Both the position numbers and the translations under genes were made by a program. DNA of 64,000 nucleotides, taken from the NCBI RefSeq assembly GCF_000478275.1, contig NZ_ASJB01000017.1, positions 1 through 64,000 on the forward strand. Reading direction: 5' to 3'. Every line of letters begins with the position of its first letter. Position 1 is the first letter of the stretch. The notes under the pieces were generated by a model. It did not search any database. It saw only the letters and a program-made list of their open reading frames with translations, and had not been told where the DNA came from. Positions 1 to 64,000 of this stretch are shown piece by piece. The stretch comes from Amycolatopsis orientalis DSM 40040 = KCTC 9412. Lineage in GTDB: Bacteria; Actinomycetota; Actinomycetes; Mycobacteriales; Pseudonocardiaceae.

Positions 1-79
1 CCCTCAAGGTAGCGAAGGAGGCCTTCACTACTTGGCGACCTACGTGGGACTCCCTCACGAGACGCACGTTCCTGAACGG

Positions 80-127
80 GGTCGTGAGTGGCAAAGAGCG
101 TTCTAACGCTACTTGCCACTCACGACC
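80..127. repeat. Palindromic intergenic repeat, family A copy 1
   Basis: Inverted repeat with outer arm GTCGTGAGTGGCAA, a two-base mismatch, inner arm AGCGTT, centre CT, and the mirrored right half. It lies beyond the 3' end of the sigma-factor gene. The outer arm (TCGTGAGTG) recurs at 11076, 15033 and 24551. Bases 1-79 hold no gene I can support; they contain a small palindrome (GAAGGAGGCCTTC) near 14-26. Confidence 0.8.
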
Positions 128-256
128 ACCTCGCGAAACCGCACAAACAACCCAAGCCGGACAATTATCTTCAAAAGAGTGTCTCTCGGAGCCACGGCTC
201 GGCTTCCGCCAGCCAGTCCGGACGCTCGCCAGGGCACGACATCTTTGCCTTACCCC

Positions 257-892
257 TCAATAGAAGAGCGCCAACCCGTCGGCGAAACCGGGATCCTCGC
301 GCAGGACCCGGCGCAGTTCGTTGAGCGCGCGGTGCTGGGTGACGCGCACCGCGCCCGCGCTCGCCATGCCGAGCGCGACGGCGGTCTCCTCGGCGCTGAA
401 CCCGAGGATCACGCGCAGCACCAGCACATCGCGCTGTTTCGCCGAAAGGAACTTGAACAGCCGGGACAGCCGTCGGCTGCGATCCGCCTTCTCGACCTCT
501 TCGAAGGTCGGGTTCCACGGCCCGTCCCGTTCGGGCTCCGGGTCGGGCACCGGCGCGGACGGGTCGCGGGCGAGGTTCCGCCGGACGTCGGCGACCTTGT
601 GCGAGGCGATCCCGAAGACGTAGGGCAGGAAGTTGTCGTCCTGGTAGTTGTAGCGCGGCAGTGCGAGGAGGACGGCCATCAGGACCTCCTGCGCGCAGTC
701 GTCGGCGCTGGAGATGCCGCGTGTCGTCCCGCCCAGCCTGCCCGCGCAGTACCGGAACACGATCGGCCGCAGAAGCGCCAGCAGGCTTCCGACGGCGCGC
801 CGGTCGCCGTCGATGGCCGCACGGATCAGTTCGCCGTCCGGTTCCCCCGGACGAGGCGAACGGATCGGACGGACGGCTTCGGACACGGTCAT
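257..892 (-). CDS. Sigma-70 family RNA polymerase sigma factor, ShbA/SigD-like ECF type
   Basis: 211-residue sigma factor with only regions 2 and 4. Region 2 shows the DDCAQEVLMAVL and VFGIASHKVADVRRN stretches that contact the -10 element. Region 4 (about residues 145-200) starts LSAKQRDVLVLRV and contains the helix-turn-helix around AEETAVALGM. The residue pattern matches the Mycobacterium SigD / Streptomyces ShbA group, which in Streptomyces drives transcription of the principal sigma gene. I chose the ATG at 892 because upstream residues look unlike the family; in-frame codons run to 976. No anti-sigma gene is adjacent. It is divergent from the chitinase at 1138. Family membership is secure; the ShbA role is inferred. 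Confidence 0.85.
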   Translation of the reverse strand: MTVSEAVRPIRSPRPGEPDGELIRAAIDGDRRAVGSLLALLRPIVFRYCAGRLGGTTRGISSADDCAQEVLMAVLLALPRYNYQDDNFLPYVFGIASHKVADVRRNLARDPSAPVPDPEPERDGPWNPTFEEVEKADRSRRLSRLFKFLSAKQRDVLVLRVILGFSAEETAVALGMASAGAVRVTQHRALNELRRVLREDPGFADGLALFY

Positions 893-1077
893 CACGCCGG
901 ATGGGCCGTTCTCGGTGTGTACCTGTGCGTTCCCATCATCCCCACCTCCCTGAAGCCCCCAGCCCTTGTTTGGCACTGACGACGTTACGGAGCGCGTACG
1001 CGCGTCACACCGGTAAAGCAGCCCGGAGTAGTCGGGTCTTTCGGCCCTGGTGCGTCCCGGCTCTGGACTTTGGCCAT

Positions 1078-1092
1078 ATTGGTCTAGACAAT
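1078..1092. promoter_or_regulatory. DasR-like operator (dre) upstream of GH18 chitinase
   Basis: ATTGGTCTAGACAAT is a near-palindrome centred about 50 bp before the ATG at 1138. It resembles the DasR responsive element known from Streptomyces chitinase promoters (core TGGTCTAGACCA), with one arm imperfect. DasR links chitin genes to N-acetylglucosamine supply. Binding is inferred. Confidence 0.6.
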
Positions 1093-1137
1093 TAACCGGT
1101 GCGGCAGCGTGCCGCCCTTGATCGGAGAGGAATCGCG

Positions 1138-2907
1138 ATGAGGCGTTCCAGATCCCTGGCCTTTCTGGCCGTTTTGGTGCTCACCTTCGCCGGGCTGATC
1201 ACCGGCGGAGGCACCGCGAACGCGGCCAATCTGCTCCTCAATCCCGGCTTCGAGGCCGGTTCGACGTCCGGCTGGTCCTGCGCGGCGGGCGCGGCCGTCA
1301 CCACACCGGTCCGTTCGGGCGGTTACGCCGTCTCGGTTACGCCCGGTTCGACGACCGGGAAATGCGCACAGACGGTATCCGTCCGGCCGAACACCACCTA
1401 CGCGGTGTCCGCCTGGGTGAACGGGAACCCGGTGTACCTCGGCGTCACCGGCGGGCCGTCGACCTGGACCGCCGCGACCGCGTACACACAGCTCTCGCTT
1501 TCGTTCACGACGTCGTCGACGCAGACGACGGCCGAGGTGTACGTCCACGGCTGGTACGGGTCCGGAACCTTCTACGCGGACGACATCAGCCTCGACGGTC
1601 CCGGCGGTGGCACCCCGGGAGCGCCGCCCGCGCCGGGGAATCCGGCGGTGGGCACGGTGACGAACTCGTCGATCGCGCTTTCGTGGGGAGCGTCGGCGGG
1701 CACGGTGACCGGGTATCGCGTGTACGAAGGCGGTGCGGTGCGCGCGACGGTGACCGGGACTTCGGCCACCATTTCGGGGCTGACGGCCTGTTCCTCGCAC
1801 AGCTATTCGGTGGCCGCCTACAACGACGCGGGTGAGTCACCGAAGACCGCGGAAGCCGGGGCGACGACCGGCGGCTGCGTCGACACCGGCCTGCCGAAGC
1901 ACGCGCTGATCGGTTACCTGCACGCGAGTTTCGCGAACGGTTCCGGCTACACGCGGATGGCCGACGTCCCGGCGGCCTGGGACATCGTCAACCTCGCCTT
2001 CGGTGAGCCGACTTCGGTGACCTCCGGCGACATCCGGTTCACCCGCTGCCCGGTGGCGGAATGCCCGGCCGTCGAGAGCGACGCGGACTTCATCGCCGCC
2101 ATCCGCGCGAAACAGGCGCAGGGCAAGAAGGTCCTGATCTCCATCGGCGGGCAGAACGGCCAGGTGCAGCTGACGACGACGGCGGCGAGGGACGCTTTCG
2201 TCTCGTCGGTCTCCGCGATCATCGACCGATACGGGCTGAACGGGCTCGACATCGACTTCGAGGGACACTCGCTGTACCTCAACTCCGGTGACAACGACTT
2301 CCGCAATCCGACCACGCCGGTGATCGTCAATCTCATCTCGGCGCTGAAGACGCTGAAAGCCCGGTATGGCGCGGGATTCGTGCTCACGATGGCGCCGGAG
2401 ACGTTCTTCGTCCAGACGGGGTACCAGTACTACGGCGGTCTCGGCGGCGCCGACAACCGCACCGGTTCGTACCTGCCGGTCATCCACGCGATGCGCGACG
2501 CGCTGACCGTGCTGCACGTCCAGGACTACAACTCCGGACCGGTGATGGGCCTGGACGGCCAGTACCACTTCATGGGCGGCGCCGACTTCCACATCGCGAT
2601 GACGGACATGGTCAAGGCCGGGTTCACCGTGGCTTCGACCGGGTTCCGGTTCCCGGGGCTGCGGGAGGACCAGATCGCGTTCGGGCTGCCGGCGGCGGTG
2701 AGCGCGGGTAACGGGCATACCGCGCCGGCGGCGGTGCACGCGGCGCTGAACTGCCTGGTGAAGAACTCCGGGTGCGGGTCGTACACGTTGCGCGGCGGTG
2801 CTTCTCCGGCGCTGCGCGGGCTGATGACGTGGTCGATCAACTGGGACCGGTACTACGGCTGGGAATTCCAGAACGCCCACGAACCCTTCCTGAACGCCCT
2901 ACCCTGA
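1138..2907 (+). CDS. Secreted GH18 chitinase with CBM and Fn3 domains
   Basis: 589 residues. The signal peptide covers about residues 1-29 (RRSRS basic start, hydrophobic core, ANA cleavage region). A carbohydrate-binding module of CBM4/9-like fold follows (LLLNPGFEAG onward, about 30-150), then a fibronectin type III domain (about 160-240), then the GH18 barrel (about 250-589). The catalytic strand reads NGLDIDFEG, with the acid/base glutamate near residue 375. It should hydrolyse chitin outside the cell. The start is the ATG at 1138, preceded by GGAGAGG. A DasR-like box lies just upstream. It faces the 3145 chitinase across a repeat-rich spacer. Confidence 0.93.
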   Translation: MRRSRSLAFLAVLVLTFAGLITGGGTANAANLLLNPGFEAGSTSGWSCAAGAAVTTPVRSGGYAVSVTPGSTTGKCAQTVSVRPNTTYAVSAWVNGNPVYLGVTGGPSTWTAATAYTQLSLSFTTSSTQTTAEVYVHGWYGSGTFYADDISLDGPGGGTPGAPPAPGNPAVGTVTNSSIALSWGASAGTVTGYRVYEGGAVRATVTGTSATISGLTACSSHSYSVAAYNDAGESPKTAEAGATTGGCVDTGLPKHALIGYLHASFANGSGYTRMADVPAAWDIVNLAFGEPTSVTSGDIRFTRCPVAECPAVESDADFIAAIRAKQAQGKKVLISIGGQNGQVQLTTTAARDAFVSSVSAIIDRYGLNGLDIDFEGHSLYLNSGDNDFRNPTTPVIVNLISALKTLKARYGAGFVLTMAPETFFVQTGYQYYGGLGGADNRTGSYLPVIHAMRDALTVLHVQDYNSGPVMGLDGQYHFMGGADFHIAMTDMVKAGFTVASTGFRFPGLREDQIAFGLPAAVSAGNGHTAPAAVHAALNCLVKNSGCGSYTLRGGASPALRGLMTWSINWDRYYGWEFQNAHEPFLNALP

Positions 2908-2910
2908 CCC

Positions 2911-3060
2911 CGCATTTCGTCCTCTAAATGCGCTATCGCCCTACCCCGATCCCGCATCTCGTCCTCTGGATGCGTTCCGGTCCCGCCCTGATGCCTGCAT
3001 TTCGTCCTCTGGATGCGGTGGATGCACACGCAAGTAGCGCATTCAGAGGACGAAATGCGG
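2911..3060. repeat. Palindromic repeat family B: three direct arms and one inverted arm
   Basis: The arm CGCATTTCGTCCTCTGGATG and variants occur in direct orientation at about 2911-2932, 2953-2974 and 2997-3018, and inverted at 3038-3060. The last direct arm and the inverted arm form a long hairpin with a GCAC-rich loop. The block starts 4 bp after the chitinase stop codon and sits between convergent genes, so it may terminate both. A second locus is at 22317-22382. Confidence 0.85.
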
Positions 3061-3144
3061 GAGGGGGCGGGACGTGGAGCGGGCCCGCACCGTGCAGCTT
3101 CGGTGCGGGCCCGCAGTTCGGGGATACCTCGGGGAGAAGGGACG

Positions 3145-4515
3145 TCAGAAGCCCGCGGTGATCCGCGTGAAGTCCCAGTCGTTCTGTGCGATACCACTGC
3201 AGTTCTCGGCGACCCCGCCGTTCGGGCAGCCACGGTCACGGTTCGTCGACCAGAACGCCAGCCTGGCGATCTTGTTGGTCTTGGACCAGTTGGTGATCCG
3301 GGTCCAGGTGTCGAGACTCGTCAGTTCCCGCTGGTCCGAAAGACCGTTCATCCCGCTGATGCCCAGATGGGCGTACGCCGTGGCGTCGTTCCACCCGAAC
3401 GTCGACTTCAGCTTGTCCCGCAGACCGTTCGCGGCATTGATGGTGTTGCCGTACATGTCCGCGCCGCCACCGAAGTCGAACGGCATGATCGTGTAGACGT
3501 CGATTCCGGCGTTCAGCGCCTTCGACTGGTCGATGAGCCGTTGGCCCCAGGAGTTCGGGCCGCTGGTCGTCGTGCCGAAGGTGAGGATGGTCTGGATGCC
3601 GGGGTTGTTCGTCTTCACGATCTTCAGCGCGTTCAGGACACGGTCCTGCACCGTCGCGTTCTCGAACTCGTCGGTGTTCTCGATGTCGATGTCGATCGCC
3701 TTGAGACCGTAGGCGTCGATCACCTTCTGGTAGGCGCCGGCGAGCGCTTCCGGCGTCGAGCAGTTCGGGCCGAGCTTGTTGCCGCTCCACCCGCCGAAGG
3801 ACGGCACGATCTGCCCGCCCGCGGCCTTGATCTGCGCGATCGCGTTCGCGTCGACGCCGCCCTGCAGCGGCCTGCTGCCGTCCCACGCCGGGTTGCAGCC
3901 GCCGGAGGAGAGCACGAACGCCATCGTGAACCACTTGATCCCGGTCGCGTTCATGACCGTCTGCGGGTTCGGCGGGCTGCCCCAGCCCATGTACAGATAC
4001 GGCGCGCCACGGCCGCCGGGCAGCGGCGGGTTGCTCGTGGTCGTCGTCGGGGAGGTCGTGGTCGTGGTGGTCGTGGGTGTGGTCGGCGTGGTGGTCGGGC
4101 CGCCACCGCCCGGATCACAAGACCCACCGTTGATCTTGCAGTTCGCCGGGGCGACATAACCCCCGGAGTACTTGACGTTGAAGCCGAAACTGGTCGAGCC
4201 ACCGTTGGAAAGGTTGCCGTTCCAGGTGTTCTTCACCGTCACGTGCTGCCCGGAGACCGAGTAGCTGCCGTCCCACAGCGAAGCGATCGAGTGGCCCGCG
4301 GGGAGGTCGAATTCGACCGTCCAGGCGGGCAGGTTCGACCCCGAGTTGTTGCTGATCGTGTATTTGCCCTCCCAGCCCGAGCCCCAGTCGGAGCCCTTGC
4401 TGAAGGCGGCACCGACGCCGCCGGCCGCGGAAGCCGGCGCGATCACGAGGACCGCGCCGGCCGTCACGGCAGCGGCGGCCAGGCCCACGGCCTGGATCCA
4501 AGTCCGCTTAGCCAC
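3145..4515 (-). CDS. Secreted GH18 chitinase with N-terminal CBM2
   Basis: 456 residues. The signal peptide is about 1-31 (KRTWIQAVGLAAAAVTAGA, ASA). A CBM2 chitin/cellulose-binding module covers about 32-138, with conserved Trp residues in SDWGSGWEGKY and two Cys (NCKINGGSC). A Thr/Pro linker of about 30 residues follows, then a GH18 barrel with catalytic KAIDIDIEN. The fold resembles the ChiC-like bacterial GH18 group. It lies 10 bp after the 4526-6169 chitinase in the same direction, so both are probably one transcript. The CBM2 is almost identical to its neighbour's while the catalytic domains differ, which points to module duplication. Confidence 0.93.
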   Translation of the reverse strand: MAKRTWIQAVGLAAAAVTAGAVLVIAPASAAGGVGAAFSKGSDWGSGWEGKYTISNNSGSNLPAWTVEFDLPAGHSIASLWDGSYSVSGQHVTVKNTWNGNLSNGGSTSFGFNVKYSGGYVAPANCKINGGSCDPGGGGPTTTPTTPTTTTTTTSPTTTTSNPPLPGGRGAPYLYMGWGSPPNPQTVMNATGIKWFTMAFVLSSGGCNPAWDGSRPLQGGVDANAIAQIKAAGGQIVPSFGGWSGNKLGPNCSTPEALAGAYQKVIDAYGLKAIDIDIENTDEFENATVQDRVLNALKIVKTNNPGIQTILTFGTTTSGPNSWGQRLIDQSKALNAGIDVYTIMPFDFGGGADMYGNTINAANGLRDKLKSTFGWNDATAYAHLGISGMNGLSDQRELTSLDTWTRITNWSKTNKIARLAFWSTNRDRGCPNGGVAENCSGIAQNDWDFTRITAGF

Positions 4516-4525
4516 TGTCAGCCTC

Positions 4526-6169
4526 TCAGTTCAGGCCATTGCGCATGGCCGTGACCAGTTCACCGTTCGAGGTGTCACCACTGAGCTCCCAGAAGAAGGC
4601 GCCGCCGAGACCCTGGTTCTTGGTCCAGCCCATCTTCCCGTTGATGGTCGCGGGAGTGTCGTAGCTCCACCAGTTGTTGCCGCACTTCGCGTACGCGGTG
4701 CCCGCGATCGTGCCGGTCGACGGGCAGCTGTTCTTGAGGATCTTGTAGTCCTCGATGCCCGCCTCGTAGGTGCCCGGTGCCGCGCCGGTCGCGGTGCCGC
4801 CCGGGGCGTCCTGCGTCACGCCGGTCCAGCCTCGGCCGTAGAAACCGATACCCAGCAACAGTTTGCTCGCCGGAACGCCCTTGGCCTTGAGCTTCTGGAT
4901 GGCTTCGTCGGAGTTGAAGCCCTGCTGCGGGATGCCGGGGTAGGCCGTCAGCGGCGAGTGCGGGGCCGTCGGACCCTGCGCCGCCCACGCGCCGAAGAAG
5001 TCGTACGTCATGACGTTGTACCAGTCGAAGTACGCCGAAGCGGGGCCGTAGTCGGCGACGTCGAGCTTGCCGCCGCTGCTGGCGTCCGCGGTGATCGCGG
5101 CGGTGACCAGGAACGAGGAGCCGAACTTGGTGCGCAGCGCCTGTGCCACGTTCTTGATCGCGGCGGGACCGCTGGTGTCACAGGAAAGACCGCAGGCGTT
5201 CGGGTATTCCCAGTCGATGTCGATGCCGTCGAAGACGTCGGCCCACCGCGGGTCCTTGATCAGCTTGTAGCAGGAGTCCGCGAACGCGGCCGGGTTCTTC
5301 GCCGCCTGGCCGAAGCCGCCGGACCAGGTCCAGCCGCCGAACGACCACAGCACCTTCAGGCCCGGGTACATCTTCTTCAGCTTGCGCAGCTGGTTGAAGT
5401 TCCCGCGCAGCGCGCCGGCGTCCCAAGTGTCCGCGACACCGTCCACACTGGACCCGGCGTCGTAGAACTTGTCGTAGTCGGCGTAGGTGTCGTCATTCGC
5501 GGTGCAGGAACCGTTGGTGACGTTGCCGAACGCGTAGTTGATATGCGTCAGCTTGGCCGCCGAACCGGAGGTGTGGATGTTCTTCACGTGGTAATTGCGG
5601 CCGTAGACGCCCCACTGTACGAAGTAGCCCAGGTTCTTCTTCGCGCCGGGGTTCGGGTTCGAGGTCGTCGTCGTGGTCGGCGGGTTGCTCGTGCTGGTCG
5701 ACGTCGGGGGATTCGACGTCGTGGGGGTGGTGGGTGTGGTCGGCGTCGTCGTCGGGGTGCCGCCACCCGGGTCGCAGGAGCCGCCGTTGATCTTGCAGTT
5801 CGCGGGCGCGCTGTAGGCGCCGGAGTACTTGACGTTGAAGCCGAAGCTGGTGGAACCACCGTTGGAAAGGTTGCCGTTCCAGGTGTTCTTCACCGTCACG
5901 TGCTGGCCGGAGACGGTGTAGCTACCGTCCCACAGCGACGCGATCGAGTGCCCGGCCGCGAGGTCGAACTCGACGGTCCAGGTCGCGAGGCTCGACCCCG
6001 AGTTGTTGGTGATCGTGTACTTGCCCTCCCAGCCGGACCCCCAGTCCGACCCCTTGGTGAGCGAGGCTCCGACCCCGCCCGCCGCGTTCGCCGGGACGGT
6101 CACCAGACCGACGGCCAGCGCCGCGACGGCCGTGAACAGACCGATCAGATGCCATCTTTTTCTCGACAT
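4526..6169 (-). CDS. Secreted GH18 chitinase with N-terminal CBM2, first gene of chitinase operon
   Basis: 547 residues. Signal peptide about 1-29, CBM2 about 30-137, Thr/Pro/Ser linker to about 180, then a ChiA-like GH18 domain. The catalytic motif is FDGIDIDWEYP, and the YFVQWGVYGRNYHVKNI and LLLGIGFYGRGW stretches are typical of processive-type Streptomyces chitinases. The start has an AAGGAG-like site just before the ATG. A DasR-like palindrome lies about 165 bp upstream at 6329-6340. It pairs with the downstream chitinase, and the two catalytic types together would attack chitin in complementary ways (inference). Confidence 0.94.
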   Translation of the reverse strand: MSRKRWHLIGLFTAVAALAVGLVTVPANAAGGVGASLTKGSDWGSGWEGKYTITNNSGSSLATWTVEFDLAAGHSIASLWDGSYTVSGQHVTVKNTWNGNLSNGGSTSFGFNVKYSGAYSAPANCKINGGSCDPGGGTPTTTPTTPTTPTTSNPPTSTSTSNPPTTTTTSNPNPGAKKNLGYFVQWGVYGRNYHVKNIHTSGSAAKLTHINYAFGNVTNGSCTANDDTYADYDKFYDAGSSVDGVADTWDAGALRGNFNQLRKLKKMYPGLKVLWSFGGWTWSGGFGQAAKNPAAFADSCYKLIKDPRWADVFDGIDIDWEYPNACGLSCDTSGPAAIKNVAQALRTKFGSSFLVTAAITADASSGGKLDVADYGPASAYFDWYNVMTYDFFGAWAAQGPTAPHSPLTAYPGIPQQGFNSDEAIQKLKAKGVPASKLLLGIGFYGRGWTGVTQDAPGGTATGAAPGTYEAGIEDYKILKNSCPSTGTIAGTAYAKCGNNWWSYDTPATINGKMGWTKNQGLGGAFFWELSGDTSNGELVTAMRNGLN

Positions 6170-6328
6170 TTCACTCCTTACAACCCGGTGCAGGGAAATG
6201 ATCTTGGAGAGGATTCCGTCAAAGCGAAATCAGCGACATCACGTTGCCTCGGCCGAAGCCGGGCAGGCGGGGATGCGTCTTCATCGACCACCTCCATGGC
6301 GGAACGCTTTGTTGCGGGAGACGGTACG

Positions 6329-6340
6329 TGGTCTGGACCA
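6329..6340. promoter_or_regulatory. DasR-like operator (dre) upstream of chitinase operon
   Basis: TGGTCTGGACCA is a near-perfect palindrome matching the core of the Streptomyces DasR element, about 165 bp before the ATG at 6169. The other DasR-like box in this stretch is at 1078-1092, so all three chitinases may share control. Confidence 0.65.
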
Positions 6341-6430
6341 ATATGGGAAGCGTCACTACGTAGAGTGGTGATTTTCCTGCGAACGGCCTAATACGTTCGA
6401 CAGCGTTAGTCGTTCACTGGTTCGGTGCCG

Positions 6431-6862
6431 CTATCGGCGAGGTTCGTCCATTTCCCCGAGCCGGGCGATATTCGCCGATTCGTCGGGGTCCGGTGCGATA
6501 CCGGAAAGGAACACGTCGGTGATTTCGACAGCCACATCGGGGGCGAGCCGTTTGAGGCTCAGCGCCAGCACGTTGGCGTCGTTCCATTTGCGCGCGCCCG
6601 CGGCGATCCAGGTGTCCCAGGCCAGCGCCGCGCGGACCCCGGGGACCTTGTTGGCCGCGATGGCCGTGCCCGTCCCCGTCCAGCACATGACGATGCCGTA
6701 GTCGGCCTCGCCGTCGGCGACCGCCTTGCCCACCGCCGCGCCGAGTTCCGGCCAAGCTTCCGACGTCACCGGCAGGAGCACCTCGTGACCGGCTTCGGCG
6801 AGGAAGGCCCGGACGGCGTCCGTGGTCGAGTTCCGGTCGTCGGCCGCGAAGGCGATCTTCAT
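6431..6862 (-). CDS. RpiB/LacA/LacB family sugar-phosphate isomerase
   Basis: 143 residues, the usual length for the family. It begins MKIAFAADDRN and contains the phosphate/active-site loop MCWTGTGTAIAANKVPGVRAA with the cysteine of the RpiB type, and a late WNDANVLALS stretch. Members interconvert ribose-5-phosphate and ribulose-5-phosphate or related sugar phosphates in the cytoplasm. The N-terminal DD pair and the Cys-x-Gly variation (CWTGTG instead of CGTGIG) suggest a substrate other than ribose-5-phosphate. It stands alone, head to head with a TetR gene 59 bp away that could regulate it. Confidence 0.85.
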   Translation of the reverse strand: MKIAFAADDRNSTTDAVRAFLAEAGHEVLLPVTSEAWPELGAAVGKAVADGEADYGIVMCWTGTGTAIAANKVPGVRAALAWDTWIAAGARKWNDANVLALSLKRLAPDVAVEITDVFLSGIAPDPDESANIARLGEMDEPRR

Positions 6863-6921
6863 GTCCGGATCGTACGCCGCGTCGAGAGGTGATGGACCGG
6901 AAGTCGTGGGAGGATCGCGGC

Positions 6922-7551
6922 GTGGACTCGTCTGCCGAGGAGCGCCAGGTCCAGCGAGATCAGGAGATCGCGAGGACGCGGATTCTCGACACCGCCGCCC
7001 GTCTCATCGGCGAGGCCGGCTTCGCCCGGCTGAAGATCGGCATGATCTGCGCCAGGACCGGCTATCCCAGCGGTGTCGTCTACCAGCTGTTCGGCTCGAA
7101 GGAGACGCTGGTGCAGCGGCTCGTCGAGTTCGCGGCGGAGAAGTTCGCCGACGTCTTCAGCGCCGCCGTCGCCACCCGGACGGGTGGCCTGACGCCCAGC
7201 CCGATGGACATGCTGCGGGCGCTGCTGGACGTCTTCTTCGAGCTGCTCACCGACATGCCGCCGCTGAACCGCGCGTTCGTGGTTTTGTGGACGGACGCGA
7301 CCGTCGGCGATCCGGCCGTGCGGTCGGCGATGACCGAGGCCGATCGCCGGTACCGGTTCGCCATCGCGCAGACCGTCGCCGCCGGACTCGCGGACGGCTC
7401 CATCACCGGCGTCCGCGACCCCGACGCCTACGCGGCGGCACTGGTCGGTCAGCTGCGGGGGATCGCCGTGGCCTCGATCATCGACCCCGGCGGAATCGAT
7501 CTCCGCGCCGTCCGTGCGGAGATGGAGTACGCGGTCGACCGCCTGGCTTAA
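6922..7551 (+). CDS. TetR family transcriptional regulator
   Basis: 209 residues with an N-terminal HTH (ARTRILDTAARLIGEAGFARLKIGMICARTGYPSGVVYQLF in register with TetR_N) and a C-terminal ligand domain. The GTG at 6922 is preferred because GGGAGGA lies 7 bases upstream; a GTG/ATG pair at 6889-6892 is possible but has no well-placed ribosome site. The stop overlaps the stop of the convergent DM13 gene. The target is unknown; the divergent RpiB-like gene is the obvious candidate. Confidence 0.85.
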   Translation: MDSSAEERQVQRDQEIARTRILDTAARLIGEAGFARLKIGMICARTGYPSGVVYQLFGSKETLVQRLVEFAAEKFADVFSAAVATRTGGLTPSPMDMLRALLDVFFELLTDMPPLNRAFVVLWTDATVGDPAVRSAMTEADRRYRFAIAQTVAAGLADGSITGVRDPDAYAAALVGQLRGIAVASIIDPGGIDLRAVRAEMEYAVDRLA

Positions 7552-8117
7552 GCCGATTTGGTCAGCTTGGCCGCGCCGAAGGAGACGCTGAACCGGTCGC
7601 ACCAGATGGTCACGCTCGAATAGCGCGCCAGATCGGTGCCGGCGGGCAGGATGTAGTTCTGGCTTCCCTTGTTGCCCTTGAGTTTTCCGGCGCTCACATA
7701 CGCGCCGTCGTCGAAGACGAACCAGCCGTCCTTGCCCGGCAGGACCGGCGCGTCGGTGAGCCAGACCCGCAGATCGGGTCCGTTGCTCGTGTCGAGGTTC
7801 TCCAGGCGCAGCACCAGCGAGCCGTCGGCCGCGCGCAGGATGCGGACGCCGCCGCTGGTCGCGTGCTCATGGCTGATCAGTTCGCCGGTCGCCAGCACCG
7901 TGGGCTCTTTCGGTGCGGGCGCAGCACTCGCGGAAGGTTGTGCCGATGCCTGTGCCGAGGTCTGAGCCGGGGCCGGGGCGGCGGGCAGCGCCTCCTGGAC
8001 CGTTTCGTTCACCCAGAGCTTCCAGGGCTGGAACCAGTACAGCCCCGCCGCCACCACCACGACCAGCCCCACCGCCAGGACGGTGAGCACCCGCTTGCGA
8101 TTCATGGCGTCATTCAA
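7548..8117 (-). CDS. Membrane-anchored DM13 domain protein
   Basis: 189 residues. An N-terminal membrane anchor (about 8-28, VLTVLAVGLVVVVAAGLYWF) is followed by an Ala/Pro/Gln-rich spacer and a DM13 domain (about 75-185). The domain shows LDTSNGPDLRVWL, GSQNYILP and the terminal TIWCDRFSVSFGAA signature with a conserved Cys. DM13 domains are predicted electron-transfer or redox modules facing the outside. The last 4 bp overlap the convergent TetR gene. No redox partner is adjacent, so the role is not known. Confidence 0.85.
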   Translation of the reverse strand: MNDAMNRKRVLTVLAVGLVVVVAAGLYWFQPWKLWVNETVQEALPAAPAPAQTSAQASAQPSASAAPAPKEPTVLATGELISHEHATSGGVRILRAADGSLVLRLENLDTSNGPDLRVWLTDAPVLPGKDGWFVFDDGAYVSAGKLKGNKGSQNYILPAGTDLARYSSVTIWCDRFSVSFGAAKLTKSA

Positions 8118-8163
8118 CCGCGTGCGGAGTCCGGAATGCCGGGTTGGCGCGCTTACCGATCTC

Positions 8164-9189
8164 TTACGGCGTGAGCACCACCTTGCCGGCGACCGTCCCG
8201 GATTCGGCCAGGCGCATCGCTTCCGCGACCCGGTTCAGCGGCAGCCGGGCGGCGACCTGGGCGGTGATCGTGCCGTCCTTCAGCGCGGCGAAAACCTGGG
8301 TGAGGTCGGTGCGCAGCCGGGCGCGGAAGCGCTTCTTGGCGAAGGACCGGCCCGCCCAGACGTTGAAGAAGTAGGCGGCACGGCCGTTGGGCAGGCTGTT
8401 CCAGAGCAGGACACGGGCGAGGATCTTGAGCACGGGCAACTGCTTGGAGCCCTCGTCGTCGCGGGTGGCGGCGCTGCCGTACGCGACGAGCGTTCCGCCG
8501 CGGGCGAGCAGTCGCCACGACGCGACCACACTCGCGCCGCCGACGTGGTCGAAGACGGCGTCGACGCCCTCGGGCGCGAGTTCGCGGACGCGGGCGGGGA
8601 CGTCCTCGGTGCGGTAGTCGATCGGCAGGACTCCCAGGCGCCGCAACGTTTCGTGGTGCCGCGCCGAGGCCGTTCCGATCACCCGCACACCCGCCTGCGC
8701 GGCGAGTTGCACCAGCAGCGAGCCGACCCCGCCGTTGGCGCCGTGGACCAGGATCGTCTGCCCGGCGCGCACCCGGGCCTTGCGGTGCAGCATCTGCCAG
8801 GCGGTGATCCCGTTGACCACCGCGGTCTCGGCCTCCGCGGCACCGAGCCCGTCCGGGACCTCGACGACGTCTTCGGCGTCGAGGAGTACGTGACTGGCCC
8901 AGCTCCCGACCTTCGTCAGCGCGGCGACCCGGCGTCCGGCGAGTTCGCGGCCGACCCCGGCGCCGGTGGCCAGCACCGTGCCGACCAGGTCGTAACCGGG
9001 GACGAAGGGGAACGGCGGCTGGTCGTAGTACTTGCCGCGGCGCATCTGCTGTTCGGCGAACGAGATCCCGGTCGCCTCCATCGCGATCACTACCTGCCCG
9101 GGTCCTGGTGCGGGGAGCGGGCGTTCCCGCAGCTCCAGACCTTCCGGTTCGACCTTGCCCGGCAGCACTACCTCGGTGAGCGTGTCCAT
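8164..9189 (-). CDS. Zinc-independent medium-chain dehydrogenase (quinone oxidoreductase-like)
   Basis: 341 residues. MDR fold with an N-terminal GroES-like domain and a Rossmann domain carrying ILVHGANGGVGSLLVQLA, the NADPH-binding motif. Structural-zinc cysteines are absent, as in the quinone oxidoreductase/zeta-crystallin group. Likely an NADPH-dependent reductase of quinones or enones. The start is either the ATG at 9189 (GGAG 6 bases upstream) or the ATG at 9201; family members usually begin near MDTLTEV, which favours 9189. The promoter region faces the BASS transporter gene. Confidence 0.85.
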   Translation of the reverse strand: MDTLTEVVLPGKVEPEGLELRERPLPAPGPGQVVIAMEATGISFAEQQMRRGKYYDQPPFPFVPGYDLVGTVLATGAGVGRELAGRRVAALTKVGSWASHVLLDAEDVVEVPDGLGAAEAETAVVNGITAWQMLHRKARVRAGQTILVHGANGGVGSLLVQLAAQAGVRVIGTASARHHETLRRLGVLPIDYRTEDVPARVRELAPEGVDAVFDHVGGASVVASWRLLARGGTLVAYGSAATRDDEGSKQLPVLKILARVLLWNSLPNGRAAYFFNVWAGRSFAKKRFRARLRTDLTQVFAALKDGTITAQVAARLPLNRVAEAMRLAESGTVAGKVVLTP

Positions 9190-9358
9190 CTCGATCTCCA
9201 TGATCCCATCTCAAGTTCGTTAGAAGATATAACAATAGTGAGCACTGCTCTCGGAAAAGTCAAGTGGGGTCACGCCGCGGTTTCGGTGCCTTGACGGTGC
9301 TGTCGCCGCTTGACACGATGCCGATCTGAAAAACGGCATATCGGACGGAGGCCCCTCG

Positions 9359-10225
9359 ATGGGTTCGGCGATGTTCTCGATCCTCCTGCCGATCGCGCTG
9401 GCGCTGGTCATGTTCGGACTGGGGCTGACCCTGACCGTCGGCGACTTCACCCGGGTGCTGAAATATCCGAAGGCGGCCGTCCTCGCACTGGTGTGCCAGA
9501 TGATCGTGCTGCCCGCGCTCTGCGTCGGCCTCATCCTGCTGTTCGGCCTCGACGGGGTGCTCGCGGTCGGGATGATGCTGCTCGTCGCCTCACCCGGCGG
9601 GACGTCGGCGAACCTGTTCAGTCACCTGGCCGGCGGCGACGTCGCCCTCAACGTCACCCTCACGGCGATCAACTCCGTGCTTGCCGTGTTCACCCTGCCG
9701 CTGGTGGTCGGCCTTTCGATGGCGGAGTTCCTCGACGGCGGCGCCTCGCTCGGGCTCCAGCCGGCGAAGTTCGTGCAGGTGTTCGCGATCGTGCTGATCC
9801 CGGTCGTGCTCGGGATGGCGGTGCGAGGCCGGTACACCGGCTGGGCCGAGCGGATGCGCAAACCGGTCAAGATCGGGTCCGCCGTGGTGCTCGTCCTGGT
9901 GATCGCGGCGGCGATCGCGCAGGAATTCCGGACCCTGGTGGACAACATCGGGACGCTCGGGCCGGTGGCACTGGCGCTTTCCGTGCTCAGCCTCGCGATC
10001 GGCTACTTCGTGCCGCGGCTGTTCCGGGTGGACCGCGGGCAGTCGATCGCGTCCGCGATGGAGATCGGCATCCACAATGCCACCCTCGCGATCGCCGTCG
10101 CGATCTCCGTACTGGGCGACAAGGCGATGGCCGTACCCGCCGGGATCTACGGCGTGCTCATGTTCTTCCCCGCCGGGATCGCGGCCTTCCTGTTGTCCCG
10201 CAAGCCGGAGCGCGCGGCGGTCTGA
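9359..10225 (+). CDS. Bile acid:sodium symporter (BASS) family transporter
   Basis: 288 residues, strongly hydrophobic, with about nine membrane helices. Motifs include LVASPGGTSANLFSHLAGGD (the crossover region of the family) and MEIGIHNATLAIAVA near the end. Members use sodium to take up bile acids, pantoate, pyruvate or other organic acids; the substrate here cannot be read from the sequence. The ATG at 9359 follows GGACGGAGG. A hairpin (ATGCCG/CGGCAT) lies 20-40 bp upstream. It ends 15 bp before the alpha/beta hydrolase start and may be co-transcribed with it. Confidence 0.88.
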   Translation: MGSAMFSILLPIALALVMFGLGLTLTVGDFTRVLKYPKAAVLALVCQMIVLPALCVGLILLFGLDGVLAVGMMLLVASPGGTSANLFSHLAGGDVALNVTLTAINSVLAVFTLPLVVGLSMAEFLDGGASLGLQPAKFVQVFAIVLIPVVLGMAVRGRYTGWAERMRKPVKIGSAVVLVLVIAAAIAQEFRTLVDNIGTLGPVALALSVLSLAIGYFVPRLFRVDRGQSIASAMEIGIHNATLAIAVAISVLGDKAMAVPAGIYGVLMFFPAGIAAFLLSRKPERAAV

Positions 10226-10239
10226 GTTACTTTGGGGGC

Positions 10240-11067
10240 GTGCGACGTCTTCCGATCGGCGACATCCTCGACGTGAACGGCGTCGCCGTCCATGTCCGGC
10301 AGGACGGAGCGGGTGCGCCGCTGGTGCTGCTGCACGGGTATTGCGGCTCGGTGCACTGGTTCGACCGGCTCACGCGGGGCCTGGCTTCGGAGCATCACGT
10401 GATCCGGGTGGATCTGCTGGGGCATGGGTGCACCGGCGGTTCGTCCGGTCTCGACGCGGTGTCGCAGGCGCGCATGGTGGCGGACGTCCTCGACTCGCTG
10501 GGCGTCGAGGACGTCCTGGTGGCCGGCCACTCCTTCGGCGCGGACGTCGCCGTCGCGCTCGCCGGGATCTCGCCGCGCGTGCGCGGAATCGTCGTCATCG
10601 CCCAGGCGCCGGACTACAGCTACGCGTCCTTCCCGCCGGGAAGTTCGGTACTGTTGCCGATGGCGAGCGCGGTGGTGCGGATGGTCGCCCGGCGGCGCTG
10701 GGGCCGGTTCGCGGCGAGGTTCCGGCGCGGGGTCCTGTTCGATGACCCCGCGCAGGATCTGGTCGATCACGCCGTCACGGCGCCCGCCATGGCCCGGGTC
10801 GTGCTCGTGGACCGGGCGCGCTTGCTGGCGGCACGGCCGTTGGACGCGCAGATCGCCGAACTCGGGTTGCCGTGTTTGGTCATTCTCGGGCGGCGGGATC
10901 GGTTTTACGACTGCGAAAGGACTTCTGCCCGGTATTCGGCGGTGGGGGCGCTGGTGGAGATCGTGGAGGGTGCTGGGCATTCTCCGTTTCTGGACCGGCC
11001 TGGCGAGGTGGCTCGGTTGCTGAAGGCTTTCTCGGCCTCCGGTAAGGAAAGGCCATTAGTCGACTAA
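10240..11067 (+). CDS. Alpha/beta hydrolase
   Basis: 275 residues. Oxyanion region LVLLHGYCGS, nucleophile elbow VAGHSFGAD (Ser), acidic residue in ILGRRDRF, and terminal His in EGAGHSPFLDRP: a complete triad. Closest in style to esterase / C-C hydrolase type alpha/beta hydrolases; the substrate is unknown. The GTG at 10240 follows GGGGG; no ATG is suitable. It sits 14 bp after the BASS transporter. It ends 8 bp before the family A palindrome that separates it from convergent dgdA. Confidence 0.85.
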   Translation: MRRLPIGDILDVNGVAVHVRQDGAGAPLVLLHGYCGSVHWFDRLTRGLASEHHVIRVDLLGHGCTGGSSGLDAVSQARMVADVLDSLGVEDVLVAGHSFGADVAVALAGISPRVRGIVVIAQAPDYSYASFPPGSSVLLPMASAVVRMVARRRWGRFAARFRRGVLFDDPAQDLVDHAVTAPAMARVVLVDRARLLAARPLDAQIAELGLPCLVILGRRDRFYDCERTSARYSAVGALVEIVEGAGHSPFLDRPGEVARLLKAFSASGKERPLVD

Positions 11068-11075
11068 ATGCTCAG

Positions 11076-11129
11076 GGTGGTCGTGAGTGTTAAGTGTCGT
11101 TAGAACGACACTTAACACTCACGACCACC
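11076..11129. repeat. Palindromic intergenic repeat, family A copy 2 (putative bidirectional terminator)
   Basis: Perfect inverted repeat of about 54 bp. Each arm is GGTGGTCGTGAGTGTTAAGT followed by GTCGTT, with the two-base centre AG. It lies exactly between the convergent stops at 11067 and 11142. The outer TCGTGAGTG is shared with copies at 80, 15033 and 24551; the inner stem differs but stays fully paired. Confidence 0.9.
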
Positions 11130-11141
11130 GTGACTCGTCGC

Positions 11142-13465
<2,324 letters not shown>

Positions 13466-14612
13466 ACCCGTTCCGCCGGGCCAGGAGCACCACGGCCAGC
13501 GTCGGCACCAGCAGTACCAGGACACTCCAGGGGAACACCCCGGCGCCGAAGCCGGCGAGGAGGACACCACCGGCGATCCCGCCGCCCGCCATGGCGGCGT
13601 TCCACAGGGTGACGAGCATGGCCTGCGCGATGTCGGCCGCGCCGCCTTTGTCGCCCGCCTGCGCGGCGGCGGTCTGCAGCAGCGTCGGGACGCCGCCCCA
13701 GCCGAGCCCCCACAACGTCGTCGCGACATAAACCAGCGCCGGATTTTCGCCCAGTAGAGCCAAAACGGTCGCGCCGAGGGCGACGAGGAGGGTGCTCGCG
13801 ACGGTCAGGAAACGCAGCCGCCGGTCGATGAAGAGGCCGACGATCCAGATGCTGACCATCGACGCGAGCCCGAACACCAGCAGGATCCGGTCGACGGCGC
13901 CGCCCATCGAGACGTGTTCGAGGAAGGTGGCGATGTAGGTGTAGAGGATGTTGTGCGCCAGCACGAAGGTCAGCGTCACCACCAGGACCGCGGCCACGCC
14001 GGGCACGGCGAGGGTCCGGCGCACAGGGAGCCTGCCGCCCTTGTCCTGCCCCGGGAAATCGGGGACGGCCAGCGCGATCCAGCCGAGCAGACCGAGCGCG
14101 ATCACCGACATGATCGAGAACGTCACCTGCCAGCCGAAGGCGCCGCCCAGGAACGTTCCGGCGGGGATGCCGAGCGAGAGGGCGAGCGGGATACCGGTCA
14201 TCACGACGGCGATCGCCTTGCCCCGCACCGGTTCCGGCGCCAGCCGCCGCGCGTAACCGGTCAGCAGGGCCCAGACGATGCCCGCGGCGATTCCGGCGAC
14301 GAAACGCGCGCCGAGGGTCAGCGGGTAGTTCGTGGACAGCGCCGTGACCGTGTTGGCGACGGCGAACCCGGCCACCCCGGTCAGCAGCAGACGTTTGCGG
14401 CGCCAGCCCGAAGTGGCCGCGGACAAGGGGATCGCGGTGAGCGCGGTGCCGATCGCGTACACCGTCACGAGCTGTCCGGTCGCCGCTTCGCCGACACCGA
14501 GCCCGGCGCTCATCGCGGGCAGCACCCCCGCGGGCAGGGCTTCGGTGAGAACGGTGACGAACGCCGCCGTGGTCAGCGCGAGGAGCGCGCCGAGTGGGAG
14601 TTTCGGAGTCAT

Positions 14613-14646
14613 GATCCGTATGCTCGAACCATCACATAGATGTCAA
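14613..14646 (-). promoter_or_regulatory. Candidate MerR-type promoter of the MFS gene
   Basis: On the minus strand TTGACA (14646-14641) is followed after about 19-20 bases by a TACGGAT-like -10, directly before the MFS ATG at 14612. The long spacer is the hallmark of MerR-activated promoters, and the position implies a nearly leaderless transcript. The partner regulator is divergent at 14677. The -10 assignment is weak. Confidence 0.4.
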
Positions 14647-14676
14647 GGTCAAGCCTGACGGGGTGAGGTGGCGCAC

Positions 14677-15042
14677 ATGCGGATCGGGGAGCTGTCGGAG
14701 CGCACGGGGACATCGCGCCGTCTCCTGCGCTATTACGAAGAACAGGGGCTCATCGTCTCGGAGCGGCAGGCCAACGGCTACCGCGACTACGACGAGTCGT
14801 CGGTCGACCGGGTCATCCAGGTCCGCGGCCTGCTCGACGCCGGACTGCCGACCCGGATCATCAAACAGATCCTGCCCTGTCTGGACAAGCCCCGGCAGAT
14901 CTACTTCCCGGACGCGACCCCGGAGATGCTGGAAACCCTGGAGAGCGAACGGGATCGGATGACCCGGCGTGCCGAATGCCTGCTGCGCAACCGGGACGCG
15001 ATCACCGAGTACCTCGACGCCGTCCGCGCCTACGTCTCGTGA
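14677..15042 (+). CDS. MerR family transcriptional regulator
   Basis: 121 residues. The N-terminal MerR HTH starts RIGELSERTGTSRRLLRYYEEQGLI, followed by the wing and a dimerising helix; the short C-terminal part has one Cys (LPCLDKP). The ATG at 14677 is favoured because GTGAGG lies 8 bases upstream; a GTG at 14668 is in frame. It is divergent from the MFS transporter and probably activates it in response to a toxic ligand. The stop codon TGA lies inside the arm of the family A palindrome at 15033-15084. Confidence 0.87.
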   Translation: MRIGELSERTGTSRRLLRYYEEQGLIVSERQANGYRDYDESSVDRVIQVRGLLDAGLPTRIIKQILPCLDKPRQIYFPDATPEMLETLESERDRMTRRAECLLRNRDAITEYLDAVRAYVS

Positions 15043-15084
15043 GTGGTAATGACGGTTAGAACCGTCATTACCACTCACGAGACG
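15033..15084. repeat. Palindromic intergenic repeat, family A copy 3, overlapping a stop codon
   Basis: Perfect inverted repeat. The arm is CGTCTCGTGAGTGGTAATGA plus CGGTT, with centre AG. The MerR stop TGA (15040-15042) is part of the conserved TCGTGAGTG arm. It lies between tandem genes, 72 bp before the next start. Confidence 0.9.
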
Positions 15085-15095
15085 GAGCCTGTTTC

Positions 15096-15143
15096 TTGAC
15101 GCCCGGTCGTTGATCGTTATTCTCGGCTGAAACGGTCAAACGA
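15096..15143 (+). promoter_or_regulatory. Promoter and operator of the DeoR/LacI hybrid regulator
   Basis: TTGACG (15096-15101), 16 bases, TATTCT (15118-15123) form a candidate promoter. ACGGTCAAACGA at 15132-15143 follows at about the start of transcription. It is the exact reverse complement of TCGTTTGACCGT found at 16230-16241 before the ABC operon, which suggests autoregulation. Confidence 0.55.
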
Positions 15144-15155
15144 ACAGGCAGGGCG

Positions 15156-16229
15156 ATGCGAGAGCTGGGTGGTGACCGGCGCCGGAGGATTCTGGCGGCC
15201 GTCGAGGCGCGCGGGGAGGCGCGGGTGACCGACCTCGCCGCCGAACTGGAGGTCTCCGTCGTCACGGTGCGCCGTGATGTCGAAGGCCTCGCGCGCGAGG
15301 GCAGGCTCCGGCGCGGGCACGGCGTGGCGAAGGCCCTGGTGCCGCATGTCGTGGCGAAAGCGGAGCACGAGGTCGGCGGCGGCGCGGTCGCGCTCGTGGT
15401 CCCGGAGCGGCACGCGTACCTGAACGAGGCCGTGCACGGCGCGAGGTCCGCGCTGGAAGAGGGCGGGATGCGGGTAGTCCTGCACATCGCGCCCCGGATC
15501 GAAGGCAGCGCCGAGCACTCGATCGTCGAACGGGTGCTCGCGGACGACGTGCGCGGCCTGCTGATCGCGCCCCGCTGGCGCACCGCCGAAGCGGAGGAGG
15601 CGGATTACGGCTGGATCGCGGACATGCCGGTGCCCACCGTGGTGATGGAGCGGCGCCCGCGACCGGGCAGTGTCCTGCACGCGACGGATTCGGTGTGCAC
15701 GGACCACTGGTACGGCGTCCATCTCGCGGTCGATCACCTCGTTTCACTGGGGCACAAGCGGATCGTGCTCGCCGCCAGGGACGACAGCCCGACCGCGCGC
15801 GCCCTGCGGGCCGCGTTCGCCGAGATCTCCGGCAGGCCGGAGATCGAAGAGAGCGCCGTGATCCTCAGCGCTCCGGACGCGGGCCCCGATCACTCGGCTC
15901 CGCCTCAGGACGAGGGCGAACTCGCGGAACTCGTCGGCGAGCGCGGGTTCACCGGGGCGGTCCTGCACGGCGACGTCGACGCGTTGATGCTCGTCGAGCG
16001 GCTGGCCGAAGCCGGGCTTCACGTGCCGCGGGACTATTCGGTGGTGGCCTACGACGACGTCGTCGCGGCGCTCGGCAGCACTCCGCTCACCGCCGTCGCG
16101 CCACCGAAGGCCGAGGTCGGGCGGGTGGCCGCCGAGCAGTTGCTCCGCAGGCTCGCCGGCGGCGGCCCGCCTCAGCGCGTCCAGTTGATGCCGGAACTGA
16201 AGATCAGGGGGTCGACGAAGTCGATCTGA
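15156..16229 (+). CDS. Hybrid transcriptional regulator: DeoR-type HTH with LacI-type sugar sensor
   Basis: 357 residues. Residues about 8-60 form a DeoR HTH (RRRRILAAVEARGEARVTDLAAELEVSVVTVRRDVEGL). Residues about 75-350 form a periplasmic-binding-protein-like sensor as in LacI/GalR proteins (LAVDHLVSLGHKRIVLAA, PRDYSVVAYDD, TAVAPPKAEVGRVAAEQLLRRL). The start ATG follows CAGGCAGGG. It heads the sugar ABC cluster and probably represses it until a sugar ligand binds. Matching 12-bp sites lie before itself and before the binding-protein gene. Confidence 0.88.
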   Translation: MRELGGDRRRRILAAVEARGEARVTDLAAELEVSVVTVRRDVEGLAREGRLRRGHGVAKALVPHVVAKAEHEVGGGAVALVVPERHAYLNEAVHGARSALEEGGMRVVLHIAPRIEGSAEHSIVERVLADDVRGLLIAPRWRTAEAEEADYGWIADMPVPTVVMERRPRPGSVLHATDSVCTDHWYGVHLAVDHLVSLGHKRIVLAARDDSPTARALRAAFAEISGRPEIEESAVILSAPDAGPDHSAPPQDEGELAELVGERGFTGAVLHGDVDALMLVERLAEAGLHVPRDYSVVAYDDVVAALGSTPLTAVAPPKAEVGRVAAEQLLRRLAGGGPPQRVQLMPELKIRGSTKSI

Positions 16230-16285
16230 TCGTTTGACCGTGTTAAGCGAAACTATTGACCGTAAAACGCTCAGCTGATCAGAAT
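16230..16285 (+). promoter_or_regulatory. Promoter/operator of the sugar ABC operon
   Basis: TCGTTTGACCGT at 16230-16241 is the inverted copy of the site at 15132. A second TTGACCGT starts at 16256, 22 bp (two helical turns) after the first one at 16234. TTGACC (16256-16261) and CAGAAT (16280-16285) with 18-base spacing form a candidate promoter, so the second half-site covers the -35. Confidence 0.5.
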
Positions 16286-16312
16286 GCGATATCCGAATCG
16301 CAGGAGGCATCG

Positions 16313-17641
16313 ATGCCTGGTCGACCGAGCCGACGGTCCGTTCTCGCCGCGACTTTCGCGCTCCCCCTCGGAGCGGCCCTCGGTGCCTGCACCTCGACGG
16401 CGCCGCCCAAGGCGGCTTCGGGAGGACCGGTCAAGATCGTCTTCTGGTCGGCCCTGCGCGGAAGCCAGCAGGTCGTCGACGCGTTCAACAAGGCGCAGAA
16501 TCGCATCCAGGTCGTCTTCCAGCAGATCCCGTCGGCCGATTTCGGCGGCTACGCGAAGCTGAGCAACGCCGCCCGCGCGGGCAACTCGCCCGACATCGCC
16601 ACCATCGAGTACCCGCAGGTTCCCGGCTTCGCGATCGACGGCGTGGCAAGGGACATCACCGATCTCGTCAGTGGCTCCCTGCGGGCGAAACTGCTGCCGC
16701 AGGCGCTGGGGCTGACCACGTTCGCGGGCCGGGTGTTCACCGTTCCGCTCGACGTCGAACCGATGGTTCTGCACTACCGCAAGGATTTGTTCGACAAGTT
16801 CGGCTTCGCGGTGCCGCGGACTTGGGACGACTACGCGGACCTGAGCCGCAAGGTCCGCGAGAAGCTGCCCGCGAGCCGGGTCGGTGTGTTCCCCACCGAC
16901 GGTGCGACACAGTTCGCCGCTTGGGCGTGGCAGGCGGGTGCCCAATGGTTCGACACCCGCGAGGGCGCGTGGAACGTCTCGATCGCCGACGCCCCGACCC
17001 GCAAGGTCGCCGACTACTGGCAGCGCCTGATCGACGACGGCGACGTGTTCGTGAACGCCGCCTCCGGGAGGCAGTACGACGCCCAGCTCGCCCAGAACCT
17101 GGTGCTCACCAAGCTCAGTGGCGCCTGGGACGCGGGCGCCCAGATGAAGGCGCGGCCAGGCCAAAAAGGACGGTGGGCGATCGCGCCGATGCCGCAATGG
17201 GATCCGGCGAACCCGGCAGTCGGCACGCACGGCGGCTCCACCTTCGCCATCACCAAGGACAGCGAGCATCCCGAAGCCGCCATGGAATTCATCGAATGGC
17301 AGGTCTCGCATCCCGACGCCCTGCGCGCCCGGCTTTCCAGCGGGGCCAGCAGCCAGTACCCGGTCGCGTCCGCGCTCGTCGACGTCGGCAGGCAGGCGTT
17401 CGACAGGTCGTATTACGGCGGTCAGGACATCTACACGCTCTTCTCCGAGGAAGCAGGCAAGATCCGCGACGGCTGGACCTGGGGACCGCGGATGACCGCG
17501 ACCAACCGGGTCATGCAGGACGGTTTCGCGAAGGCGGGCGGCGGCGACGGGACGATCCTCGACGCCGTCCGCGACGCGCACAACGGCACGATGCCGGATC
17601 TCAAGGCACTCGGCCTGGCCACCACCGAACACAGTTCCTGA
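16313..17641 (+). CDS. ABC transporter sugar-binding lipoprotein
   Basis: 442 residues. The signal has a twin-arginine-like start (SRRSVLAATF) and lipobox LGAC, so it is anchored as a lipoprotein. The mature part is a family 1 solute-binding protein (about 40-440): KIVFWSALRGSQQVVDAFNK, DIATIEYPQVP, VPLDVEPMVLHYRKDLFDKFG, TWDDYADLSRKV, GGSTFAITKDSEHPEAAMEFIEWQ. It captures an oligosaccharide or sugar for the two permeases downstream. The ATG at 16313 follows AGGAGG. No ATPase gene is in the cluster, so a shared MsiK-type ATPase encoded elsewhere is expected. Confidence 0.92.
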   Translation: MPGRPSRRSVLAATFALPLGAALGACTSTAPPKAASGGPVKIVFWSALRGSQQVVDAFNKAQNRIQVVFQQIPSADFGGYAKLSNAARAGNSPDIATIEYPQVPGFAIDGVARDITDLVSGSLRAKLLPQALGLTTFAGRVFTVPLDVEPMVLHYRKDLFDKFGFAVPRTWDDYADLSRKVREKLPASRVGVFPTDGATQFAAWAWQAGAQWFDTREGAWNVSIADAPTRKVADYWQRLIDDGDVFVNAASGRQYDAQLAQNLVLTKLSGAWDAGAQMKARPGQKGRWAIAPMPQWDPANPAVGTHGGSTFAITKDSEHPEAAMEFIEWQVSHPDALRARLSSGASSQYPVASALVDVGRQAFDRSYYGGQDIYTLFSEEAGKIRDGWTWGPRMTATNRVMQDGFAKAGGGDGTILDAVRDAHNGTMPDLKALGLATTEHSS

Positions 17642-17672
17642 ACCGCCGGAAGAGAAAGGTGGTGCCCCCTCG

Positions 17673-18629
17673 ATGACCGCGACCCTGTCCCCACCCGTCG
17701 CGCGGCCGCCCGCGGAGAACTCGCCACGCGTGAAATCACGCCGCCGCGAGCATTTCGCGGCCGGTGTGCTGATGACCCCGTTCTTCGCACTGCTCGTGAC
17801 GGTGTTCCTGATCCCCGTCGGCACCGCCGTCTGGCTGAGTTTCTTCGGCGACGACCAGCCAGGGCTCGGGTTCGGCCCGGAAGCGACGGTGTTCGCCGGA
17901 TTCCGCAGTTACACCGCCGTCCTGTCCGATCCGACGTTCCTCAGTGGACTCGGCGTCGTCGTCCTGTACTGCCTGCTCTACATCCCGCTGCTGGTCGTCG
18001 GCTCGCTCGTGCTGGCGCTGCTGCTGGATTCCGGCGCGGCCAGGCTGCGCGCGTCGGCGCAGCTCGCGTTGTTCATGCCGCACGCCATCCCCGGCATCAT
18101 CGCCGCGCTGATCTGGATCTACCTCTACACACCGGGCCTCAGCCCGGTCGTGGACCTGCTCGGCAAGGCCGACATCGAGGTGAACTTCCTCGGCGTGCAC
18201 GGCGTCGTCCCGTCGATCGTGAACATCGCGCTGTGGAGCAACCTCGGCTACAACATGGTGGTCTTCTACGCCGCGCTGCAGGCTATCCCGCGCGAGGTGA
18301 TCGAAGCCGCCGTGGTCGACGGCGCCGGTCCGGTCCGGACGGCGGTGCGCATCAAGGCGCCGCTCATCCGGTCGTCGGTGGTCATGGTCGTGCTGTTCTC
18401 GCTGATCTGGGCGCTGCAGCTGTTCACCGAACCGATGCTGCTCAGCCAGTCGACGCCGATGGTCGGCGCCCGTTTCTCGCCGAGCATGTACATCTACGAC
18501 GCCGCCTTCACCCGCAACAACTACGGGCTGGCCGCGGCGGCGTCCGTGATCCTCCTGGCCTGCACGATCGCGCTGTCCTACGGCGTGACGCGCTGGTCCA
18601 ACCGCGACCGGGGAGAGAACGACCGATGA
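17673..18629 (+). CDS. ABC sugar permease, MalF/UgpA type
   Basis: 318 residues with six predicted membrane helices and the inner-membrane EAA loop IPREVIEAAVVDGAGPVRTAVRIKAP, where the ATPase docks. About 35 polar residues precede helix 1. It lies 31 bp after the binding protein and overlaps the second permease by ATGA. Together the pair forms the channel of a carbohydrate importer (CUT1 family). Confidence 0.92.
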   Translation: MTATLSPPVARPPAENSPRVKSRRREHFAAGVLMTPFFALLVTVFLIPVGTAVWLSFFGDDQPGLGFGPEATVFAGFRSYTAVLSDPTFLSGLGVVVLYCLLYIPLLVVGSLVLALLLDSGAARLRASAQLALFMPHAIPGIIAALIWIYLYTPGLSPVVDLLGKADIEVNFLGVHGVVPSIVNIALWSNLGYNMVVFYAALQAIPREVIEAAVVDGAGPVRTAVRIKAPLIRSSVVMVVLFSLIWALQLFTEPMLLSQSTPMVGARFSPSMYIYDAAFTRNNYGLAAAASVILLACTIALSYGVTRWSNRDRGENDR

Positions 18630-19480
18630 CCGCTCCCGCCTTGAGGCCCCGGCTGCTGGGCCGGTCGGCCGTCAACCTCGTCGTCGGCGTCTCGGTGCTG
18701 TACACCGTGCTGCCGATGTTGTGGCTGATCCTCGCCGCGTCGAAGGACCGCGACGCGCTCTTCGGCAGTGATCTCTTCTCCGCCAAGGGATTCTCGTTCC
18801 TCAAGAACGTGGGCGACCTGTTCTCGATGGACGGCGGGATCTACGGCCGCTGGTACCTCAACAGCCTGCTCTACGCCGTCGTCGGCGCCGCGATCAGTTC
18901 GCTGGTGAGCATCGCCTGCGGGTACGCCTTCGACAAGTACCGGTTCCGGCACAAGGAAAAGCTCTTCGGGCTGGTGCTGGCCGCGGTGATGGTGCCGCAG
19001 ACGGTGCTCGCGCTGCCGCTGTACCTGATGGCCTCGGAAGCGGGACTGGTCAACACCTTCTGGGCGGTGTTCATCCCGGTGCTGTTCAACCCGTTCGGCG
19101 TCTACCTCGGCCGGATCTTCAGCCAGGGCTACGTTCCCGGCGAGGTACTGGAGGCCGCGCGGATCGACGGCGCCGGCGAGCTGACGATGTACCGCAAGGT
19201 CGCCCTGCGCATGCTGGCGCCGGGAGTGGTCACCATCTTCCTCTTCCAGCTCACCGCGATCTGGAACAACTTCTTCCTGCCGATGGTCATGCTGTCGGAC
19301 CAGAAGCTGTACCCGGTCAGCCTCGGTCTCTATTCGTGGAACAGCTCCGCGTCGGTCTCGCCTGAGTACTATCCGGTGGTGATCATGGGTTCACTGCTCG
19401 CCGTCATCCCGCTGGTGCTCGCTTTCGCGCTGCTGCAACGGTTCTGGCGGTCCGGGCTCACCGCGGGGGCGGTCAAGTGA
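18626..19480 (+). CDS. ABC sugar permease, MalG/UgpE type
   Basis: 284 residues, six helices, EAA loop PGEVLEAARIDGAGELTMYRKVALRMLAPG. The ATG at 18626 overlaps the stop of the first permease (ATGA), and its own stop overlaps the GTG of the next gene (GTGA), so translation is probably coupled through the cluster. Second half of the CUT1-type importer channel. Confidence 0.92.
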   Translation: MTAPALRPRLLGRSAVNLVVGVSVLYTVLPMLWLILAASKDRDALFGSDLFSAKGFSFLKNVGDLFSMDGGIYGRWYLNSLLYAVVGAAISSLVSIACGYAFDKYRFRHKEKLFGLVLAAVMVPQTVLALPLYLMASEAGLVNTFWAVFIPVLFNPFGVYLGRIFSQGYVPGEVLEAARIDGAGELTMYRKVALRMLAPGVVTIFLFQLTAIWNNFFLPMVMLSDQKLYPVSLGLYSWNSSASVSPEYYPVVIMGSLLAVIPLVLAFALLQRFWRSGLTAGAVK

Positions 19481-20481
19481 CCGTTCGTGCCGCACTGGCG
19501 ATGAGCAAGGAGGCCGCGACCGCCGTGCTCACCCCCGGACCCCTGGCCGAACTGGGCCGGATCTGTGACCTCGTCGCGGATCCGGTGCTCGACGACTTCG
19601 CCACCCCCGAGGCGCTCGACGTGCTGAGGGACGTCGAGCTGCTGGTCACCGGCTGGGGTTGCCCGCCGCTCGACGCCGCCGCGCTGGCGGCCGCGCCCCG
19701 GCTGCGCGCGGTCGTCCACACCGCCGGTTCCGTGCACGGGCACGTCACCGGCGACTGCTGGGACCGGGGGATCGAGGTGGCGTCCGCCGCGTCGGCCAAC
19801 GCGCTTCCCGTGGCCGAGTACACGGTGTCGATGATCTTGCTGACCGGCAAGCGCGTCTTCGAAAGCGCCCGCGACTACCGGGCGACCCGGGACCGGGAAG
19901 ACTGGCTCTCGACCCCGTCCGGCGTCGGCAATTTCGGCCGTACGGTGGGAATCCTGTCCGCATCGTTGATCGGGCGCCGGGTGATCGAGCTGCTGCGGCC
20001 GTTCGATCTCCGCGTCCTGCTGCACGATCCCTACGTCACCGACGCGGACGTGGCGGAACTCGGCGTGGAGCGGGTGGGACTCGGCGAGTTGTTCGCCCGT
20101 GGCGACGTCGTCAGCGTGCACACCCCGCTCCTGCCCGAAACCCGTGGCCTGGTCAGCCGCGAGCTGCTCACCTCGATGCGCCCCGACGCCGTCCTGATCA
20201 ACACCGCGCGCGGCGCGGTCGTCGATCAGGACGCGCTCGCCGACGTCACCGCCGACGGCCGGATCAGGGCCGTGCTCGACGTCACCGACCCCGAGGTACT
20301 GCCCCGAGATCATCCTTTGTGGACAAATGAGAACGTTCTGATCACCCCGCATCTGGCCGGATCGCAGGGCAACGAATGGCGGCGGCTGGCCGATCTCGCC
20401 GTCGCGGAGGTCACGCGCTGGGTCTCGGGCGAGGGATTCGCGCATCCGGTCAAGCGCGAGAGGCTGGGAAGGATCGCATGA
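19477..20481 (+). CDS. D-isomer specific 2-hydroxyacid dehydrogenase
   Basis: 334 residues. Catalytic Arg in NTARGAVVDQDAL, Glu in DPEVLPRDHPL and His in ITPHLAGSQG are all present. The nucleotide-binding turn reads VGILSASLIGRRV rather than a standard GxGxxG, as in a subgroup often found beside sugar ABC operons. It probably reduces or oxidises a sugar-derived 2-keto/2-hydroxy acid with NAD(P). It is embedded in the operon by GTGA upstream and ATGA downstream overlaps, so it likely acts on a product of the imported sugar. Confidence 0.88.
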   Translation: MTVRAALAMSKEAATAVLTPGPLAELGRICDLVADPVLDDFATPEALDVLRDVELLVTGWGCPPLDAAALAAAPRLRAVVHTAGSVHGHVTGDCWDRGIEVASAASANALPVAEYTVSMILLTGKRVFESARDYRATRDREDWLSTPSGVGNFGRTVGILSASLIGRRVIELLRPFDLRVLLHDPYVTDADVAELGVERVGLGELFARGDVVSVHTPLLPETRGLVSRELLTSMRPDAVLINTARGAVVDQDALADVTADGRIRAVLDVTDPEVLPRDHPLWTNENVLITPHLAGSQGNEWRRLADLAVAEVTRWVSGEGFAHPVKRERLGRIA

Positions 20482-22313
20482 AGCTCCCCGCTGAGGACAG
20501 GGAACTGAGCCCGCACACCGGGTACACGCGGCGGCATTGGGAGACGGTCGCGGACGGCCTGCTCGACGCGGCCTGGCGCTGGGCGAGCCCGGGCGGCGCG
20601 TTCCTCGACCTGCCGGGGAGGCCGTCGGTCAGCGGCGTCCGCTCCGACGGACTGGAGGGTTACGCGCGCACCTTCCTCGCCGCCGCGTTCCGGGTGGCGG
20701 GCGCCAAGGGCGACGATCCGCACGGCTGGCTCGGTCGTTACGCCGAAGGGATCACCGCCGGTACCCGGGATCCCGGCCGCGAGGACGCCGAATCGTGGCC
20801 GCTCATCCTGGACCACGACGTCCAGGGTCAGCCGATGGTGGAGTCCGCGTCCGTCGCGCTGAGCCTGCGCCTGACCAGGGAATGGCTGTGGGACCGGCTC
20901 GACACCGCGGTGCAGGACCGGGTCGAGGAGTGGCTCCGGGGAGCGTTGCGGCATGTGCCCGCGCCGAACAACTGGTACCTCTTTTCCTCGACCGTGGCGG
21001 GATTCCTGGAGGAGGTCGGCCGCGGCGACGCCGAAACCGCCCGTGCCCGCGAGCGGGCGCTGGGCCTGCTGGAGAGCTGGTATCGCGGCGACGGGTGGTA
21101 CGCCGACGGCGACGGCCGCGCCTTCGACCAGTACAACGGCTGGGCCCTGCATCTGTACCCGGTGCTCGACGGATATCTGACGGGGGAGACGTCCGTCCAC
21201 GGGCGGAGGCTGCGCGAGCATCTGGCGGGTTTCCGCCTGTTCTTCGGCGGTGACGGCGCTCCTGTCTACTTCGGACGGTCGTTGACCTACCGGTTCGCCG
21301 CGGCGTCGGCGATCGGGCTCGGCGCGCTCACCGGGAACACCCCGCTCGGCCCCGGGGTCTCCCGTCGCCTGATGAGCGGGACGCTGCGGTATTTCCTCGA
21401 CCGCGGTTCGGTGGGCGAAGACGGGCTGCTGAGCCTCGGCTGGCACGGACCGCATGACGCGTCGTTGCAGCATTACTCGGGACCGGCTTCCCCTTATTGG
21501 GCGTCGAAGGCGTTCGTCTGCCTGCTGGCACCGCCGGACGATCCTTTGTGGACCGATGTCGAGGGAACGGCGCCGAGTGAAGGCCCGGACACGGTGCTGG
21601 CCATCCCGTCCGCCGGATTGCTCGTGCAGACGACGGGGGCCGACGGCGTCGTCCGGTTGCACAACCACGGCAGCGACCACGTCCGCCCGCACGAACCGGA
21701 CTCCGCCGAGGGCGAGGATCCGCTGTACGCGCGGCACGCCTACTCGACCCGGACGGGGCCGACGGCGATGGGCAATGTCCGGGACAACCATTTCGCCGTC
21801 GTCGTCGGTGGCGTGCGGAGTGCCCGCCGCCGGATCCGGCCGATCGGTGCCGGGAACGGTGACGGCTGGGGGTGGGCGGCGTCGTGGCACAACCCGGTGT
21901 TCGCGGCCGGGCCCCCGATGGTGCCGGGCCTGCGGGTCGAGAGCGTGACGGTCGCGCGGGGCCGGTACGAACTCCGGGTTCACCGCGTGCTCGGCGCACC
22001 GCCCGGGGCCCGGGTCGAACTCACCGGCTGGGCCACCGATCCGGGGGAGTCGGTCTTGCGGCCGCTGCTCGGCTGGACCGGGCAGGACGAACTCCGCGCA
22101 CCCCAGGGCACGGCGTTCACCCGGTGGGCCGTGGTCCCGCGGCTGACCGCGGACGCCGAAGGCACCGCGGTCTTCGCCGCCCTCGCTTCTCTTTCCGCCG
22201 AACCGCAGGAGGGCGTCGAGGTCACCGCGGGTCCTTCCGAGCTCGAAGTCCGGTGGCCCGACGCCTTCGTCACCCGCGTCACCTTCGACCCGATCGAGGT
22301 GACCGGTGCCTGA
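20478..22313 (+). CDS. DUF2264 domain protein, putative glycoside hydrolase
   Basis: 611 residues. The N-terminal two thirds is an alpha-helical barrel of the DUF2264 type (LEGYARTFLAAAFRVAGAKG, NNWYLFSSTVAGFLEEVG, YRGDGWYADGDGRAFDQYNGWALH, VYFGRSLTYRFA), followed by a beta-rich C-terminal part. No signal peptide, so it acts in the cytoplasm on imported material. As I recall, proteins of this type have been linked to beta-glucuronidase family GH154; that assignment needs checking. It is the last gene of the sugar operon and is coupled by ATGA to the dehydrogenase. A family B palindrome follows its stop by 3 bp. Confidence 0.82.
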   Translation: MKLPAEDRELSPHTGYTRRHWETVADGLLDAAWRWASPGGAFLDLPGRPSVSGVRSDGLEGYARTFLAAAFRVAGAKGDDPHGWLGRYAEGITAGTRDPGREDAESWPLILDHDVQGQPMVESASVALSLRLTREWLWDRLDTAVQDRVEEWLRGALRHVPAPNNWYLFSSTVAGFLEEVGRGDAETARARERALGLLESWYRGDGWYADGDGRAFDQYNGWALHLYPVLDGYLTGETSVHGRRLREHLAGFRLFFGGDGAPVYFGRSLTYRFAAASAIGLGALTGNTPLGPGVSRRLMSGTLRYFLDRGSVGEDGLLSLGWHGPHDASLQHYSGPASPYWASKAFVCLLAPPDDPLWTDVEGTAPSEGPDTVLAIPSAGLLVQTTGADGVVRLHNHGSDHVRPHEPDSAEGEDPLYARHAYSTRTGPTAMGNVRDNHFAVVVGGVRSARRRIRPIGAGNGDGWGWAASWHNPVFAAGPPMVPGLRVESVTVARGRYELRVHRVLGAPPGARVELTGWATDPGESVLRPLLGWTGQDELRAPQGTAFTRWAVVPRLTADAEGTAVFAALASLSAEPQEGVEVTAGPSELEVRWPDAFVTRVTFDPIEVTGA

Positions 22314-22316
22314 CTC

Positions 22317-22382
22317 CCGCATTTCGTCCTCTGGATGCGGTACATGCACGTGCAACTACCGCATCCAGAGGACGAAACGCGG
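22317..22382. repeat. Palindromic repeat family B, second locus
   Basis: Long hairpin. The left arm (CCGCATTTCGTCCTCTGGAT then GCGGTA) and right arm (22357-22382) are complementary with one mismatch, around the loop CATGCACGTGCAAC. The loop matches the one at 3019-3034 in kind (GCAC..GCAA). It starts 3 bp after the DUF2264 stop and could end the operon. Confidence 0.88.
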
Positions 22383-22426
22383 AAGTGGGTGTCCTGTGGG
22401 GAAAGTCCCCATCGTCTCCCGGCCAC

Positions 22427-22520
22427 TTGACACCGCGAGAAAGCGCTTTCAAGATTGATCCCACCTCGCTAAGGAGGGCCCTGGGGTCCTGAGTCCCGGT
22501 AGTGAGAAAGCGCTTTCAAA
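22427..22520 (+). promoter_or_regulatory. Promoter with two LacI-type operators
   Basis: GAGAAAGCGCTTTCAA occurs at 22437-22452 and again at 22504-22519, 67 bp apart. TTGACA (22427-22432) and CAAGAT (22450-22455) with 17-base spacing place the first operator in the promoter spacer; the second covers the ribosome site of the oxidoreductase gene. GAAAGCGCTTTC has the central CG palindrome typical of LacI/GalR repressors. The matching repressor is not evident in the window. Confidence 0.75.
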
Positions 22521-22529
22521 GGAGAACGG

Positions 22530-23681
22530 ATGACCACGCGGAAACTCGGCGTCGTGATGAACGGCGTCACCGGGCGGATGGGCTACCGGCAGCACCTGGT
22601 GCGCTCGGTCCTGGCGATCAGGGAGGCGGGCGGGGTCGAACTGTCCGACGGGTCACGGGTCCAGCTGGAGCCGGTCCTGGTGGGGCGCAACGCGGACAAA
22701 CTCGAAGAGATCGCCACCCGGCACGGGCTGACCCGCTGGACCACCGACCTCGACGCGGCGCTCGGCGACGACGACCTCCCGCTCTACTTCGACGCGCAGC
22801 TGACCGCCGTGCGGGAGAAGTCGATCGTCCGCGCCATCGACGCGGGCAAGCACATCTACACCGAGAAGCCGGTCGCGGAGTCGGTCGAGGGCGCGCTCGC
22901 GCTGGCGCGGCACGCGGAGGCGGCCGGGGTCAAGAACGGCGTCGTGCACGACAAGCTGTACCTCCCCGGCCTGCTCAAGCTGAAGCGGCTGATGGACAGC
23001 GGCTTCTTCGGCCAGGTGCTCTCCGTGCGCGGCGAGTTCGGGTACTGGGTCTTCGAGGGCGACTGGCAGAGCGCGCAGCGTCCGAGCTGGAACTACCGCG
23101 CCGAGGACGGCGGCGGCATCGTCGTCGACATGTTCTGCCACTGGAACTACGTGCTGGAGAACCTCTTCGGCGCCGTCAACGCCGTGACCGCGAAGGCCGT
23201 CACCCACATTCCGGAGCGCGTCGACGAGAAGGGCGAGCGTTACGCGGCCACGGCCGACGACGCCGCGTACGCGATCTTCGAGCTCGAAGGCGGCGTCATC
23301 GCCCAGCTCAACTCGTCCTGGTGCGTGCGGGTGCACCGCGACGAACTGGTGGAGTTCCAGGTCGACGGCACCCGCGGCAGCGCGGTCGCCGGCCTGCACA
23401 AATGCGTCATCCAGCCGAGGGAGGCCACGCCGAAGCCGGTGTGGAACCCCGACCTGGCCGAGACGCGGTCCTACCGCGCGCAGTGGCAGGAGGTGCCGGA
23501 CAACGAGGAGTTCGGCAACGGGTTCCGCGCGCAGTGGGAGCAGTTCATCCGGCATGTCGTGGAGGACACGCCGCATCCCTACGACTTCATGGCGGGTGTC
23601 CGCGGCATCCGGCTCGCGGAGGCGGGCCTCGAGTCGTCGCGGGAGAACCGCCGGATCTCGATCGGCAGGGAAACGGCCTAG
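22530..23681 (+). CDS. Gfo/Idh/MocA family oxidoreductase
   Basis: 383 residues. N-terminal NAD(P)-binding Rossmann domain (VVMNGVTGRMGYRQHLVRSV, an unusual dinucleotide turn), EKPVAESVEGALALARHAE with the conserved EKP lysine, and a C-terminal substrate domain with GGGIVVDMFCHWNYVLENLFG. Members oxidise or reduce sugars, inositols or sugar acids. The start ATG follows AAAGGAG, which lies inside a LacI-type operator. It probably processes the sugar imported by the upstream operon, but has separate control. Confidence 0.9.
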   Translation: MTTRKLGVVMNGVTGRMGYRQHLVRSVLAIREAGGVELSDGSRVQLEPVLVGRNADKLEEIATRHGLTRWTTDLDAALGDDDLPLYFDAQLTAVREKSIVRAIDAGKHIYTEKPVAESVEGALALARHAEAAGVKNGVVHDKLYLPGLLKLKRLMDSGFFGQVLSVRGEFGYWVFEGDWQSAQRPSWNYRAEDGGGIVVDMFCHWNYVLENLFGAVNAVTAKAVTHIPERVDEKGERYAATADDAAYAIFELEGGVIAQLNSSWCVRVHRDELVEFQVDGTRGSAVAGLHKCVIQPREATPKPVWNPDLAETRSYRAQWQEVPDNEEFGNGFRAQWEQFIRHVVEDTPHPYDFMAGVRGIRLAEAGLESSRENRRISIGRETA

Positions 23682-24424
23682 CGGCCGAACACGGCTCCCG
23701 GGTCTTCGGCGATCAGCACCGAGATCTCCCGGATCTTCCGGTTCGTGTGCTGCGAAGCCTCGGTGAGCCAGCGGAACGCCTCGTCGGCGTTCAGTTCCAG
23801 ACGCGCCATCACGATGCCCTTCGCGGTGGCGATGGTGTCCCTGGTCTCCAGTGCGGCGACCAGGGTCTCCGCCTGCTTTTCGGCGGCGGCCCAGCGGGTC
23901 GCGGTCAGGATGATCGCCGAGATCGCCGAGGTGAACATCGCGATCAGCGCCGACTCGACAGGGTCGAACGCGTTCTCGGTGTAGCTCCAGATGTTGAGCG
24001 CGCCCGAAAGCGGCTCGGTGTCGCGCCGCTTGAAGCCGTGCCCGTCGTCGGGGACGAACAGCGGGCAGGCCAGGCTGGTCCGGACGCCGAGCTGCTCGGC
24101 GGCGGCCGCGAAATCCGGCCAGCGCCCGGCCGCCGTCTCCAGCCGGGTCCGGACGATGGTCCCGCTGCTCGCCGCGGTCAGGCAGGGACCCTCGTCCGCG
24201 CTGTACTGGGCCTTGTCCAGGGGAAGCAGCGACTCGTCGGTGGCGGCGACGGTGCTCGGATCGTTGTCCTCGTAGAGCGTGACGGTGGCCGCGTCCGCGT
24301 CGGGCAACAGGCCGATCACCTTCTTCGCCACCCGCGCCAAGAGCTCGTCGCGGGACTCGTCGAGCCGGATCGACTCGGTGAGCTCCCGCAACGCCGACGA
24401 GGTGTCGCGGAACTGGTCCATCAT
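23678..24424 (-). CDS. GAF-ANTAR domain regulator (RNA-binding antiterminator type)
   Basis: 248 residues. The GAF sensor domain (about 20-165) includes YSADEGPCLTAASSG and GVRTSLACPLFV. The ANTAR domain (about 180-240) shows RDTIATAKGIVMARLELNADEAFRWLTEASQHTNRKI. ANTAR domains bind paired hairpins in mRNA leaders and prevent termination; GAF-ANTAR proteins are common in actinobacteria for stress signals. The stop overlaps the convergent oxidoreductase stop (CTAG). The start may be either of two Met codons at 24424/24421. Confidence 0.88.
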   Translation of the reverse strand: MMDQFRDTSSALRELTESIRLDESRDELLARVAKKVIGLLPDADAATVTLYEDNDPSTVAATDESLLPLDKAQYSADEGPCLTAASSGTIVRTRLETAAGRWPDFAAAAEQLGVRTSLACPLFVPDDGHGFKRRDTEPLSGALNIWSYTENAFDPVESALIAMFTSAISAIILTATRWAAAEKQAETLVAALETRDTIATAKGIVMARLELNADEAFRWLTEASQHTNRKIREISVLIAEDPGAVFGR

Positions 24425-24550
24425 GTCCCTTTCCCAGGGCCGGCCCGTTTGCGCCGACCACCCGAACGTACTCGGTCCCGCTCCCCGGGCGTTGGACGAT
24501 TCGGGCTAACCCTCGGCCGGTGGCCGCCCGGCGTGGCGAAGGACTCAAGC

Positions 24551-24596
24551 CTCGTGAGTGGTAATGACGGTTCTAACCCTCATTACCACTCACGAG
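24551..24596. repeat. Palindromic intergenic repeat, family A copy 4
   Basis: Inverted repeat with arm CTCGTGAGTGGTAATGACGG plus TT and centre CT; one mismatch in the inner stem (ACGG against CCCT). It lies between divergent genes (24424 and 24640), so it is not at a gene 3' end and cannot simply be a terminator. Confidence 0.88.
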
Positions 24597-24639
24597 ACCG
24601 GGCGTTGCTGAAGTGCGGAATCCGTGCTTCACTCCTTGC

Positions 24640-25239
24640 GTGCCGTACCGACGTACCCCGAAAACGCAGGCCAGGCTGGACTCGCAGCGAGGCGAGATCC
24701 TGGCCGCCGCCATCGCGTTGCTGGCGGAAACCGGCTACGCGGGCTGCTCCATGGCCGCGGTCGCCGCGCGGGCGGGAGTGGGCACCGGCAGCGTGTACCG
24801 GCAGTTCCCGTCCAAGGCCGAGCTGGTCGTCGAGGTCTTCCGCGAAGTCGTCTCCCGGGAGGTCACCGCCGTCGAGGCGGCCGCGTCCCACGGCGACGTC
24901 CGGGAGCGGGTGGTCGCGGTGATCGAGACCTTCGCCGGCCGGGCGCTGAAGGCACCGCGGCTGGCGTACGCGTTGCTGGCCGAACCGGTCGACGCCGTGG
25001 TGGAGGCCGAACGGCTGGTCTTCCGCCGCGCGTTCCGCGACGTGTTCGCGAGGACCATCGCCGACGGCGTCACCAGGGGACTGCTTCCCCCGCAGGACGC
25101 GGAAGCGACCGCCGCCGCACTGGCCGGCGCGGGCGCCGAAATGCTGGTCGGCCCGCTGGCCGGGGACGGCGGCCCGGACACGATCCCGCATCTGGTCACG
25201 TTCACCCTGCGAGCGCTGGGAGGCTCCGATGGCCTTTGA
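24640..25239 (+). CDS. TetR family regulator of the crotonase/diiron operon
   Basis: 199 residues starting VPYRRTPKTQARL, a common beginning for this TetR subgroup; a GTG at 24613 is also in frame. HTH at about 17-62 (GEILAAAIALLAETGYAGCSMAAVAARAGVGTGSVYRQF in register). It overlaps the next gene by 11 bp, so it is the first gene of the operon and probably an autoregulator. No clear ribosome site precedes 24640; it may be leaderless. Confidence 0.85.
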   Translation: MPYRRTPKTQARLDSQRGEILAAAIALLAETGYAGCSMAAVAARAGVGTGSVYRQFPSKAELVVEVFREVVSREVTAVEAAASHGDVRERVVAVIETFAGRALKAPRLAYALLAEPVDAVVEAERLVFRRAFRDVFARTIADGVTRGLLPPQDAEATAAALAGAGAEMLVGPLAGDGGPDTIPHLVTFTLRALGGSDGL

Positions 25240-26110
25240 GACGCTCACCTACCGCGTCCAAGACCGGAAGGCCTACCTGACGTTGAACCGCCCCGAGCGG
25301 CTCAACGCGATCAACGACGTCATGCCCGGCGAGATCCGGCAGGCCGTGGAGCTGGCGAACGAGGACGACGCGGCCCGGGTGATCGTGGTGCGGGGCGAAG
25401 GCCGGTCGTTCTGCGCGGGGTACGACCTCAAGCAGTTCGCCGAGCAGGACACCGAAGGCCGCTGGAATCAGGGCCCGGTCTGGGATCCGGTCAAGGACTA
25501 CCGGGTGATGAAGCGCAACACCGACGACTTCTTCAGCCTGTGGCGGTCGCTGAAACCCACGATCTGCCAGGTCCAGGGCCACGCGATCGCCGGGGGCAGT
25601 GACATCGCGCTCTCGTGCGACGTGCTGATCATGGCGTCCGACGCGCGTATCGGTTACCCGCCCGCGCGGGTCTGGGGCTGCCCGACGACCGCGATGTGGG
25701 TCTACCGCGTCGGGGCCCAGCGAGCGAAGCGGATGCTGCTCACCGGCGACACCATCGACGGCACCACGGCGGCGGACTGGGGACTCGCGCTCGACGCGGT
25801 GGAACCCGAACGGCTGGAAGCCGCCGTCGAGGAACTGGCCGACCGGATGGCCGGGGTGCCGACGAACCAGCTGGTGATGCAGAAGTTGATGATCAACCAG
25901 GCCTACGACAACATGGGCCTGTCCGGCACGCAGACCCTCGCGACGCTGTTCGACGGCATCACCCGGCATACCCCGGAAGGCCGCTGGTTCCGCGAGTTCG
26001 CCGAGCGCGACGGCTTTCACGAAGCGGTGGCCTACCGCGATTCCGGCCAGGTCATCCCGGACGGCGGCGGACCGCTGCCGGAGAACACCGATTCGAGGAG
26101 GTCGTCATGA
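25229..26110 (+). CDS. Crotonase/enoyl-CoA hydratase family protein
   Basis: 293 residues. The crotonase fold includes LTLNRPERLNAI, the first oxyanion loop RSFCAGYDL and the second, HAIAGGSDIALSCDVLIM. The usual catalytic Glu pair position has GYPPARVWGC. Acts on an acyl-CoA thioester (hydration, isomerisation or similar). An insertion of about 25 residues (DTEGRWNQGPVWDPVKDY) near residue 75 resembles a subgroup from mycobacteria and relatives. Its stop overlaps the ATG of the diiron oxygenase gene (ATGA), so the two probably share a pathway. Confidence 0.88.
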   Translation: MAFETLTYRVQDRKAYLTLNRPERLNAINDVMPGEIRQAVELANEDDAARVIVVRGEGRSFCAGYDLKQFAEQDTEGRWNQGPVWDPVKDYRVMKRNTDDFFSLWRSLKPTICQVQGHAIAGGSDIALSCDVLIMASDARIGYPPARVWGCPTTAMWVYRVGAQRAKRMLLTGDTIDGTTAADWGLALDAVEPERLEAAVEELADRMAGVPTNQLVMQKLMINQAYDNMGLSGTQTLATLFDGITRHTPEGRWFREFAERDGFHEAVAYRDSGQVIPDGGGPLPENTDSRRSS

Positions 26111-27009
26111 CCGCGAACACCGGCTCGGCCGACGAGCGGGAGCGGGTCGCCGAGCGCCTGCAACGGTCCTCGGCGCGGTTCTCCTACGATCCCGACGTCG
26201 ATGTCGACTGGCTGGCACCACTGGTCGACGGCGCGTACGGCAAGGCGCCGGAACGCTGTTCCCTGTACGGCACCGAATTGTGGGACCGGCTCGACGAAGG
26301 CCAGCGCGGCGAACTCAGCCGTCAGGAGGCCGCGGCCGCGGCGGCGTCGGGTATCTGGTTCGAGCTGATCCTGATGCAGGGCCTCGTACGCCACGTGTAC
26401 AACAGCGACCCGACGACGCGCAACGCGCAGTACGCGCTCACCGAGATCGCCGACGAATGCCGTCACAGCACCATGTTCGCGCGCTCGATCGCGAAGACGG
26501 GCGGCGTCGTCCGGCGCCCCAGCCGTTCGGCGCACCGGGCGGGCAAGGTGTTCGGCGCCCTCTGCGGACCGGCGTTGCTGTTCGCCGGAGCCATCTACGT
26601 CGAAGAACTCGCCGACGGCATGCAGCGCGAGATGATGCGTGACTCCAGCCTGCAGCCGATGATCCGGATGATCTCGCGGATCCACGTCCTGGAAGAGGCA
26701 CGCCACATCAGCTTCGCCAAGGACGAACTGGGCAGGGCCTGGGCGAGGCACGGCCGCGTCGGCCGCGAACTCCTCCGCTGGGCGATCGCCGCCATGGCCT
26801 TCGTCGCGACGTCGGAGTTGTTGCACCCCAAGGCATACACCTCCGTCGGACTCGACCCGCGCGAAGCCCGACAGGCCGCCGCCGCGAACCCGCACTGGCG
26901 CCGGACCAAGGCGGCATGGGCGGCCAAGGCCGTCGACCACTTCACCGAAATCGGCCTCATCGGCGGCCCGAGCCGAAGGCTGTGGCGCCGCGCCGGCGTC
27001 CTCGGCTGA
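26107..27009 (+). CDS. AurF-like diiron oxygenase
   Basis: 300 residues, mainly helical. Iron ligands can be read in three blocks: EIADECRHSTMF (ExxxxH type), YVEELADGMQ and LEEARHISFAKDE. This is the pattern of the p-aminobenzoate N-oxygenase AurF family, which uses a diiron-oxo centre to oxidise amines or acyl chains. ATGA overlap with the crotonase suggests the substrate may be CoA-linked or fatty-acid-derived. An electron donor gene is not present nearby. Substrate unknown. Confidence 0.85.
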   Translation: MTANTGSADERERVAERLQRSSARFSYDPDVDVDWLAPLVDGAYGKAPERCSLYGTELWDRLDEGQRGELSRQEAAAAAASGIWFELILMQGLVRHVYNSDPTTRNAQYALTEIADECRHSTMFARSIAKTGGVVRRPSRSAHRAGKVFGALCGPALLFAGAIYVEELADGMQREMMRDSSLQPMIRMISRIHVLEEARHISFAKDELGRAWARHGRVGRELLRWAIAAMAFVATSELLHPKAYTSVGLDPREARQAAAANPHWRRTKAAWAAKAVDHFTEIGLIGGPSRRLWRRAGVLG

Positions 27010-27030
27010 ACGAACAGGAAAGGCGGATCC

Positions 27031-27288
27031 ATGTCCTCACGCACCAGCCAGGTCCTCGGCCTCGGTATCGCCGCGACCGGCCTCGCCCACTTCGCCGCCC
27101 CGGCGGCCTTCGAACCCGTGACGCGGATGGCGTTCGCCACCGACACCCGGAACTGGACCTATCGTAACGGTGCCACCGAACTCGCCATCGGCCTCGCGAT
27201 CGCGGCGGGCCCGACCCGGAAGGCCGGGGTCGCGGGACTGGCCGTCTACGCCGGATGGCTGGCCAGGCGGGTTCTCGCCCGGCGCTGA
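27031..27288 (+). CDS. Small membrane protein, DoxX-like
   Basis: 85 residues with three hydrophobic segments (about 7-22, 45-60, 64-80). The layout resembles small DoxX-like or hypothetical actinobacterial membrane proteins. The ATG at 27031 follows GGAAAGG. It lies 21 bp after the diiron oxygenase and is probably the last gene of that operon. I do not recognise a specific function. Confidence 0.75.
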   Translation: MSSRTSQVLGLGIAATGLAHFAAPAAFEPVTRMAFATDTRNWTYRNGATELAIGLAIAAGPTRKAGVAGLAVYAGWLARRVLARR

Positions 27289-27295
27289 ACCCAGC

Positions 27296-27799
27296 TCACG
27301 GGTTCGGCTGCCGGGACCGGTCCTGGTCGATCTGCTCACGAAGGATGTCGCCGTGCCCCGCGTGCCGGGCGAATTCCTCGATCATGGCGAGCAGGGTCCA
27401 GCGCAGGCTGACCGTTCCTTCACCGGGAAAGGTCTTGGTGTCGTCGAGATCGAACCGGCCGGCGATCTCCCGTGACCGCTTGCTCGCCCGTTCGAACTCG
27501 GCGATCACGTCGGCCAGGGTCTCGTCGTCCGTGACGGTGAAGGTGCCCTCGTCCCGCTTCGAGTAGCCGTCGCAGTCGGCTTCGTCGAGTCCCGCCCAGA
27601 AGCGCTGGAACCAGATCCGCTCGGCCGCTGCGGCGTGCTTGAGCAACGAGATCGGCGTCGTCAGCGATGGGACGAGCCGCCGGCGCGCGTCGGCTTCGGA
27701 CAGGCCGCGCGCCGTCTCGATCAGGGCTTCGCGGTTGCGATCGAGCGTGTTCTCGATGACCACACGCTCGGCGCCATCGGTGATTCTGGTGGTACGCAT
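27296..27799 (-). CDS. DinB/DUF664 family protein
   Basis: 167 residues. Four-helix DinB-like fold: LIETARGLSEADARRRLVPS, TTPISLLKHAAAAERIWFQR with the first metal-binding His, and IEEFARHAGHGDILREQID with the late His pair HAGH. Family members are metal-binding, and several actinobacterial ones act as mycothiol-dependent transferases. The ATG at 27799 follows GGAG 8 bases upstream; longer in-frame starts lack family similarity. Confidence 0.85.
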   Translation of the reverse strand: MRTTRITDGAERVVIENTLDRNREALIETARGLSEADARRRLVPSLTTPISLLKHAAAAERIWFQRFWAGLDEADCDGYSKRDEGTFTVTDDETLADVIAEFERASKRSREIAGRFDLDDTKTFPGEGTVSLRWTLLAMIEEFARHAGHGDILREQIDQDRSRQPNP

Positions 27800-28136
27800 G
27801 GGTTTCACTCCATTCTCGGGCAGGATGAGGACCAGGCCGACAAGCCAGGGGAGGGGAAGTGGCCGGACAGAACGCCGCGGCCGAAGTCGAACCAGGTCAG
27901 GAGCGGAACGGTCACTGACGCCTGGTGACGATACGCGGCAGCCTACACCAGCGTTGACGTCGAAATCGCGACCGCGCTCGCAGTCGGCGACGGCACGGTG
28001 AAACGCACGTGGTGCGCCTGCTGGATAGATCCGCTCGAAACATCGTTTTCGCTGTTCACGGGCGGTCTGAGGGGTTGAGCGGATACGTATCGCTGTCGTA
28101 TGGTGACCAGTGGTTACCAACGACGGGGAGGCGTTT
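27800..28136. other. Intergenic region between DinB-type gene and type VII operon
   Basis: 337 bp between divergent genes. It should hold promoters for both. A small palindrome ATACGTAT lies at about 28083-28090. No further gene or repeat seen. Confidence 0.5.
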
Positions 28137-28457
28137 GTGACGGGTTATCAGGTGGTGGTCGGCAAGATCCGCGGCACAAGTCAGGCCGCCGGACGAGTCG
28201 TCGAGGGCCTGCGCGGAGCCGGCTGTCCGGCCGCCGTGCCTGCGGGCGACCTTGGCATGCCGGGGTCGCGGGCCGCGTTGGCGATGGCTCGGGTCAAGCA
28301 TGTGCTGGTGTCCCGGCAAGCGCGTTTCGAAGCCCGGCTCGATATCCATGCGGGGAATATGGCGAAGGCCGCGGACTTGTATTCGGCTCAGGACGCGGCC
28401 GCGGCGGCGGATATCACGGTGCCCGTGCCCGTGCCGGGGCCGGTGAAGGCCGGCTGA
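28137..28457 (+). CDS. EspC-like type VII secretion target protein
   Basis: 106 residues, helical, with no signal peptide. It resembles the short EspC/DUF2580-type ESX secretion-associated proteins of actinobacteria: GYQVVVGKIRGTSQAAGRVVEGL near the N-terminus and NMAKAADLYSAQDAAAAADI near the C-terminus. The GTG at 28137 follows GGGGAGG by 5 bases. Its stop overlaps the next gene (TGATG). It probably pairs with the WXG-like N-terminal part of the next protein as a secretion partner (inference). Confidence 0.7.
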   Translation: MTGYQVVVGKIRGTSQAAGRVVEGLRGAGCPAAVPAGDLGMPGSRAALAMARVKHVLVSRQARFEARLDIHAGNMAKAADLYSAQDAAAAADITVPVPVPGPVKAG

Positions 28458-30151
28458 TGGTCACGTGGGGTGAAGCGAAGCGGTGGAATCCGGCCGTGTT
28501 GCAGGAGGCGGTTGGAGCGATCAACGCCGGCTACAACAAGCTGGTGGCGTGTTCGGATGATTTGCGCGACACCAATACGCCTGAGGGCTGGCATGGTGAA
28601 GCGGCCGGCGCGGCGGCCGCAGAAGTGAATCAGATCATCGACGGCCTGGAGGAGTACGCCGCGGACATCGCGGCGTTGCGCCGCGCGGCCGGCGATACCG
28701 GGGACGCGATCACCGGTGTGCAGAACGGGGTAAGGGAAGCCGAGACGATCGCCTCGGGTAACCACTTCAGGATCGCGGCCGATGGTGCGGTCATCGACAA
28801 CGGGGTGCCGGATGTGCCGCCGGAGCAGGAACAGCTGGTCGCGGAGGAACGCGCCCGGCTCGCGGAGGAATTGAAGGACCGGGTCGCGCGGGTGTTGCGG
28901 CAAGCGACTGATATCGACGACGACTTGTGTGCGGTGTTGGGGCGGATCGAGGCCGGGCATGTCATCGACGCCACGGGGAACGACAACGAGAACACAAGTC
29001 TGGCCGCGGCCGGTAACTCGGGGGCGGTGAACGGTGCCTTGTCGGTGTTGGCTCCTCCGCCGGTGGGTGCGGATCCGTCGATGAACGCTGCGTGGTGGGC
29101 CGCCTTGTCCGAGTCGCAGCGCAAGCAACTGATCGCGCAGCGCCCTGGTTGGGTGGGTAACCGGGACGGGGTGAGAGCCGCGGACCGCAGCAGCGCGAAC
29201 TTGAACCTGCTTGAGCAGCAGAAAAGGGGCTTCACTGCGGAGCTGGAGCGGCTGCGTCGAGAAGATGGCGATTCGGATGAGATCGCGCGCCTCGAGGAAC
29301 GGGTGAAGGCGATCGACTCGATCACCGGGATGATGCACGACCCGGACGGCGGCCTCAACCCGAATCGGCAGCTGATGTCGCTGGATATGACCGGCGACCA
29401 TCCGAAAGCGGCGATCGCCAATGGCGATGTCGACACCGCGCAGCATGTCGCGGTGTTCACTCCGGGCATGAACTCCACGGTCGACGGGAACATGCGCGGC
29501 TACGTTGATGACATGGATGGTGTCGCGCGCAGTGCTGAGCGGATGCTTGCCACCCAGGGCGGCGGTTCGGTGGCCACGGTTACTTGGATCGGCTATGAGC
29601 CGTCCACGTTCGATGATTCGGCGTCGTTGATGGGGCTGGCGACCGCGGAGAACGTGGACGTCGGTGGTGACAAGCTCGCGAAGTTCGATCAGGGCATCAA
29701 CGCTTCGCGCCCGACCGATCCACATCTGACCGCGTTGGGGCATTCGCAAGGGTCGATCGTGACGGGGATCAGCCTCACCCACGCTGGCACTGGGGTGGAT
29801 GACGCGGTGGTGTTCGGCAGTCCGGGGGTGGCGAACCATTTCGGCACCGACAACACTGCCCACGATTTGAAGGTGCCTGACGGGCACGCCTACAACATCA
29901 GGGCCGAGGGTGACGCGGTCGCCCAGTATGTGCCGGAGGCGTGGCGGTATGGCCGGGCGCCGTACGCGATGGAGGGGATGAATCAGCTGTCGGCTGATGC
30001 CGCGGTGGGCGCCAATGGTGCGCCGTTGGCCGCGTCGCATGGGCACAGCGAGTACACGAAGACGATGCCCGGTGGGGTTGATTCGACCAGCAAGCACAAC
30101 ATCGCCGCTGTCGTTGCGGGCATGCCGCAGCTGGCTGTCGCCGCACGCTAG
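28457..30151 (+). CDS. Alpha/beta hydrolase (DUF1023) with N-terminal helical WXG100-like domain
   Basis: 564 residues. Residues about 1-110 form a helical hairpin with WHGEAAGAAAAEV, in the style of WXG100/ESX substrates. A helical linker with coiled-coil character follows to about 300. The DUF1023 alpha/beta hydrolase domain (about 300-530) has HVAVFTPGMNSTVDGNM, WIGYEPSTFDDSAS and the nucleophile elbow LGHSQGSIVTG, with a late GHSEYTK. No signal peptide. Proteins of this architecture are candidate type VII secreted lipases or esterases. TGATG coupling to the EspC-like gene supports joint secretion. Confidence 0.85.
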   Translation: MVTWGEAKRWNPAVLQEAVGAINAGYNKLVACSDDLRDTNTPEGWHGEAAGAAAAEVNQIIDGLEEYAADIAALRRAAGDTGDAITGVQNGVREAETIASGNHFRIAADGAVIDNGVPDVPPEQEQLVAEERARLAEELKDRVARVLRQATDIDDDLCAVLGRIEAGHVIDATGNDNENTSLAAAGNSGAVNGALSVLAPPPVGADPSMNAAWWAALSESQRKQLIAQRPGWVGNRDGVRAADRSSANLNLLEQQKRGFTAELERLRREDGDSDEIARLEERVKAIDSITGMMHDPDGGLNPNRQLMSLDMTGDHPKAAIANGDVDTAQHVAVFTPGMNSTVDGNMRGYVDDMDGVARSAERMLATQGGGSVATVTWIGYEPSTFDDSASLMGLATAENVDVGGDKLAKFDQGINASRPTDPHLTALGHSQGSIVTGISLTHAGTGVDDAVVFGSPGVANHFGTDNTAHDLKVPDGHAYNIRAEGDAVAQYVPEAWRYGRAPYAMEGMNQLSADAAVGANGAPLAASHGHSEYTKTMPGGVDSTSKHNIAAVVAGMPQLAVAAR

Positions 30152-30157
30152 GAAGAC

Positions 30158-30769
30158 GTGTTTCTCATGCCGAGCCGAATCTCTTTTGCCGTGACCATGA
30201 CCGTGGGCCTCTTGCTGTCGGTGGTGGCCTGCAGTGATAGCGGGCAGTACCTTGGAACGCCATCTTCGGAGAAGTCGATGCCTAGTCAGGATCAGTACGC
30301 CGAACTCTCCCGTAGGCCATCGATCGAAGAGGTGGTCGCGCACTACGACAAGCTCCGCCAGGCCCTGCAAGCGAGACTGTCCACGGAACTTGGGGTGACG
30401 GGCTGGGTGGACAAGCAGGATGGGCGCCAGTCGGGGTGTGCGAACGAGTTCCCCGGGGTGGATAGCCGGGACGCTGTCCGCATGTTCTTGAGCTTCCTCA
30501 TCGCGCCGAAACCGGTCACGGGCGAGCAGTGGCAGGCCGCGACGCGGATCGTGACCGAAGTCGGCGCGGCACATGGGTTCGACAAGCCGGGACTGCAGGT
30601 GAACAAGCCGCCCGCGTTCGAGTTCGAACTGAAAGACCAGTACCTGGCCAGCGCGACACTGTCGACGGACAAGACCACAGTGATCTCGATCGAGACCGGT
30701 TGCCACTTGACGACCGCGGCCAAGCAACGCGCCGGCGGGGCGCCTGCTTCGAAAAGCACTCGAGGGTGA
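30158..30769 (+). CDS. LppA-type lipoprotein
   Basis: 203 residues. Hydrophobic signal with lipobox LLSVVAC, then a globular domain with RRPSIEEVVAHYDKLRQAL, GRQSGCANEFPGVD and ETGCHL; the two Cys may form a disulfide. This matches the LppA-like lipoproteins often found beside DUF1023/ESX-type genes in actinobacteria. The GTG start at 30158 follows GGAAGAC, 6 bp after the hydrolase stop. It could act as an immunity or anchoring partner for the hydrolase on the outer face of the membrane (inference). Confidence 0.75.
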   Translation: MFLMPSRISFAVTMTVGLLLSVVACSDSGQYLGTPSSEKSMPSQDQYAELSRRPSIEEVVAHYDKLRQALQARLSTELGVTGWVDKQDGRQSGCANEFPGVDSRDAVRMFLSFLIAPKPVTGEQWQAATRIVTEVGAAHGFDKPGLQVNKPPAFEFELKDQYLASATLSTDKTTVISIETGCHLTTAAKQRAGGAPASKSTRG

Positions 30770-31113
30770 CTGTGCTGGACACTCCGGAATCATCGGCGCG
30801 TCGCGGGCTGCCGGCGGTGGTGTGCGTGATGTTGGTGCTCGCGGGTGGGCTGGTGGCGTTCACACTCGGTGTGGGTGGGGCGATGAGCAGTGATTCCTGC
30901 CGGCCGGGTGACGAGTCGTTCTTGTGCACCAGCACTGGGCAGAATGTCGTGTTCTGGCTTCCGCCCGTCGGCTGGCTCGCCTCGATCGTCCTCGCCGGGT
31001 GGTGTTTCACCCGTCTCGACCGGCGTCGTAAGTCCCCGTGGCTCGGGGTCGCTGTGGGCGCGGCGGTGTTCTCGGTCATCGTGGTGATCGACTGGCTGAT
31101 CGTCTCTGGGTGA
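30766..31113 (+). CDS. Small membrane protein of the type VII-linked operon
   Basis: 115 residues with three membrane segments (about 14-36, 58-76, 90-110) and two Cys in the first outer loop (SDSCRPGDESFLC). The GTG at 30766 overlaps the lipoprotein stop (GTGA). I do not recognise a family. Position as the last gene of the four-gene operon suggests it works with the lipoprotein or the secreted hydrolase. Confidence 0.7.
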   Translation: MTVLDTPESSARRGLPAVVCVMLVLAGGLVAFTLGVGGAMSSDSCRPGDESFLCTSTGQNVVFWLPPVGWLASIVLAGWCFTRLDRRRKSPWLGVAVGAAVFSVIVVIDWLIVSG

Positions 31114-31136
31114 GAGCGTCGTTCACAACGCTCACC
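31109..31136. terminator. Hairpin between convergent genes
   Basis: GGTGAG-AG-CGT / ACGCTCACC hairpin with a two-base bulge. It overlaps the stop of the membrane protein and abuts the stop of the caspase-STAND gene. It could serve both strands. Confidence 0.55.
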
Positions 31137-34100
31137 TCAATGCTCGTCGAGCCGGAGTTCCATACAGGCCAAGCCGTTTCCGCCGATCAGGAGCTGGGGA
31201 GCCTTGCGCCGCGAGACGCCGTGCAGGGTGAAGACGTCGCTGTCGAGCAGGAGCGGATGGCCGATCGATCGCGCGGACACGGGATCCCAGGCCTGGACGA
31301 CACCGTCGTGGCCGGCACTGATCACCGCCGGTCGGCCGTCCGGCAGCCGGACGGCGGTGAGCGCCCCCACCGGACCGCTGTGCGCGGAGATCGGTGTCCC
31401 GATGACCTGGACCGTGGCGATGTCCACCGCCCGTAGCATCCCGTCCTTTCCGCCGACCACCGCCACGCTCCGGCCGTCGGGCCAGGTCAGGGCGACACCC
31501 GCGGAGATCGAGCAGCCGAGGTTGACGTCGCCGAGGCGGCGGCGCGTGACGAGGTCCCAGACGCAGACGGTGCCGTCGTCGCCGCTCGCGAGGGCTGCCA
31601 CCCGGCCGTCGGGAAGGACCGCGGTGAGCACCATCTGGATGCCGAAGTAGCCGTTCCAGGGATGCTCTTCGCTCCCGATCTCGTAGTTCACCATGCCGTC
31701 GGACCCCGGTGAGGATTCGATTCGCCGGGCACCCGCGAAGGGACCGCGGGAGACTCGGCCGAGTGCGGCGCCGGAGGCCGGGTCCCACAGATGGACACCG
31801 CTGCCGAAGCTGCCGGCGCTGATCACCACGGCCCGGCCGCCGGGCAGCACGGCGGTGGTCATGGCCGTGACCCCCAGGCCATGGCCGGTCCAGATCCCCG
31901 CCACCGGATCCCCGGTGGCGAGATCCCACACGCGGATCAGCGAATCCCACCCGGAGGAACTGACCGCCACGACCCGGCCGTCGGGAAGGGGCAGGATTTC
32001 GGCGATGTTGACGCGCCTGCCCTCCTCGAGCGTCCGCACTTCCGAGCCGCTGCGCAGATCGACGACGCGCAAGGATTCGCCGACATTGTGCACGGTGATC
32101 TCCCGGCCGTTGGGCAGCCTCCCCGTGGCGAACGCGCGAACCCTCTCGGCCTCGTTCCGGGCCGAGTACGCGTCGGTGGTCAAATGCCAGAGCCGGACAG
32201 CGGCGTCATGGCTGCTTCCCGTCACCGCGGCGACACTTCGGTCGGGGAGCACGATCGTCGCGAGCGAGTCCAGCATCAGCACACCGCTGCCGATGGCCTC
32301 GAAGGCGAGTTGCTCCTCGCCGAGCGCCGCGATCCACAGCCGCCCGGCGAGGACGACGAGGCTCTTGCCCCTGCCACCTGGCATGTCGACCAGCACCATC
32401 GCCTCGACGGTTTGCTTCTCCGGGATCGCCCCGGTCAGGATTTCGTCACCGGAGACGAGGTCGTGGAACCACAGCTCGCCGCTGGTGCCGCCCACCACCG
32501 CCACTGGCTTCCCATCGGGGAACACACCGGCGGTGAGAGCGGACGCGGTGCCGCTGATGGTTTTGAGTAACGAAGGGTCACGCATCACGCCTTCCCGATC
32601 GCCCGTCACCCGGTTCCACACGTGAACGGAATCTCCGGTGAGGAGGTCCCAGACACGGACGTCACCGCCATGCACCACCGCCAGCGCGAGCACCCTGCCG
32701 TCCGGGAGCACCGTGACGGTAAGGGAGGAACCCTGGTATTCGCTCGCCTTGGCGGGAGAGGGCATCGGTTCGCCGGTCACCACATCCCGGATGTGGACGG
32801 CGTTCGCCTTGTCGTCCGAAATCACGGCGACCACCCGCCCGTCCGGAAGGCGCAATGCGGCAAGGGATGTCACTGCGCCTTCGTAGGCGCAGGGTTTCCC
32901 GATCGGTGTGCCCGCGGCGAGATCCCAGACCCGGCTCGTCCCGTCAGTGCTCCCGGTGACAGCCACCGTCCGGCCGTCATCGAGGGTGACGGTGGCGATC
33001 GCGCTGATCGCGCCGGTGTGGCCGAGCAGCGGATCCCCGATCTGCTCGCGCGCGACCGGATCCCAGCGACCGACGGAGCCGTCATCCCCGCCGACCAGCA
33101 CGATCGCTCGCCCATCGGCGAAGGTCGCGGCAGTCAACGCCCGGACCGGACCGGAGGATCGGGTGATGATCTCCGCGTGCTCGCATGTCCATCTCAGCCA
33201 CCGTGGTTCCCAGCCCGGACCGCGCCGGACGGCCCTCGCGGAGTGATATCCCTCGGCGGCCAGGCGGAAGCGCAACGCGTCCGCGTTGATCGGCGCGGAG
33301 TCCAATGAGGACAGTTGTGGAGTGCTGCGCCAGTGTCTGAGGAGCGGGCTTTCCGGCTTCGGGCCTCGTGCCGTCACCGAACTCAACCGCGCTACGTCGA
33401 CGTAGGGCAGGAAATCCTCGGTGAGGATCGTGCTGTCGAGCACGCCACCGCCGGCGGCGTGCTCGACGAGGTGCCGCCTGACGTAGGGCGGAGGATTTCC
33501 CTGCGTCCTCAAATCGTCGAGCGCCCGGGTGATCCTGGCCTCGACGGCGGGCCGGGAGTCGGCTTCGAGCGGCGGTCGGTCGAGCAGTTCGTGCCAGTCG
33601 TCCCGCAAGGTGTCACGGAGCAGGTCGTGGAAGAGCCGGTAGACGGTCGCGTCGTCTTGCCGGTCGGTGACCAGGTACGCGCCGAGGCGGGAGTCGAGCA
33701 GCCAGGAGATGTCGGTGTCGCCGAATTCGTAGTCGCTGTCGCCGACCGCGTTGGCGACGCGGGGCCAGATCTTCCGCCACGGCAGTCCGGCACCGCGGGC
33801 GAACGCGATCGCCCGGAGAAGCACGATCGCACGATGCCGGTCGGCCGGGGCGGCGAAGGTGCCGTCTAGGTCTGCCTTGAAGACGCCGGTGACGCCCTGA
33901 TGAAGAGCCTCACGCCACGACGTCCCGAGCATGCCGTGGGCGAGTGACGTCGCAGCGAGGCGGGCGAACAGGAACGACCGTCCCGCCTGGCCGCCGACAG
34001 TGGCCGCCAGCTCGGCGGTCCGGGTGCCGTCGTCGCCGTGGTATCGCGAACCAGCGGTGTTCCGGAGGATCCCGGCGACGTAGGCGACGACGTCGGCGGG

Positions 34101-35561
34101 GTCCCACCACGGCGCCTCGTCGACCCGGATCCGGTTCGACGCGAACAGGGTCTCGGCGAGGTCGGCGAGCGGAGGCGTGGCGTACCGCACCTGATCCACG
34201 CGTCGTTCTCCGCCCGGTGAGCGCAGACCGAGGAGCAGCCGGACCCGGGGTTCCCGTGGATTCGGCTCGAGCCGGGCGATGATCGTGGTGAGCAGGCTCC
34301 GCGGCGCGGCGGCTTCGTCGACGGCGTCCACGACCACGGTCACCCGCCGGTCGCTCGCCCGTAACCGGGCCTGCCACGAGGCGAGACGTTCGTCGAGGCT
34401 GGCACCCGGGTGCTCGCTGTCGCGGTGCGCCGGCTCGAAGGCGCGCAGGATGTGGTCGAGGACTTCGGTGTCGAGTTTCCCGGTCGCGACGACGGCGACG
34501 TCGACAGCGCCCGACGGCGGCATCAGGTCATCCCGGACGGCGGCGAGTTCCGCGGCGTGTGCCCGCCGGAACTCCGGATCGCTCAGGGTCACCAGACGGG
34601 CCAGCGCCGCCGATTTGCCGCTGCCTGCCGCTCCGGTGATCACCGTCGTGCCGGGCTCGCCGGTGGCGGCCGCGATCAGCGCCCCCATCAGTTCGGCGCG
34701 GCCGGTGAACAGCCAGCCGGGTTCGTCGTCCGTGGCCACGCCTCGTGCCTTGGGGCCCCAGTGGGTGCGCAGATCCTGCCGGGAGAGCGCGAGGTCGTGC
34801 CGGGCCGGGGAGACTTCGACCACGGCGTCCGGGCGGTAGTGCGGGTTGGGCAGACAGACGTGCGGCGATCGGCGGGACAGCCCCGTGACCGCCTCGGCTA
34901 TCTGGCTGCGGCCGAGGTGTTCCCGTAGTCCGTCAAGTAGGTCTTCCACCGACAGATGGGGTGCGTGGCCGAACTGCGCTCCCTCCCGGGAGGCGAGTTT
35001 GTCGAGGAACGCGGTGATCGCCCGGCTCAGCACTCCGGTGCCTGCCTGTTGGGTCTCCGCGGCACTGGCCAGGATCACCCACGACTCGGGAGCTTTTTGG
35101 TCGAGCTTGGCCAGTTCGCCGATGATCATGCCCGCGTAGCAGGTGTCGACGATGACCACGAGGTGCGTGACATCCGTGCAGGCGAGCCATTTGAAGAGGT
35201 CGAACGAGGCGAGAGCGGTCGCGCCCCGCCGATTCGACTCGGTCTCCTTCAGGATCAGATGGTGCGCCTTGTTGACCGCCTCGGCGTGCCCGGTCACGAA
35301 GACGACCGCGGCGTCGGCGTCCCGCCAGCGGTCTTCCGGGGGAGGGTTTTCCAGTGCGGCTTGGATGTCCCGTTTCGCCGGGCTGTCGGCCAGTTCGGGA
35401 AAACGGTGCTCGAATCGGCGTCCGCCGAGGTGGTCCGCGCACAGCCAGGCGCGCAGGGCCGCGACCTCCTCGCCGACCGGCAGGGGGAGCCAGTTCGGGT
35501 CGTCGTACTCCGCCGTCGCGATGGCCACGAAATGCCTGCGGAGAATGCTGTCACCGGTCAT
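31137..35561 (-). CDS. Caspase-like peptidase / STAND NTPase / WD40 repeat protein
   Basis: 1474 residues in three parts. First, a C14-type caspase domain (about 1-240) with catalytic His92 in FVTGHAE and Cys141 in IVDTCYAG. Second, a STAND-type NTPase (about 280-800) with Walker A GAAGSGKS at 310-317, Walker B VTVVVDAVDEA, and helical regions. Third, a WD40 beta-propeller array (about 830-1474), about a dozen repeats with GH..V and R.WD signatures. This is the architecture of bacterial NLR-like proteins: propeller as sensor, NTPase as switch, protease as effector. It overlaps the alpha/beta hydrolase gene upstream by ATGA, so the two are translated together. Start chosen from that overlap and the caspase domain boundary. 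The biological trigger is unknown. Confidence 0.88.
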   Translation of the reverse strand: MTGDSILRRHFVAIATAEYDDPNWLPLPVGEEVAALRAWLCADHLGGRRFEHRFPELADSPAKRDIQAALENPPPEDRWRDADAAVVFVTGHAEAVNKAHHLILKETESNRRGATALASFDLFKWLACTDVTHLVVIVDTCYAGMIIGELAKLDQKAPESWVILASAAETQQAGTGVLSRAITAFLDKLASREGAQFGHAPHLSVEDLLDGLREHLGRSQIAEAVTGLSRRSPHVCLPNPHYRPDAVVEVSPARHDLALSRQDLRTHWGPKARGVATDDEPGWLFTGRAELMGALIAAATGEPGTTVITGAAGSGKSAALARLVTLSDPEFRRAHAAELAAVRDDLMPPSGAVDVAVVATGKLDTEVLDHILRAFEPAHRDSEHPGASLDERLASWQARLRASDRRVTVVVDAVDEAAAPRSLLTTIIARLEPNPREPRVRLLLGLRSPGGERRVDQVRYATPPLADLAETLFASNRIRVDEAPWWDPADVVAYVAGILRNTAGSRYHGDDGTRTAELAATVGGQAGRSFLFARLAATSLAHGMLGTSWREALHQGVTGVFKADLDGTFAAPADRHRAIVLLRAIAFARGAGLPWRKIWPRVANAVGDSDYEFGDTDISWLLDSRLGAYLVTDRQDDATVYRLFHDLLRDTLRDDWHELLDRPPLEADSRPAVEARITRALDDLRTQGNPPPYVRRHLVEHAAGGGVLDSTILTEDFLPYVDVARLSSVTARGPKPESPLLRHWRSTPQLSSLDSAPINADALRFRLAAEGYHSARAVRRGPGWEPRWLRWTCEHAEIITRSSGPVRALTAATFADGRAIVLVGGDDGSVGRWDPVAREQIGDPLLGHTGAISAIATVTLDDGRTVAVTGSTDGTSRVWDLAAGTPIGKPCAYEGAVTSLAALRLPDGRVVAVISDDKANAVHIRDVVTGEPMPSPAKASEYQGSSLTVTVLPDGRVLALAVVHGGDVRVWDLLTGDSVHVWNRVTGDREGVMRDPSLLKTISGTASALTAGVFPDGKPVAVVGGTSGELWFHDLVSGDEILTGAIPEKQTVEAMVLVDMPGGRGKSLVVLAGRLWIAALGEEQLAFEAIGSGVLMLDSLATIVLPDRSVAAVTGSSHDAAVRLWHLTTDAYSARNEAERVRAFATGRLPNGREITVHNVGESLRVVDLRSGSEVRTLEEGRRVNIAEILPLPDGRVVAVSSSGWDSLIRVWDLATGDPVAGIWTGHGLGVTAMTTAVLPGGRAVVISAGSFGSGVHLWDPASGAALGRVSRGPFAGARRIESSPGSDGMVNYEIGSEEHPWNGYFGIQMVLTAVLPDGRVAALASGDDGTVCVWDLVTRRRLGDVNLGCSISAGVALTWPDGRSVAVVGGKDGMLRAVDIATVQVIGTPISAHSGPVGALTAVRLPDGRPAVISAGHDGVVQAWDPVSARSIGHPLLLDSDVFTLHGVSRRKAPQLLIGGNGLACMELRLDEH

Positions 35562-36421
35562 CCGCCCGCCACCCGCGGGAGCACCCGCAACAGCGCGGCG
35601 CCGGTCTGACGGCGGCTGAGATACCGCTCCGCGGAATGGGCCTTCGCCCCGTTGTCCACGACGATCTCGTCGGTTTCGCGGATCTGTGGCCACCAGGTGC
35701 GCAGTTCCCCGCCGCAGGCGACCGGATCATGCGGATCGCGGATGTTGACCCAGGCCGGGACGGGCAGGGCCTCGACCCGCAGGCTGTCCCGCACCATCCG
35801 CAACGCCAGGGGCGAACCGGCGGTGATCAGCATTTCGACCCCGAGTCCCGGATTCCGGCGCAGGAGTTCGTAGGCGACCACGGAACCGAGCGAATGTCCG
35901 ATCACGACCCGGCAGTCCGCCGGGATCATCTCCCGCACCCGGTTGTCGACGGCTTCACGGACGGACGGCAGGCGTAGGTACCGGCGTACCTGCCGGAGTT
36001 CCTTGATCGACAGCACCGCGGCGGCCGCCCCGTACCGGCGGTCGATCGCCGCGAGCAGTGCCTGCAGCGGTCGTGGGAAGCGACCGAAACCCTTCGGCAC
36101 CTCGGCGGCGGCAGCGGCGATCTCGGCCGGGGTGACCAGTTCGGCGAGGGCCTCGGCGACGTCGTCCCATTCCTCGGTGTCGAGGTCGAGATCGTCGACG
36201 GAATCGGGAACTCCGGATTTGGTGGCGACGGAATCCGTGGCACCATTCCGGGCCGGAAGAAAAAGATCTCCGTAAAAGGCGATATCGAGGTCGGAAAACA
36301 TCGGCCGTCGGCCGGCCGCCCGCTCCAGTCCGTCGCCCAGTGCCGGACCCCATGCGGCGAGAAGTTGCTGTCTCCCAAGCCATTGCTGGCCGATCCCGTG
36401 CACTCCGACTATCAATGCCAT
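35558..36421 (-). CDS. Alpha/beta hydrolase, partner of the caspase-STAND protein
   Basis: 287 residues. IVGVHGIGQQW oxyanion region, nucleophile Ser178 in IGHSLGSVVAYE, acid in NIRDPHDPVA (about Asp232) and His262 in AKAHSAERYL. It resembles PGAP1/lipase-like hydrolases that appear beside STAND NTPases in predicted conflict systems. No signal peptide. The ATG at 36421 follows GGAAGGG. First gene of the two-gene operon; ATGA overlap with the caspase gene. It could be a second effector that the caspase activates by cleavage; an acidic, flexible stretch at about 60-95 (GATDSVATKSG, DDLDLDTEEWDD) would be an accessible cut site (inference). Confidence 0.85.
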   Translation of the reverse strand: MALIVGVHGIGQQWLGRQQLLAAWGPALGDGLERAAGRRPMFSDLDIAFYGDLFLPARNGATDSVATKSGVPDSVDDLDLDTEEWDDVAEALAELVTPAEIAAAAAEVPKGFGRFPRPLQALLAAIDRRYGAAAAVLSIKELRQVRRYLRLPSVREAVDNRVREMIPADCRVVIGHSLGSVVAYELLRRNPGLGVEMLITAGSPLALRMVRDSLRVEALPVPAWVNIRDPHDPVACGGELRTWWPQIRETDEIVVDNGAKAHSAERYLSRRQTGAALLRVLPRVAGG

Positions 36422-36512
36422 TGGTGCCCTTCCGGTAACGAGGGCGTCGAGCCTAAGGCACGCGTCGAATTCCCCCATAGCCGCCACCCCGGGCGACTAC
36501 CGACTGCCGGAT

Positions 36513-39338
36513 TCAGATTCGGACATCGTGCCGGGAGGACGCGTCGAGTTTGCGGAGCACGTTGGCGACGTGGTCCTCGACGGTACGTCGTGAGATGAAC
36601 AGGGCTTGAGCGATCTCCCGGTTGGTGTGGCCGTTCGCCAGCAGGCGTGCGACATCGTGTTCGCGTGGCGACAGCTGTGTTCCGTAGCTGCGGCGGCCAC
36701 GGACGGAGGGGATGACGGTGCCGGTGCTGCGGATGTGGTGGCGGCAGCGGGCGGCGTCGACGGTGGCGCCCAGCGCGTCGAACGTGACGGCCAGCTCGCG
36801 GAACACGGCGGGATCGGCGCCGGAGACGCGAGCGGCCCGGTCGGCGCACTGCGTGGCGCGGTAGCGCTGCCCGAGTTCGTCGTAGCGCAGCCGCGCGTCG
36901 CGGTAATGCTGCTCGGCTTCGTCGTGATTTCCCGCCGAGGCGGCCAGCTGGGCCCTGCACACCGTGAGCGCCGTCCGCGCCGAGGGCGCGTCGATGCCGT
37001 CCAGTCCTTCCTCGGCCTCCGCGACCAGCTGTCGCGCGGCGTCGGGCTCGTCGTCGGCGAGGTGACACGCGACAGCCTGGGGGACGATCTCGGCTGTCCA
37101 GGCCCAGGAACCCTTCGCGCGCAGGAGGTCGAGTCCGCGCTCCGCGTGGCCGCGAGCCGCGGCGTCGTCCCGGCTGAGCAGCATGGCGGCCATCCCGCCC
37201 GCCACGGCCACCGCCACCGGGATCACCGCGGTCGGATGGGTGTCGAGGGCGGCGTGGAACCCGTGTTCGGCGGTCAGCCAGTCGCCGCGCGCGGCGGCCA
37301 GCCAGCCGATGACCAGGTTCAGTTCGTTCGCGATATGTGGCAGATGGGGATAGACACCGATCAGCGCCTGTGCCCGCTCGGCCAGCCCGGACCACTCGCC
37401 TGCCAGCCAATCCAGCCGGGCTTCGGTGGCTTCGGCCGTCGCCACCACGTAATCGGCGCCCGCCCGTGAGGCCAGCGCCAGCCCGGTGTGCAGGAACGTT
37501 CGCCCCTGCCGGTCACGGCCGATCCACGAGCACGCGTCGGCCAGATTGGTGTGAGCCCTGGCGAGATGCCTGAGTTCAGCGGGGTCGGCGACGTCGTCGG
37601 GCGCGGGCAGCAGGGCGATCCGGTCCCAGCTGACCGGGTCACCGACGATGAGCCGCCCGCCGAGCACGGTGGCCAGCACCGCCGTGCGCGCGGCGCGCCG
37701 CGGTAAATGAGTGAGCAGGTCCTCCACCCGCGGAAGCCACGTTCGGTGGTCGGCCACGGTGGAGATGTCAAGATAGGGCACGGAAAGCAGGGCCATCCCG
37801 GACGCGACGCGCTCGGGATGGTCGCCGAGAAGCTCAATCGCGTCCGTGATTTCGGCGCATCCGCGGTCCAATCGGGACTCGCGCACCAGCAGGATGCCCA
37901 AGCACAGCCGCACTTCGCCGCGCACGGCGGCGACCAACCTGGGGTCTGACCGCAGTGCCTCGATGCGCATGATCACACCGGCGTCGGGCAGCCCGGCCAG
38001 CGCGTACCCGCAGAGTTTCGTGGCCAGCCGGTTCAAGTCCTCGGCGGGCACCTCGCGGTCGGAGACCACTTGGGAGAGCACGTCCACCGCGACGGACATG
38101 TCGTTCGCCTCGGCCGCCGCGTCCGCGGCGCTTTCGCTGTAACGCAACCACTCTTCCCGCATGCCCGCCTCGGCGCAGTGCCGGGCGAGCCGCCCGACCG
38201 GCCATCCGGCGACGTCGGCCAGCACGCGTACCGCGGCGCGGTGCAGCTCCTGCCGACGCGGTCCCGGCAAAGCCGCGTACACCGCCCGCCGCGCCATGTC
38301 GTGCCGCAGGCCGTACCGGTTCGGCGGACCTTCCGTCAGTACACCGGAACGCACCAAACCCACCACCGGGTGTACACCGGAAGACCCCGCGACCGCGGTG
38401 AGGACCTCCGCCGGTGCCGCGTCGCCCAGCACGGCCGCCGCCTCGGCGACCGCGCGCTCCGGTCCGATCAGCCGGTGCAGTCGTTCGAGGATCGACTCCT
38501 TCACCAGGACGGGCACATCGACGGTGGCCAGGACCCGGCGAGCCACCGCCCCCTCGATCCGGGTGTCCACGAGCCGATCGCGCAGCGCACGGGCCGTTTC
38601 CGTGACCACGAAAGGGAGTCCGCCGGTCTCGTGCAGCACCGCGGTCGCGAACGACTCCGAAACACCGCCGCCTGTCACGACTTCGATCAGCGTCCGCACC
38701 TCCGGGGCCTCCAAGGGGCGGAGTCCCAGACGCGCGGTGGCGACCTCGGACGGCGGGTGCACGACCGGCCCCAACGGGGCATCACCGGGAAGTTCCTCAC
38801 CCCGATAGGTCAGGACCAGCGACAGTCCGGGCGGCGGGGCCGCGAGCAGGAATCTCAGCACCTGACGGGTGTCTTCATCCGCCCAGTGCACGTCTTCGAC
38901 CACGAGCACGGCCTGCCCCAGCGCGCGCACCAGCGCGCAGACCGCGCGGAACATCCGATGGCGCTCGGCCTCCGGGCGGTCCAGCGGCGGCGGGGCCGGT
39001 GGCAGGAGATCGGCGAGTTCCGGCAGGTGTCCGCGCAGCGCGCCGGTCACCGGATCGGGATGGCGCACCCTGTCCCCGGCTCGCCCGAGACAGTCGAGCA
39101 ACGGACCATAGGGGAAAGGTTCGTCCAGCGGCTGACAGGTGCCGACGGCCAGCCACAGGTTCCGGCCGCGCACCACCGTCGCGAGCGCACCGATCAAAGT
39201 GGTCTTCCCTGCCCCGGCCTCACCTTCCAGGAACGCCACCGCGGGCGGACACGTGACGAGGTCGGACAAGGTGTCCAGTTCGGCGCTCCGGCCGACCATC
39301 GGGACGGATCGCCCGCGCGTCGACGGAGACACGCCCAT
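36513..39338 (-). CDS. LuxR-type regulator of the LAL family (large ATP-binding)
   Basis: 941 residues. N-terminal AAA/STAND ATPase with P-loop LEGEAGAGKTTL (about 37-48) and Walker B LVVEDVHWADEDT. A middle helical, TPR-like region covers about 350-860. The C-terminal LuxR HTH (about 880-941) shows LSPREHDVARLLANGHTNREIAQALFISRRTVEDHV. The ATG at 39338 follows GGAGG. LAL proteins activate pathways for sugar use, secondary metabolites or secreted enzymes. It is divergent from the secreted protease genes, which are the nearest candidate targets. Confidence 0.9.
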   Translation of the reverse strand: MGVSPSTRGRSVPMVGRSAELDTLSDLVTCPPAVAFLEGEAGAGKTTLIGALATVVRGRNLWLAVGTCQPLDEPFPYGPLLDCLGRAGDRVRHPDPVTGALRGHLPELADLLPPAPPPLDRPEAERHRMFRAVCALVRALGQAVLVVEDVHWADEDTRQVLRFLLAAPPPGLSLVLTYRGEELPGDAPLGPVVHPPSEVATARLGLRPLEAPEVRTLIEVVTGGGVSESFATAVLHETGGLPFVVTETARALRDRLVDTRIEGAVARRVLATVDVPVLVKESILERLHRLIGPERAVAEAAAVLGDAAPAEVLTAVAGSSGVHPVVGLVRSGVLTEGPPNRYGLRHDMARRAVYAALPGPRRQELHRAAVRVLADVAGWPVGRLARHCAEAGMREEWLRYSESAADAAAEANDMSVAVDVLSQVVSDREVPAEDLNRLATKLCGYALAGLPDAGVIMRIEALRSDPRLVAAVRGEVRLCLGILLVRESRLDRGCAEITDAIELLGDHPERVASGMALLSVPYLDISTVADHRTWLPRVEDLLTHLPRRAARTAVLATVLGGRLIVGDPVSWDRIALLPAPDDVADPAELRHLARAHTNLADACSWIGRDRQGRTFLHTGLALASRAGADYVVATAEATEARLDWLAGEWSGLAERAQALIGVYPHLPHIANELNLVIGWLAAARGDWLTAEHGFHAALDTHPTAVIPVAVAVAGGMAAMLLSRDDAAARGHAERGLDLLRAKGSWAWTAEIVPQAVACHLADDEPDAARQLVAEAEEGLDGIDAPSARTALTVCRAQLAASAGNHDEAEQHYRDARLRYDELGQRYRATQCADRAARVSGADPAVFRELAVTFDALGATVDAARCRHHIRSTGTVIPSVRGRRSYGTQLSPREHDVARLLANGHTNREIAQALFISRRTVEDHVANVLRKLDASSRHDVRI

Positions 39339-39521
39339 CGCCACCTCCGCACTGGTCACGCCGGTTCCGGGAGGCCGCAACGATACGTCGGACCGTCTCC
39401 ATCGCGTAACCCTGATCACGGTAATGCCGTACCCCTCCGGGGTCTCACCACGATTGTTTCCCCTCCGCCCGCGCCGAATGGTGAAGCGGTGCGCCAGGCG
39501 CACCCGGGAGATGGAGGAGAG

Positions 39522-41057
39522 ATGCAAAAGGCCCGAATGACGTTAGGTCTGTTCGGCATCGCGGCCGCACTGGTGGCGGTGAGTCCCGCCGCGTCGGCCG
39601 CGACGCCCGAAAGCGACATCGTGCAAGCCCGGCAGCCCCTCGCCGGTCGCTACATCGTGGTCCTCCGGGACGGCGCGCAGGCGGCCGCGCAGGGTGGGGC
39701 AGCGTCGTTGACCCAGCGCTACGGCGGTGCGGTGGTCGACACCTATGCGTTGACCCTGAACGGTTTCTCGGTCCGTGACCTGAGCGAGCGGCAGGCAAGG
39801 CGCCTGGCCGCCGACCCGGCGGTGAAGGCGGTGCACCAGGACGGTGTCGCCCGTGCCGCCGGAGAGCAGCCGAACCCGCCCTCGTGGGGGCTGGACCAGA
39901 TCGACCAGCGCACGAAGACCTTGGACAAGAAGTACGTGTATCCCAACGCCGGCGAGGGTGTCACCGCCTATGTCGTCGACTCCGGCGTGGGCATCCGGCA
40001 CACCGAATTCGAGGGCCGGGCCACGCACGGCCGCGATTTCATCGACAATGACGACGACGCGACCGACTGCTTCTGGCACGGCTCCCACGTGGCGGGCACC
40101 ATCGCGGGCAAAACCGTCGGCGTCGCCAAGAAGGCCAAGGTGGTCGCCGTCCGCTCGCTGGGTTGCGGCGGTTCCGGACCGGACTCGGCCACCGTCAGCG
40201 GCCTGGAATGGGTCGCGGCCAACGGGAGCAAACCGGCCGTGGTCAACCTGAGCCTGGTCATGGACACCGTCGGCGTCGGCGATGCTCAAGTGAAAGCATT
40301 GGTGGACAAGGGTTTCGTGGTCGCCGTCGCGGCGGGCAACAACGGCCAGGACGCCTGCACGGCCAGCCCCGGCCGGACCCCCGAAGCACTGACCGTCGGC
40401 TGGATCAACCAGGGCGGCGGCCGGAGCGGGAACTACGGGAAGTGCGTCGACCTGTTCGCCCCGGGCGGCAACATCTATTCCTCCGACCACACCGGCGGTT
40501 ACCGTACCGGCAGCGGTACCTCGATGGCCTCGCCACACGGTGCGGGGGCGGCGGCGCTGTACCTCGCCGCGAATCCCGGCGCGACCCCGCAGCAAGTACG
40601 CGACGCGCTCGTCCGCAACGCCTCGCCGGGTCTGGTGACCGATCCCGGCGCGGGCTCGCCGGACGCGGTGCTCTACACCGGGTTCATCGGCGGAGGTACG
40701 CCGCCCAAGTGCGGTGTCGTGTCCAACGACGAGGACGTGTCCATCCCCGACGCCGGGGCCACCGTGGGCAACGCCGTGACCCAGAGCAGCTGTGACGGCA
40801 AGGCTTCGGCGGCTTTGGCCGTCCGGGTGGACATCGACCACACCTACTCCGCGGACCTGGCGATCGACCTGGCCGGACCGAGCGGGGCCACATGGCCCCT
40901 CAAACGAGCGGGCGGGATCGGCGACAGCGGCGGTGTGCACCAGACCTTCACCGTGGACGCCTCCGGCGAGAACGCCAACGGCACCTGGAAGCTCCAGGTC
41001 CGCGACATCCACCGATTCGACACCGGCACCCTGACCGGCTGGTCGATCACGTTCTGA
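39522..41057 (+). CDS. Secreted S8 subtilisin-like serine protease with C-terminal P domain
   Basis: 511 residues. Signal peptide about 1-26 (ASA). An I9 propeptide (about 40-115, GRYIVVLRDGAQAA to AVKAVHQDGVAR) folds and inhibits the enzyme until cleaved. In the S8 catalytic domain the Asp is in YVVDSGVG, the His in HGSHVAGT and the Ser in GTSMASPHGAG. A proprotein convertase P domain covers about 395-511. Extracellular protein digestion. RBS GGAGGAG directly before the ATG. It lies 31 bp before the S1 protease in the same direction, probably one operon. Confidence 0.93.
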   Translation: MQKARMTLGLFGIAAALVAVSPAASAATPESDIVQARQPLAGRYIVVLRDGAQAAAQGGAASLTQRYGGAVVDTYALTLNGFSVRDLSERQARRLAADPAVKAVHQDGVARAAGEQPNPPSWGLDQIDQRTKTLDKKYVYPNAGEGVTAYVVDSGVGIRHTEFEGRATHGRDFIDNDDDATDCFWHGSHVAGTIAGKTVGVAKKAKVVAVRSLGCGGSGPDSATVSGLEWVAANGSKPAVVNLSLVMDTVGVGDAQVKALVDKGFVVAVAAGNNGQDACTASPGRTPEALTVGWINQGGGRSGNYGKCVDLFAPGGNIYSSDHTGGYRTGSGTSMASPHGAGAAALYLAANPGATPQQVRDALVRNASPGLVTDPGAGSPDAVLYTGFIGGGTPPKCGVVSNDEDVSIPDAGATVGNAVTQSSCDGKASAALAVRVDIDHTYSADLAIDLAGPSGATWPLKRAGGIGDSGGVHQTFTVDASGENANGTWKLQVRDIHRFDTGTLTGWSITF

Positions 41058-41088
41058 CCCGGAACCTCCCTGCGAACCGAGGAGCACG

Positions 41089-42546
41089 ATGAGAACAGCA
41101 CGTCTGGTCACCGCCTTCGCCATGGCACTGGCCGTGATCACCCTGCCCGCGATCGACACGGCGAAGGCCGGCCCCACCGCCATCGCCGCGACCCCCACCG
41201 ACCAGCTGCGGCCCCCGGACATGGGTACCCGGGTGGTCAACGGGCAACGGACGACCGTGCGGGAAAACCCTTATGTCATCGCGGGTCTGCGTGCAGGTGG
41301 CGGCGGCCCACAGGGCCAGTCCTGCACCGCTTCCGTCGTCGGCAAACGCAAGATCGTCACCGCGGCGCACTGCATGATCGACGTCGGTGGCGCGAAAAGC
41401 TACCTCTACGGCGACGACGACCTGAACACTCCGGGCGACGAAACCTTCCGCACACCCGTCGCCTCCTACAAGGTGCATCCCCGCTACACCGGCCCGAACT
41501 CCTGGCAGACCGGCTACGACGTCGCGGTGATCACCACCGAGGCCGACCTGCCCGTCCCGGAAAGTCAGTGGGCCAAGGTGGCCGGATCGGGTGATGCCGC
41601 GCTGACCGCACCGGGGAAGTCGGGCACCGCCGTCGGCTACGGGCGCACCTCGGCCAGCGGCGGATCCGGCGTCCTCTACAAGACCACGATGCCGGTCAAC
41701 GACGCGAACACCTGCCAGGTGTTCAACGTGCGGGTGAACCCCGACCTCATGGTGTGCGTCGGCTACGACGACGGACGCACCGCGACCTGCTCCGGCGACA
41801 GCGGCGGGCCCTTCATCGTGGACGGCGTGATCGTCGGCGTCGTCTCGTGGGGCTCGGGCGGATGCGACCGCTACAGCATCATGGCCCGGCTCACCAACGA
41901 GATGGGCGACTGGGCCCGCGGCGAGATCGGCGGAACTCAGCCCGGTGACGGGAAATTCGGCGTCTCCCTCAGCCCGGCGGCAGGCAAAGTCGAGCCCGGC
42001 AAGTACATCTCGACCTCCGTCGTCACCAAGGCGGGCGACACGGGACCCGAAAAGCTCGACCTGTCCGTCACCGGCCTGCCCGCCGGCGCGACGGCCACGT
42101 TCCAGCCCGGCTCGTCCGTCACTTCCGGCGACGTCGCCAAACTCACCGTGGAAACCGCGGCGAGCACTCCGAAAGGCACGCACCGGATCACCGTCACGGC
42201 GAAAGGCGCGTCCGGCACCAAGTCGGCCGACTACACCCTGACCGTCGGCGACGGCGGCACCACGGACGGGCCCAAGCCGGCCGTGTCACCCGGCGCTGGA
42301 ACGGTGAAATCCGGCTCGTTCGTCGACGCGACCGTCACCGTCACCGGAGGAATGGGCAACAGCACACTGACCGCGACCGGTCTGACGATGAACCCGATGT
42401 TCCAGCCGTCCACTGTGGCCCCGGGTGGTACTTCGCGCATGTCCATCGCCGCGCCGTTCCAGCCCGGCACCTACAAGATCACCATCACCGCCACCGACAG
42501 CACCGGCAGAACCGGGACCACCGAATACAGCCTCACCGTCCAATGA
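41089..42546 (+). CDS. Secreted S1 family serine protease with two C-terminal Ig-like repeats
   Basis: 485 residues. Signal peptide about 1-27, short propeptide, then the chymotrypsin fold from RVVNGQRTTV: His in VTAAHC, Asp in GYDVAVI, Ser in CSGDSGGP. At the position that is Asp189 in trypsin the sequence has Ala (ATCSGDSGG), so cleavage after Lys/Arg is unlikely despite overall trypsin similarity. Two Ig-like repeats follow (about 285-390 and 395-485). RBS GAGGAG. Second gene of the protease pair; a strong hairpin follows at 42556. Confidence 0.92.
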   Translation: MRTARLVTAFAMALAVITLPAIDTAKAGPTAIAATPTDQLRPPDMGTRVVNGQRTTVRENPYVIAGLRAGGGGPQGQSCTASVVGKRKIVTAAHCMIDVGGAKSYLYGDDDLNTPGDETFRTPVASYKVHPRYTGPNSWQTGYDVAVITTEADLPVPESQWAKVAGSGDAALTAPGKSGTAVGYGRTSASGGSGVLYKTTMPVNDANTCQVFNVRVNPDLMVCVGYDDGRTATCSGDSGGPFIVDGVIVGVVSWGSGGCDRYSIMARLTNEMGDWARGEIGGTQPGDGKFGVSLSPAAGKVEPGKYISTSVVTKAGDTGPEKLDLSVTGLPAGATATFQPGSSVTSGDVAKLTVETAASTPKGTHRITVTAKGASGTKSADYTLTVGDGGTTDGPKPAVSPGAGTVKSGSFVDATVTVTGGMGNSTLTATGLTMNPMFQPSTVAPGGTSRMSIAAPFQPGTYKITITATDSTGRTGTTEYSLTVQ

Positions 42547-42555
42547 GCTGACCTC

Positions 42556-42592
42556 GTGGAGCCTGTGACCGCCCGGCGGTCACGGGCTCCAC
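42556..42592. terminator. Strong hairpin after the protease operon
   Basis: 18-bp stem (GTGGAGCCTGTGACCGCC and its complement, one G-T pair) with a very short loop, 10 bp after the S1 protease stop. No T run is seen, as is usual for high-GC actinobacterial terminators. Confidence 0.75.
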
Positions 42593-42978
42593 TGCTCCGG
42601 CCGGACATCGTGGAGCTGGTGACGGGTGAGCGTTTTCGACGACCGGGCCGCAGCCTTGGAGGTCTTGTCGATCGTGCCGGACTTCGACGCGGCTACCCGG
42701 CCTCGACCCCCTTCGGGACCGTACTTCCAGGCATCAATCGAACACCGAGCAGGTTGGTAACTATCCCTTGCGGACAGTCATGGGACGCGCCCTGCCTCAA
42801 GGGGGACCTTCACGGCGGCGAGCCGATCACGCCACGTTTGACTTACCTCTCAATAGTGCTGGGCGGCCCGTCCGTGGTACGGGACCCGACGCCGCATCCG
42901 GCCGACTCAGTGCTGGTAGCCACACCGGCGAAGAGGTGGGCCACCAGTGTCGTCTCTTCCCTTCCCGCGGAAGTGGCT
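42593..42978. other. Intergenic stretch, no gene supported
   Basis: 386 bp between convergent genes. Open frames run through it but lack ribosome sites, known motifs or consistent codon use. Base composition is somewhat lower in GC than the neighbours, which fits decayed DNA. Confidence 0.4.
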
Positions 42979-43623
42979 TCAGGGTTTTCGGGTTGTACTG
43001 GAGAGTTCCGGCCACTGCGCGCCTGGGGTGCGTGGCGTCGGATTGAAGTCGCATCGATTGTTGTCGGTGTCCCAGCTGAGATAGTTGCGGGACATCGACA
43101 GGCCCCATGAAGGCGGCGGAGTGCGCGCCGGCTGCCCTTCCTGGAGACATGTCGATCGGCCCGGTTCCGCCCAGGCGACCGCGTCGACCCGGCGACCGGT
43201 GGGGCCGATCAAGGCTGTAGCTCCTGCCCCGGCGGGCATCAAGCTGACGAAGCCGACAATCGGCATGACATTGGTCTGGTCGGAGATGGTGCCCGAGAAA
43301 TTCTGCCCTGTCACGACGAAGTATTGACCAGTCGAATTAGCGGGTTGCAGCACCGTCGCCGCCGGAATGGTAACGTTTTGGATAACCGTGCAAGTCGGCG
43401 TGTAGAAGCGCAGCGCGAATCCTGTGAGATCCACGGGAACAGTGCTGATGTTGCGCAGTTCGAGAAACTCGTCGAGTTCTCCATTCGGCCCCAAGGGGGA
43501 CACCTCGTTGATCACCACCGTGGTGGACACCTGGGGATCGAGCTCCAGGGAATCCGATGGTGGCGCGGTGACGGCAGAAAAGACGATTACGCCGAGTACT
43601 CCACTGACGAGACGTCGCAGCAT
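42979..43623 (-). CDS. Secreted lamin-tail domain (LTD) protein
   Basis: 214 residues. Signal peptide about 1-22. The LTD domain (about 35-150) shows VVINEVSPLGPNGELDEFLELRN, STVPVDLTGFALRFYTP and TGQYFVVTG. A C-terminal stretch with DAVAWAE and NRCDFNPTPRTPGAQ is typical of bacterial LTD proteins. These are extracellular, sometimes fused to nucleases; here the domain is alone. The ATG at 43623 follows GAGGGGA. Function unknown beyond likely binding or surface role. Confidence 0.85.
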   Translation of the reverse strand: MLRRLVSGVLGVIVFSAVTAPPSDSLELDPQVSTTVVINEVSPLGPNGELDEFLELRNISTVPVDLTGFALRFYTPTCTVIQNVTIPAATVLQPANSTGQYFVVTGQNFSGTISDQTNVMPIVGFVSLMPAGAGATALIGPTGRRVDAVAWAEPGRSTCLQEGQPARTPPPSWGLSMSRNYLSWDTDNNRCDFNPTPRTPGAQWPELSSTTRKP

Positions 43624-44004
43624 GGTGTCGTTCCCCTCTGCTCGTGAATCGGTTGTGTTCCCATACTGAGCTGGGGGAAAGTGGCTCACAAGGGGCCAGT
43701 TCCTCGCTGTGGAGCAGAGCGCAACCAGCTGTTGCCGGTCATGTCTGGCGTTGTCTGCAGACGTGAGCCGACGGCGGCCTTCACGCCGCTTCCGTGAGGC
43801 GACTTCGCGTCGTCGGTCCTCTCGATCCGCCACCGTTCTGCCGTGAGTCCGCGGTCTTGTCCGCACCAGCTGGGAAAGGCACTCGGGGAGTCGGAGCCGG
43901 TGATCGGCAGGCCCTTGACCGCCCGGTCACCGCCGATCGTCGGCAGTTCGGCGCATTCCGCGACATGCCCGCGATGGCGTCACTTCGATCGGGATATCCC
44001 GGCC
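43624..44004. other. Intergenic stretch upstream of the LTD gene
   Basis: 381 bp. It should contain the LTD promoter on the minus strand. I see no gene, repeat or RNA that I can support. Confidence 0.4.
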
Positions 44005-44262
44005 TTACCGGAGAGGTTCCGGCGTGATGTCCTCGTCGGGCAGATCGGCGGGTTCGGGTTCGAGAATGTGCCCGGCGCGGTGCCGCGTCGAGAGATCGTC
44101 GACCTCACAGGTCAAGCCGAGGAGTTCGCACCACCGCATCAGCACCGGCTCGGATTCCTCGTCGGATTCGCAGAGCTCGCGGTGCGACAGCCTCCCGTTC
44201 CGGTGGATACGGACCCCGATCGTGCGGCTGTCTTCGAGGTCCTCGCGCCACATCTCGGTCAT
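44005..44262 (-). CDS. Hypothetical protein, 85 residues
   Basis: Acidic, protein-like composition (MTEMWREDLEDSRTIGVRI, HRNGRLSHRELCESDEESEP, LLGLTCEVDDLS). No domain recognised and no clear ribosome site before the ATG. It lies beside transposase debris, so it may be a leftover or a real small gene. Confidence 0.45.
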   Translation of the reverse strand: MTEMWREDLEDSRTIGVRIHRNGRLSHRELCESDEESEPVLMRWCELLGLTCEVDDLSTRHRAGHILEPEPADLPDEDITPEPLR

Positions 44263-44277
44263 GACAGCCACGGTGCA

Positions 44278-44430
44278 ACGCCGTCGACCGGCAAGGTCCG
44301 GCTCAACCGCGGCGGGAACCGCACCATCAACTGTGCCCTGCACATGATCGCCATCACCCGGATCCGCGGCATCGGACCAGGCAAGGACTATGTCGACAAG
44401 CTCCTCGCCCGCGCAAAGGCCGCCGCCGGC
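44278..44430 (+). pseudogene. IS110 family transposase remnant
   Basis: The frame reads STGKVRLNRGGNRTINCALH then MIAITRIRGIGPGKDYVDKL, which matches the C-terminal part of IS110-type transposases (SGK..RLNRGGNRQLN.ALH.IA.TR). The rest of the gene is missing. Debris beside the tRNA-Lys insertion site. Confidence 0.7.
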
Positions 44431-44531
44431 CACCCTCCGAACCCGATGTCGACGACGCCCACCTGGCCAAAGCACTGCGCGGTGCGCAGGACATACCCGA
44501 AGCGGTCTACGGGCGGCGCAAGATGACGACG

Positions 44532-44670
44532 CAGACCGGATGGGCCTACGTGGCGTTCGTGGTCGATGTCCGTCCCCGCGCGATCGTCGGCTGGACCGCG
44601 GCGAGCACGAAGACGACCACGCTGGTTTCCAAGGCACTGAAGCATGGCGCTGTGGCGACGCGATCGCCAC
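44532..44670 (+). pseudogene. IS3 family transposase (OrfB) remnant
   Basis: The frame reads GWAYVAFVVDVRPRAIVGWT then AASTKTTTLVSKALKHG, matching the integrase-core segment of IS3 OrfB (YVAFV.DVFSR.IVGWR.S.TKTT.LV). The upstream and downstream parts are absent or out of frame. Confidence 0.7.
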
Positions 44671-44797
44671 GGGCGGAGCCCTGCCGATTCGGCCACGAGG
44701 CCCCCAGAAACCCAGCCTGTCGTCTCGGGCTCGTCTCGGGCTCGGATAGGACCACAATGGACATAAGAAAGTGGAAGCAATGTATCCGCACAGCACA

Positions 44798-44833
44798 AAG
44801 TCCCACGTCCTCATAATCGAGGACGTGGGACTT
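44798..44833 (-). terminator. Original tRNA-Lys terminator stranded at the left end of the island
   Basis: 15-bp perfect stem (AAGTCCCACGTCCTC and complement, loop ATAATC) followed on the minus strand by TTTGTGC. It lies 1 bp beyond the tRNA-Lys 3' fragment at 44835, exactly where the terminator of a minus-strand tRNA would be. The intact tRNA now sits 16.6 kb away. Confidence 0.85.
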
Positions 44834-44834
44834 G

Positions 44835-44880
44835 ACTGTGCGCCATCAGGGACTCGAACCCCGAACCCGCTGGTTAAGAG
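44835..44880 (-). repeat. Left attachment site: 3' part of tRNA-Lys
   Basis: 46 bp identical to 61420-61465 and in the same orientation. It carries the 3' half of tRNA-Lys (T arm, variable loop and 3' anticodon stem) plus a few bases beyond. Identity stops within the anticodon region, typical of tRNA-targeted integration. Confidence 0.92.
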
Positions 44881-45090
44881 ACGCGTTTTGGGGTGTCGGG
44901 TGGTGCCGAGTGATATCGAACAAGACCTTTCGTCTGGTCGCTGGACATCACTTGTGTCGAACTATGCCGCCTTCTGTCGTGGTGTGCGCGACCTCTCGGG
45001 CACTTCTCGGGCACGTGCGTACCGGATTCTGTCGACTTGTTCGTGCAGGTCGATCTTGGTTCATGGTGTGGACGGCGGGGTCAAGCCCTA

Positions 45091-45206
45091 CGCAACGCCG
45101 CCCTCGCCCGCCGTCGCTGTGACGTCCTCTACGTCATGCTCCGCAACGGCACCCACTACCGCCACCCCGACCCACCCCGTTCCCACTGCGGCTTGACAAC
45201 CGCATA
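45091..45206 (+). pseudogene. IS110 family transposase C-terminal remnant
   Basis: The frame reads RNAALARRRCDVLYVMLRNG then THYRHPDPPRSHCG before a stop, matching the tail of IS110-type transposases (RRCDVLYAMLRDGT.Y). Nothing upstream belongs to it. It may be the other end of the same element whose internal piece lies at 44278, now split by the island junction; this is uncertain. Confidence 0.6.
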
Positions 45207-45289
45207 GGGGCCCCCGGCGCCGGTCGCCGTGGCCGGTCCGGACGACGACGAACTCGCGGCTTCCGACGGCGCCGGGTTCGCTGCCGTGA

Positions 45290-45560
45290 CTGCTCTGCTT
45301 GGTTTCCGTCGAACGGCAGGCACGGGTCGGAAGCGACAGCTGTCCTCCGGGCCAAGCAACGTTTCGTGCTGGTTCGGCTTCCGGAAGTGGCGCAGCCGGT
45401 GTATCGCGGGTTGTCGAGGAATGCCGTCACGGTCGAGGAGATTGGCGATAGTCCGGTCGCCGTTGCCGTCCAGGTATTCGGCGAAGACACGGCGCACGAC
45501 GTCTCGCCGCCGAAGCCGGGGCGGACCAGCACTTCGTCGTCCGAGCCTGCGGCGAGCAGT
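45290..45560 (-). pseudogene. Serine recombinase (resolvase family) remnant, frameshifted
   Basis: Minus-strand pieces in two frames: VVRRVFAEYLDGNGDRTIAN in one, FLDNPRYTG in the next, then HETLLGPEDSCRFRPV back in the first. Together they match the recombinase and zinc-ribbon-proximal part of large serine recombinases. The catalytic N-terminal domain is missing. Confidence 0.7.
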
Positions 45561-45591
45561 GTCCGGCCGTGGTCGCCGCGCCGGCTTGCCT

Positions 45592-45966
45592 TCAGGGCTG
45601 CGGGCTGGATTCGTAGGTGTCTCGGTGGTGGACGTAGTCGCCGGTGTGTTGTTCGGCCCAGTCCTGCAGGTGTTGCAGTGCTGAGGTGACACCGCGGGCG
45701 AGGTCGGTCAGGGCGTACTGCACCGTCGGTGGGCGGCTGGTGTGCACGGTGCGGGTGATCAGTCCACCGGCTTCGAGGTCGCGCAGGGTCTGGGCGAGCA
45801 TCTTGTCGCTGACGCCGCCGGCCCGCCGGCGCAGCTCGGACCAGCGTTGCGGACCGGCGATGAGGTCGACCAGGACCAGGCTGGCCCACCGGGCGGTGAC
45901 CAGGTCGAACAGCTGCCTGCCGGGGCAGGCGGGATCGCGGACGTTGCCTCGCGTGCTTTCCTGCAC
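45592..45966 (-). CDS. HxlR family transcriptional regulator
   Basis: 124 residues. Winged HTH with CPGRQLFDLVTARWASLVLV, RRRAGGVSDKMLAQTLRDLEAGGLITR and the YALTDLARGV wing end; the near-N-terminal Cys is the redox-sensing position of many HxlR members. Divergent from the MBL-fold gene 93 bp away, with an inverted repeat between them, so it probably regulates that gene and itself. Confidence 0.88.
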   Translation of the reverse strand: MQESTRGNVRDPACPGRQLFDLVTARWASLVLVDLIAGPQRWSELRRRAGGVSDKMLAQTLRDLEAGGLITRTVHTSRPPTVQYALTDLARGVTSALQHLQDWAEQHTGDYVHHRDTYESSPQP

Positions 45967-45990
45967 GTGCTTACCTCACCTCAAGGTATG

Positions 45991-46009
45991 TACTTCCCAG
46001 GAGAAAGTA
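45991..46009. promoter_or_regulatory. Putative HxlR operator
   Basis: TACTT-N9-AAGTA inverted repeat in the divergent HxlR/MBL promoter region. HxlR/MarR-type redox regulators often bind TAC..GTA repeats. Inference from position and symmetry. Confidence 0.45.
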
Positions 46010-46059
46010 GCTTGGTCAGAGTGAGCGGGTCAATCCCTGAACGTCAAGGAGTACCTGTG

Positions 46060-47211
46060 ATGACCGACGAGGCCGTGACCGGCGCCGCGAACACCGTGAC
46101 GGTGCTCGGCGGCCCCACCGCGTTGATCCGCCTGGCCGGCTGGACGCTGCTGACCGACCCGACCTTCGACGCCACGGGCACCGAGTATCAGGACGGCCCG
46201 GTCCTGGTGCGCAAGACCGCTGATCCGGCGCTGAAGCCCTCACAACTGCCCGCCCTCGACGCCGTCCTGGCCAGCCACACCGCGCATCAGGACAACCTCG
46301 ACACCGCCGGGCGTATGGTGGCCTCCGGTGCCTCGGAGGTGCTCACCACCGTCGCCGGCGCCGAGGATCTCGGGGGCGCCGCCGTCGGCCTGGAGCCCTG
46401 GCAGACCCGGACGCTGTCGAAGCCGGGCCGCACGCCGCTGAACATCACCGCGGTCCCCGCCCGCCACGGTCCCGTCGGCACCGAGGCCATCACCGGCCCG
46501 GTCACCGGCTTCCTCCTGCACACCGACGACGGCTCGGCGCCGACGGTGTACGTCTCCGGTGACACCGTCGACCTGGACGCGATGAGCGCCCTGGCCGGCC
46601 GGTACCGCGTCGACGTGGCGCTGCTGCACCTGGGCGCGGCCGGGTTCGAGGAGTTCGGTGACATACGACTGTCGCTGACCGCGGCCCAGGCCGTCGAGGC
46701 CCGCCGCCTCCTCGGCGACCCCCTCGTGGTGGCCGTGCACGCCGAGGGCTGGGCCCACTACACCGAAGGCCGCAACCACGTCCAGCAGACCTTCGACGCT
46801 GCCGGCGCCCCGCTGCACTGGCCCACCCCGGGCGAGCCCATCACCCTGCCTGGAAAGAACATGACACCGGAAGTCGTGCACGAGCGCTTCGCCCACTACC
46901 TCAAGGACCAGGACCTCGACGGACTGGGTTCCCTGTTCGACGAAGACGCCATGTTCGTACCGGGACCGGACCAGAAGCCGGTCTACGGCAAGGAAGGCAT
47001 CAAGGAAGCGCTGAAGGTCTACCTCGAGTCGCCCAGCACCATCGAGGTGGGGGCCACGTCGGTCCATCAGAACGGCGACCTGGCGATGGTCCAGGCGTCC
47101 TGGCGGATCACGGGTGAGAGCGGCACCGTGGAAGGAAAGGCGCTGGAGGTGATGAGGAGGACGAGCGAGGGGGACTGGGTCTACATCATCGACAATCCCT
47201 ACGGCGTCTGA
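46060..47211 (+). CDS. MBL-fold hydrolase fused to SnoaL/NTF2-like domain
   Basis: 383 residues. Residues about 1-260 are an UlaG-type metallo-beta-lactamase fold; the metal motif reads SHTAHQDNLD, where relatives have SHDxHxDN, so one ligand position is altered. Later metal residues appear in SGDT and VAVHAEGW. Residues about 270-383 are an NTF2/SnoaL-like domain (VVHERFAHYLKDQDLDGLGSLFDEDAMFV). The ATG at 46060 is preceded by AAGGAG. Divergent from HxlR, its likely regulator. Substrate unknown. Confidence 0.82.
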   Translation: MTDEAVTGAANTVTVLGGPTALIRLAGWTLLTDPTFDATGTEYQDGPVLVRKTADPALKPSQLPALDAVLASHTAHQDNLDTAGRMVASGASEVLTTVAGAEDLGGAAVGLEPWQTRTLSKPGRTPLNITAVPARHGPVGTEAITGPVTGFLLHTDDGSAPTVYVSGDTVDLDAMSALAGRYRVDVALLHLGAAGFEEFGDIRLSLTAAQAVEARRLLGDPLVVAVHAEGWAHYTEGRNHVQQTFDAAGAPLHWPTPGEPITLPGKNMTPEVVHERFAHYLKDQDLDGLGSLFDEDAMFVPGPDQKPVYGKEGIKEALKVYLESPSTIEVGATSVHQNGDLAMVQASWRITGESGTVEGKALEVMRRTSEGDWVYIIDNPYGV

Positions 47212-47220
47212 TTCTCGTCA

Positions 47221-47302
47221 GCCCGGCATCACCGCCGGGCGGACGGAAACCTCGTCACGGCAGCGGCGGCCCGTATCGACTTTCTCGATACGGGCCGCCG
47301 CT
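47221..47302. terminator. Two hairpins between convergent genes
   Basis: A 7-bp stem (GCCCGGC/GCCGGGC) at 47221-47240 and an 18-bp perfect stem (AGCGGCGGCCCGTATCGA, loop CTTTC) at 47262-47302. They lie between the MBL-fold stop at 47211 and the glycosyltransferase stop at 47374 and could end both transcripts. Confidence 0.8.
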
Positions 47303-47373
47303 ATTCTTCGCGAAGTAACAGCACTGAAGCCCGGAATCCGTGGAAGGCTGCCACCGCAGAACCGGAGCGCCGC

Positions 47374-49308
47374 TCACGCGTGGCAGGCGAACAGCGAGTT
47401 CCCGCTCTGCAGCGGTGAACTCGGCCGAGTAGCCGCGGTGCCACCGTAGGCCGCGGGATCCACCAGGGCACAGTGCCCGGTGAGCCAGCGCTGCCGTTGG
47501 GCGTTCGTGGATCGGTTGCCCAGCGCCGGTCCGATGGACGGAGGGCCGGCCAGGACGAACTTGAGCTTCCCGGTGGCGACCCAGTCGTCCAGCTGGCCTG
47601 CCGTGGGAACCGGGTCGGTGCCGCCGTAACCGCCCATGCCGATGACTGTTTCGCCGCTGTCGACGATGAAGGTGGCCATGACCATGCCCGGGCTGTCGAC
47701 GGCCAGGGTGATGGCCGCGTCGCCGCGGTGGCTCGCCGCGTAGCCGAGAACCCTCCGCTGTTCGTCGGAAAGCTCGTCGGAGAAAGCGCTCCCTGGACCG
47801 GCCAGGCCGTGTGTCGTGCCGGAGAGGGGGAGCATCTTGCGGAGTGGGCCGAGGCCGGCGCCGGGCGGACCGGCGGCCGGGAGTGCCGCGAGCGCCTGGG
47901 GGTGTGCGGCGGTGCCGACGGACCACGCGGCGGGCACGATCAGCATCGCGAACACGCCCAACGCCAAGGCGACGTGGTCGGTGCGGCTCACCAGGAACGC
48001 GATGATCGCGAGCGCGGCGGCGGCCACGGCCACCCAGCGGCCCCAGCTGTTCCACGCCCCGGCCCGGCCGGCGAGGACGAACGCCCACGCCGCGGTCACC
48101 GCGAAGCCGAGCGGGAGCAGCCAGGCGGGCCCGTCGCCACGGCCGAAGCGGATCAGCCCGGCGCCGGAAACCGCGGCGATCGCGGGGGCGAGCATGGTCG
48201 TGTAGTAGGGGTGCCAGATGCCCTGCGCCAGGCTGTACACCGCGCAGGCCGAAGCCAGCCAGCCACCCCAGAGGACCCATCCGGCCCGCCGGACCCGGTC
48301 GTCGTCGCGGCGCCTCAGCGCGGCCACGATCACCGCGGCCAGCACGAGGATCGAGAACGGCAGCAGCCAGGAGATCTGGTCGCCGACGCCGTCGCCGAAC
48401 ATCCGGCCCCAGCCGCGCTCGCCGCCGCTGGCGACACTGCCGATCCCGCCCGCCACGCCCGCCGAAGCACCACCGGCCGCGTCGCCGAAGATCCGGCCGA
48501 ATCCGTTGTAGCCGAAGACGAGGTTCCAGGCGGTGCCGTCCGTGCTGCCGCCGACGTACGGTTTGGTGCCCGGCCACCAGTCGTGCAGGGCGACCCACCA
48601 GAACGAGGACACCACGAGCACCGCGCCCGCGGCCAGCAGGTCGAGCAGCTTCCGCCGGACCGGGCTCCGGCTCCCGGCCAGGTACGCGGCGGCGAGCGCG
48701 GGGACGACGATCCACGCCTGCAGCATCTTCGTGAGGAACCCGCATCCGATGAGGAAGGCGCACAGGACCAGCCATCCGGTGCGCCGGCGCGCGGAGTCGG
48801 CCAGGGTCGCCCTCGTCACGGCGTAGGCCGCCGCGACGACCCAGAGGTTGAGCAGGGTGTCCGGCAGGTTGTCCCCGCTGATCGCAACCGTCACCGGAGT
48901 GAGCGCGAAGACCAGCGCGGCCAGGAGCGCGGCGTTCTCCCCGGCCCACAACCGCACCGTGCGGTGGAGGAGGAAGACCGTGCCGATTCCTTCGAGCACC
49001 TGCGGTAGCAGCAGCGCCCAGCCGTGGTAGCCGAAGACGAGCGCGGACAGTGCCTGCGGCCACTGCCCCATGGGTGGTTTGTCCAGTGTGACCACGCCGT
49101 AGGGGTCGAACGAGCCGAACAGGAAGTTCGCGGGACTCTGCAGCATCGACCGGACGGACGCCGCGTAGTAGGTGTTGCCGAACCCGCTCACCCCGAGGTT
49201 CGCGGCGTAGAGCGCCCCGGCGCCCGCGCAGATGACGGCGAGCGCGATGCCCCGCCAGGGCAGCCGCCCGGCGGGCGCCGCCGCGGGGCGCGCTGTCGCG
49301 ATGACCAT
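47374..49308 (-). CDS. ArnT/PMT-like membrane glycosyltransferase (GT39/GT83 type)
   Basis: 644 residues with about 11 membrane helices in the first 470, then a soluble C-terminal domain. The first outer loop reads GNTYYAASVRSMLQSPANFL and GVVTLDKPPMGQWPQAL, the DKPP motif of PMT_2/ArnT proteins, which transfer a sugar from a lipid-phosphate donor outside the membrane. The GISGDNLPDTLLNLW segment is also typical. The acceptor may be a cell-wall lipid or protein. The ATG at 49308 follows AAAGGAG. A TACCGCG palindrome lies about 105 bp upstream, shared with the MMPL operon and the UPF0104 gene. Confidence 0.88.
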   Translation of the reverse strand: MVIATARPAAAPAGRLPWRGIALAVICAGAGALYAANLGVSGFGNTYYAASVRSMLQSPANFLFGSFDPYGVVTLDKPPMGQWPQALSALVFGYHGWALLLPQVLEGIGTVFLLHRTVRLWAGENAALLAALVFALTPVTVAISGDNLPDTLLNLWVVAAAYAVTRATLADSARRRTGWLVLCAFLIGCGFLTKMLQAWIVVPALAAAYLAGSRSPVRRKLLDLLAAGAVLVVSSFWWVALHDWWPGTKPYVGGSTDGTAWNLVFGYNGFGRIFGDAAGGASAGVAGGIGSVASGGERGWGRMFGDGVGDQISWLLPFSILVLAAVIVAALRRRDDDRVRRAGWVLWGGWLASACAVYSLAQGIWHPYYTTMLAPAIAAVSGAGLIRFGRGDGPAWLLPLGFAVTAAWAFVLAGRAGAWNSWGRWVAVAAAALAIIAFLVSRTDHVALALGVFAMLIVPAAWSVGTAAHPQALAALPAAGPPGAGLGPLRKMLPLSGTTHGLAGPGSAFSDELSDEQRRVLGYAASHRGDAAITLAVDSPGMVMATFIVDSGETVIGMGGYGGTDPVPTAGQLDDWVATGKLKFVLAGPPSIGPALGNRSTNAQRQRWLTGHCALVDPAAYGGTAATRPSSPLQSGNSLFACHA

Positions 49309-49618
49309 GTTACTCCTTTACCGACTGTCCTTGAAATCCGTTCCATGCTGACGGTCTGTCCGCTGTGGGCGCATCGACCCAGAGGATGAGCCGCGACAGT
49401 GCGGGTACCGCGGACGCGGTATTGCGTCCGGCCGGCTGGGGCGCCGTGACCGCGTTGCGGCGCGCCGGTTCCTCGAGCGGCCCCGAATTCTCCGGAACCC
49501 GATGGGGAATCCTCCGGAACCGTGGTTTCGCCCGGGGGACGCGACAGCCGCCGGAACTAGCCCATCTCCGCGATGGGCGGCGATGCCGCCGGCGCGAGTT
49601 GGGTAGGAAGGAATCCCC
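49309..49618. other. Intergenic region with promoter of the glycosyltransferase
   Basis: 310 bp between divergent starts. It contains the TACCGCG palindrome at 49406-49421. No gene is supported in the remainder. Confidence 0.5.
49406..49421. promoter_or_regulatory. TACCGCG palindrome, site 1
   Basis: TACCGCGGACGCGGTA, a perfect 7-2-7 inverted repeat about 105 bp upstream of the glycosyltransferase ATG. It is identical to 59021-59036 and nearly so to 54955-54970. Likely operator of the island's NarL-type response regulator (inference). Confidence 0.7.
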
Positions 49619-49792
49619 ATGATCAAACGGTTCCTGCGGGGAGCAGCCGTCACGGCGGCCCTGTGCACCGCGACAGTCGGGCTCGCGACCGCGCCCGCCC
49701 GGGTCGCCGGTGTCAGTTGCTACCGGGAAGACGGATTCCGCTGGCCCGTTCACGATTCCTATCGCGGGATCAGAGTCGGCGGGTGGGCTTCG
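49619..49792 (+). pseudogene. 5' end of a secreted-protein gene, truncated
   Basis: The ATG at 49619 has a strong ribosome site (GGAAGGAA). The first 32 residues form a clear signal peptide (IKRFLRGAAVTAALCTATVG, LATAPARV), followed by about 25 residues starting SCYREDGFRWPVHDSYRGI. The frame then runs antisense into the XRE gene, whose stop is at 49793, with unlike composition. Most likely the start of an old gene cut off by rearrangement. Confidence 0.5.
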
Positions 49793-51133
49793 TCAACCGC
49801 CGAACAGGTCGGCGGCACGGTCGCCGAGCCGGGTGCGCAGCCGGTCGAGTTCGTGGCTGATCAGCGTGATCCGGGCCGACTCCGCGGTCTGGATCACCGG
49901 CCGGGCGACAGTTACGGCGGCGTCGAGGTCGCCGCTGCAGGCGTGGCTGTCGGCGAGGCGGAGGGTCAGCATCAGCCTGCTGGCGTGCATCCGGGCCGGG
50001 ACGTTCGCCAAGGATTTCCGAGCGAACAGCACAGCGCGCTCTGCGGTCGCCGGGTCCCCGGTCGTGTCGGCCAGGTCCCGCAGCGCGCCGGCGAGGTGCG
50101 AGGCGACGAAGGTCTCGCCCTCGGCGCCGGACAACCATGGCGCCTCGACGTGGTCCCATTCCCCCAGCCGTTCCGCCACCCGTCGGGCTTCGTCGGCGTG
50201 CCGGGTGAACTCGGACCAGTCGCCGAGCACGGCGTGCGCGCGTGCCTGGTCGAGGTCGGCCTGCACGGTGGTCCAGCGCCGGTGGGGGTCCACCTCGGCC
50301 GCGGCGCGGCCGTACCGGAGAGCCGTCGCCGCGTCGCCCTCCATCAGGGCGAGGACGCTCATGCTGCTCAGCGCCTCGCAGGCGGTCGGGAAGTTGCGCG
50401 ATGCCGACGCCCATTCCAGGCTCCGGTGCAGCCAGGTCATCCCGATGCCGTGCTGGCCGCGTTTGATCCGCAGCCAGCCGGCCAGGTCGGCGTACTGGGC
50501 GGCGAGGTGCAGCAGGCCCGTGGCCACCGCGCCGCGGGCTTGGGGGACGGTCTCGATGAGGGCGTGCAATGCCTGCTCGACGGGGACGGCGAGGTCGCCG
50601 GTAAGCGCTTCCAGGTCGGCCTCGATGTACCTCGTCAGCAGGGCGGCGAAGCCGTGCACGGTCTCGGCGCCCGCGGTGCGGGCCTTGTCGCCGAGCAGAT
50701 CCGCTAGGTCGGCCACCGGAGCGGACAGGGTGCAGCCGTCGGCGCCGTGCAGTGGGCAGGTGACGCCGAAGTCGGGCAGGCTGATCGGGTGGACCGGTGG
50801 CAGCTCGACCGGGTGGGAGGCGTGGGGAGGGCTGGGCAGGGGCGTCCCGTTCGGCCGGTCGGTCTCACGGCCGTGGCGTTGCGTGCGGATGGCGGTGGCC
50901 AGCGCGAGCAGTGCGCCTCTCGCCTTGAGCAGGTCGTCGGCCTGGCGGGCGAACGTGATCGGGGGGACCCGCGCGCCGCTCTCCAGCTTCGAGAGGTAGG
51001 TGTGGTCGTAGCCGAGCCGCGCGGCGAGCTGGGCCTGAGTGAAGCCCGCTCGCTCGCGCCACCTCCGAAGCTCCCGCCCGAACCGGTCCACCCTTGGCCT
51101 CCGTCCGCCCCGGCGCACACCCCGCGCCGACAT
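49793..51133 (-). CDS. XRE family regulator with TPR-like C-terminal region
   Basis: 446 residues. The Cro/C1-type HTH (about 15-72) shows FGRELRRWRERAGFTQAQLAARLGYDHTYLSKLESGARVP. A long helical region (about 150-440) resembles the tetratricopeptide scaffolds of actinobacterial XRE regulators that bind peptides or signalling molecules. The small DUF397 partner often found beside such genes is absent. Upstream of it in the opposite direction is the island's galactan cluster boundary. Target unknown. Confidence 0.85.
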   Translation of the reverse strand: MSARGVRRGGRRPRVDRFGRELRRWRERAGFTQAQLAARLGYDHTYLSKLESGARVPPITFARQADDLLKARGALLALATAIRTQRHGRETDRPNGTPLPSPPHASHPVELPPVHPISLPDFGVTCPLHGADGCTLSAPVADLADLLGDKARTAGAETVHGFAALLTRYIEADLEALTGDLAVPVEQALHALIETVPQARGAVATGLLHLAAQYADLAGWLRIKRGQHGIGMTWLHRSLEWASASRNFPTACEALSSMSVLALMEGDAATALRYGRAAAEVDPHRRWTTVQADLDQARAHAVLGDWSEFTRHADEARRVAERLGEWDHVEAPWLSGAEGETFVASHLAGALRDLADTTGDPATAERAVLFARKSLANVPARMHASRLMLTLRLADSHACSGDLDAAVTVARPVIQTAESARITLISHELDRLRTRLGDRAADLFGG

Positions 51134-51171
51134 TACGCGGAGTGTTCGCCCGTGTCAGCGGCCGTTATGGC

Positions 51172-52668
51172 TCATTCCGCGCGGAAAACGTAGGTGGTGA
51201 TGCTCTGGGCCGGGAGGTTCAGCGACGCGGTGCCGCCGGACACCGTGGGCAGCCCGACGGCGGCCAGGTTCTCACCTGCGCTGGTGCGGTACGCGCCACT
51301 CGCCGTGACGCCGCCGGACGGGAGCTGCACGCTCAGGGTCTGGGCGCTCTTGTTCAGGTTGTTGACGACGAGCGTCCAGTTGCCGGCCAGGAACGTTGCG
51401 GTGATCTGCACACCGTTCGGGGCGCCCGTCACGGGGTGTCGTGCGGATCCCGGCCGGACGAACTTGCTGTACTGGCCGAGTGCGTAGAACCGTTTGGTCA
51501 GGTAGAGGTTCTGGTTGCCGTTGCTCGCGTAGTTCGGGTCGAAGTAGATCAGCCCGTCGTTGTAGCCCACGTTGTTGACGGACGTCGCGCACGACGCGTT
51601 GCCGGCCGGGTTGCAGCCCATGACCTTGGACAGCGCGGTCCACCAGTGGAAGGCCGAGTCGCCGGCGACGGTGAAGTCCCGGTACATCATGCTGGCCATG
51701 CCGAGACCACCGGTGATGGTGGGGTCGTACTGGGCGCCGTAGGCCGGGTTGGTCGGGTTGTTCCAGCAGCAGAGTTCGGTGGCCCAGGTGGTCTTGCCGT
51801 ACTTGCGGGCCATTGCCGGGATCTTCGCGAGGGTCGTGTCGCTCGGGAAGTCGTAGGTGTGGTGGGCGAGGGCGGCCACGTGCTGCGCGGTGCCGGGCTG
51901 GCCGATCCACTGGGGGACTTCGGCGAGGAACTTGTCGACGTGGTCGGACTCGTCGGCGATGATGCGCGTGCCCGGGGCCCGGGACGCCAGGGTCTGGCCC
52001 ACCGCGCGCACGATGTCGTCGCGCTGGCCGGGGGAGACGTGCATGCCTTCCTGGTGGCAGTCGGCGAAGGAAACACGTGGCTCGTTCATCGGGCTGAGAT
52101 AGGTGATCTTCACACCCTCGGCGCGGAAGTGGGTGACGATGTCGGCCAGGTAGCCGGCGTACGCCTGGGTCGAGCCCGATTTCAGGTCCCCGCCGCAGGC
52201 CTTGCCGTTGCTCTTCCACACCGCCGGTGCGCTGTTGACGAACCCGACGATGTCCGGCACCCCGTACTGGGCGGCGTAGCGCAGGAAGGCCGTGCCGCCG
52301 GGGTCGCGGCTCCAGTCGTAGCGGCCCGGGGAAACCAGGAACGTCTGCGGCGCCCGGTCACCGGCGGTCACGCCGGTTCCGCCGCCGCCGATGTTGAACC
52401 GGTACGCGGACAATTGGATGCCGCTCGGGCCGAACAGCAGTTCCGCCACCCGCTGCTGGGTGGCCGGGGCGAAGCGGGCCAGGTCGTTGACCCACCAGGC
52501 GCCGGACGCCCCGATGTTCTGGATGGTCTGGGCAGCGGTCGAAGAGACCTGGGCGACGGCCGCGGCGCCGATGGCGGTGGCGGGGAGCGCCATGGTGCCG
52601 GCTGCCCCGACGAGGACGCTCGATGCGACCGCGGCGAATCTGAACCACGTTCCGGGTTTGGTGGCCAT
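51172..52668 (-). CDS. Secreted GH30 family glycosidase, likely endo-beta-1,6-galactanase
   Basis: 498 residues. Signal peptide about 1-34. GH30 barrel with acid/base Glu in TYLSPMNEPRVSF and nucleophile Glu in TWATELCCWNN; a beta-sandwich of about 90 residues closes the protein, as in GH30. The NIGGGGTGVTAGDR and FHWWTALSK segments fit subfamily 5 enzymes that cut beta-1,6-galactan side chains of arabinogalactan. The ATG at 52668 follows GGAAGGAA. It lies 17 bp after the GH43 gene in the same operon, which supports the galactan assignment. Confidence 0.85.
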   Translation of the reverse strand: MATKPGTWFRFAAVASSVLVGAAGTMALPATAIGAAAVAQVSSTAAQTIQNIGASGAWWVNDLARFAPATQQRVAELLFGPSGIQLSAYRFNIGGGGTGVTAGDRAPQTFLVSPGRYDWSRDPGGTAFLRYAAQYGVPDIVGFVNSAPAVWKSNGKACGGDLKSGSTQAYAGYLADIVTHFRAEGVKITYLSPMNEPRVSFADCHQEGMHVSPGQRDDIVRAVGQTLASRAPGTRIIADESDHVDKFLAEVPQWIGQPGTAQHVAALAHHTYDFPSDTTLAKIPAMARKYGKTTWATELCCWNNPTNPAYGAQYDPTITGGLGMASMMYRDFTVAGDSAFHWWTALSKVMGCNPAGNASCATSVNNVGYNDGLIYFDPNYASNGNQNLYLTKRFYALGQYSKFVRPGSARHPVTGAPNGVQITATFLAGNWTLVVNNLNKSAQTLSVQLPSGGVTASGAYRTSAGENLAAVGLPTVSGGTASLNLPAQSITTYVFRAE

Positions 52669-52685
52669 GGTGTTCCTTCCCCTCG

Positions 52686-53687
52686 CTATTGGACGCCGGT
52701 CACGACTCCGGTGGCCGTGTCGATACTCACCCGCGGGTACCAGCTCATCGTCATCGTGGTCGCGGTCGGGAACGTCAGCGGAAGCCACACGTACTGCGAC
52801 TCGTTCACCGGACGGTTCCACGCACCCGCCCAGCGATCACCGAGATAGAGGTACGACGTCGCCTGCGATCCCTGGACCGCCACGACGTGTGCGGTCTGGG
52901 AGCCGTAGGCGGTGCTGTTGCCGACGTTGGTCGGCGAGGTCCAGGTTCCCGTGATGGTGCTCGCTGTCGCGTATTTCTGCTGGTTCGGCTGCCAGTAGGT
53001 GGCTCCCGAGGTCAGCAGGAAGTACTTCCCGCCGCGTTTGAACAGGGCGGGCGCTTCCCGGGACGACCCCGGCCACAGCGTGCGCACCAGGTTCGCGACC
53101 CCGAGGTAGTCCCCGGTGAGCCGGTAGAGGTTCAGGTCGGCGTTGTTGCGCGCGGCGGACACCATGTACCCGGTGCCGTCGTCGTCGCGGAACAACGTGA
53201 TGTCCCGGGACATGTTCCCCAGCGGCCGGAAACTGCCCCGCCAGGTGTAGTTCCCATCCACAGTGGATGATGTCGCCACGGCCGCCCGGGCCTCGTTGTA
53301 GTCCTTGCCGTTCTCCTTGTGCATCCACATCACGAACTGACCGGTGGAACTGTTGTAGACCACCTTCGGGCGCTCGATGTTCGCGAGCTTCAGCTCCGGG
53401 TTCGACGACTGGGTGAGCACGTTGTTGCGGAACTCCCAGGCCCGCAGGTCCGAGGAGCGGTAGACCGACACCGCGCGGAAGGTGTTGTCCGGATTGCGGT
53501 TCTCCCCGAACCAGTAGTAGTAGTCGCCGACCTTGAGCATGCCGCCGCCGTGGGCGTGCACGACAGCGCCGGACGTGTCCTTGAACTGCGTACCGTTGGT
53601 CACCGTCACGGGCGCCGCGCCGACCGGGGTGGCAGTCGACAGGCCCAGGACGACAAGCAATGTGGCGAGGGAAACTTTGAGAAACAC
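52686..53687 (-). CDS. Secreted GH43 family glycosidase, likely exo-beta-1,3-galactanase
   Basis: 333 residues. Signal peptide about 1-25. The five-bladed propeller begins VHAHGGGMLKVGDYYYWFGE, the signature of the GH43_24 exo-beta-1,3-galactanases; ERPKVVYN and SREAPALFKRGGKYFLLTSG carry further conserved residues. It would trim the beta-1,3-galactan backbone of arabinogalactan. The start is the GTG at 53687 after AGGAGG; no ATG fits. A LacI-type operator (53712-53727) lies in the 44-bp gap to the upstream esterase gene. Confidence 0.85.
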   Translation of the reverse strand: MFLKVSLATLLVVLGLSTATPVGAAPVTVTNGTQFKDTSGAVVHAHGGGMLKVGDYYYWFGENRNPDNTFRAVSVYRSSDLRAWEFRNNVLTQSSNPELKLANIERPKVVYNSSTGQFVMWMHKENGKDYNEARAAVATSSTVDGNYTWRGSFRPLGNMSRDITLFRDDDGTGYMVSAARNNADLNLYRLTGDYLGVANLVRTLWPGSSREAPALFKRGGKYFLLTSGATYWQPNQQKYATASTITGTWTSPTNVGNSTAYGSQTAHVVAVQGSQATSYLYLGDRWAGAWNRPVNESQYVWLPLTFPTATTMTMSWYPRVSIDTATGVVTGVQ

Positions 53688-53711
53688 CTTACCTCCTTGG
53701 TGTGGACCAGT

Positions 53712-53727
53712 CGGAAAGCGCTTGCCC
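53712..53727. promoter_or_regulatory. LacI-type operator before GH43
   Basis: CGGAAAGCGCTTGCCC: imperfect palindrome around the AAGCGCTT core shared with 54705-54716 and 22437/22504. It sits just upstream of the GH43 ribosome site. Confidence 0.6.
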
Positions 53728-53731
53728 GGGG

Positions 53732-54616
53732 TCAGCCCAGCTGGGCTTCCCACTTGGTCTTGGAGCCGGCGGCGTCGGCGGGGAGGCGGTCCCGTGCGGC
53801 GGTGTCGCCGTACATGGTCCAGCGGGCCCAGTCGACGACGGTCCTGGGGAAGCGCTGGTCGCTCCAGAAGCTGGTGTGGCTGCCGCCGACGAAGGTGAGG
53901 AACGCCTTGGGCCACCTCATTTCGTTGTAGGCATGCCGGGCCGAGGAGTACGACGTGGTCGAGTCCCGGTCGCCGTGGACGAACAGGACCTTGGCACGGA
54001 CCGAACTGGCCGGGTTGCCCATGTCCACACAGGACTGTGGGTTGGCGGAGATGATCCGGCTGTCCGGCCAGGAGGTCAGCAGGCCGTGGGTGACCATGCC
54101 GCCCAGGGAGTGACCCGAGACGCCCACCCCGATGCCGGTGTTGATGTGCCCCGCCAGCGGACCGCTGCCGTTGAGGGCGAGGGTGTTGGTGAGGACCTGC
54201 GAGACGTCTTTGGAAGTGTTGCCGTTGTTGACGTCGCCGAAGTTGTGATTGAAGTGCGGGGCGGGGACGACGAAGCCGGCCGCGGCCAGGGCCTTGATGA
54301 TGAACAGGGAGTTCTGCGGGCTGCTTCCCCAACCGTGGGTGAAGTTGTAGACGGGAAAGACACCGCCCGCGACCGGGGCGTTCGTCACCGGGCTGCCGCC
54401 GGCGGTACCGGCTGCGGGGTAGTAGACGTAGGTGGTGCACGGGCGGCTGCCGCGCTTCCAGTCATACCGGCGCACACCGACTGCGAACGGCGTGCTCGGC
54501 GCCGCGCCCAGCGGCGTGCCGGCGGCCCATGCCTGCCCGGCGCCGAGCAGGGACAGGCCCGCGCCCGCCGCTCCGGCGGCGCTCATCGCAAGGAACGTCC
54601 GTCGTTGCATGGTCAT
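53732..54616 (-). CDS. Tat-exported alpha/beta hydrolase, putative esterase of the galactan cluster
   Basis: 294 residues. Twin-arginine signal (QRRTFLAMSAAGAAGAG, AWA cleavage). Alpha/beta hydrolase with oxyanion NFTHGWGSS, nucleophile GVSGHSLGGMVTHG, acid in FVHGDRDSTTS and His in GGSHTSFW. It resembles polyester/cutinase-like or carbohydrate esterases of the DLH group. The ATG at 54616 follows AGGAG. First gene of the esterase-GH43-GH30 set, so it may remove ester groups from plant arabinogalactan or hemicellulose. Confidence 0.83.
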   Translation of the reverse strand: MTMQRRTFLAMSAAGAAGAGLSLLGAGQAWAAGTPLGAAPSTPFAVGVRRYDWKRGSRPCTTYVYYPAAGTAGGSPVTNAPVAGGVFPVYNFTHGWGSSPQNSLFIIKALAAAGFVVPAPHFNHNFGDVNNGNTSKDVSQVLTNTLALNGSGPLAGHINTGIGVGVSGHSLGGMVTHGLLTSWPDSRIISANPQSCVDMGNPASSVRAKVLFVHGDRDSTTSYSSARHAYNEMRWPKAFLTFVGGSHTSFWSDQRFPRTVVDWARWTMYGDTAARDRLPADAAGSKTKWEAQLG

Positions 54617-54704
54617 GGATGACTCCTGAGGTGGGAGGGAACAGGGCCGGCGGGTTTCTTGCCGGCTGGCCGAAAGCGGTGCGACAGCGGATAAATCGAT
54701 CGCA

Positions 54705-54716
54705 GTAAGCGCTTAC
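54705..54716. promoter_or_regulatory. LacI-type operator before the esterase gene
   Basis: GTAAGCGCTTAC, a perfect 12-bp palindrome with the central CG of LacI/GalR operators, about 95 bp upstream of the esterase ATG. Confidence 0.65.
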
Positions 54717-54954
54717 AGTACCGCGCTGCATAAAAGATGTAAACACACAGAAATCCTTGTCATGGCGGGAATAATCCGCCAGCCAGGGCTGGGTTCGATC
54801 CTATTCGGCACCCTGCCGAACCCGTTTTCCGACATTGTCAAGATTTGTCAAGTCGCCCGGCTCTTATGAACACCGCGGCTCGTAATCGAAATTCGTCGAA
54901 TTCTTGTCGAATGCGATCTCTGGCTCGACGCCCACGAGGCCGGCCACCGGCGGG

Positions 54955-54970
54955 TACCGCGCATGCGGTA
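54955..54970. promoter_or_regulatory. TACCGCG palindrome, site 2
   Basis: TACCGCGCATGCGGTA: 7-2-7 inverted repeat with one mismatch, centred about 97 bp upstream of the MMPL start. Same size and spacing as the identical sites 1 and 3. Confidence 0.65.
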
Positions 54971-55059
54971 CGCCGATGACCGCGGGAGGCTGACGCCGCG
55001 GGAGGCCGGGGCCGGGAGGCTGGGCAGCGACCGTCCTCCTTCCCGAAAGGCTTTTCACC

Positions 55060-57222
55060 GTGAGCTCTCTCGCACGTTGGTGCTTCCGCAGGCGGGGTGT
55101 CGTCCTCGCCGGCTGGGTGGGCGGCCTCGTGGCCCTGGCCCTGCTGGTGTTCGGCGCCGGCGCGGCGTTCACCGACTCCGCGGACATGCCGGACAGCGAG
55201 TCCGCGACCGCTTATCACCTGCTCGGCCAAGCCGGTGGTCCGGCCGGCGGGAACGTCGTGCGCGGCACGATCGTCTGGCACGGCGGCGATGTCGGGTCCG
55301 GCACCTTGCGCGATCGGGTCACCGCGGTGCTCGGCGACATCTCGGCGATGCCCGGGGTGAAGCAGGTCGTCAGTCCGTACACCGCGGCGGGCGCGGCCCA
55401 GCTGAACGCCGGGGCCGGGACCGCGTACGCGACCGTCGTCCTCGACAAGAGCGCCGCCACCGAACCCGTCGTGCAGGCCGCCGAGCGGCTGCGGGCGCCC
55501 GGGCTGGACGTCCAGGCCGGCGGCCAGGCGTTCACCGAGAAGCCCGCCGGCTCGAACGGCACCGAGGCGATCGGCATCCTCGCCGCGCTGGTCCTGTTGC
55601 TGCTGTTGTTCCGGTCCCTGTGGGCGGCGGTCCTGCCGATCGTCACGGGCCTGGTCGGCGTCGGCGCGTCACTGCTGGTCGTGATGCTGGCGTCGCACGT
55701 GGTCGACCTGGCGGCGACGAGCCTCACCATGGGCGCGCTCATCGGTCTCGGCGTGGGCATCGACTACGCCCTGTTCATCGTGAACCGCCACCGCAAGGCG
55801 CTGCGGGCCGGGGCGAGCGTCCCGGACGCGCTGGCGCAGGCGGCGGACACGTCCGGGCGTGCGGTGGTGTTCGCCGGGGTGACGGTGGTGATCGCGCTGC
55901 TCGGCATGTTCGTGGTCGGCCTCGGTCTGCTCACCGGCATGGCGCAGGCCGCCGCCGTGACGGTCCTGTTCACCGTCGCCGCCGCGCTCACGCTGCTGCC
56001 GGCGCTGCTGGGCCTGCTCGGGTACCGGGTGCTGTCCCGGAAGGACCGCAAGGCCATCGCCGCCGGCCGGTTCCCGGTGGCGGAGCAGCGGACCCGGGAG
56101 ACGTCCTTGCCGGCTCGCTGGGCGAACCTCGTGCAGCGCTTCCCGGTGGCAGCCGGCGGCGCCGCTCTCGTCGTGACCGTTCTGCTTGCCTCGCCCGTGC
56201 TGGGCATGCGGGTGGGCAACGCGGACGCGAGCAGTGACCCGGCGGGCACGCCCACCCGCGCCTACCACGACTTGATGGCCGGCGCCTTCGGTGACGGCTT
56301 CGACGCCTCCCTGCTGCTGGTCGCGAACACGCCCGACGTCGCATCGGCCCAGGCGTTCGCCACCCTGGTGCACCGGCTGGACTCGCTGCCCGGTGTCGCG
56401 CACGTGGCCGACGCCCCAGGCCGTGGATCCGTCGCCTCGGCGACCGTGATCCCGACGACGACCGCCCAGGCCGAGGCGACCGCGGACCTCGTCACGACCT
56501 TGCGCGAGGACGTCATCCCGGTCGCGGAGGCGGGCACCGGGCTGCAGGTCTACGTCGGCGGCCAGACCGCGAGCAGCATCGACGTCGCCGACGCGCTGAT
56601 GAGCAAGCTGCCGCTCTACCTCGGGCTCATCGCCCTGCTCGGGTTCCTGTTGCTGGCCGCGGCGTTCCGCAGCGTCCTGGTGCCGCTGGTGGGCGCGGTG
56701 AGCAACATCGCCACGATCGCCGTCGGGCTCGGCGCGGTCACCGCGATCTTCCAGCACGGGTGGGGCCTGGCTCTGCTGGGCGTCGGCTCGGTGGCACCGG
56801 TGATGTACCTGGTGCCGGTGCTGGTCGTCGGCGTGATGTTCGGCTTGTCGATGGACTACCAGGTGTTCCTGGTCAGCCGCATGCACGAGGAGTGGGTCCA
56901 CACCCGCGACAGCAGGCGCGCCGTGCGGGCGGGGGTGGCCGAGACGGGCCGGGTGATCGCGGTCGCGGCGACGATCATGCTCTGCGTGTTCGCCTCGTTC
57001 GGCTTCAGCGGCGAGCGGATCGTGGCGATGATCGGCATCGGGCTGGCGATCGCGGTCCTGATCGACGCGTTCGTGGTGCGGCTGACGCTGATCCCCGCCG
57101 TGATGACGCTGCTCGGCCGGGTGAACTGGGCCTATCCGCGGTGGGCGGAGCGGATCACGCCGCGGCTGTCGGTCGAAGGTCCCGAGCGGGTGCAGGAGAC
57201 GCACGAGATGATGGCCGGATGA
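55060..57222 (+). CDS. MMPL family transporter
   Basis: 720 residues with about 12 membrane helices in two RND-like halves: helix 1, an outer loop (about 35-165), five helices, a second helix and outer loop (about 365-510), and five helices. Proton-relay motifs appear in LGVGIDYALFIVNRH and FGLSMDYQVFLVSRMHEEW. MMPL proteins export lipids, glycolipids or hydrophobic toxins. The GTG at 55060 follows GAAAGG. It is coupled by ATGA to the response regulator downstream, so the operon is probably a sense-and-export unit. Confidence 0.92.
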   Translation: MSSLARWCFRRRGVVLAGWVGGLVALALLVFGAGAAFTDSADMPDSESATAYHLLGQAGGPAGGNVVRGTIVWHGGDVGSGTLRDRVTAVLGDISAMPGVKQVVSPYTAAGAAQLNAGAGTAYATVVLDKSAATEPVVQAAERLRAPGLDVQAGGQAFTEKPAGSNGTEAIGILAALVLLLLLFRSLWAAVLPIVTGLVGVGASLLVVMLASHVVDLAATSLTMGALIGLGVGIDYALFIVNRHRKALRAGASVPDALAQAADTSGRAVVFAGVTVVIALLGMFVVGLGLLTGMAQAAAVTVLFTVAAALTLLPALLGLLGYRVLSRKDRKAIAAGRFPVAEQRTRETSLPARWANLVQRFPVAAGGAALVVTVLLASPVLGMRVGNADASSDPAGTPTRAYHDLMAGAFGDGFDASLLLVANTPDVASAQAFATLVHRLDSLPGVAHVADAPGRGSVASATVIPTTTAQAEATADLVTTLREDVIPVAEAGTGLQVYVGGQTASSIDVADALMSKLPLYLGLIALLGFLLLAAAFRSVLVPLVGAVSNIATIAVGLGAVTAIFQHGWGLALLGVGSVAPVMYLVPVLVVGVMFGLSMDYQVFLVSRMHEEWVHTRDSRRAVRAGVAETGRVIAVAATIMLCVFASFGFSGERIVAMIGIGLAIAVLIDAFVVRLTLIPAVMTLLGRVNWAYPRWAERITPRLSVEGPERVQETHEMMAG

Positions 57223-57890
57223 CGATCCGTGTCCTGCTCGCTGACGACCAGGCCCTGCTCAGGGCGACTTTCCGCCTCCTCGTCGATGCCACGGACGACA
57301 TGGTGGTGGTCGCCGAGGCCGCCGACGGACAGGACGCGGTGACGAAGGCACGCGAAGCCCAGGCCGACGTCGTCGTCATGGACATCCGCATGCCTGGCGT
57401 GGACGGCATCGAGGCCACCCGGCGGATCACCGCGGACGAGGACCTCGCCGGGGTGAAGATCCTGGTCCTCACCACGTTCGAGACCGACGAGTTCGTGGTG
57501 GCCGCGCTGCGGGCCGGGGCCAGCGGCTTCCTCGGCAAGGGCGTCGAGCCGGAGCTGCTGCTGCAGGCGATCCGGACGGTGGCGGCGGGGGAGTCGCTGC
57601 TGTCGCCGTCCGCCACGACCGCACTGATCGGCCGGTTCCTGGCCCAGCCCGACGCTCGGCCGGTCGAGCGGGCGGAGCTGGGCGAGCTGACCGCACGGGA
57701 ACAGGAGATCACCGCGCTGGTCGGGGCCGGACTGTCCAATGTGGAGATCGCCGCCAAGCTGTTCATCAGCGCCGCGACAGCGAAGACGCACGTCAACCGC
57801 GCAATGATGAAGACCGGCGCCCGGGACCGGGCCCAGCTGGTCGTCTTCGCCTACGAGACCGGGCTCGTCGCCCCACGGAGCGCGCGGTGA
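57219..57890 (+). CDS. NarL/LuxR-type response regulator
   Basis: 223 residues. Receiver domain (1-120) with acidic pocket VLLADDQ, phospho-acceptor Asp in VVMDIRMPG, the Thr in VLTTFE and Lys in GFLGKG. C-terminal LuxR HTH (about 155-215: LTAREQEITALVGAGLSNVEIAAKLFISAATAKTHV). The ATG overlaps the MMPL stop and the stop overlaps the kinase start. NarL-type regulators bind short inverted repeats; TACCGCG-N2-CGCGGTA sites before three island genes are its best candidates. Confidence 0.92.
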   Translation: MTIRVLLADDQALLRATFRLLVDATDDMVVVAEAADGQDAVTKAREAQADVVVMDIRMPGVDGIEATRRITADEDLAGVKILVLTTFETDEFVVAALRAGASGFLGKGVEPELLLQAIRTVAAGESLLSPSATTALIGRFLAQPDARPVERAELGELTAREQEITALVGAGLSNVEIAAKLFISAATAKTHVNRAMMKTGARDRAQLVVFAYETGLVAPRSAR

Positions 57891-59020
57891 GTCCGCCGCG
57901 GTGGTGGCACGTCGTGCTGCCCGCGGTGATCACCCTGCTGATCGGGGTGTTCCAGCTGGCCAGCCGGGACGACGCGGGGTGGGTCGCCCCGGACGGCTGG
58001 CAGGTCGTCGTGGCCGGCATGGGGAGTGCTGCGCTCCTGTGGCGCCACCGGTACCCGGTGCCGGTCGCGTGCGTGACCGCCGTGCTCGGTGGGCTGCTCC
58101 CGCTGATCCCGCCACACATCGTCGTGGTCGAGACAGCGTGCATCGTCGCGCTCTACACCGTGGCCAAGCAGGCCGACCGCCGGACGGCGTGGACCACGGC
58201 CGCGGTCACGACGGTGCTGCTCACCGTCAGTTCCGTGACCTGGCTGCCGGATCACCTGGCCGACCTCCGCGTCGTGCTGCCGGCCAACTACATCGTGATC
58301 GCGGTCGCCGTCGGTGAGTCGGTGCGCGCCAACCACGCGCTCCTGCGGCAGGCCCAGGAACGGGCCCGCGAAGCGGAACGAAGCCGGGAGGAGGAGGCGC
58401 GCCGCCGGGTGCGCGACGAGCGCGTCCGCATCGCCCGTGATCTGCACGACGTCGTCGCCCACCACATCACCCTGGTCAACGCCCAGGCCGGCGTCGCGCA
58501 CCACCTGCTGGACCGGCAACCGGACAAGGCACGCGAGGCACTGTCCGGAATCAAGGACACCAGCCGCGCGGCCCTCGACGAGCTGCGCGCCACGGTGGGA
58601 CTGCTGCGCCAAGACGACGACCCACCCGAATCCCTCCGGCCCACACCGGGATTCGCCGACCTCGGGGCGCTGGTGGAATCGTTCCGGTCGGCCGGGTTCG
58701 ATGTCCGCGTGACCTCTCGGGGAACCGCCCTGCCCCTAGCCGGAGCCGCCGACCTCGCGGCTTACCGGATCGTGCAGGAAGCACTGACGAACGCCAGCAA
58801 GCACGGCACCGAGCGTCGCGCACACGTGGACCTGATCTACACCGGCGACGCCCTCCGGCTGACGGTGACCAACTCCGCGTCGCCCGGCCACCGCGGGCCC
58901 GGTACCGGGCACGGGCTGATCGGCATGCGCGAACGCGCCGGCAGCGCCGGTGGTTCGTGCACGGCGGGACTGCGTGCCGACGGGCAGTACGAGGTGCAAG
59001 CGGTGCTGCCGCTGCCCTAG
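57887..59020 (+). CDS. Sensor histidine kinase (HisKA_3 type)
   Basis: 377 residues. Four to five membrane helices in about 1-145 and no large outer domain, so it probably senses within the membrane. HisKA_3 dimerisation helix with the phospho-acceptor His in VRIARDLHDVVAHHI (about residue 187). HATPase_c with N box EALTNASKHG and G box GHGLIGMRERA. GTGA overlap with the response regulator. The TACCGCG palindrome starts right after the stop codon. Confidence 0.92.
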   Translation: MSPPRWWHVVLPAVITLLIGVFQLASRDDAGWVAPDGWQVVVAGMGSAALLWRHRYPVPVACVTAVLGGLLPLIPPHIVVVETACIVALYTVAKQADRRTAWTTAAVTTVLLTVSSVTWLPDHLADLRVVLPANYIVIAVAVGESVRANHALLRQAQERAREAERSREEEARRRVRDERVRIARDLHDVVAHHITLVNAQAGVAHHLLDRQPDKAREALSGIKDTSRAALDELRATVGLLRQDDDPPESLRPTPGFADLGALVESFRSAGFDVRVTSRGTALPLAGAADLAAYRIVQEALTNASKHGTERRAHVDLIYTGDALRLTVTNSASPGHRGPGTGHGLIGMRERAGSAGGSCTAGLRADGQYEVQAVLPLP

Positions 59021-59036
59021 TACCGCGGACGCGGTA
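59021..59036. promoter_or_regulatory. TACCGCG palindrome, site 3
   Basis: TACCGCGGACGCGGTA, identical to site 1, directly after the kinase stop and centred about 67 bp before the UPF0104 gene start at 59095. Confidence 0.7.
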
Positions 59037-59094
59037 CGGTCCGATACCGCTCGGAGCCGACGTTTTCCGGCCCCGAACCGTCCACCATGGACTG

Positions 59095-60063
59095 GTGATC
59101 GAGAGTCGAAGCGACGCCCTCCCGTCCGTGAAACGCCGGACCGGGGCGAACACACTGATCCGCTGGGCGGCGGCGGTGGTCGTCGTGGTGGCGCTGGTGG
59201 CCTTCGTCCGCACGGCAGGCGCCGCCGACCTCGGAGCGGTCTTCGGGACCGCCGAGCCGCTGTGGGTCTTCGCGGCGGTGGTGGTCTTTCTCGTGCCGTT
59301 GCTGGGCAATGTGCTGGTGCTGCGGGCCGTCGCGCCGGTGCGGCTGCCGTGGGGGCTGACGACGGCCGCGCAACTGGCGGGCGCGGTCGGCAACCTGGCC
59401 GCGCCAGGGAATCTCGGCGGGATGGCGACCAACGTCCGCTTCCTGCACCGGCGCGGGGTGGCGACGACGGGAGCGGCGGGCGCGGTCGGGGCGGCCCAGG
59501 CCGCCGCGGTGGTCGTGACGGTGGCGCTGGCGCTGCCGGGGCTGATCGCCTCAGGCCGGCTCGCGGCCGCGGGTTCGGTGGTGTCCGGTCCGGTACTGCC
59601 GATCGCGGCGCTCGTGCTGCTCGCGGTCGGAGTGACGCTGCGGTGCACGGCGGCCGGCCGCCGGTGGGCGGGCCGGGTGCGTTCGGTCGCGGTGGCGACG
59701 CTCACGGCGTTCCGGCTCGCGCTGGCCGCCCCGGGCCGGGCCGGCCTCGCGGTGGCCGGGAACCTCCTGGTGACCCTCGGTTCGACCGCGGCACTGGCCG
59801 CGGCCGTCCGGGCATTCGGTGCCGCGGTGCCGTTCGGCGACCTCCTCCTCGTTGTGGCGGGCAGCGCGTTCGCCGGCCTCGTGCCCCTGCCCGGTGGGGC
59901 GGGCGGGGCCGAGGTGATCCTGGCAGCCCAGCTGACGGCGGTGGGGCTCCAGCCCCCGGTCGCCCTCGCGGCGGCCGTGCTTCACCGCGTGGTCACGTTC
60001 TGGTCCCGGGTGCCGGTGGGCTGGTTCGCCTTCGCATGGCTGCGCCGAGCCGGCCACCTCTGA
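59095..60063 (+). CDS. UPF0104 / LPG-synthase-type integral membrane protein
   Basis: 322 residues with seven to eight membrane helices. Motifs NLAAPGNLGGMATNVRFLHRRGV, AFAGLVPLPGGAGGAEVILAAQL and HRVVTFWSRVPVGW match the membrane domain of lysyl-phosphatidylglycerol synthases (flippase part) without the transferase domain. Such proteins may flip or handle lipids. The GTG at 59095 is the most likely start; a GTG at 59128 is possible. It lies 75 bp after the two-component genes and behind its own TACCGCG palindrome. Confidence 0.85.
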   Translation: MIESRSDALPSVKRRTGANTLIRWAAAVVVVVALVAFVRTAGAADLGAVFGTAEPLWVFAAVVVFLVPLLGNVLVLRAVAPVRLPWGLTTAAQLAGAVGNLAAPGNLGGMATNVRFLHRRGVATTGAAGAVGAAQAAAVVVTVALALPGLIASGRLAAAGSVVSGPVLPIAALVLLAVGVTLRCTAAGRRWAGRVRSVAVATLTAFRLALAAPGRAGLAVAGNLLVTLGSTAALAAAVRAFGAAVPFGDLLLVVAGSAFAGLVPLPGGAGGAEVILAAQLTAVGLQPPVALAAAVLHRVVTFWSRVPVGWFAFAWLRRAGHL

Positions 60064-60084
60064 TCCAGGTTCTGTCGGGCGAAG

Positions 60085-60180
60085 AGGCGATGTGGTCGAT
60101 CCAGTTTATCGACTGCGGGACCAAGCCGGCGGTGTTGAGCACGCGGTTGTGCCAGATAGCGGCGGCCATGGGGAGCGCAG
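60085..60180 (-). pseudogene. Possible transposase C-terminal remnant
   Basis: The minus-strand frame reads PMAAAIWHNRVLNTAGLVPQ then SINWIDH, similar to the AAAIWHN..G.P..RSL.AYDH tail of IS982-like transposases. Nothing more of the gene is present. The rest of 60064-60278 shows nothing else. Confidence 0.35.
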
Positions 60181-60278
60181 GCGTTGTGCGATGAGGAGGT
60201 GACGCCGTCGGTGGAGTGGCCGCTGTGCAGTTCGAATCGGTGGTACTTCACCTCGGTCGTGTGATTGGCGGAATTCCC

Positions 60279-60931
60279 CTATAAGTTGAAGGCTTTTTCG
60301 AGCTGAATGACGGCGTTTTCGTGAGTTCCGTCTGCGGGTCCATGATCCACAGTTGGCTGGTGGTGGGGCGGAATCCGAGCGCGCTGCCCAGGTGCGGCGT
60401 ACTTGCTGAGGGCCGGTTCGAAGGCCGAGTTGTCTTTGCGCAGGGCGCGGTCGAGGTCGATGGGGAACGGCAGCACAGCGACGAGTCGTGGGTCGTTGCA
60501 GACCCAGCGCAGCAGGCGGGCGGTGAGGAGCCGTCCGACTCCGCCGAGGCCGCGCCAGGCTGGTGCGAGCTGCACTCGATCGATGATGACGACTTTTGCG
60601 TAGTCTTCGCTGCGGGCATCGAGTGCGTCGTCGACGTGCTGGAGGTCGATGGTCAAACCGTTGGCTTCGAAGACCGTGACATCGGTGGATCCTCGTCGAG
60701 TTGTTTCGTCGAGAGTGCCGTGCCGTCGGCTTTGAACCAAGGTTCGATGCCGTCAGCTTCGTCCTCGTCCGGAAGGACCCGCACTGTGGCACTGGCCCGC
60801 CAGTCGCTGGTGCCGGGATCGGTCTCGTCGCTTCTGGCGAGGCTCGCCTGGCTGTCCAAATGAAGCTCAACCCTCTCAAGCTGAGCAAGTAACTGTCGCG
60901 AAAGGCCGGGGTCCCTGCGGAGTGCGGCCAT
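60279..60931 (-). pseudogene. GNAT-like acetyltransferase pseudogene with frameshifts
   Basis: The minus-strand pieces connect only by changing frame. An N-terminal part (LSRQLLAQLERVELHLD, VRVLPDEDEADG) leads near 60690 into another frame with YAKVVIIDRVQLAPAWRGLG and GVGRLLTARLLRW, which resembles an acetyl-CoA-binding GNAT core. Near 60400 the frame shifts again to GFRPTTSQLWIMDP. At least two frameshifts, lower GC than neighbours, next to the integrase remnant: decayed island cargo. Confidence 0.6.
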
Positions 60932-60985
60932 GGCACCGTAGTGTTCGGATTTCTCTCTCTGCTCAAGATGAGATGTGTCGCAAAC

Positions 60986-61462
60986 ATTCCGGAGGCTGGT
61001 CGAGAAGGCTGATCTGCCGCCGGTGCGGTTCCACGACCTGCGTCACGGCGCGGCGACGCTATCCCTGGCCGCGGGCAACGACCTGAAGACCGTGCAGGCC
61101 CTGTTGGGCCAGCCAGCATCGTCCTGACGGCCGACACCTACACCAGCGTGCTCCCATCGCTGGCTCAGGTCTGCGCGGAGGCAACCGCGAGCCTGGTCCG
61201 CCGCGCCGGCTACGACCGACGCGGAAGATCTGCAGTTCAGGTGTTATGTCTACCCGGTAAGGGCGACGTCGAATCGTCGGACACAGCCCGCGCTTCAACC
61301 GTGCCGGCGGAACTCTGTGCCGGACCCACGACGGCCCCACCCCGGCCCCACAGATCAACAAAGCCCACCGACAGCGACCCTGAAACTGCAGGGAAACCGT
61401 TGGTGGGCTTTGATTCAGAACTGTGCGCCATCAGGGACTCGAACCCCGAACCCGCTGGTTAA
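60986..61462 (+). pseudogene. Tyrosine integrase pseudogene ending inside tRNA-Lys
   Basis: The C-terminal catalytic part only: FRRLVEKADLPP, then after one extra base (near 61020) VRFHDLRHGAATLSLAAGND, LKTVQALLG, then after one missing base (near 61110) ASIVLTADTYTSVLPSLAQ with the catalytic Tyr. The frame ends CAIRDSNPEPAG, which is the tRNA sequence read as protein; the att site supplies the stop codon. The N-terminal half is gone. It faces the tRNA, the usual layout of tRNA-targeted actinobacterial integrases. Confidence 0.85.
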
Positions 61463-61465
61463 GAG
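61420..61465 (-). repeat. Right attachment site within intact tRNA-Lys
   Basis: 46 bp identical to 44835-44880. It covers the 3' half of the intact tRNA and 4 bp beyond its 3' end. Confidence 0.92.
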
Positions 61466-61496
61466 CCAGCTGCTCTGCCAATTGAGCTAATGGCGC
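61424..61496 (-). tRNA. tRNA-Lys (anticodon CTT)
   Basis: 73 bases fold as a standard cloverleaf. Acceptor stem GCGCCAT/ATGGCGC, D arm AGCTC..GAGC, anticodon stem-loop CTGGCTCTTAACCAG with CTT, T arm CGGGGTTCGAGTCCCTG, discriminator A, CCA not encoded. It is the target of the island; its 3' half comes from the element. No terminator is visible directly after the restored 3' end. Confidence 0.95.
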
Positions 61497-61702
61497 CTGC
61501 TTGTTCCTGCCGCTTTGGTGTTCCCCTCGGCGACGTGGAAAACATTAACACAGGGTTGCTGGGGCCCGTTTCAGGGGGGTCCCCTTCGGTCGCCGTGGGC
61601 GTCGCGGGGACGGATTCGGCCATCCGGCCGCAGGCGTTGCGGCCGGTCAGGCAGACTATAGCCAGACGTTGGGGTTGGTACCACGCGAAACGGGCGGTGT
61701 GC

Positions 61703-62923
61703 ATGAGGGTCTGGGGAGCGACGGGGCGGTCGCGGGTGGCTGTGGTGGCTGTGGTGGCCGGGTTCACACTCGCCGCGTGCAGCAGTACACCGTCGAGTGA
61801 ATCGCCGTCGCCGGGTGGCGCTCCCGGAGGTTCGCAGCAGAGCAGTGCGGCCGCTCCGGCTCCGAAGCCCGCCGTGATGACGCTGACTCCGGCGCAGGGC
61901 GCGGCGGACGTGGCGCCCGGTGAGCCGGTCACGGTCGCCGTCGCCGACGGCAAGGTGGGCGAGGTCAAACTCGCCGGCGCCGACGGCAAGGTCGTCGCGG
62001 GCAAGCCGAAGGAAGACGGTTCGGGCTGGGAGTCGGCGGAGCCGCTCGGCTACGGCAAGACCTATACCGTCACCGCGGCCGCGACAGGGACCGACGGCAA
62101 ACCGGTCACCGCGACCTCGACGTTCTCCACGGCCAAGCCGGGTCGCCAGATCGGTGTCTCGATCAACCTGGTCGAGGGCGAGACGGTCGGTGTCGGCCTG
62201 CCGTTGATCTTCACCTTCACCGCCAACGTGCCGGACAAGGCGGCGACCGAGAAGGCGCTGAAGATCGTCACCGAGCCGCAGGCCGAGGGCGCGTTCCACT
62301 GGTTCGGCGAGAAGACCGTGATGTGGCGGCCCAAGGAGTACTTCAAACCGGGCACCAAGATCTCCGTCAACGCGGCGATCTACGGCAAGAACCTCGGCAA
62401 CAACACCTTCGGCCGTGAGGACAAGCCCGCCAAGGTGGTCGTCGGCGACAAACTGGTCGCGACCGCCGACGGTGGCACGCACCAGATGAAGGTCGTGGTG
62501 AACGACCAAGAGGTCAAGCAGATGCCGATCTCGATGGGCAAGCCGTCGAGCAGCACCCCGGCCGGGACCTACACCGTGATGAGCGAGCACACCGGCTACA
62601 CGATGGACTCGAGCACCTACGGCGTCCCGACGGACAGCAAGGCGGGCTACCGGACCTTCGTGAAGTACGCGGTGCGGATGTCGAACAGCGGCATCTTCTA
62701 CCACTCGGCGCCGTGGTCGGTCGGTTCGCAGGGCAAGCGGAACGTGAGCCACGGCTGCATCAACCTGTCGACCGAGAACGCGAAGTGGCTGATGGACATC
62801 TCGAAGAAGGGCGACATCATCACGGTCGCCAATTCGGGTCCGCAGGTGCTGGAGCCGACCGACGGCTGGTCGGTGTGGCAGATGTCGTGGGACGACTGGA
62901 AGACCGGCGGCGACCGGAACTGA
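61703..62923 (+). CDS. Lipoprotein L,D-transpeptidase (YkuD family)
   Basis: 406 residues. Signal with lipobox TLAAC (Cys about 28), Ser/Pro linker, two Ig-like domains (about 55-250, as in mycobacterial Ldt proteins), then the YkuD domain (about 260-385) with the catalytic HGCINLS motif and upstream His in FYHSAPW. It forms 3-3 cross-links in peptidoglycan at the cell surface. The ATG at 61703 is chosen from the signal peptide. It is the first host gene to the right of the tRNA-Lys island. Confidence 0.9.
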   Translation: MRVWGATGRSRVAVVAVVAGFTLAACSSTPSSESPSPGGAPGGSQQSSAAAPAPKPAVMTLTPAQGAADVAPGEPVTVAVADGKVGEVKLAGADGKVVAGKPKEDGSGWESAEPLGYGKTYTVTAAATGTDGKPVTATSTFSTAKPGRQIGVSINLVEGETVGVGLPLIFTFTANVPDKAATEKALKIVTEPQAEGAFHWFGEKTVMWRPKEYFKPGTKISVNAAIYGKNLGNNTFGREDKPAKVVVGDKLVATADGGTHQMKVVVNDQEVKQMPISMGKPSSSTPAGTYTVMSEHTGYTMDSSTYGVPTDSKAGYRTFVKYAVRMSNSGIFYHSAPWSVGSQGKRNVSHGCINLSTENAKWLMDISKKGDIITVANSGPQVLEPTDGWSVWQMSWDDWKTGGDRN

Positions 62924-62928
62924 CCTGG

Positions 62929-62983
62929 CGTCATGAGGGGTCCCCATAGGACGGAATTCGTCCTATGGGGACCCCTCATGACG
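62929..62983. terminator. Long perfect palindrome between convergent genes, overlapping a stop codon
   Basis: Arms CGTCATGAGGGGTCCCCATA then GGACG, mirrored after GAATT; about 25 bp of stem. It starts 6 bp after the transpeptidase stop and contains the TGA stop (62976-62978) of the convergent lipoprotein gene. It looks like the family A and B palindromes in placement but its arm is different. Confidence 0.85.
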
Positions 62984-63383
62984 TTCCGGGCGGGAGAGGG
63001 CCGTTGAGGTACTCCCACTGCGTTTCGCCGCTGGTCTTGTAGCGGCACTTCTGCGTGGTGGTGTCCCAGATCTTCTCCGGGTCACGACGGCACTTCTGGT
63101 ACTCCAGGTCGGCGAGGTACTTCTGCGATTGGGCCTTCGTGCAGTTCGGATAGCCGGGCTCGCATCGCCACGGTGACTTCGTGGCGGAGCTCTTGGCAGG
63201 CGGCGGAGCCGGGGTCACCGTGACCGTCACCGGCGGCGCCGTCGAGGTGGACGGTGGGGCGGTCACGGTCGTGACAGGTGCGGGCACTATCGGCGATGCG
63301 GGTGCTGGGTCCGGCGAGGAGGTCGTGCAGGCCCCGGCCAGCACACAGAGCCCGAAGACCCCCAAGATCGGCCAGCGTCCCAT
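62976..63383 (-). CDS. Small Pro/Thr-rich lipoprotein
   Basis: 135 residues. Lipobox VLAGAC (Cys about 19), a Pro/Thr/Val-rich spacer (about 20-68), then a short domain with four Cys (WRCEPGYPNC, YQKC, TQKC) that could form two disulfides. The ATG at 63383 follows GGAGGG; a GTG 12 codons upstream is in the neighbourhood but less likely. No family recognised. The stop codon lies in the palindrome arm. Confidence 0.75.
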   Translation of the reverse strand: MGRWPILGVFGLCVLAGACTTSSPDPAPASPIVPAPVTTVTAPPSTSTAPPVTVTVTPAPPPAKSSATKSPWRCEPGYPNCTKAQSQKYLADLEYQKCRRDPEKIWDTTTQKCRYKTSGETQWEYLNGPLPPGTS

Positions 63384-63459
63384 GGTGCCCTCCACGTGAG
63401 TTCGTCCTGAACTCGCGCCAGCACCACTCCGCGTTACCGATGACCCCGGAAAAAGCTAA

Positions 63460-63508
63460 ACCCCAGCCTGTTGGGAGGGGCTCGCAAGAGCCCCGAACAG
63501 ACTGGGGT
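63460..63508 (-). terminator. Terminator of tRNA-His
   Basis: Long hairpin (ACCCCAG ... CTGGGGT outer stem, CTGTT/AACAG middle, GGGGCTC/GAGCCCC inner stem). On the minus strand it is followed by TTTAGCTTTTT, a good intrinsic terminator directly after tRNA-His. Confidence 0.85.
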
Positions 63509-63510
63509 GA

Positions 63511-63587
63511 TGGGGTGAGCGACGGGTTTCGAACCCGCGACCTCCTGGACCACAACCAGGTGCTCTACCAGCTGAGCTACGCCCACC
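63511..63587 (-). tRNA. tRNA-His (anticodon GTG)
   Basis: Cloverleaf with acceptor GTGGGCG/CGCTCAC, anticodon loop TTGTGGT (GTG), T arm GCGGGTTCGAAACCCGT. The extra 5' G at -1 facing C73 is typical of tRNA-His, and CCA is encoded. Confidence 0.95.
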
Positions 63588-63670
63588 ATCGCCGGGCTCG
63601 GGAAGCTTCCCCATCACCTCGGCCGCACTATATTAGCGTGCCCGTTTCCGGGGCCTGCAACGGGTTACGG

Positions 63671-64000
63671 TTAGTGGCGTTCCTGCACTTCAGCGGCCGC
63701 GGCCTTGGCCTGTTCGGTGGTCGGGCCGGGCTGCGGGACGAAGGCGACGCGGCGGTAGTAGTCGAGCTCGCCGATGGATTCCTTGATGTCGGCGAGCGCG
63801 CGGTGCGCGAGGCCCTTCTCGGGCTTGGCGTAGTAGATCCGCGGGTACCAGCGCCGGACGAGTTCCTTGATGGAGGACACGTCGACCATGCGGTAGTGCA
63901 GGTGGTCGTCGAGGGAGGGCATGTCGCGGGTGATGAAGCCGCGGTCGGTCCCGATGGAGTTGCCGGCGAGCGGGGCGACGTTGGCCTCGGGCACGTGGGC
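63671..64000 (-). CDS. orn: Oligoribonuclease, C-terminal part (gene runs off the window)
   Basis: About 109 codons visible. Strong match to Orn of the DEDDh exonuclease family: [44 protein letters not shown], then [18 protein letters not shown] with the DEDDh His and Asp, and [13 protein letters not shown]. Orn degrades 2-5 nt RNA and pGpG to mononucleotides. The start lies beyond base 64000. Confidence 0.92.

Follow-up and report, generated by a model that had tools for sequence, protein, structure and literature searches.

In Amycolatopsis orientalis DSM 40040 a caspase fused to a STAND NTPase and WD40 repeats is encoded beside an alpha/beta-hydrolase, and we consider it probable, from the sequences of the pair and by analogy with gated pro-nucleases, that the caspase cuts the hydrolase after Lys68 and Lys110, which would take away an acidic lid and activate the hydrolase. 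The two positions flank an acidic segment and are identical to each other in 119 of 120 homologues (all clades included, with shifts of 1–3 residues read by eye). Because relatives also match at both positions, whichever residue (Leu, Lys, Arg, Gln or Met) their lineage has there, these twin residues are where the caspase is predicted to cut. The support at the level of sequence consists of the overlapping gene pair, its conservation, its intact catalytic residues, the matched twin residues and their co-variation with caspase position 32. The features lie on the minus strand of a window of 64,000 nucleotides, the whole stretch of DNA that was analysed:

35558..36421, minus strand: alpha/beta-hydrolase gene, ATG at 36421, stop 35558-35560; predicted caspase pro-enzyme substrate
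36218..36220, minus strand: hydrolase Lys68, predicted cut site 1 (TK-SG)
36092..36217, minus strand: acidic segment of variable sequence, hydrolase residues 69-110, that the two predicted cuts would release
36092..36094, minus strand: hydrolase Lys110, predicted cut site 2 (PK-GF)
35891..35893, minus strand: hydrolase nucleophile Ser177 (GHSLGS), invariant in a 34-sequence alignment
35726..35728, minus strand: hydrolase Asp232, candidate catalytic acid, invariant in the same alignment
35636..35638, minus strand: hydrolase catalytic His262, invariant in the same alignment
31137..35561, minus strand: caspase-STAND-WD40 gene, 1,473 aa, ATG 35559-35561, stop 31137-31139
34827..35561, minus strand: caspase domain, residues 1-245, MALT1/metacaspase-like
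35466..35468, minus strand: caspase Glu32, counterpart of MALT1 Asp365 and of the metacaspase CVND Asp in the alignment; varies together with the hydrolase twin sites
35286..35288, minus strand: caspase catalytic His92 (VTGHAEA), conserved in 81/81
35139..35147, minus strand: caspase D139-T140-C141, DxC motif with the catalytic Cys (VDTCYAG); D139 and C141 in 81/81
33402..34715, minus strand: STAND NTPase region, about residues 283-720, Apaf-1/NB-ARC-like fold
34611-34634, minus strand: P-loop GAAGSGKS, residues 310-317
31140..33191, minus strand: WD40 region with 14 repeats by eye, about residues 791-1474

The initial annotation had described an overlapping two-gene arrangement, and the coordinates agree, with the start codon of the caspase-STAND-WD40 gene overlapping the hydrolase stop codon (ATGA). 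The catalytic His92 and Cys141 and the P-loop that it named are all present in the large protein, and the full triad claimed for the hydrolase is borne out by the invariant Ser177, His262 and Asp232; Asp229, the other candidate acid, is nearly invariant in the same alignment. Pfam calls the WD40 domain above its cut-off (E 2.8e-17), matches AAA_16/nSTAND1 under their cut-offs, and calls neither the caspase domain nor the hydrolase in the two proteins; fold comparison recognises both of the latter folds, the hydrolase matching lipases and esterases with similar Z. The WD40 assignment of the annotation stands; its figure of about a dozen repeats does not, and the 14 that we count would fit two seven-bladed propellers. 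The P-loop, NB-ARC-like fold and C-terminal repeats make the protein a STAND NTPase, the conserved His/Cys dyad with DxC and the fold make its N-terminus a caspase of the paracaspase/metacaspase type, and the fold, nucleophile elbow and catalytic Ser/His with an acid place the smaller protein in the alpha/beta-hydrolase superfamily. The sensor-switch-effector plan proposed at the outset is supported as an NLR/Apaf-1-like architecture. The NCBIfam model for EACC1-associated caspases (NF047832) scores 60.8 bits against a cut-off of 140, and MoxR and vWA domains, which would mark a VMAP ternary system, are absent from the two proteins and the five neighbouring genes scanned. The open reading frames listed for loci C31 and C63 do not include the LuxR-type gene that lies upstream of the pair, which is for that reason left out of the system.

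All four hydrolase copies found in the genome adjoin a caspase gene, as do 77 of the 80 closest hydrolase loci elsewhere, and on these two counts the pairing is far beyond chance; the initial annotation had named rare conservation as an outcome that would speak against its hypothesis, and that outcome is not seen. The three exceptions (L019, L055 and L089) were inspected: one has a caspase-STAND gene, a separate WD40 gene and the hydrolase all within 15 kb, one is a truncated hydrolase and one lies at a contig end. The pair ranges over actinobacteria, a cyanobacterium, a member of the Bacteroidota and others, and the sensors interchange among WD40, TPR, FHA and VMAP. In a further 75 loci, 17 of which were dropped as at least 85% identical to the first set, 22 have no caspase in the 1.5 kb flank, comprising 13 weak and nine strong hydrolase matches. 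One strong match is a Lentzea case (L129), and seven (L145, L165, L166, L174, L176, L180 and L181) read Arg-Arg by eye; the caspase of these seven may lie on the far side. Presence is patchy, with 96 of 246 genomes in the genus of G128 and 61 of 249 in the family, and homologues occur on 44 records of a plasmid collection.

The segment between the twin sites contains two predicted helices (82-93 and 98-105) and is strongly acidic, acidic minus basic residues averaging about 9 over 77 non-redundant sequences. Lys68 falls within residues 67-70, the sole stretch of at least three residues in the hydrolase model with pLDDT <50; disorder is not predicted at Lys110, where the stretch is confidently modelled. 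The acidic loop first suggested as the caspase target (about residues 60-95) holds one predicted site, Lys68, and misses the other, Lys110. An unbiased scan of 24,275 column pairs placed the twin sites first, narrowly (kappa 0.48, against 0.47 for the runner-up, two adjacent columns), and under a fixed-offset rule the residues are identical in 61/72. At flanking offsets 1 to 4 on either side there is no match (kappa ≤0.10). On a tree built without the segment the two sites change at least 11 and 12 times; in 1,000 simulations of independent change the agreement averages 0.47 and peaks at 0.875, short of the observed 0.992 every time. The sole differing pair is L080 (L/M); L147 reads Q-T-L at site 1, 12 of the 121 members of the P set deviate from K/K by column (two as M/M), and an Agrobacterium pair has no clear twin. 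A small residue (G, A, S, T or C) follows the predicted cut at both sites in just 83/119.

Twenty divergent hydrolases served as a control, with a caspase neighbour in 13 of the 14 that have twin sites and one of the six that do not; L276 was counted through a sequence motif rather than the profile. L242 was coded without twin sites and is kept so in this count; its caspase neighbour is L266, and re-reading gives Leu-Gly at both ends. L282 has twin sites and no caspase was found for it. The six coded without twin sites are co-resident hydrolases, and four of them lie in open frames of 585-861 aa, which exceed those of the hydrolases with twin sites.

The twin residue also follows the caspase. 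MALT1 Asp365 and the metacaspase CVND Asp, to which position 32 aligns, are described as binding P1 Arg or are placed in a proposed S1 pocket (PMC4357240). With ambiguous Gln types left out, an acid at position 32 goes with basic twin sites in 54/56 pairs, and its absence in 0/47; 13 of the pairs scored as basic are Leu-type with R (once K) two residues before the Leu at both sites, an interpretation adopted once the data had been seen, and the strict reading gives 41/56. Among the first 79 pairs position 32 is acidic in 25/25 with K/R twins and 0/5 scorable pairs with Met twins. A further 36 pairs were read by eye and unblinded: K/R stands at both sites for 20 of the 21 with an acidic caspase (4/20 as R-x-L), and all four non-acidic Leu-type caspases are without K/R twins. 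Position 32 is ambiguous in 11 Gln-type pairs (acid in 6/11 if anchored on the next conserved position) and not scorable in L101 and L040. Under the wider coding a Pagel test gives LR 35.9, p 3e-7; phylogenetically independent contrasts average in the expected direction and, numbering just 3 to 5, cannot reach 0.05. In a four-class scan position 32 ranks ninth among caspase columns, and Asp139 is invariant in pairs with Leu, Met or Gln twins as well.

The pairing of a caspase with an alpha/beta-hydrolase is already in print for VMAP (vWA-MoxR) ternary conflict systems, and related hydrolases also occur in GAP1 systems (Kaur et al. 2020, PMC7159879), in agreement with the initial statement that such protease/hydrolase pairs had been predicted. 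The passages of that paper that describe the pairing give no cleavage sites, and no account of a twin-site code in these hydrolases was found in the open-access literature searched; the code is the new result here. The neighbour rule is the same as in the VMAP systems, and one distant relative (L112/L202) sets a caspase-VMAP-M2-TPR protein beside a hydrolase of the same family with Gln-Gly twin sites, whereas in Amycolatopsis the caspase shares its polypeptide with a STAND NTPase, whose P-loop is intact, and with WD40 propellers.

A closer mechanistic precedent is the pro-nuclease HamM, which is cut after an Ile in each of two insertions, mutation of either abolishing defence (Tuck et al. 2025, PMC12799240); the same paper describes CanC, which has a conserved Gly in both insertions and becomes an active nuclease with its MALT1-like caspase in Canu. 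Like HamM with protease-HamA, Avs and Canu, the present system has a separate effector gene adjoining that of a protease fused to a sensor or regulator, and as with Ile/Ile in HamM and Gly in CanC the same residue stands at two conserved sites. The layout differs in that the sites bound one segment rather than lying in two regulatory insertions, the effector has an alpha/beta-hydrolase fold and is not an MBL nuclease, control is by STAND-WD40, and the matched residue varies by lineage with the caspase pocket. In contrast to the Apaf-1/CED-4 apoptosome, the caspase here is part of the same polypeptide and has a MALT1-like DxC motif, and its predicted substrate is the neighbouring bacterial hydrolase. 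It differs from MALT1 and the metacaspases in its fusion to STAND-WD40, and most Leu-type relatives and the scorable Met-type ones have another residue, usually Ala or Ser, in place of the alpha1 acid.

Co-variation is no proof of cleavage, and site 2 lies in a confidently modelled stretch, so the twin residues could be a docking or structural feature contacting the caspase or each other. We regard this as unlikely, since like charges at both sites (K-K, R-R) are ill-suited to mutual pairing, flanking offsets show no match, and the caspase position that varies together with the twin residues is aligned to the acid by which related proteases bind P1. The twin-site data fit any cleavage, including one that destroys a normally active hydrolase and turns it off on a signal; removal of a lid is a better match for two precise cuts around a single segment when the catalytic residues are retained and most of the other loop positions vary, and the closest tested precedent is one of activation, which makes destruction quite improbable. 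The segment's two matched ends and persistent acidity would also suit an excised peptide of about 42 residues as the key product, a signal or toxin with the hydrolase as its carrier, but the segment sequence varies whereas Ser177 and His262 are invariant, and we think this very unlikely.

Instead of phage defence, the same cleavage circuit might have a regulatory or developmental purpose such as programmed death in hyphae, an alternative that deserves weight even though we lean against it. In PADLOC-DB 2.0.0 neither protein matches a model at E 0.01, and the linkage to defence islands that the initial annotation had suggested checking did not emerge: known defence genes are not in excess near the pair in a small comparison of low power (109 genes at 21 loci against 119 at 20 control regions). 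Case genes were limited to six per locus of at most 900 aa, nearest the locus centre, with caspase and hydrolase genes dropped; the controls were shifted regions, 18 of them in genomes of the case set. PADLOC families matched at E 1e-10 number 63 for the case set and 44 for the control, many being redundant models of one protein. Among the matches listed (25 per set), each family matches one protein, except one control family with two, and by name the case matches look like about five proteins and the control ones like more. Against a purely regulatory role, the patchy presence, plasmid homologues, exchange of sensors and multiple copies in a genome are reminiscent of conflict systems.

In the preferred reading, that of an activating double cut, the WD40 propellers would sense a ligand and the STAND module would assemble, bringing caspases together as in Apaf-1, two steps suggested by related folds. 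The caspase would then cleave the neighbouring hydrolase after its two matching residues, Lys68 and Lys110, releasing residues 69-110 and turning the enzyme on; by analogy with HamM and CanC both cuts would be needed, and cutting would activate rather than inactivate. The hydrolase may then damage lipids and stop or kill the cell as an immune or death response, the least certain step. The linkage of alpha/beta-hydrolases to caspases was predicted in 2020 and has since lacked an explanation; the twin-site code offers a residue-level mechanism for it, testable at once in many systems. It would extend pro-enzyme gating from nucleases to hydrolases, link STAND-WD40 (Apaf-1-like), TPR, FHA and VMAP sensors to one output, and provide a natural record of a protease pocket and its substrate changing together.

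We give about an even chance to a further proposal, that such pairs form insulated caspase-to-hydrolase wires, each caspase recognising a residue of its own (Lys, Arg, Leu, Met or Gln) at both sites of its pro-hydrolase, with lineages re-coding the cut sites and the pocket together. Of 34 comparisons between co-resident pairs in 21 genomes, 6 show a shared code, against 11.1 expected (one-sided p 0.019); we treat this as a hint of insulation, because the codes were assigned by eye, search hits supplied the sample and the paralogues belong to different subfamilies. If the proposal holds, four death switches could operate in a single cell with no cross-talk between them, and a few residues could be enough to read the code or to swap it. 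The four caspase/hydrolase pairs of the A. orientalis genome carry four different codes: Lys, Leu, Arg and Gln.

The initial annotation proposed that the alpha/beta-hydrolase and the caspase-STAND-WD40 protein of the window belong together, and the neighbourhoods of related hydrolases confirm that the pair is conserved across genomes. The best 80 of 426 hydrolase relatives in species genomes were retained for the neighbourhood count, and in 77 of these 80 a caspase open reading frame adjoins the hydrolase on the same strand. In most of the 77 paired loci the two frames overlap or lie almost end to end. These loci include an Acidobacteriia MAG, Chitinophaga, a Dongia MAG and Lyngbya, and the caspase lies on the 5' side of the hydrolase in eight of them. 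Four hydrolase homologues were found in the source genome, all four adjoined by a caspase gene.

Hydrolase loci of the source genome, by contig
C17 (window): hydrolase, 35558..36421, minus strand; caspase-STAND-WD40 protein downstream, 31137..35561, minus strand
C31: hydrolase; caspase-STAND-WD40 protein downstream
C63: hydrolase; caspase-STAND-WD40 protein downstream
C96: hydrolase; divergent caspase-STAND-FHA protein beside it

Contig C44 encodes a STAND-WD40 protein without a caspase, and the hydrolase is absent from that contig. A further caspase gene on C66 (Pfam PF00656; locus L098, 6106-8559) has no hydrolase of the window type in the 10.5 kb fetched.

Further genes of the window
36516-39404, same strand as the hydrolase and about 90 bp upstream of it: LuxR-type regulator with an AAA_16 domain
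38760-42543, plus strand: two adjoining proteases, a subtilase with a P-domain and a trypsin with Ig-like domains
28427-30769: Abhydrolase_8 protein, then a gene for an LppA-like lipoprotein

The pairing of a caspase with an alpha/beta-hydrolase is already in print: in VMAP systems the caspase is described as always having a neighbouring alpha/beta-hydrolase gene (Kaur 2020). Protease-gated pro-enzymes are likewise in print (Tuck 2025). Our literature search found no account of a twin-site code, of its drift between five residues or of a link to the caspase pocket.

Two lysines, Lys68 and Lys110, are almost invariant in the variable acidic segment (approximately residues 56-116) of 121 close hydrolases (95% and 93% of sequences; 72/77 and 70/77 among the non-redundant ones). 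More distant homologues have Leu-Leu, Arg-Arg, Met-Met, Gln-Gln or Lys-Lys at these two positions. An unbiased residue-identity scan of 24,275 variable column pairs, made on an 84-sequence alignment in which loop-length differences misalign some rows, ranks this twin-site pair first (kappa 0.48), followed by two adjacent Trp columns (0.47) and then by a value of 0.42. A fixed rule, taking the residues 5 before one conserved Pro and 8 before one conserved Gln, gives identical residues in 61 of 72 sequences from the clades with both anchors. With 36 further sequences, all clades and shifts of 1-3 residues allowed by eye, the twin residues are identical in 119 of 120 sequences as coded by eye by the author and then tallied (59 Leu, 25 Lys, 18 Arg, 11 Gln and 6 Met); the only mismatch, locus L080, has Leu at one site and Met at the other. 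Flanking positions at offsets 1-4 on either side of the sites do not match (kappa at most 0.10), and the kappa at offset 0 is not itself evidence because offset 0 served to locate the sites.

Site 1 has undergone at least 11 changes and site 2 at least 12 on a hydrolase tree computed with the segment left out. In 1,000 simulations in which the sites evolve independently, the observed agreement was never attained. The twin residue differs in each of the four pairs of the source genome, being Lys, Leu, Arg and Gln on C17, C31, C63 and C96. By eye, the twin sites also match in 52 of the 60 co-resident copies from 28 genomes, many of which had been used before; numerous copies among them score only 110-160 bits, and these are mostly Gln-Gly. 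We also classed 20 divergent hydrolases as with or without twin sites before retrieving their neighbourhoods. A caspase neighbour is present for 13 of the 14 with twin sites (one by motif only) against 1 of the 6 without, four of which are parts of longer open reading frames (hypergeometric p ~0.002, by hand), so twin sites go with the protease.

Where a clan CD protease cleaves after Arg or Lys, that residue is held by an acid of helix alpha1 (MALT1 Asp365, gingipain Asp163, with TbMCA2 Asp95 in a proposed pocket), and the loop L4 residues MALT1 Asp462 and TbMCA2 Asp211 are also part of the pocket (PMC4357240). With a profile built from 38 caspase domains, position 32, Glu in the window caspase, falls on the alpha1 acid of both MALT1 and metacaspase-4, and D139-x-C141 falls on the MALT1 DMC. 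Among the first 79 pairs an acid (Glu or Asp) occupies position 32 in 12/12 Lys-type, 13/13 Arg-type, 0/5 scorable Met-type and 10/48 Leu-type pairs. Of these ten exceptional Leu-type pairs, nine carry Arg or Lys two positions ahead of the Leu at both sites, and a basic residue is found there at site 2 in 0/38 of the other Leu-type pairs. Since R/K-x-L was counted as basic only after seeing the data, 36 new pairs were examined, scored by eye and not blind, with ten Gln-type pairs and L101 left unjudged. Here an acid at position 32 goes with Lys or Arg at both sites in 20/21 (directly in 16, as R-x-L in 4), and the Leu-type pairs without the acid are without Lys or Arg at both sites in 4/4.

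Leaving out the Gln group (11 pairs, of ambiguous alignment at position 32), the combined counts are 54 with acid and basic site, 2 with acid only, 47 with neither and 0 with a basic site only; a strict reading without R-x-L gives 41, 15, 47 and 0. With the wider coding Pagel's test has LR 35.9 (p 3e-7), but the clean independent contrasts for position 32 number only 3 to 5, too few to reach 0.05. In a four-class scan of caspase columns, 234, 73, 179, 79 and 27 lead and position 32 is ninth, so the case for this position is its structural role and not its rank.

From its protein family and by analogy with Apaf-1, it is plausible that the STAND-WD40 part would cluster the caspases on binding a ligand. 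The simplest account of the twin sites is that the caspase would cut the hydrolase at both, excising the acidic segment; site 1 falls in the sole stretch of the hydrolase model with pLDDT <50 and site 2 in a coil of good confidence. We favour the view that removal of the segment would switch the hydrolase on, because HamM and CanC provide precedents for needed twin sites in pro-enzymes. HamM is cut twice after the same residue, at Ile118 and Ile218, in insertions, each cut being needed for function (Tuck et al., PMC12799240). CanC is reported to be activated in complex with a MALT1-like caspase, and mutating either predicted site abolished defence (PMC12799240). Lipase-like folds lead the hydrolase fold matches with esterases close behind, and the alpha/beta-hydrolase effectors of related systems are predicted to hydrolyse membrane lipids (Kaur 2021, PMC8195603).

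A role in defence is plausible from the patchiness of the hydrolase, its homologues on plasmids and the swapping of sensors, yet the direct test made in our analysis, a small one of linkage to defence islands (a check proposed in the initial annotation), was negative. At E 1e-15 the hydrolase is matched in 61 of the 249 family genomes and in 96 of the 246 genomes from the genus of genome G128. Among 396 genomes sampled from the phylum, 16 by our count have a match at E 1e-20 or better, one of them the source genome (47 at E 1e-3). The plasmid collection has a homologue on 44 records, 15 predicted conjugative and at least one chromosome-sized; nothing in the phage collection was matched at E 1e-5. 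In a Leptolyngbya plasmid pair both twin residues are Arg and caspase position 32 is Asp (by eye). On an Agrobacterium conjugative plasmid (L304, 4139-6858) a caspase gene overlaps a distant hydrolase homologue with no clear twin sites.

The sensor part varies between WD40, TPR (Lyngbya), FHA and VMAP-M2 with TPR. Beside a window-family hydrolase with Gln-Gly twin sites, L202 (7163-9768) and L112 encode a caspase-VMAP-M2-TPR protein, and this connects the VMAP systems of Kaur 2020 with the mechanism proposed for the window pair. In Lentzea (L196) the large protein is naturally split, with three separate genes within 15 kb.

Split locus of Lentzea, L196
2753-4876 and 4963-7308: caspase-STAND and WD40 part, divergent genes
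about 9 kb off: hydrolase

Loci L197, L199, L200 and L201 hold a hydrolase with Lys-Lys sites and a caspase open reading frame of ~1,030-1,120 aa. In L197 and L201 a third large protein comes next; Pfam has no match for either L201 protein or for the third one of L197. At L055 (9632-11275) a shortened hydrolase gene runs on in frame into a WD40 remnant, which marks this copy of the pair as decayed.
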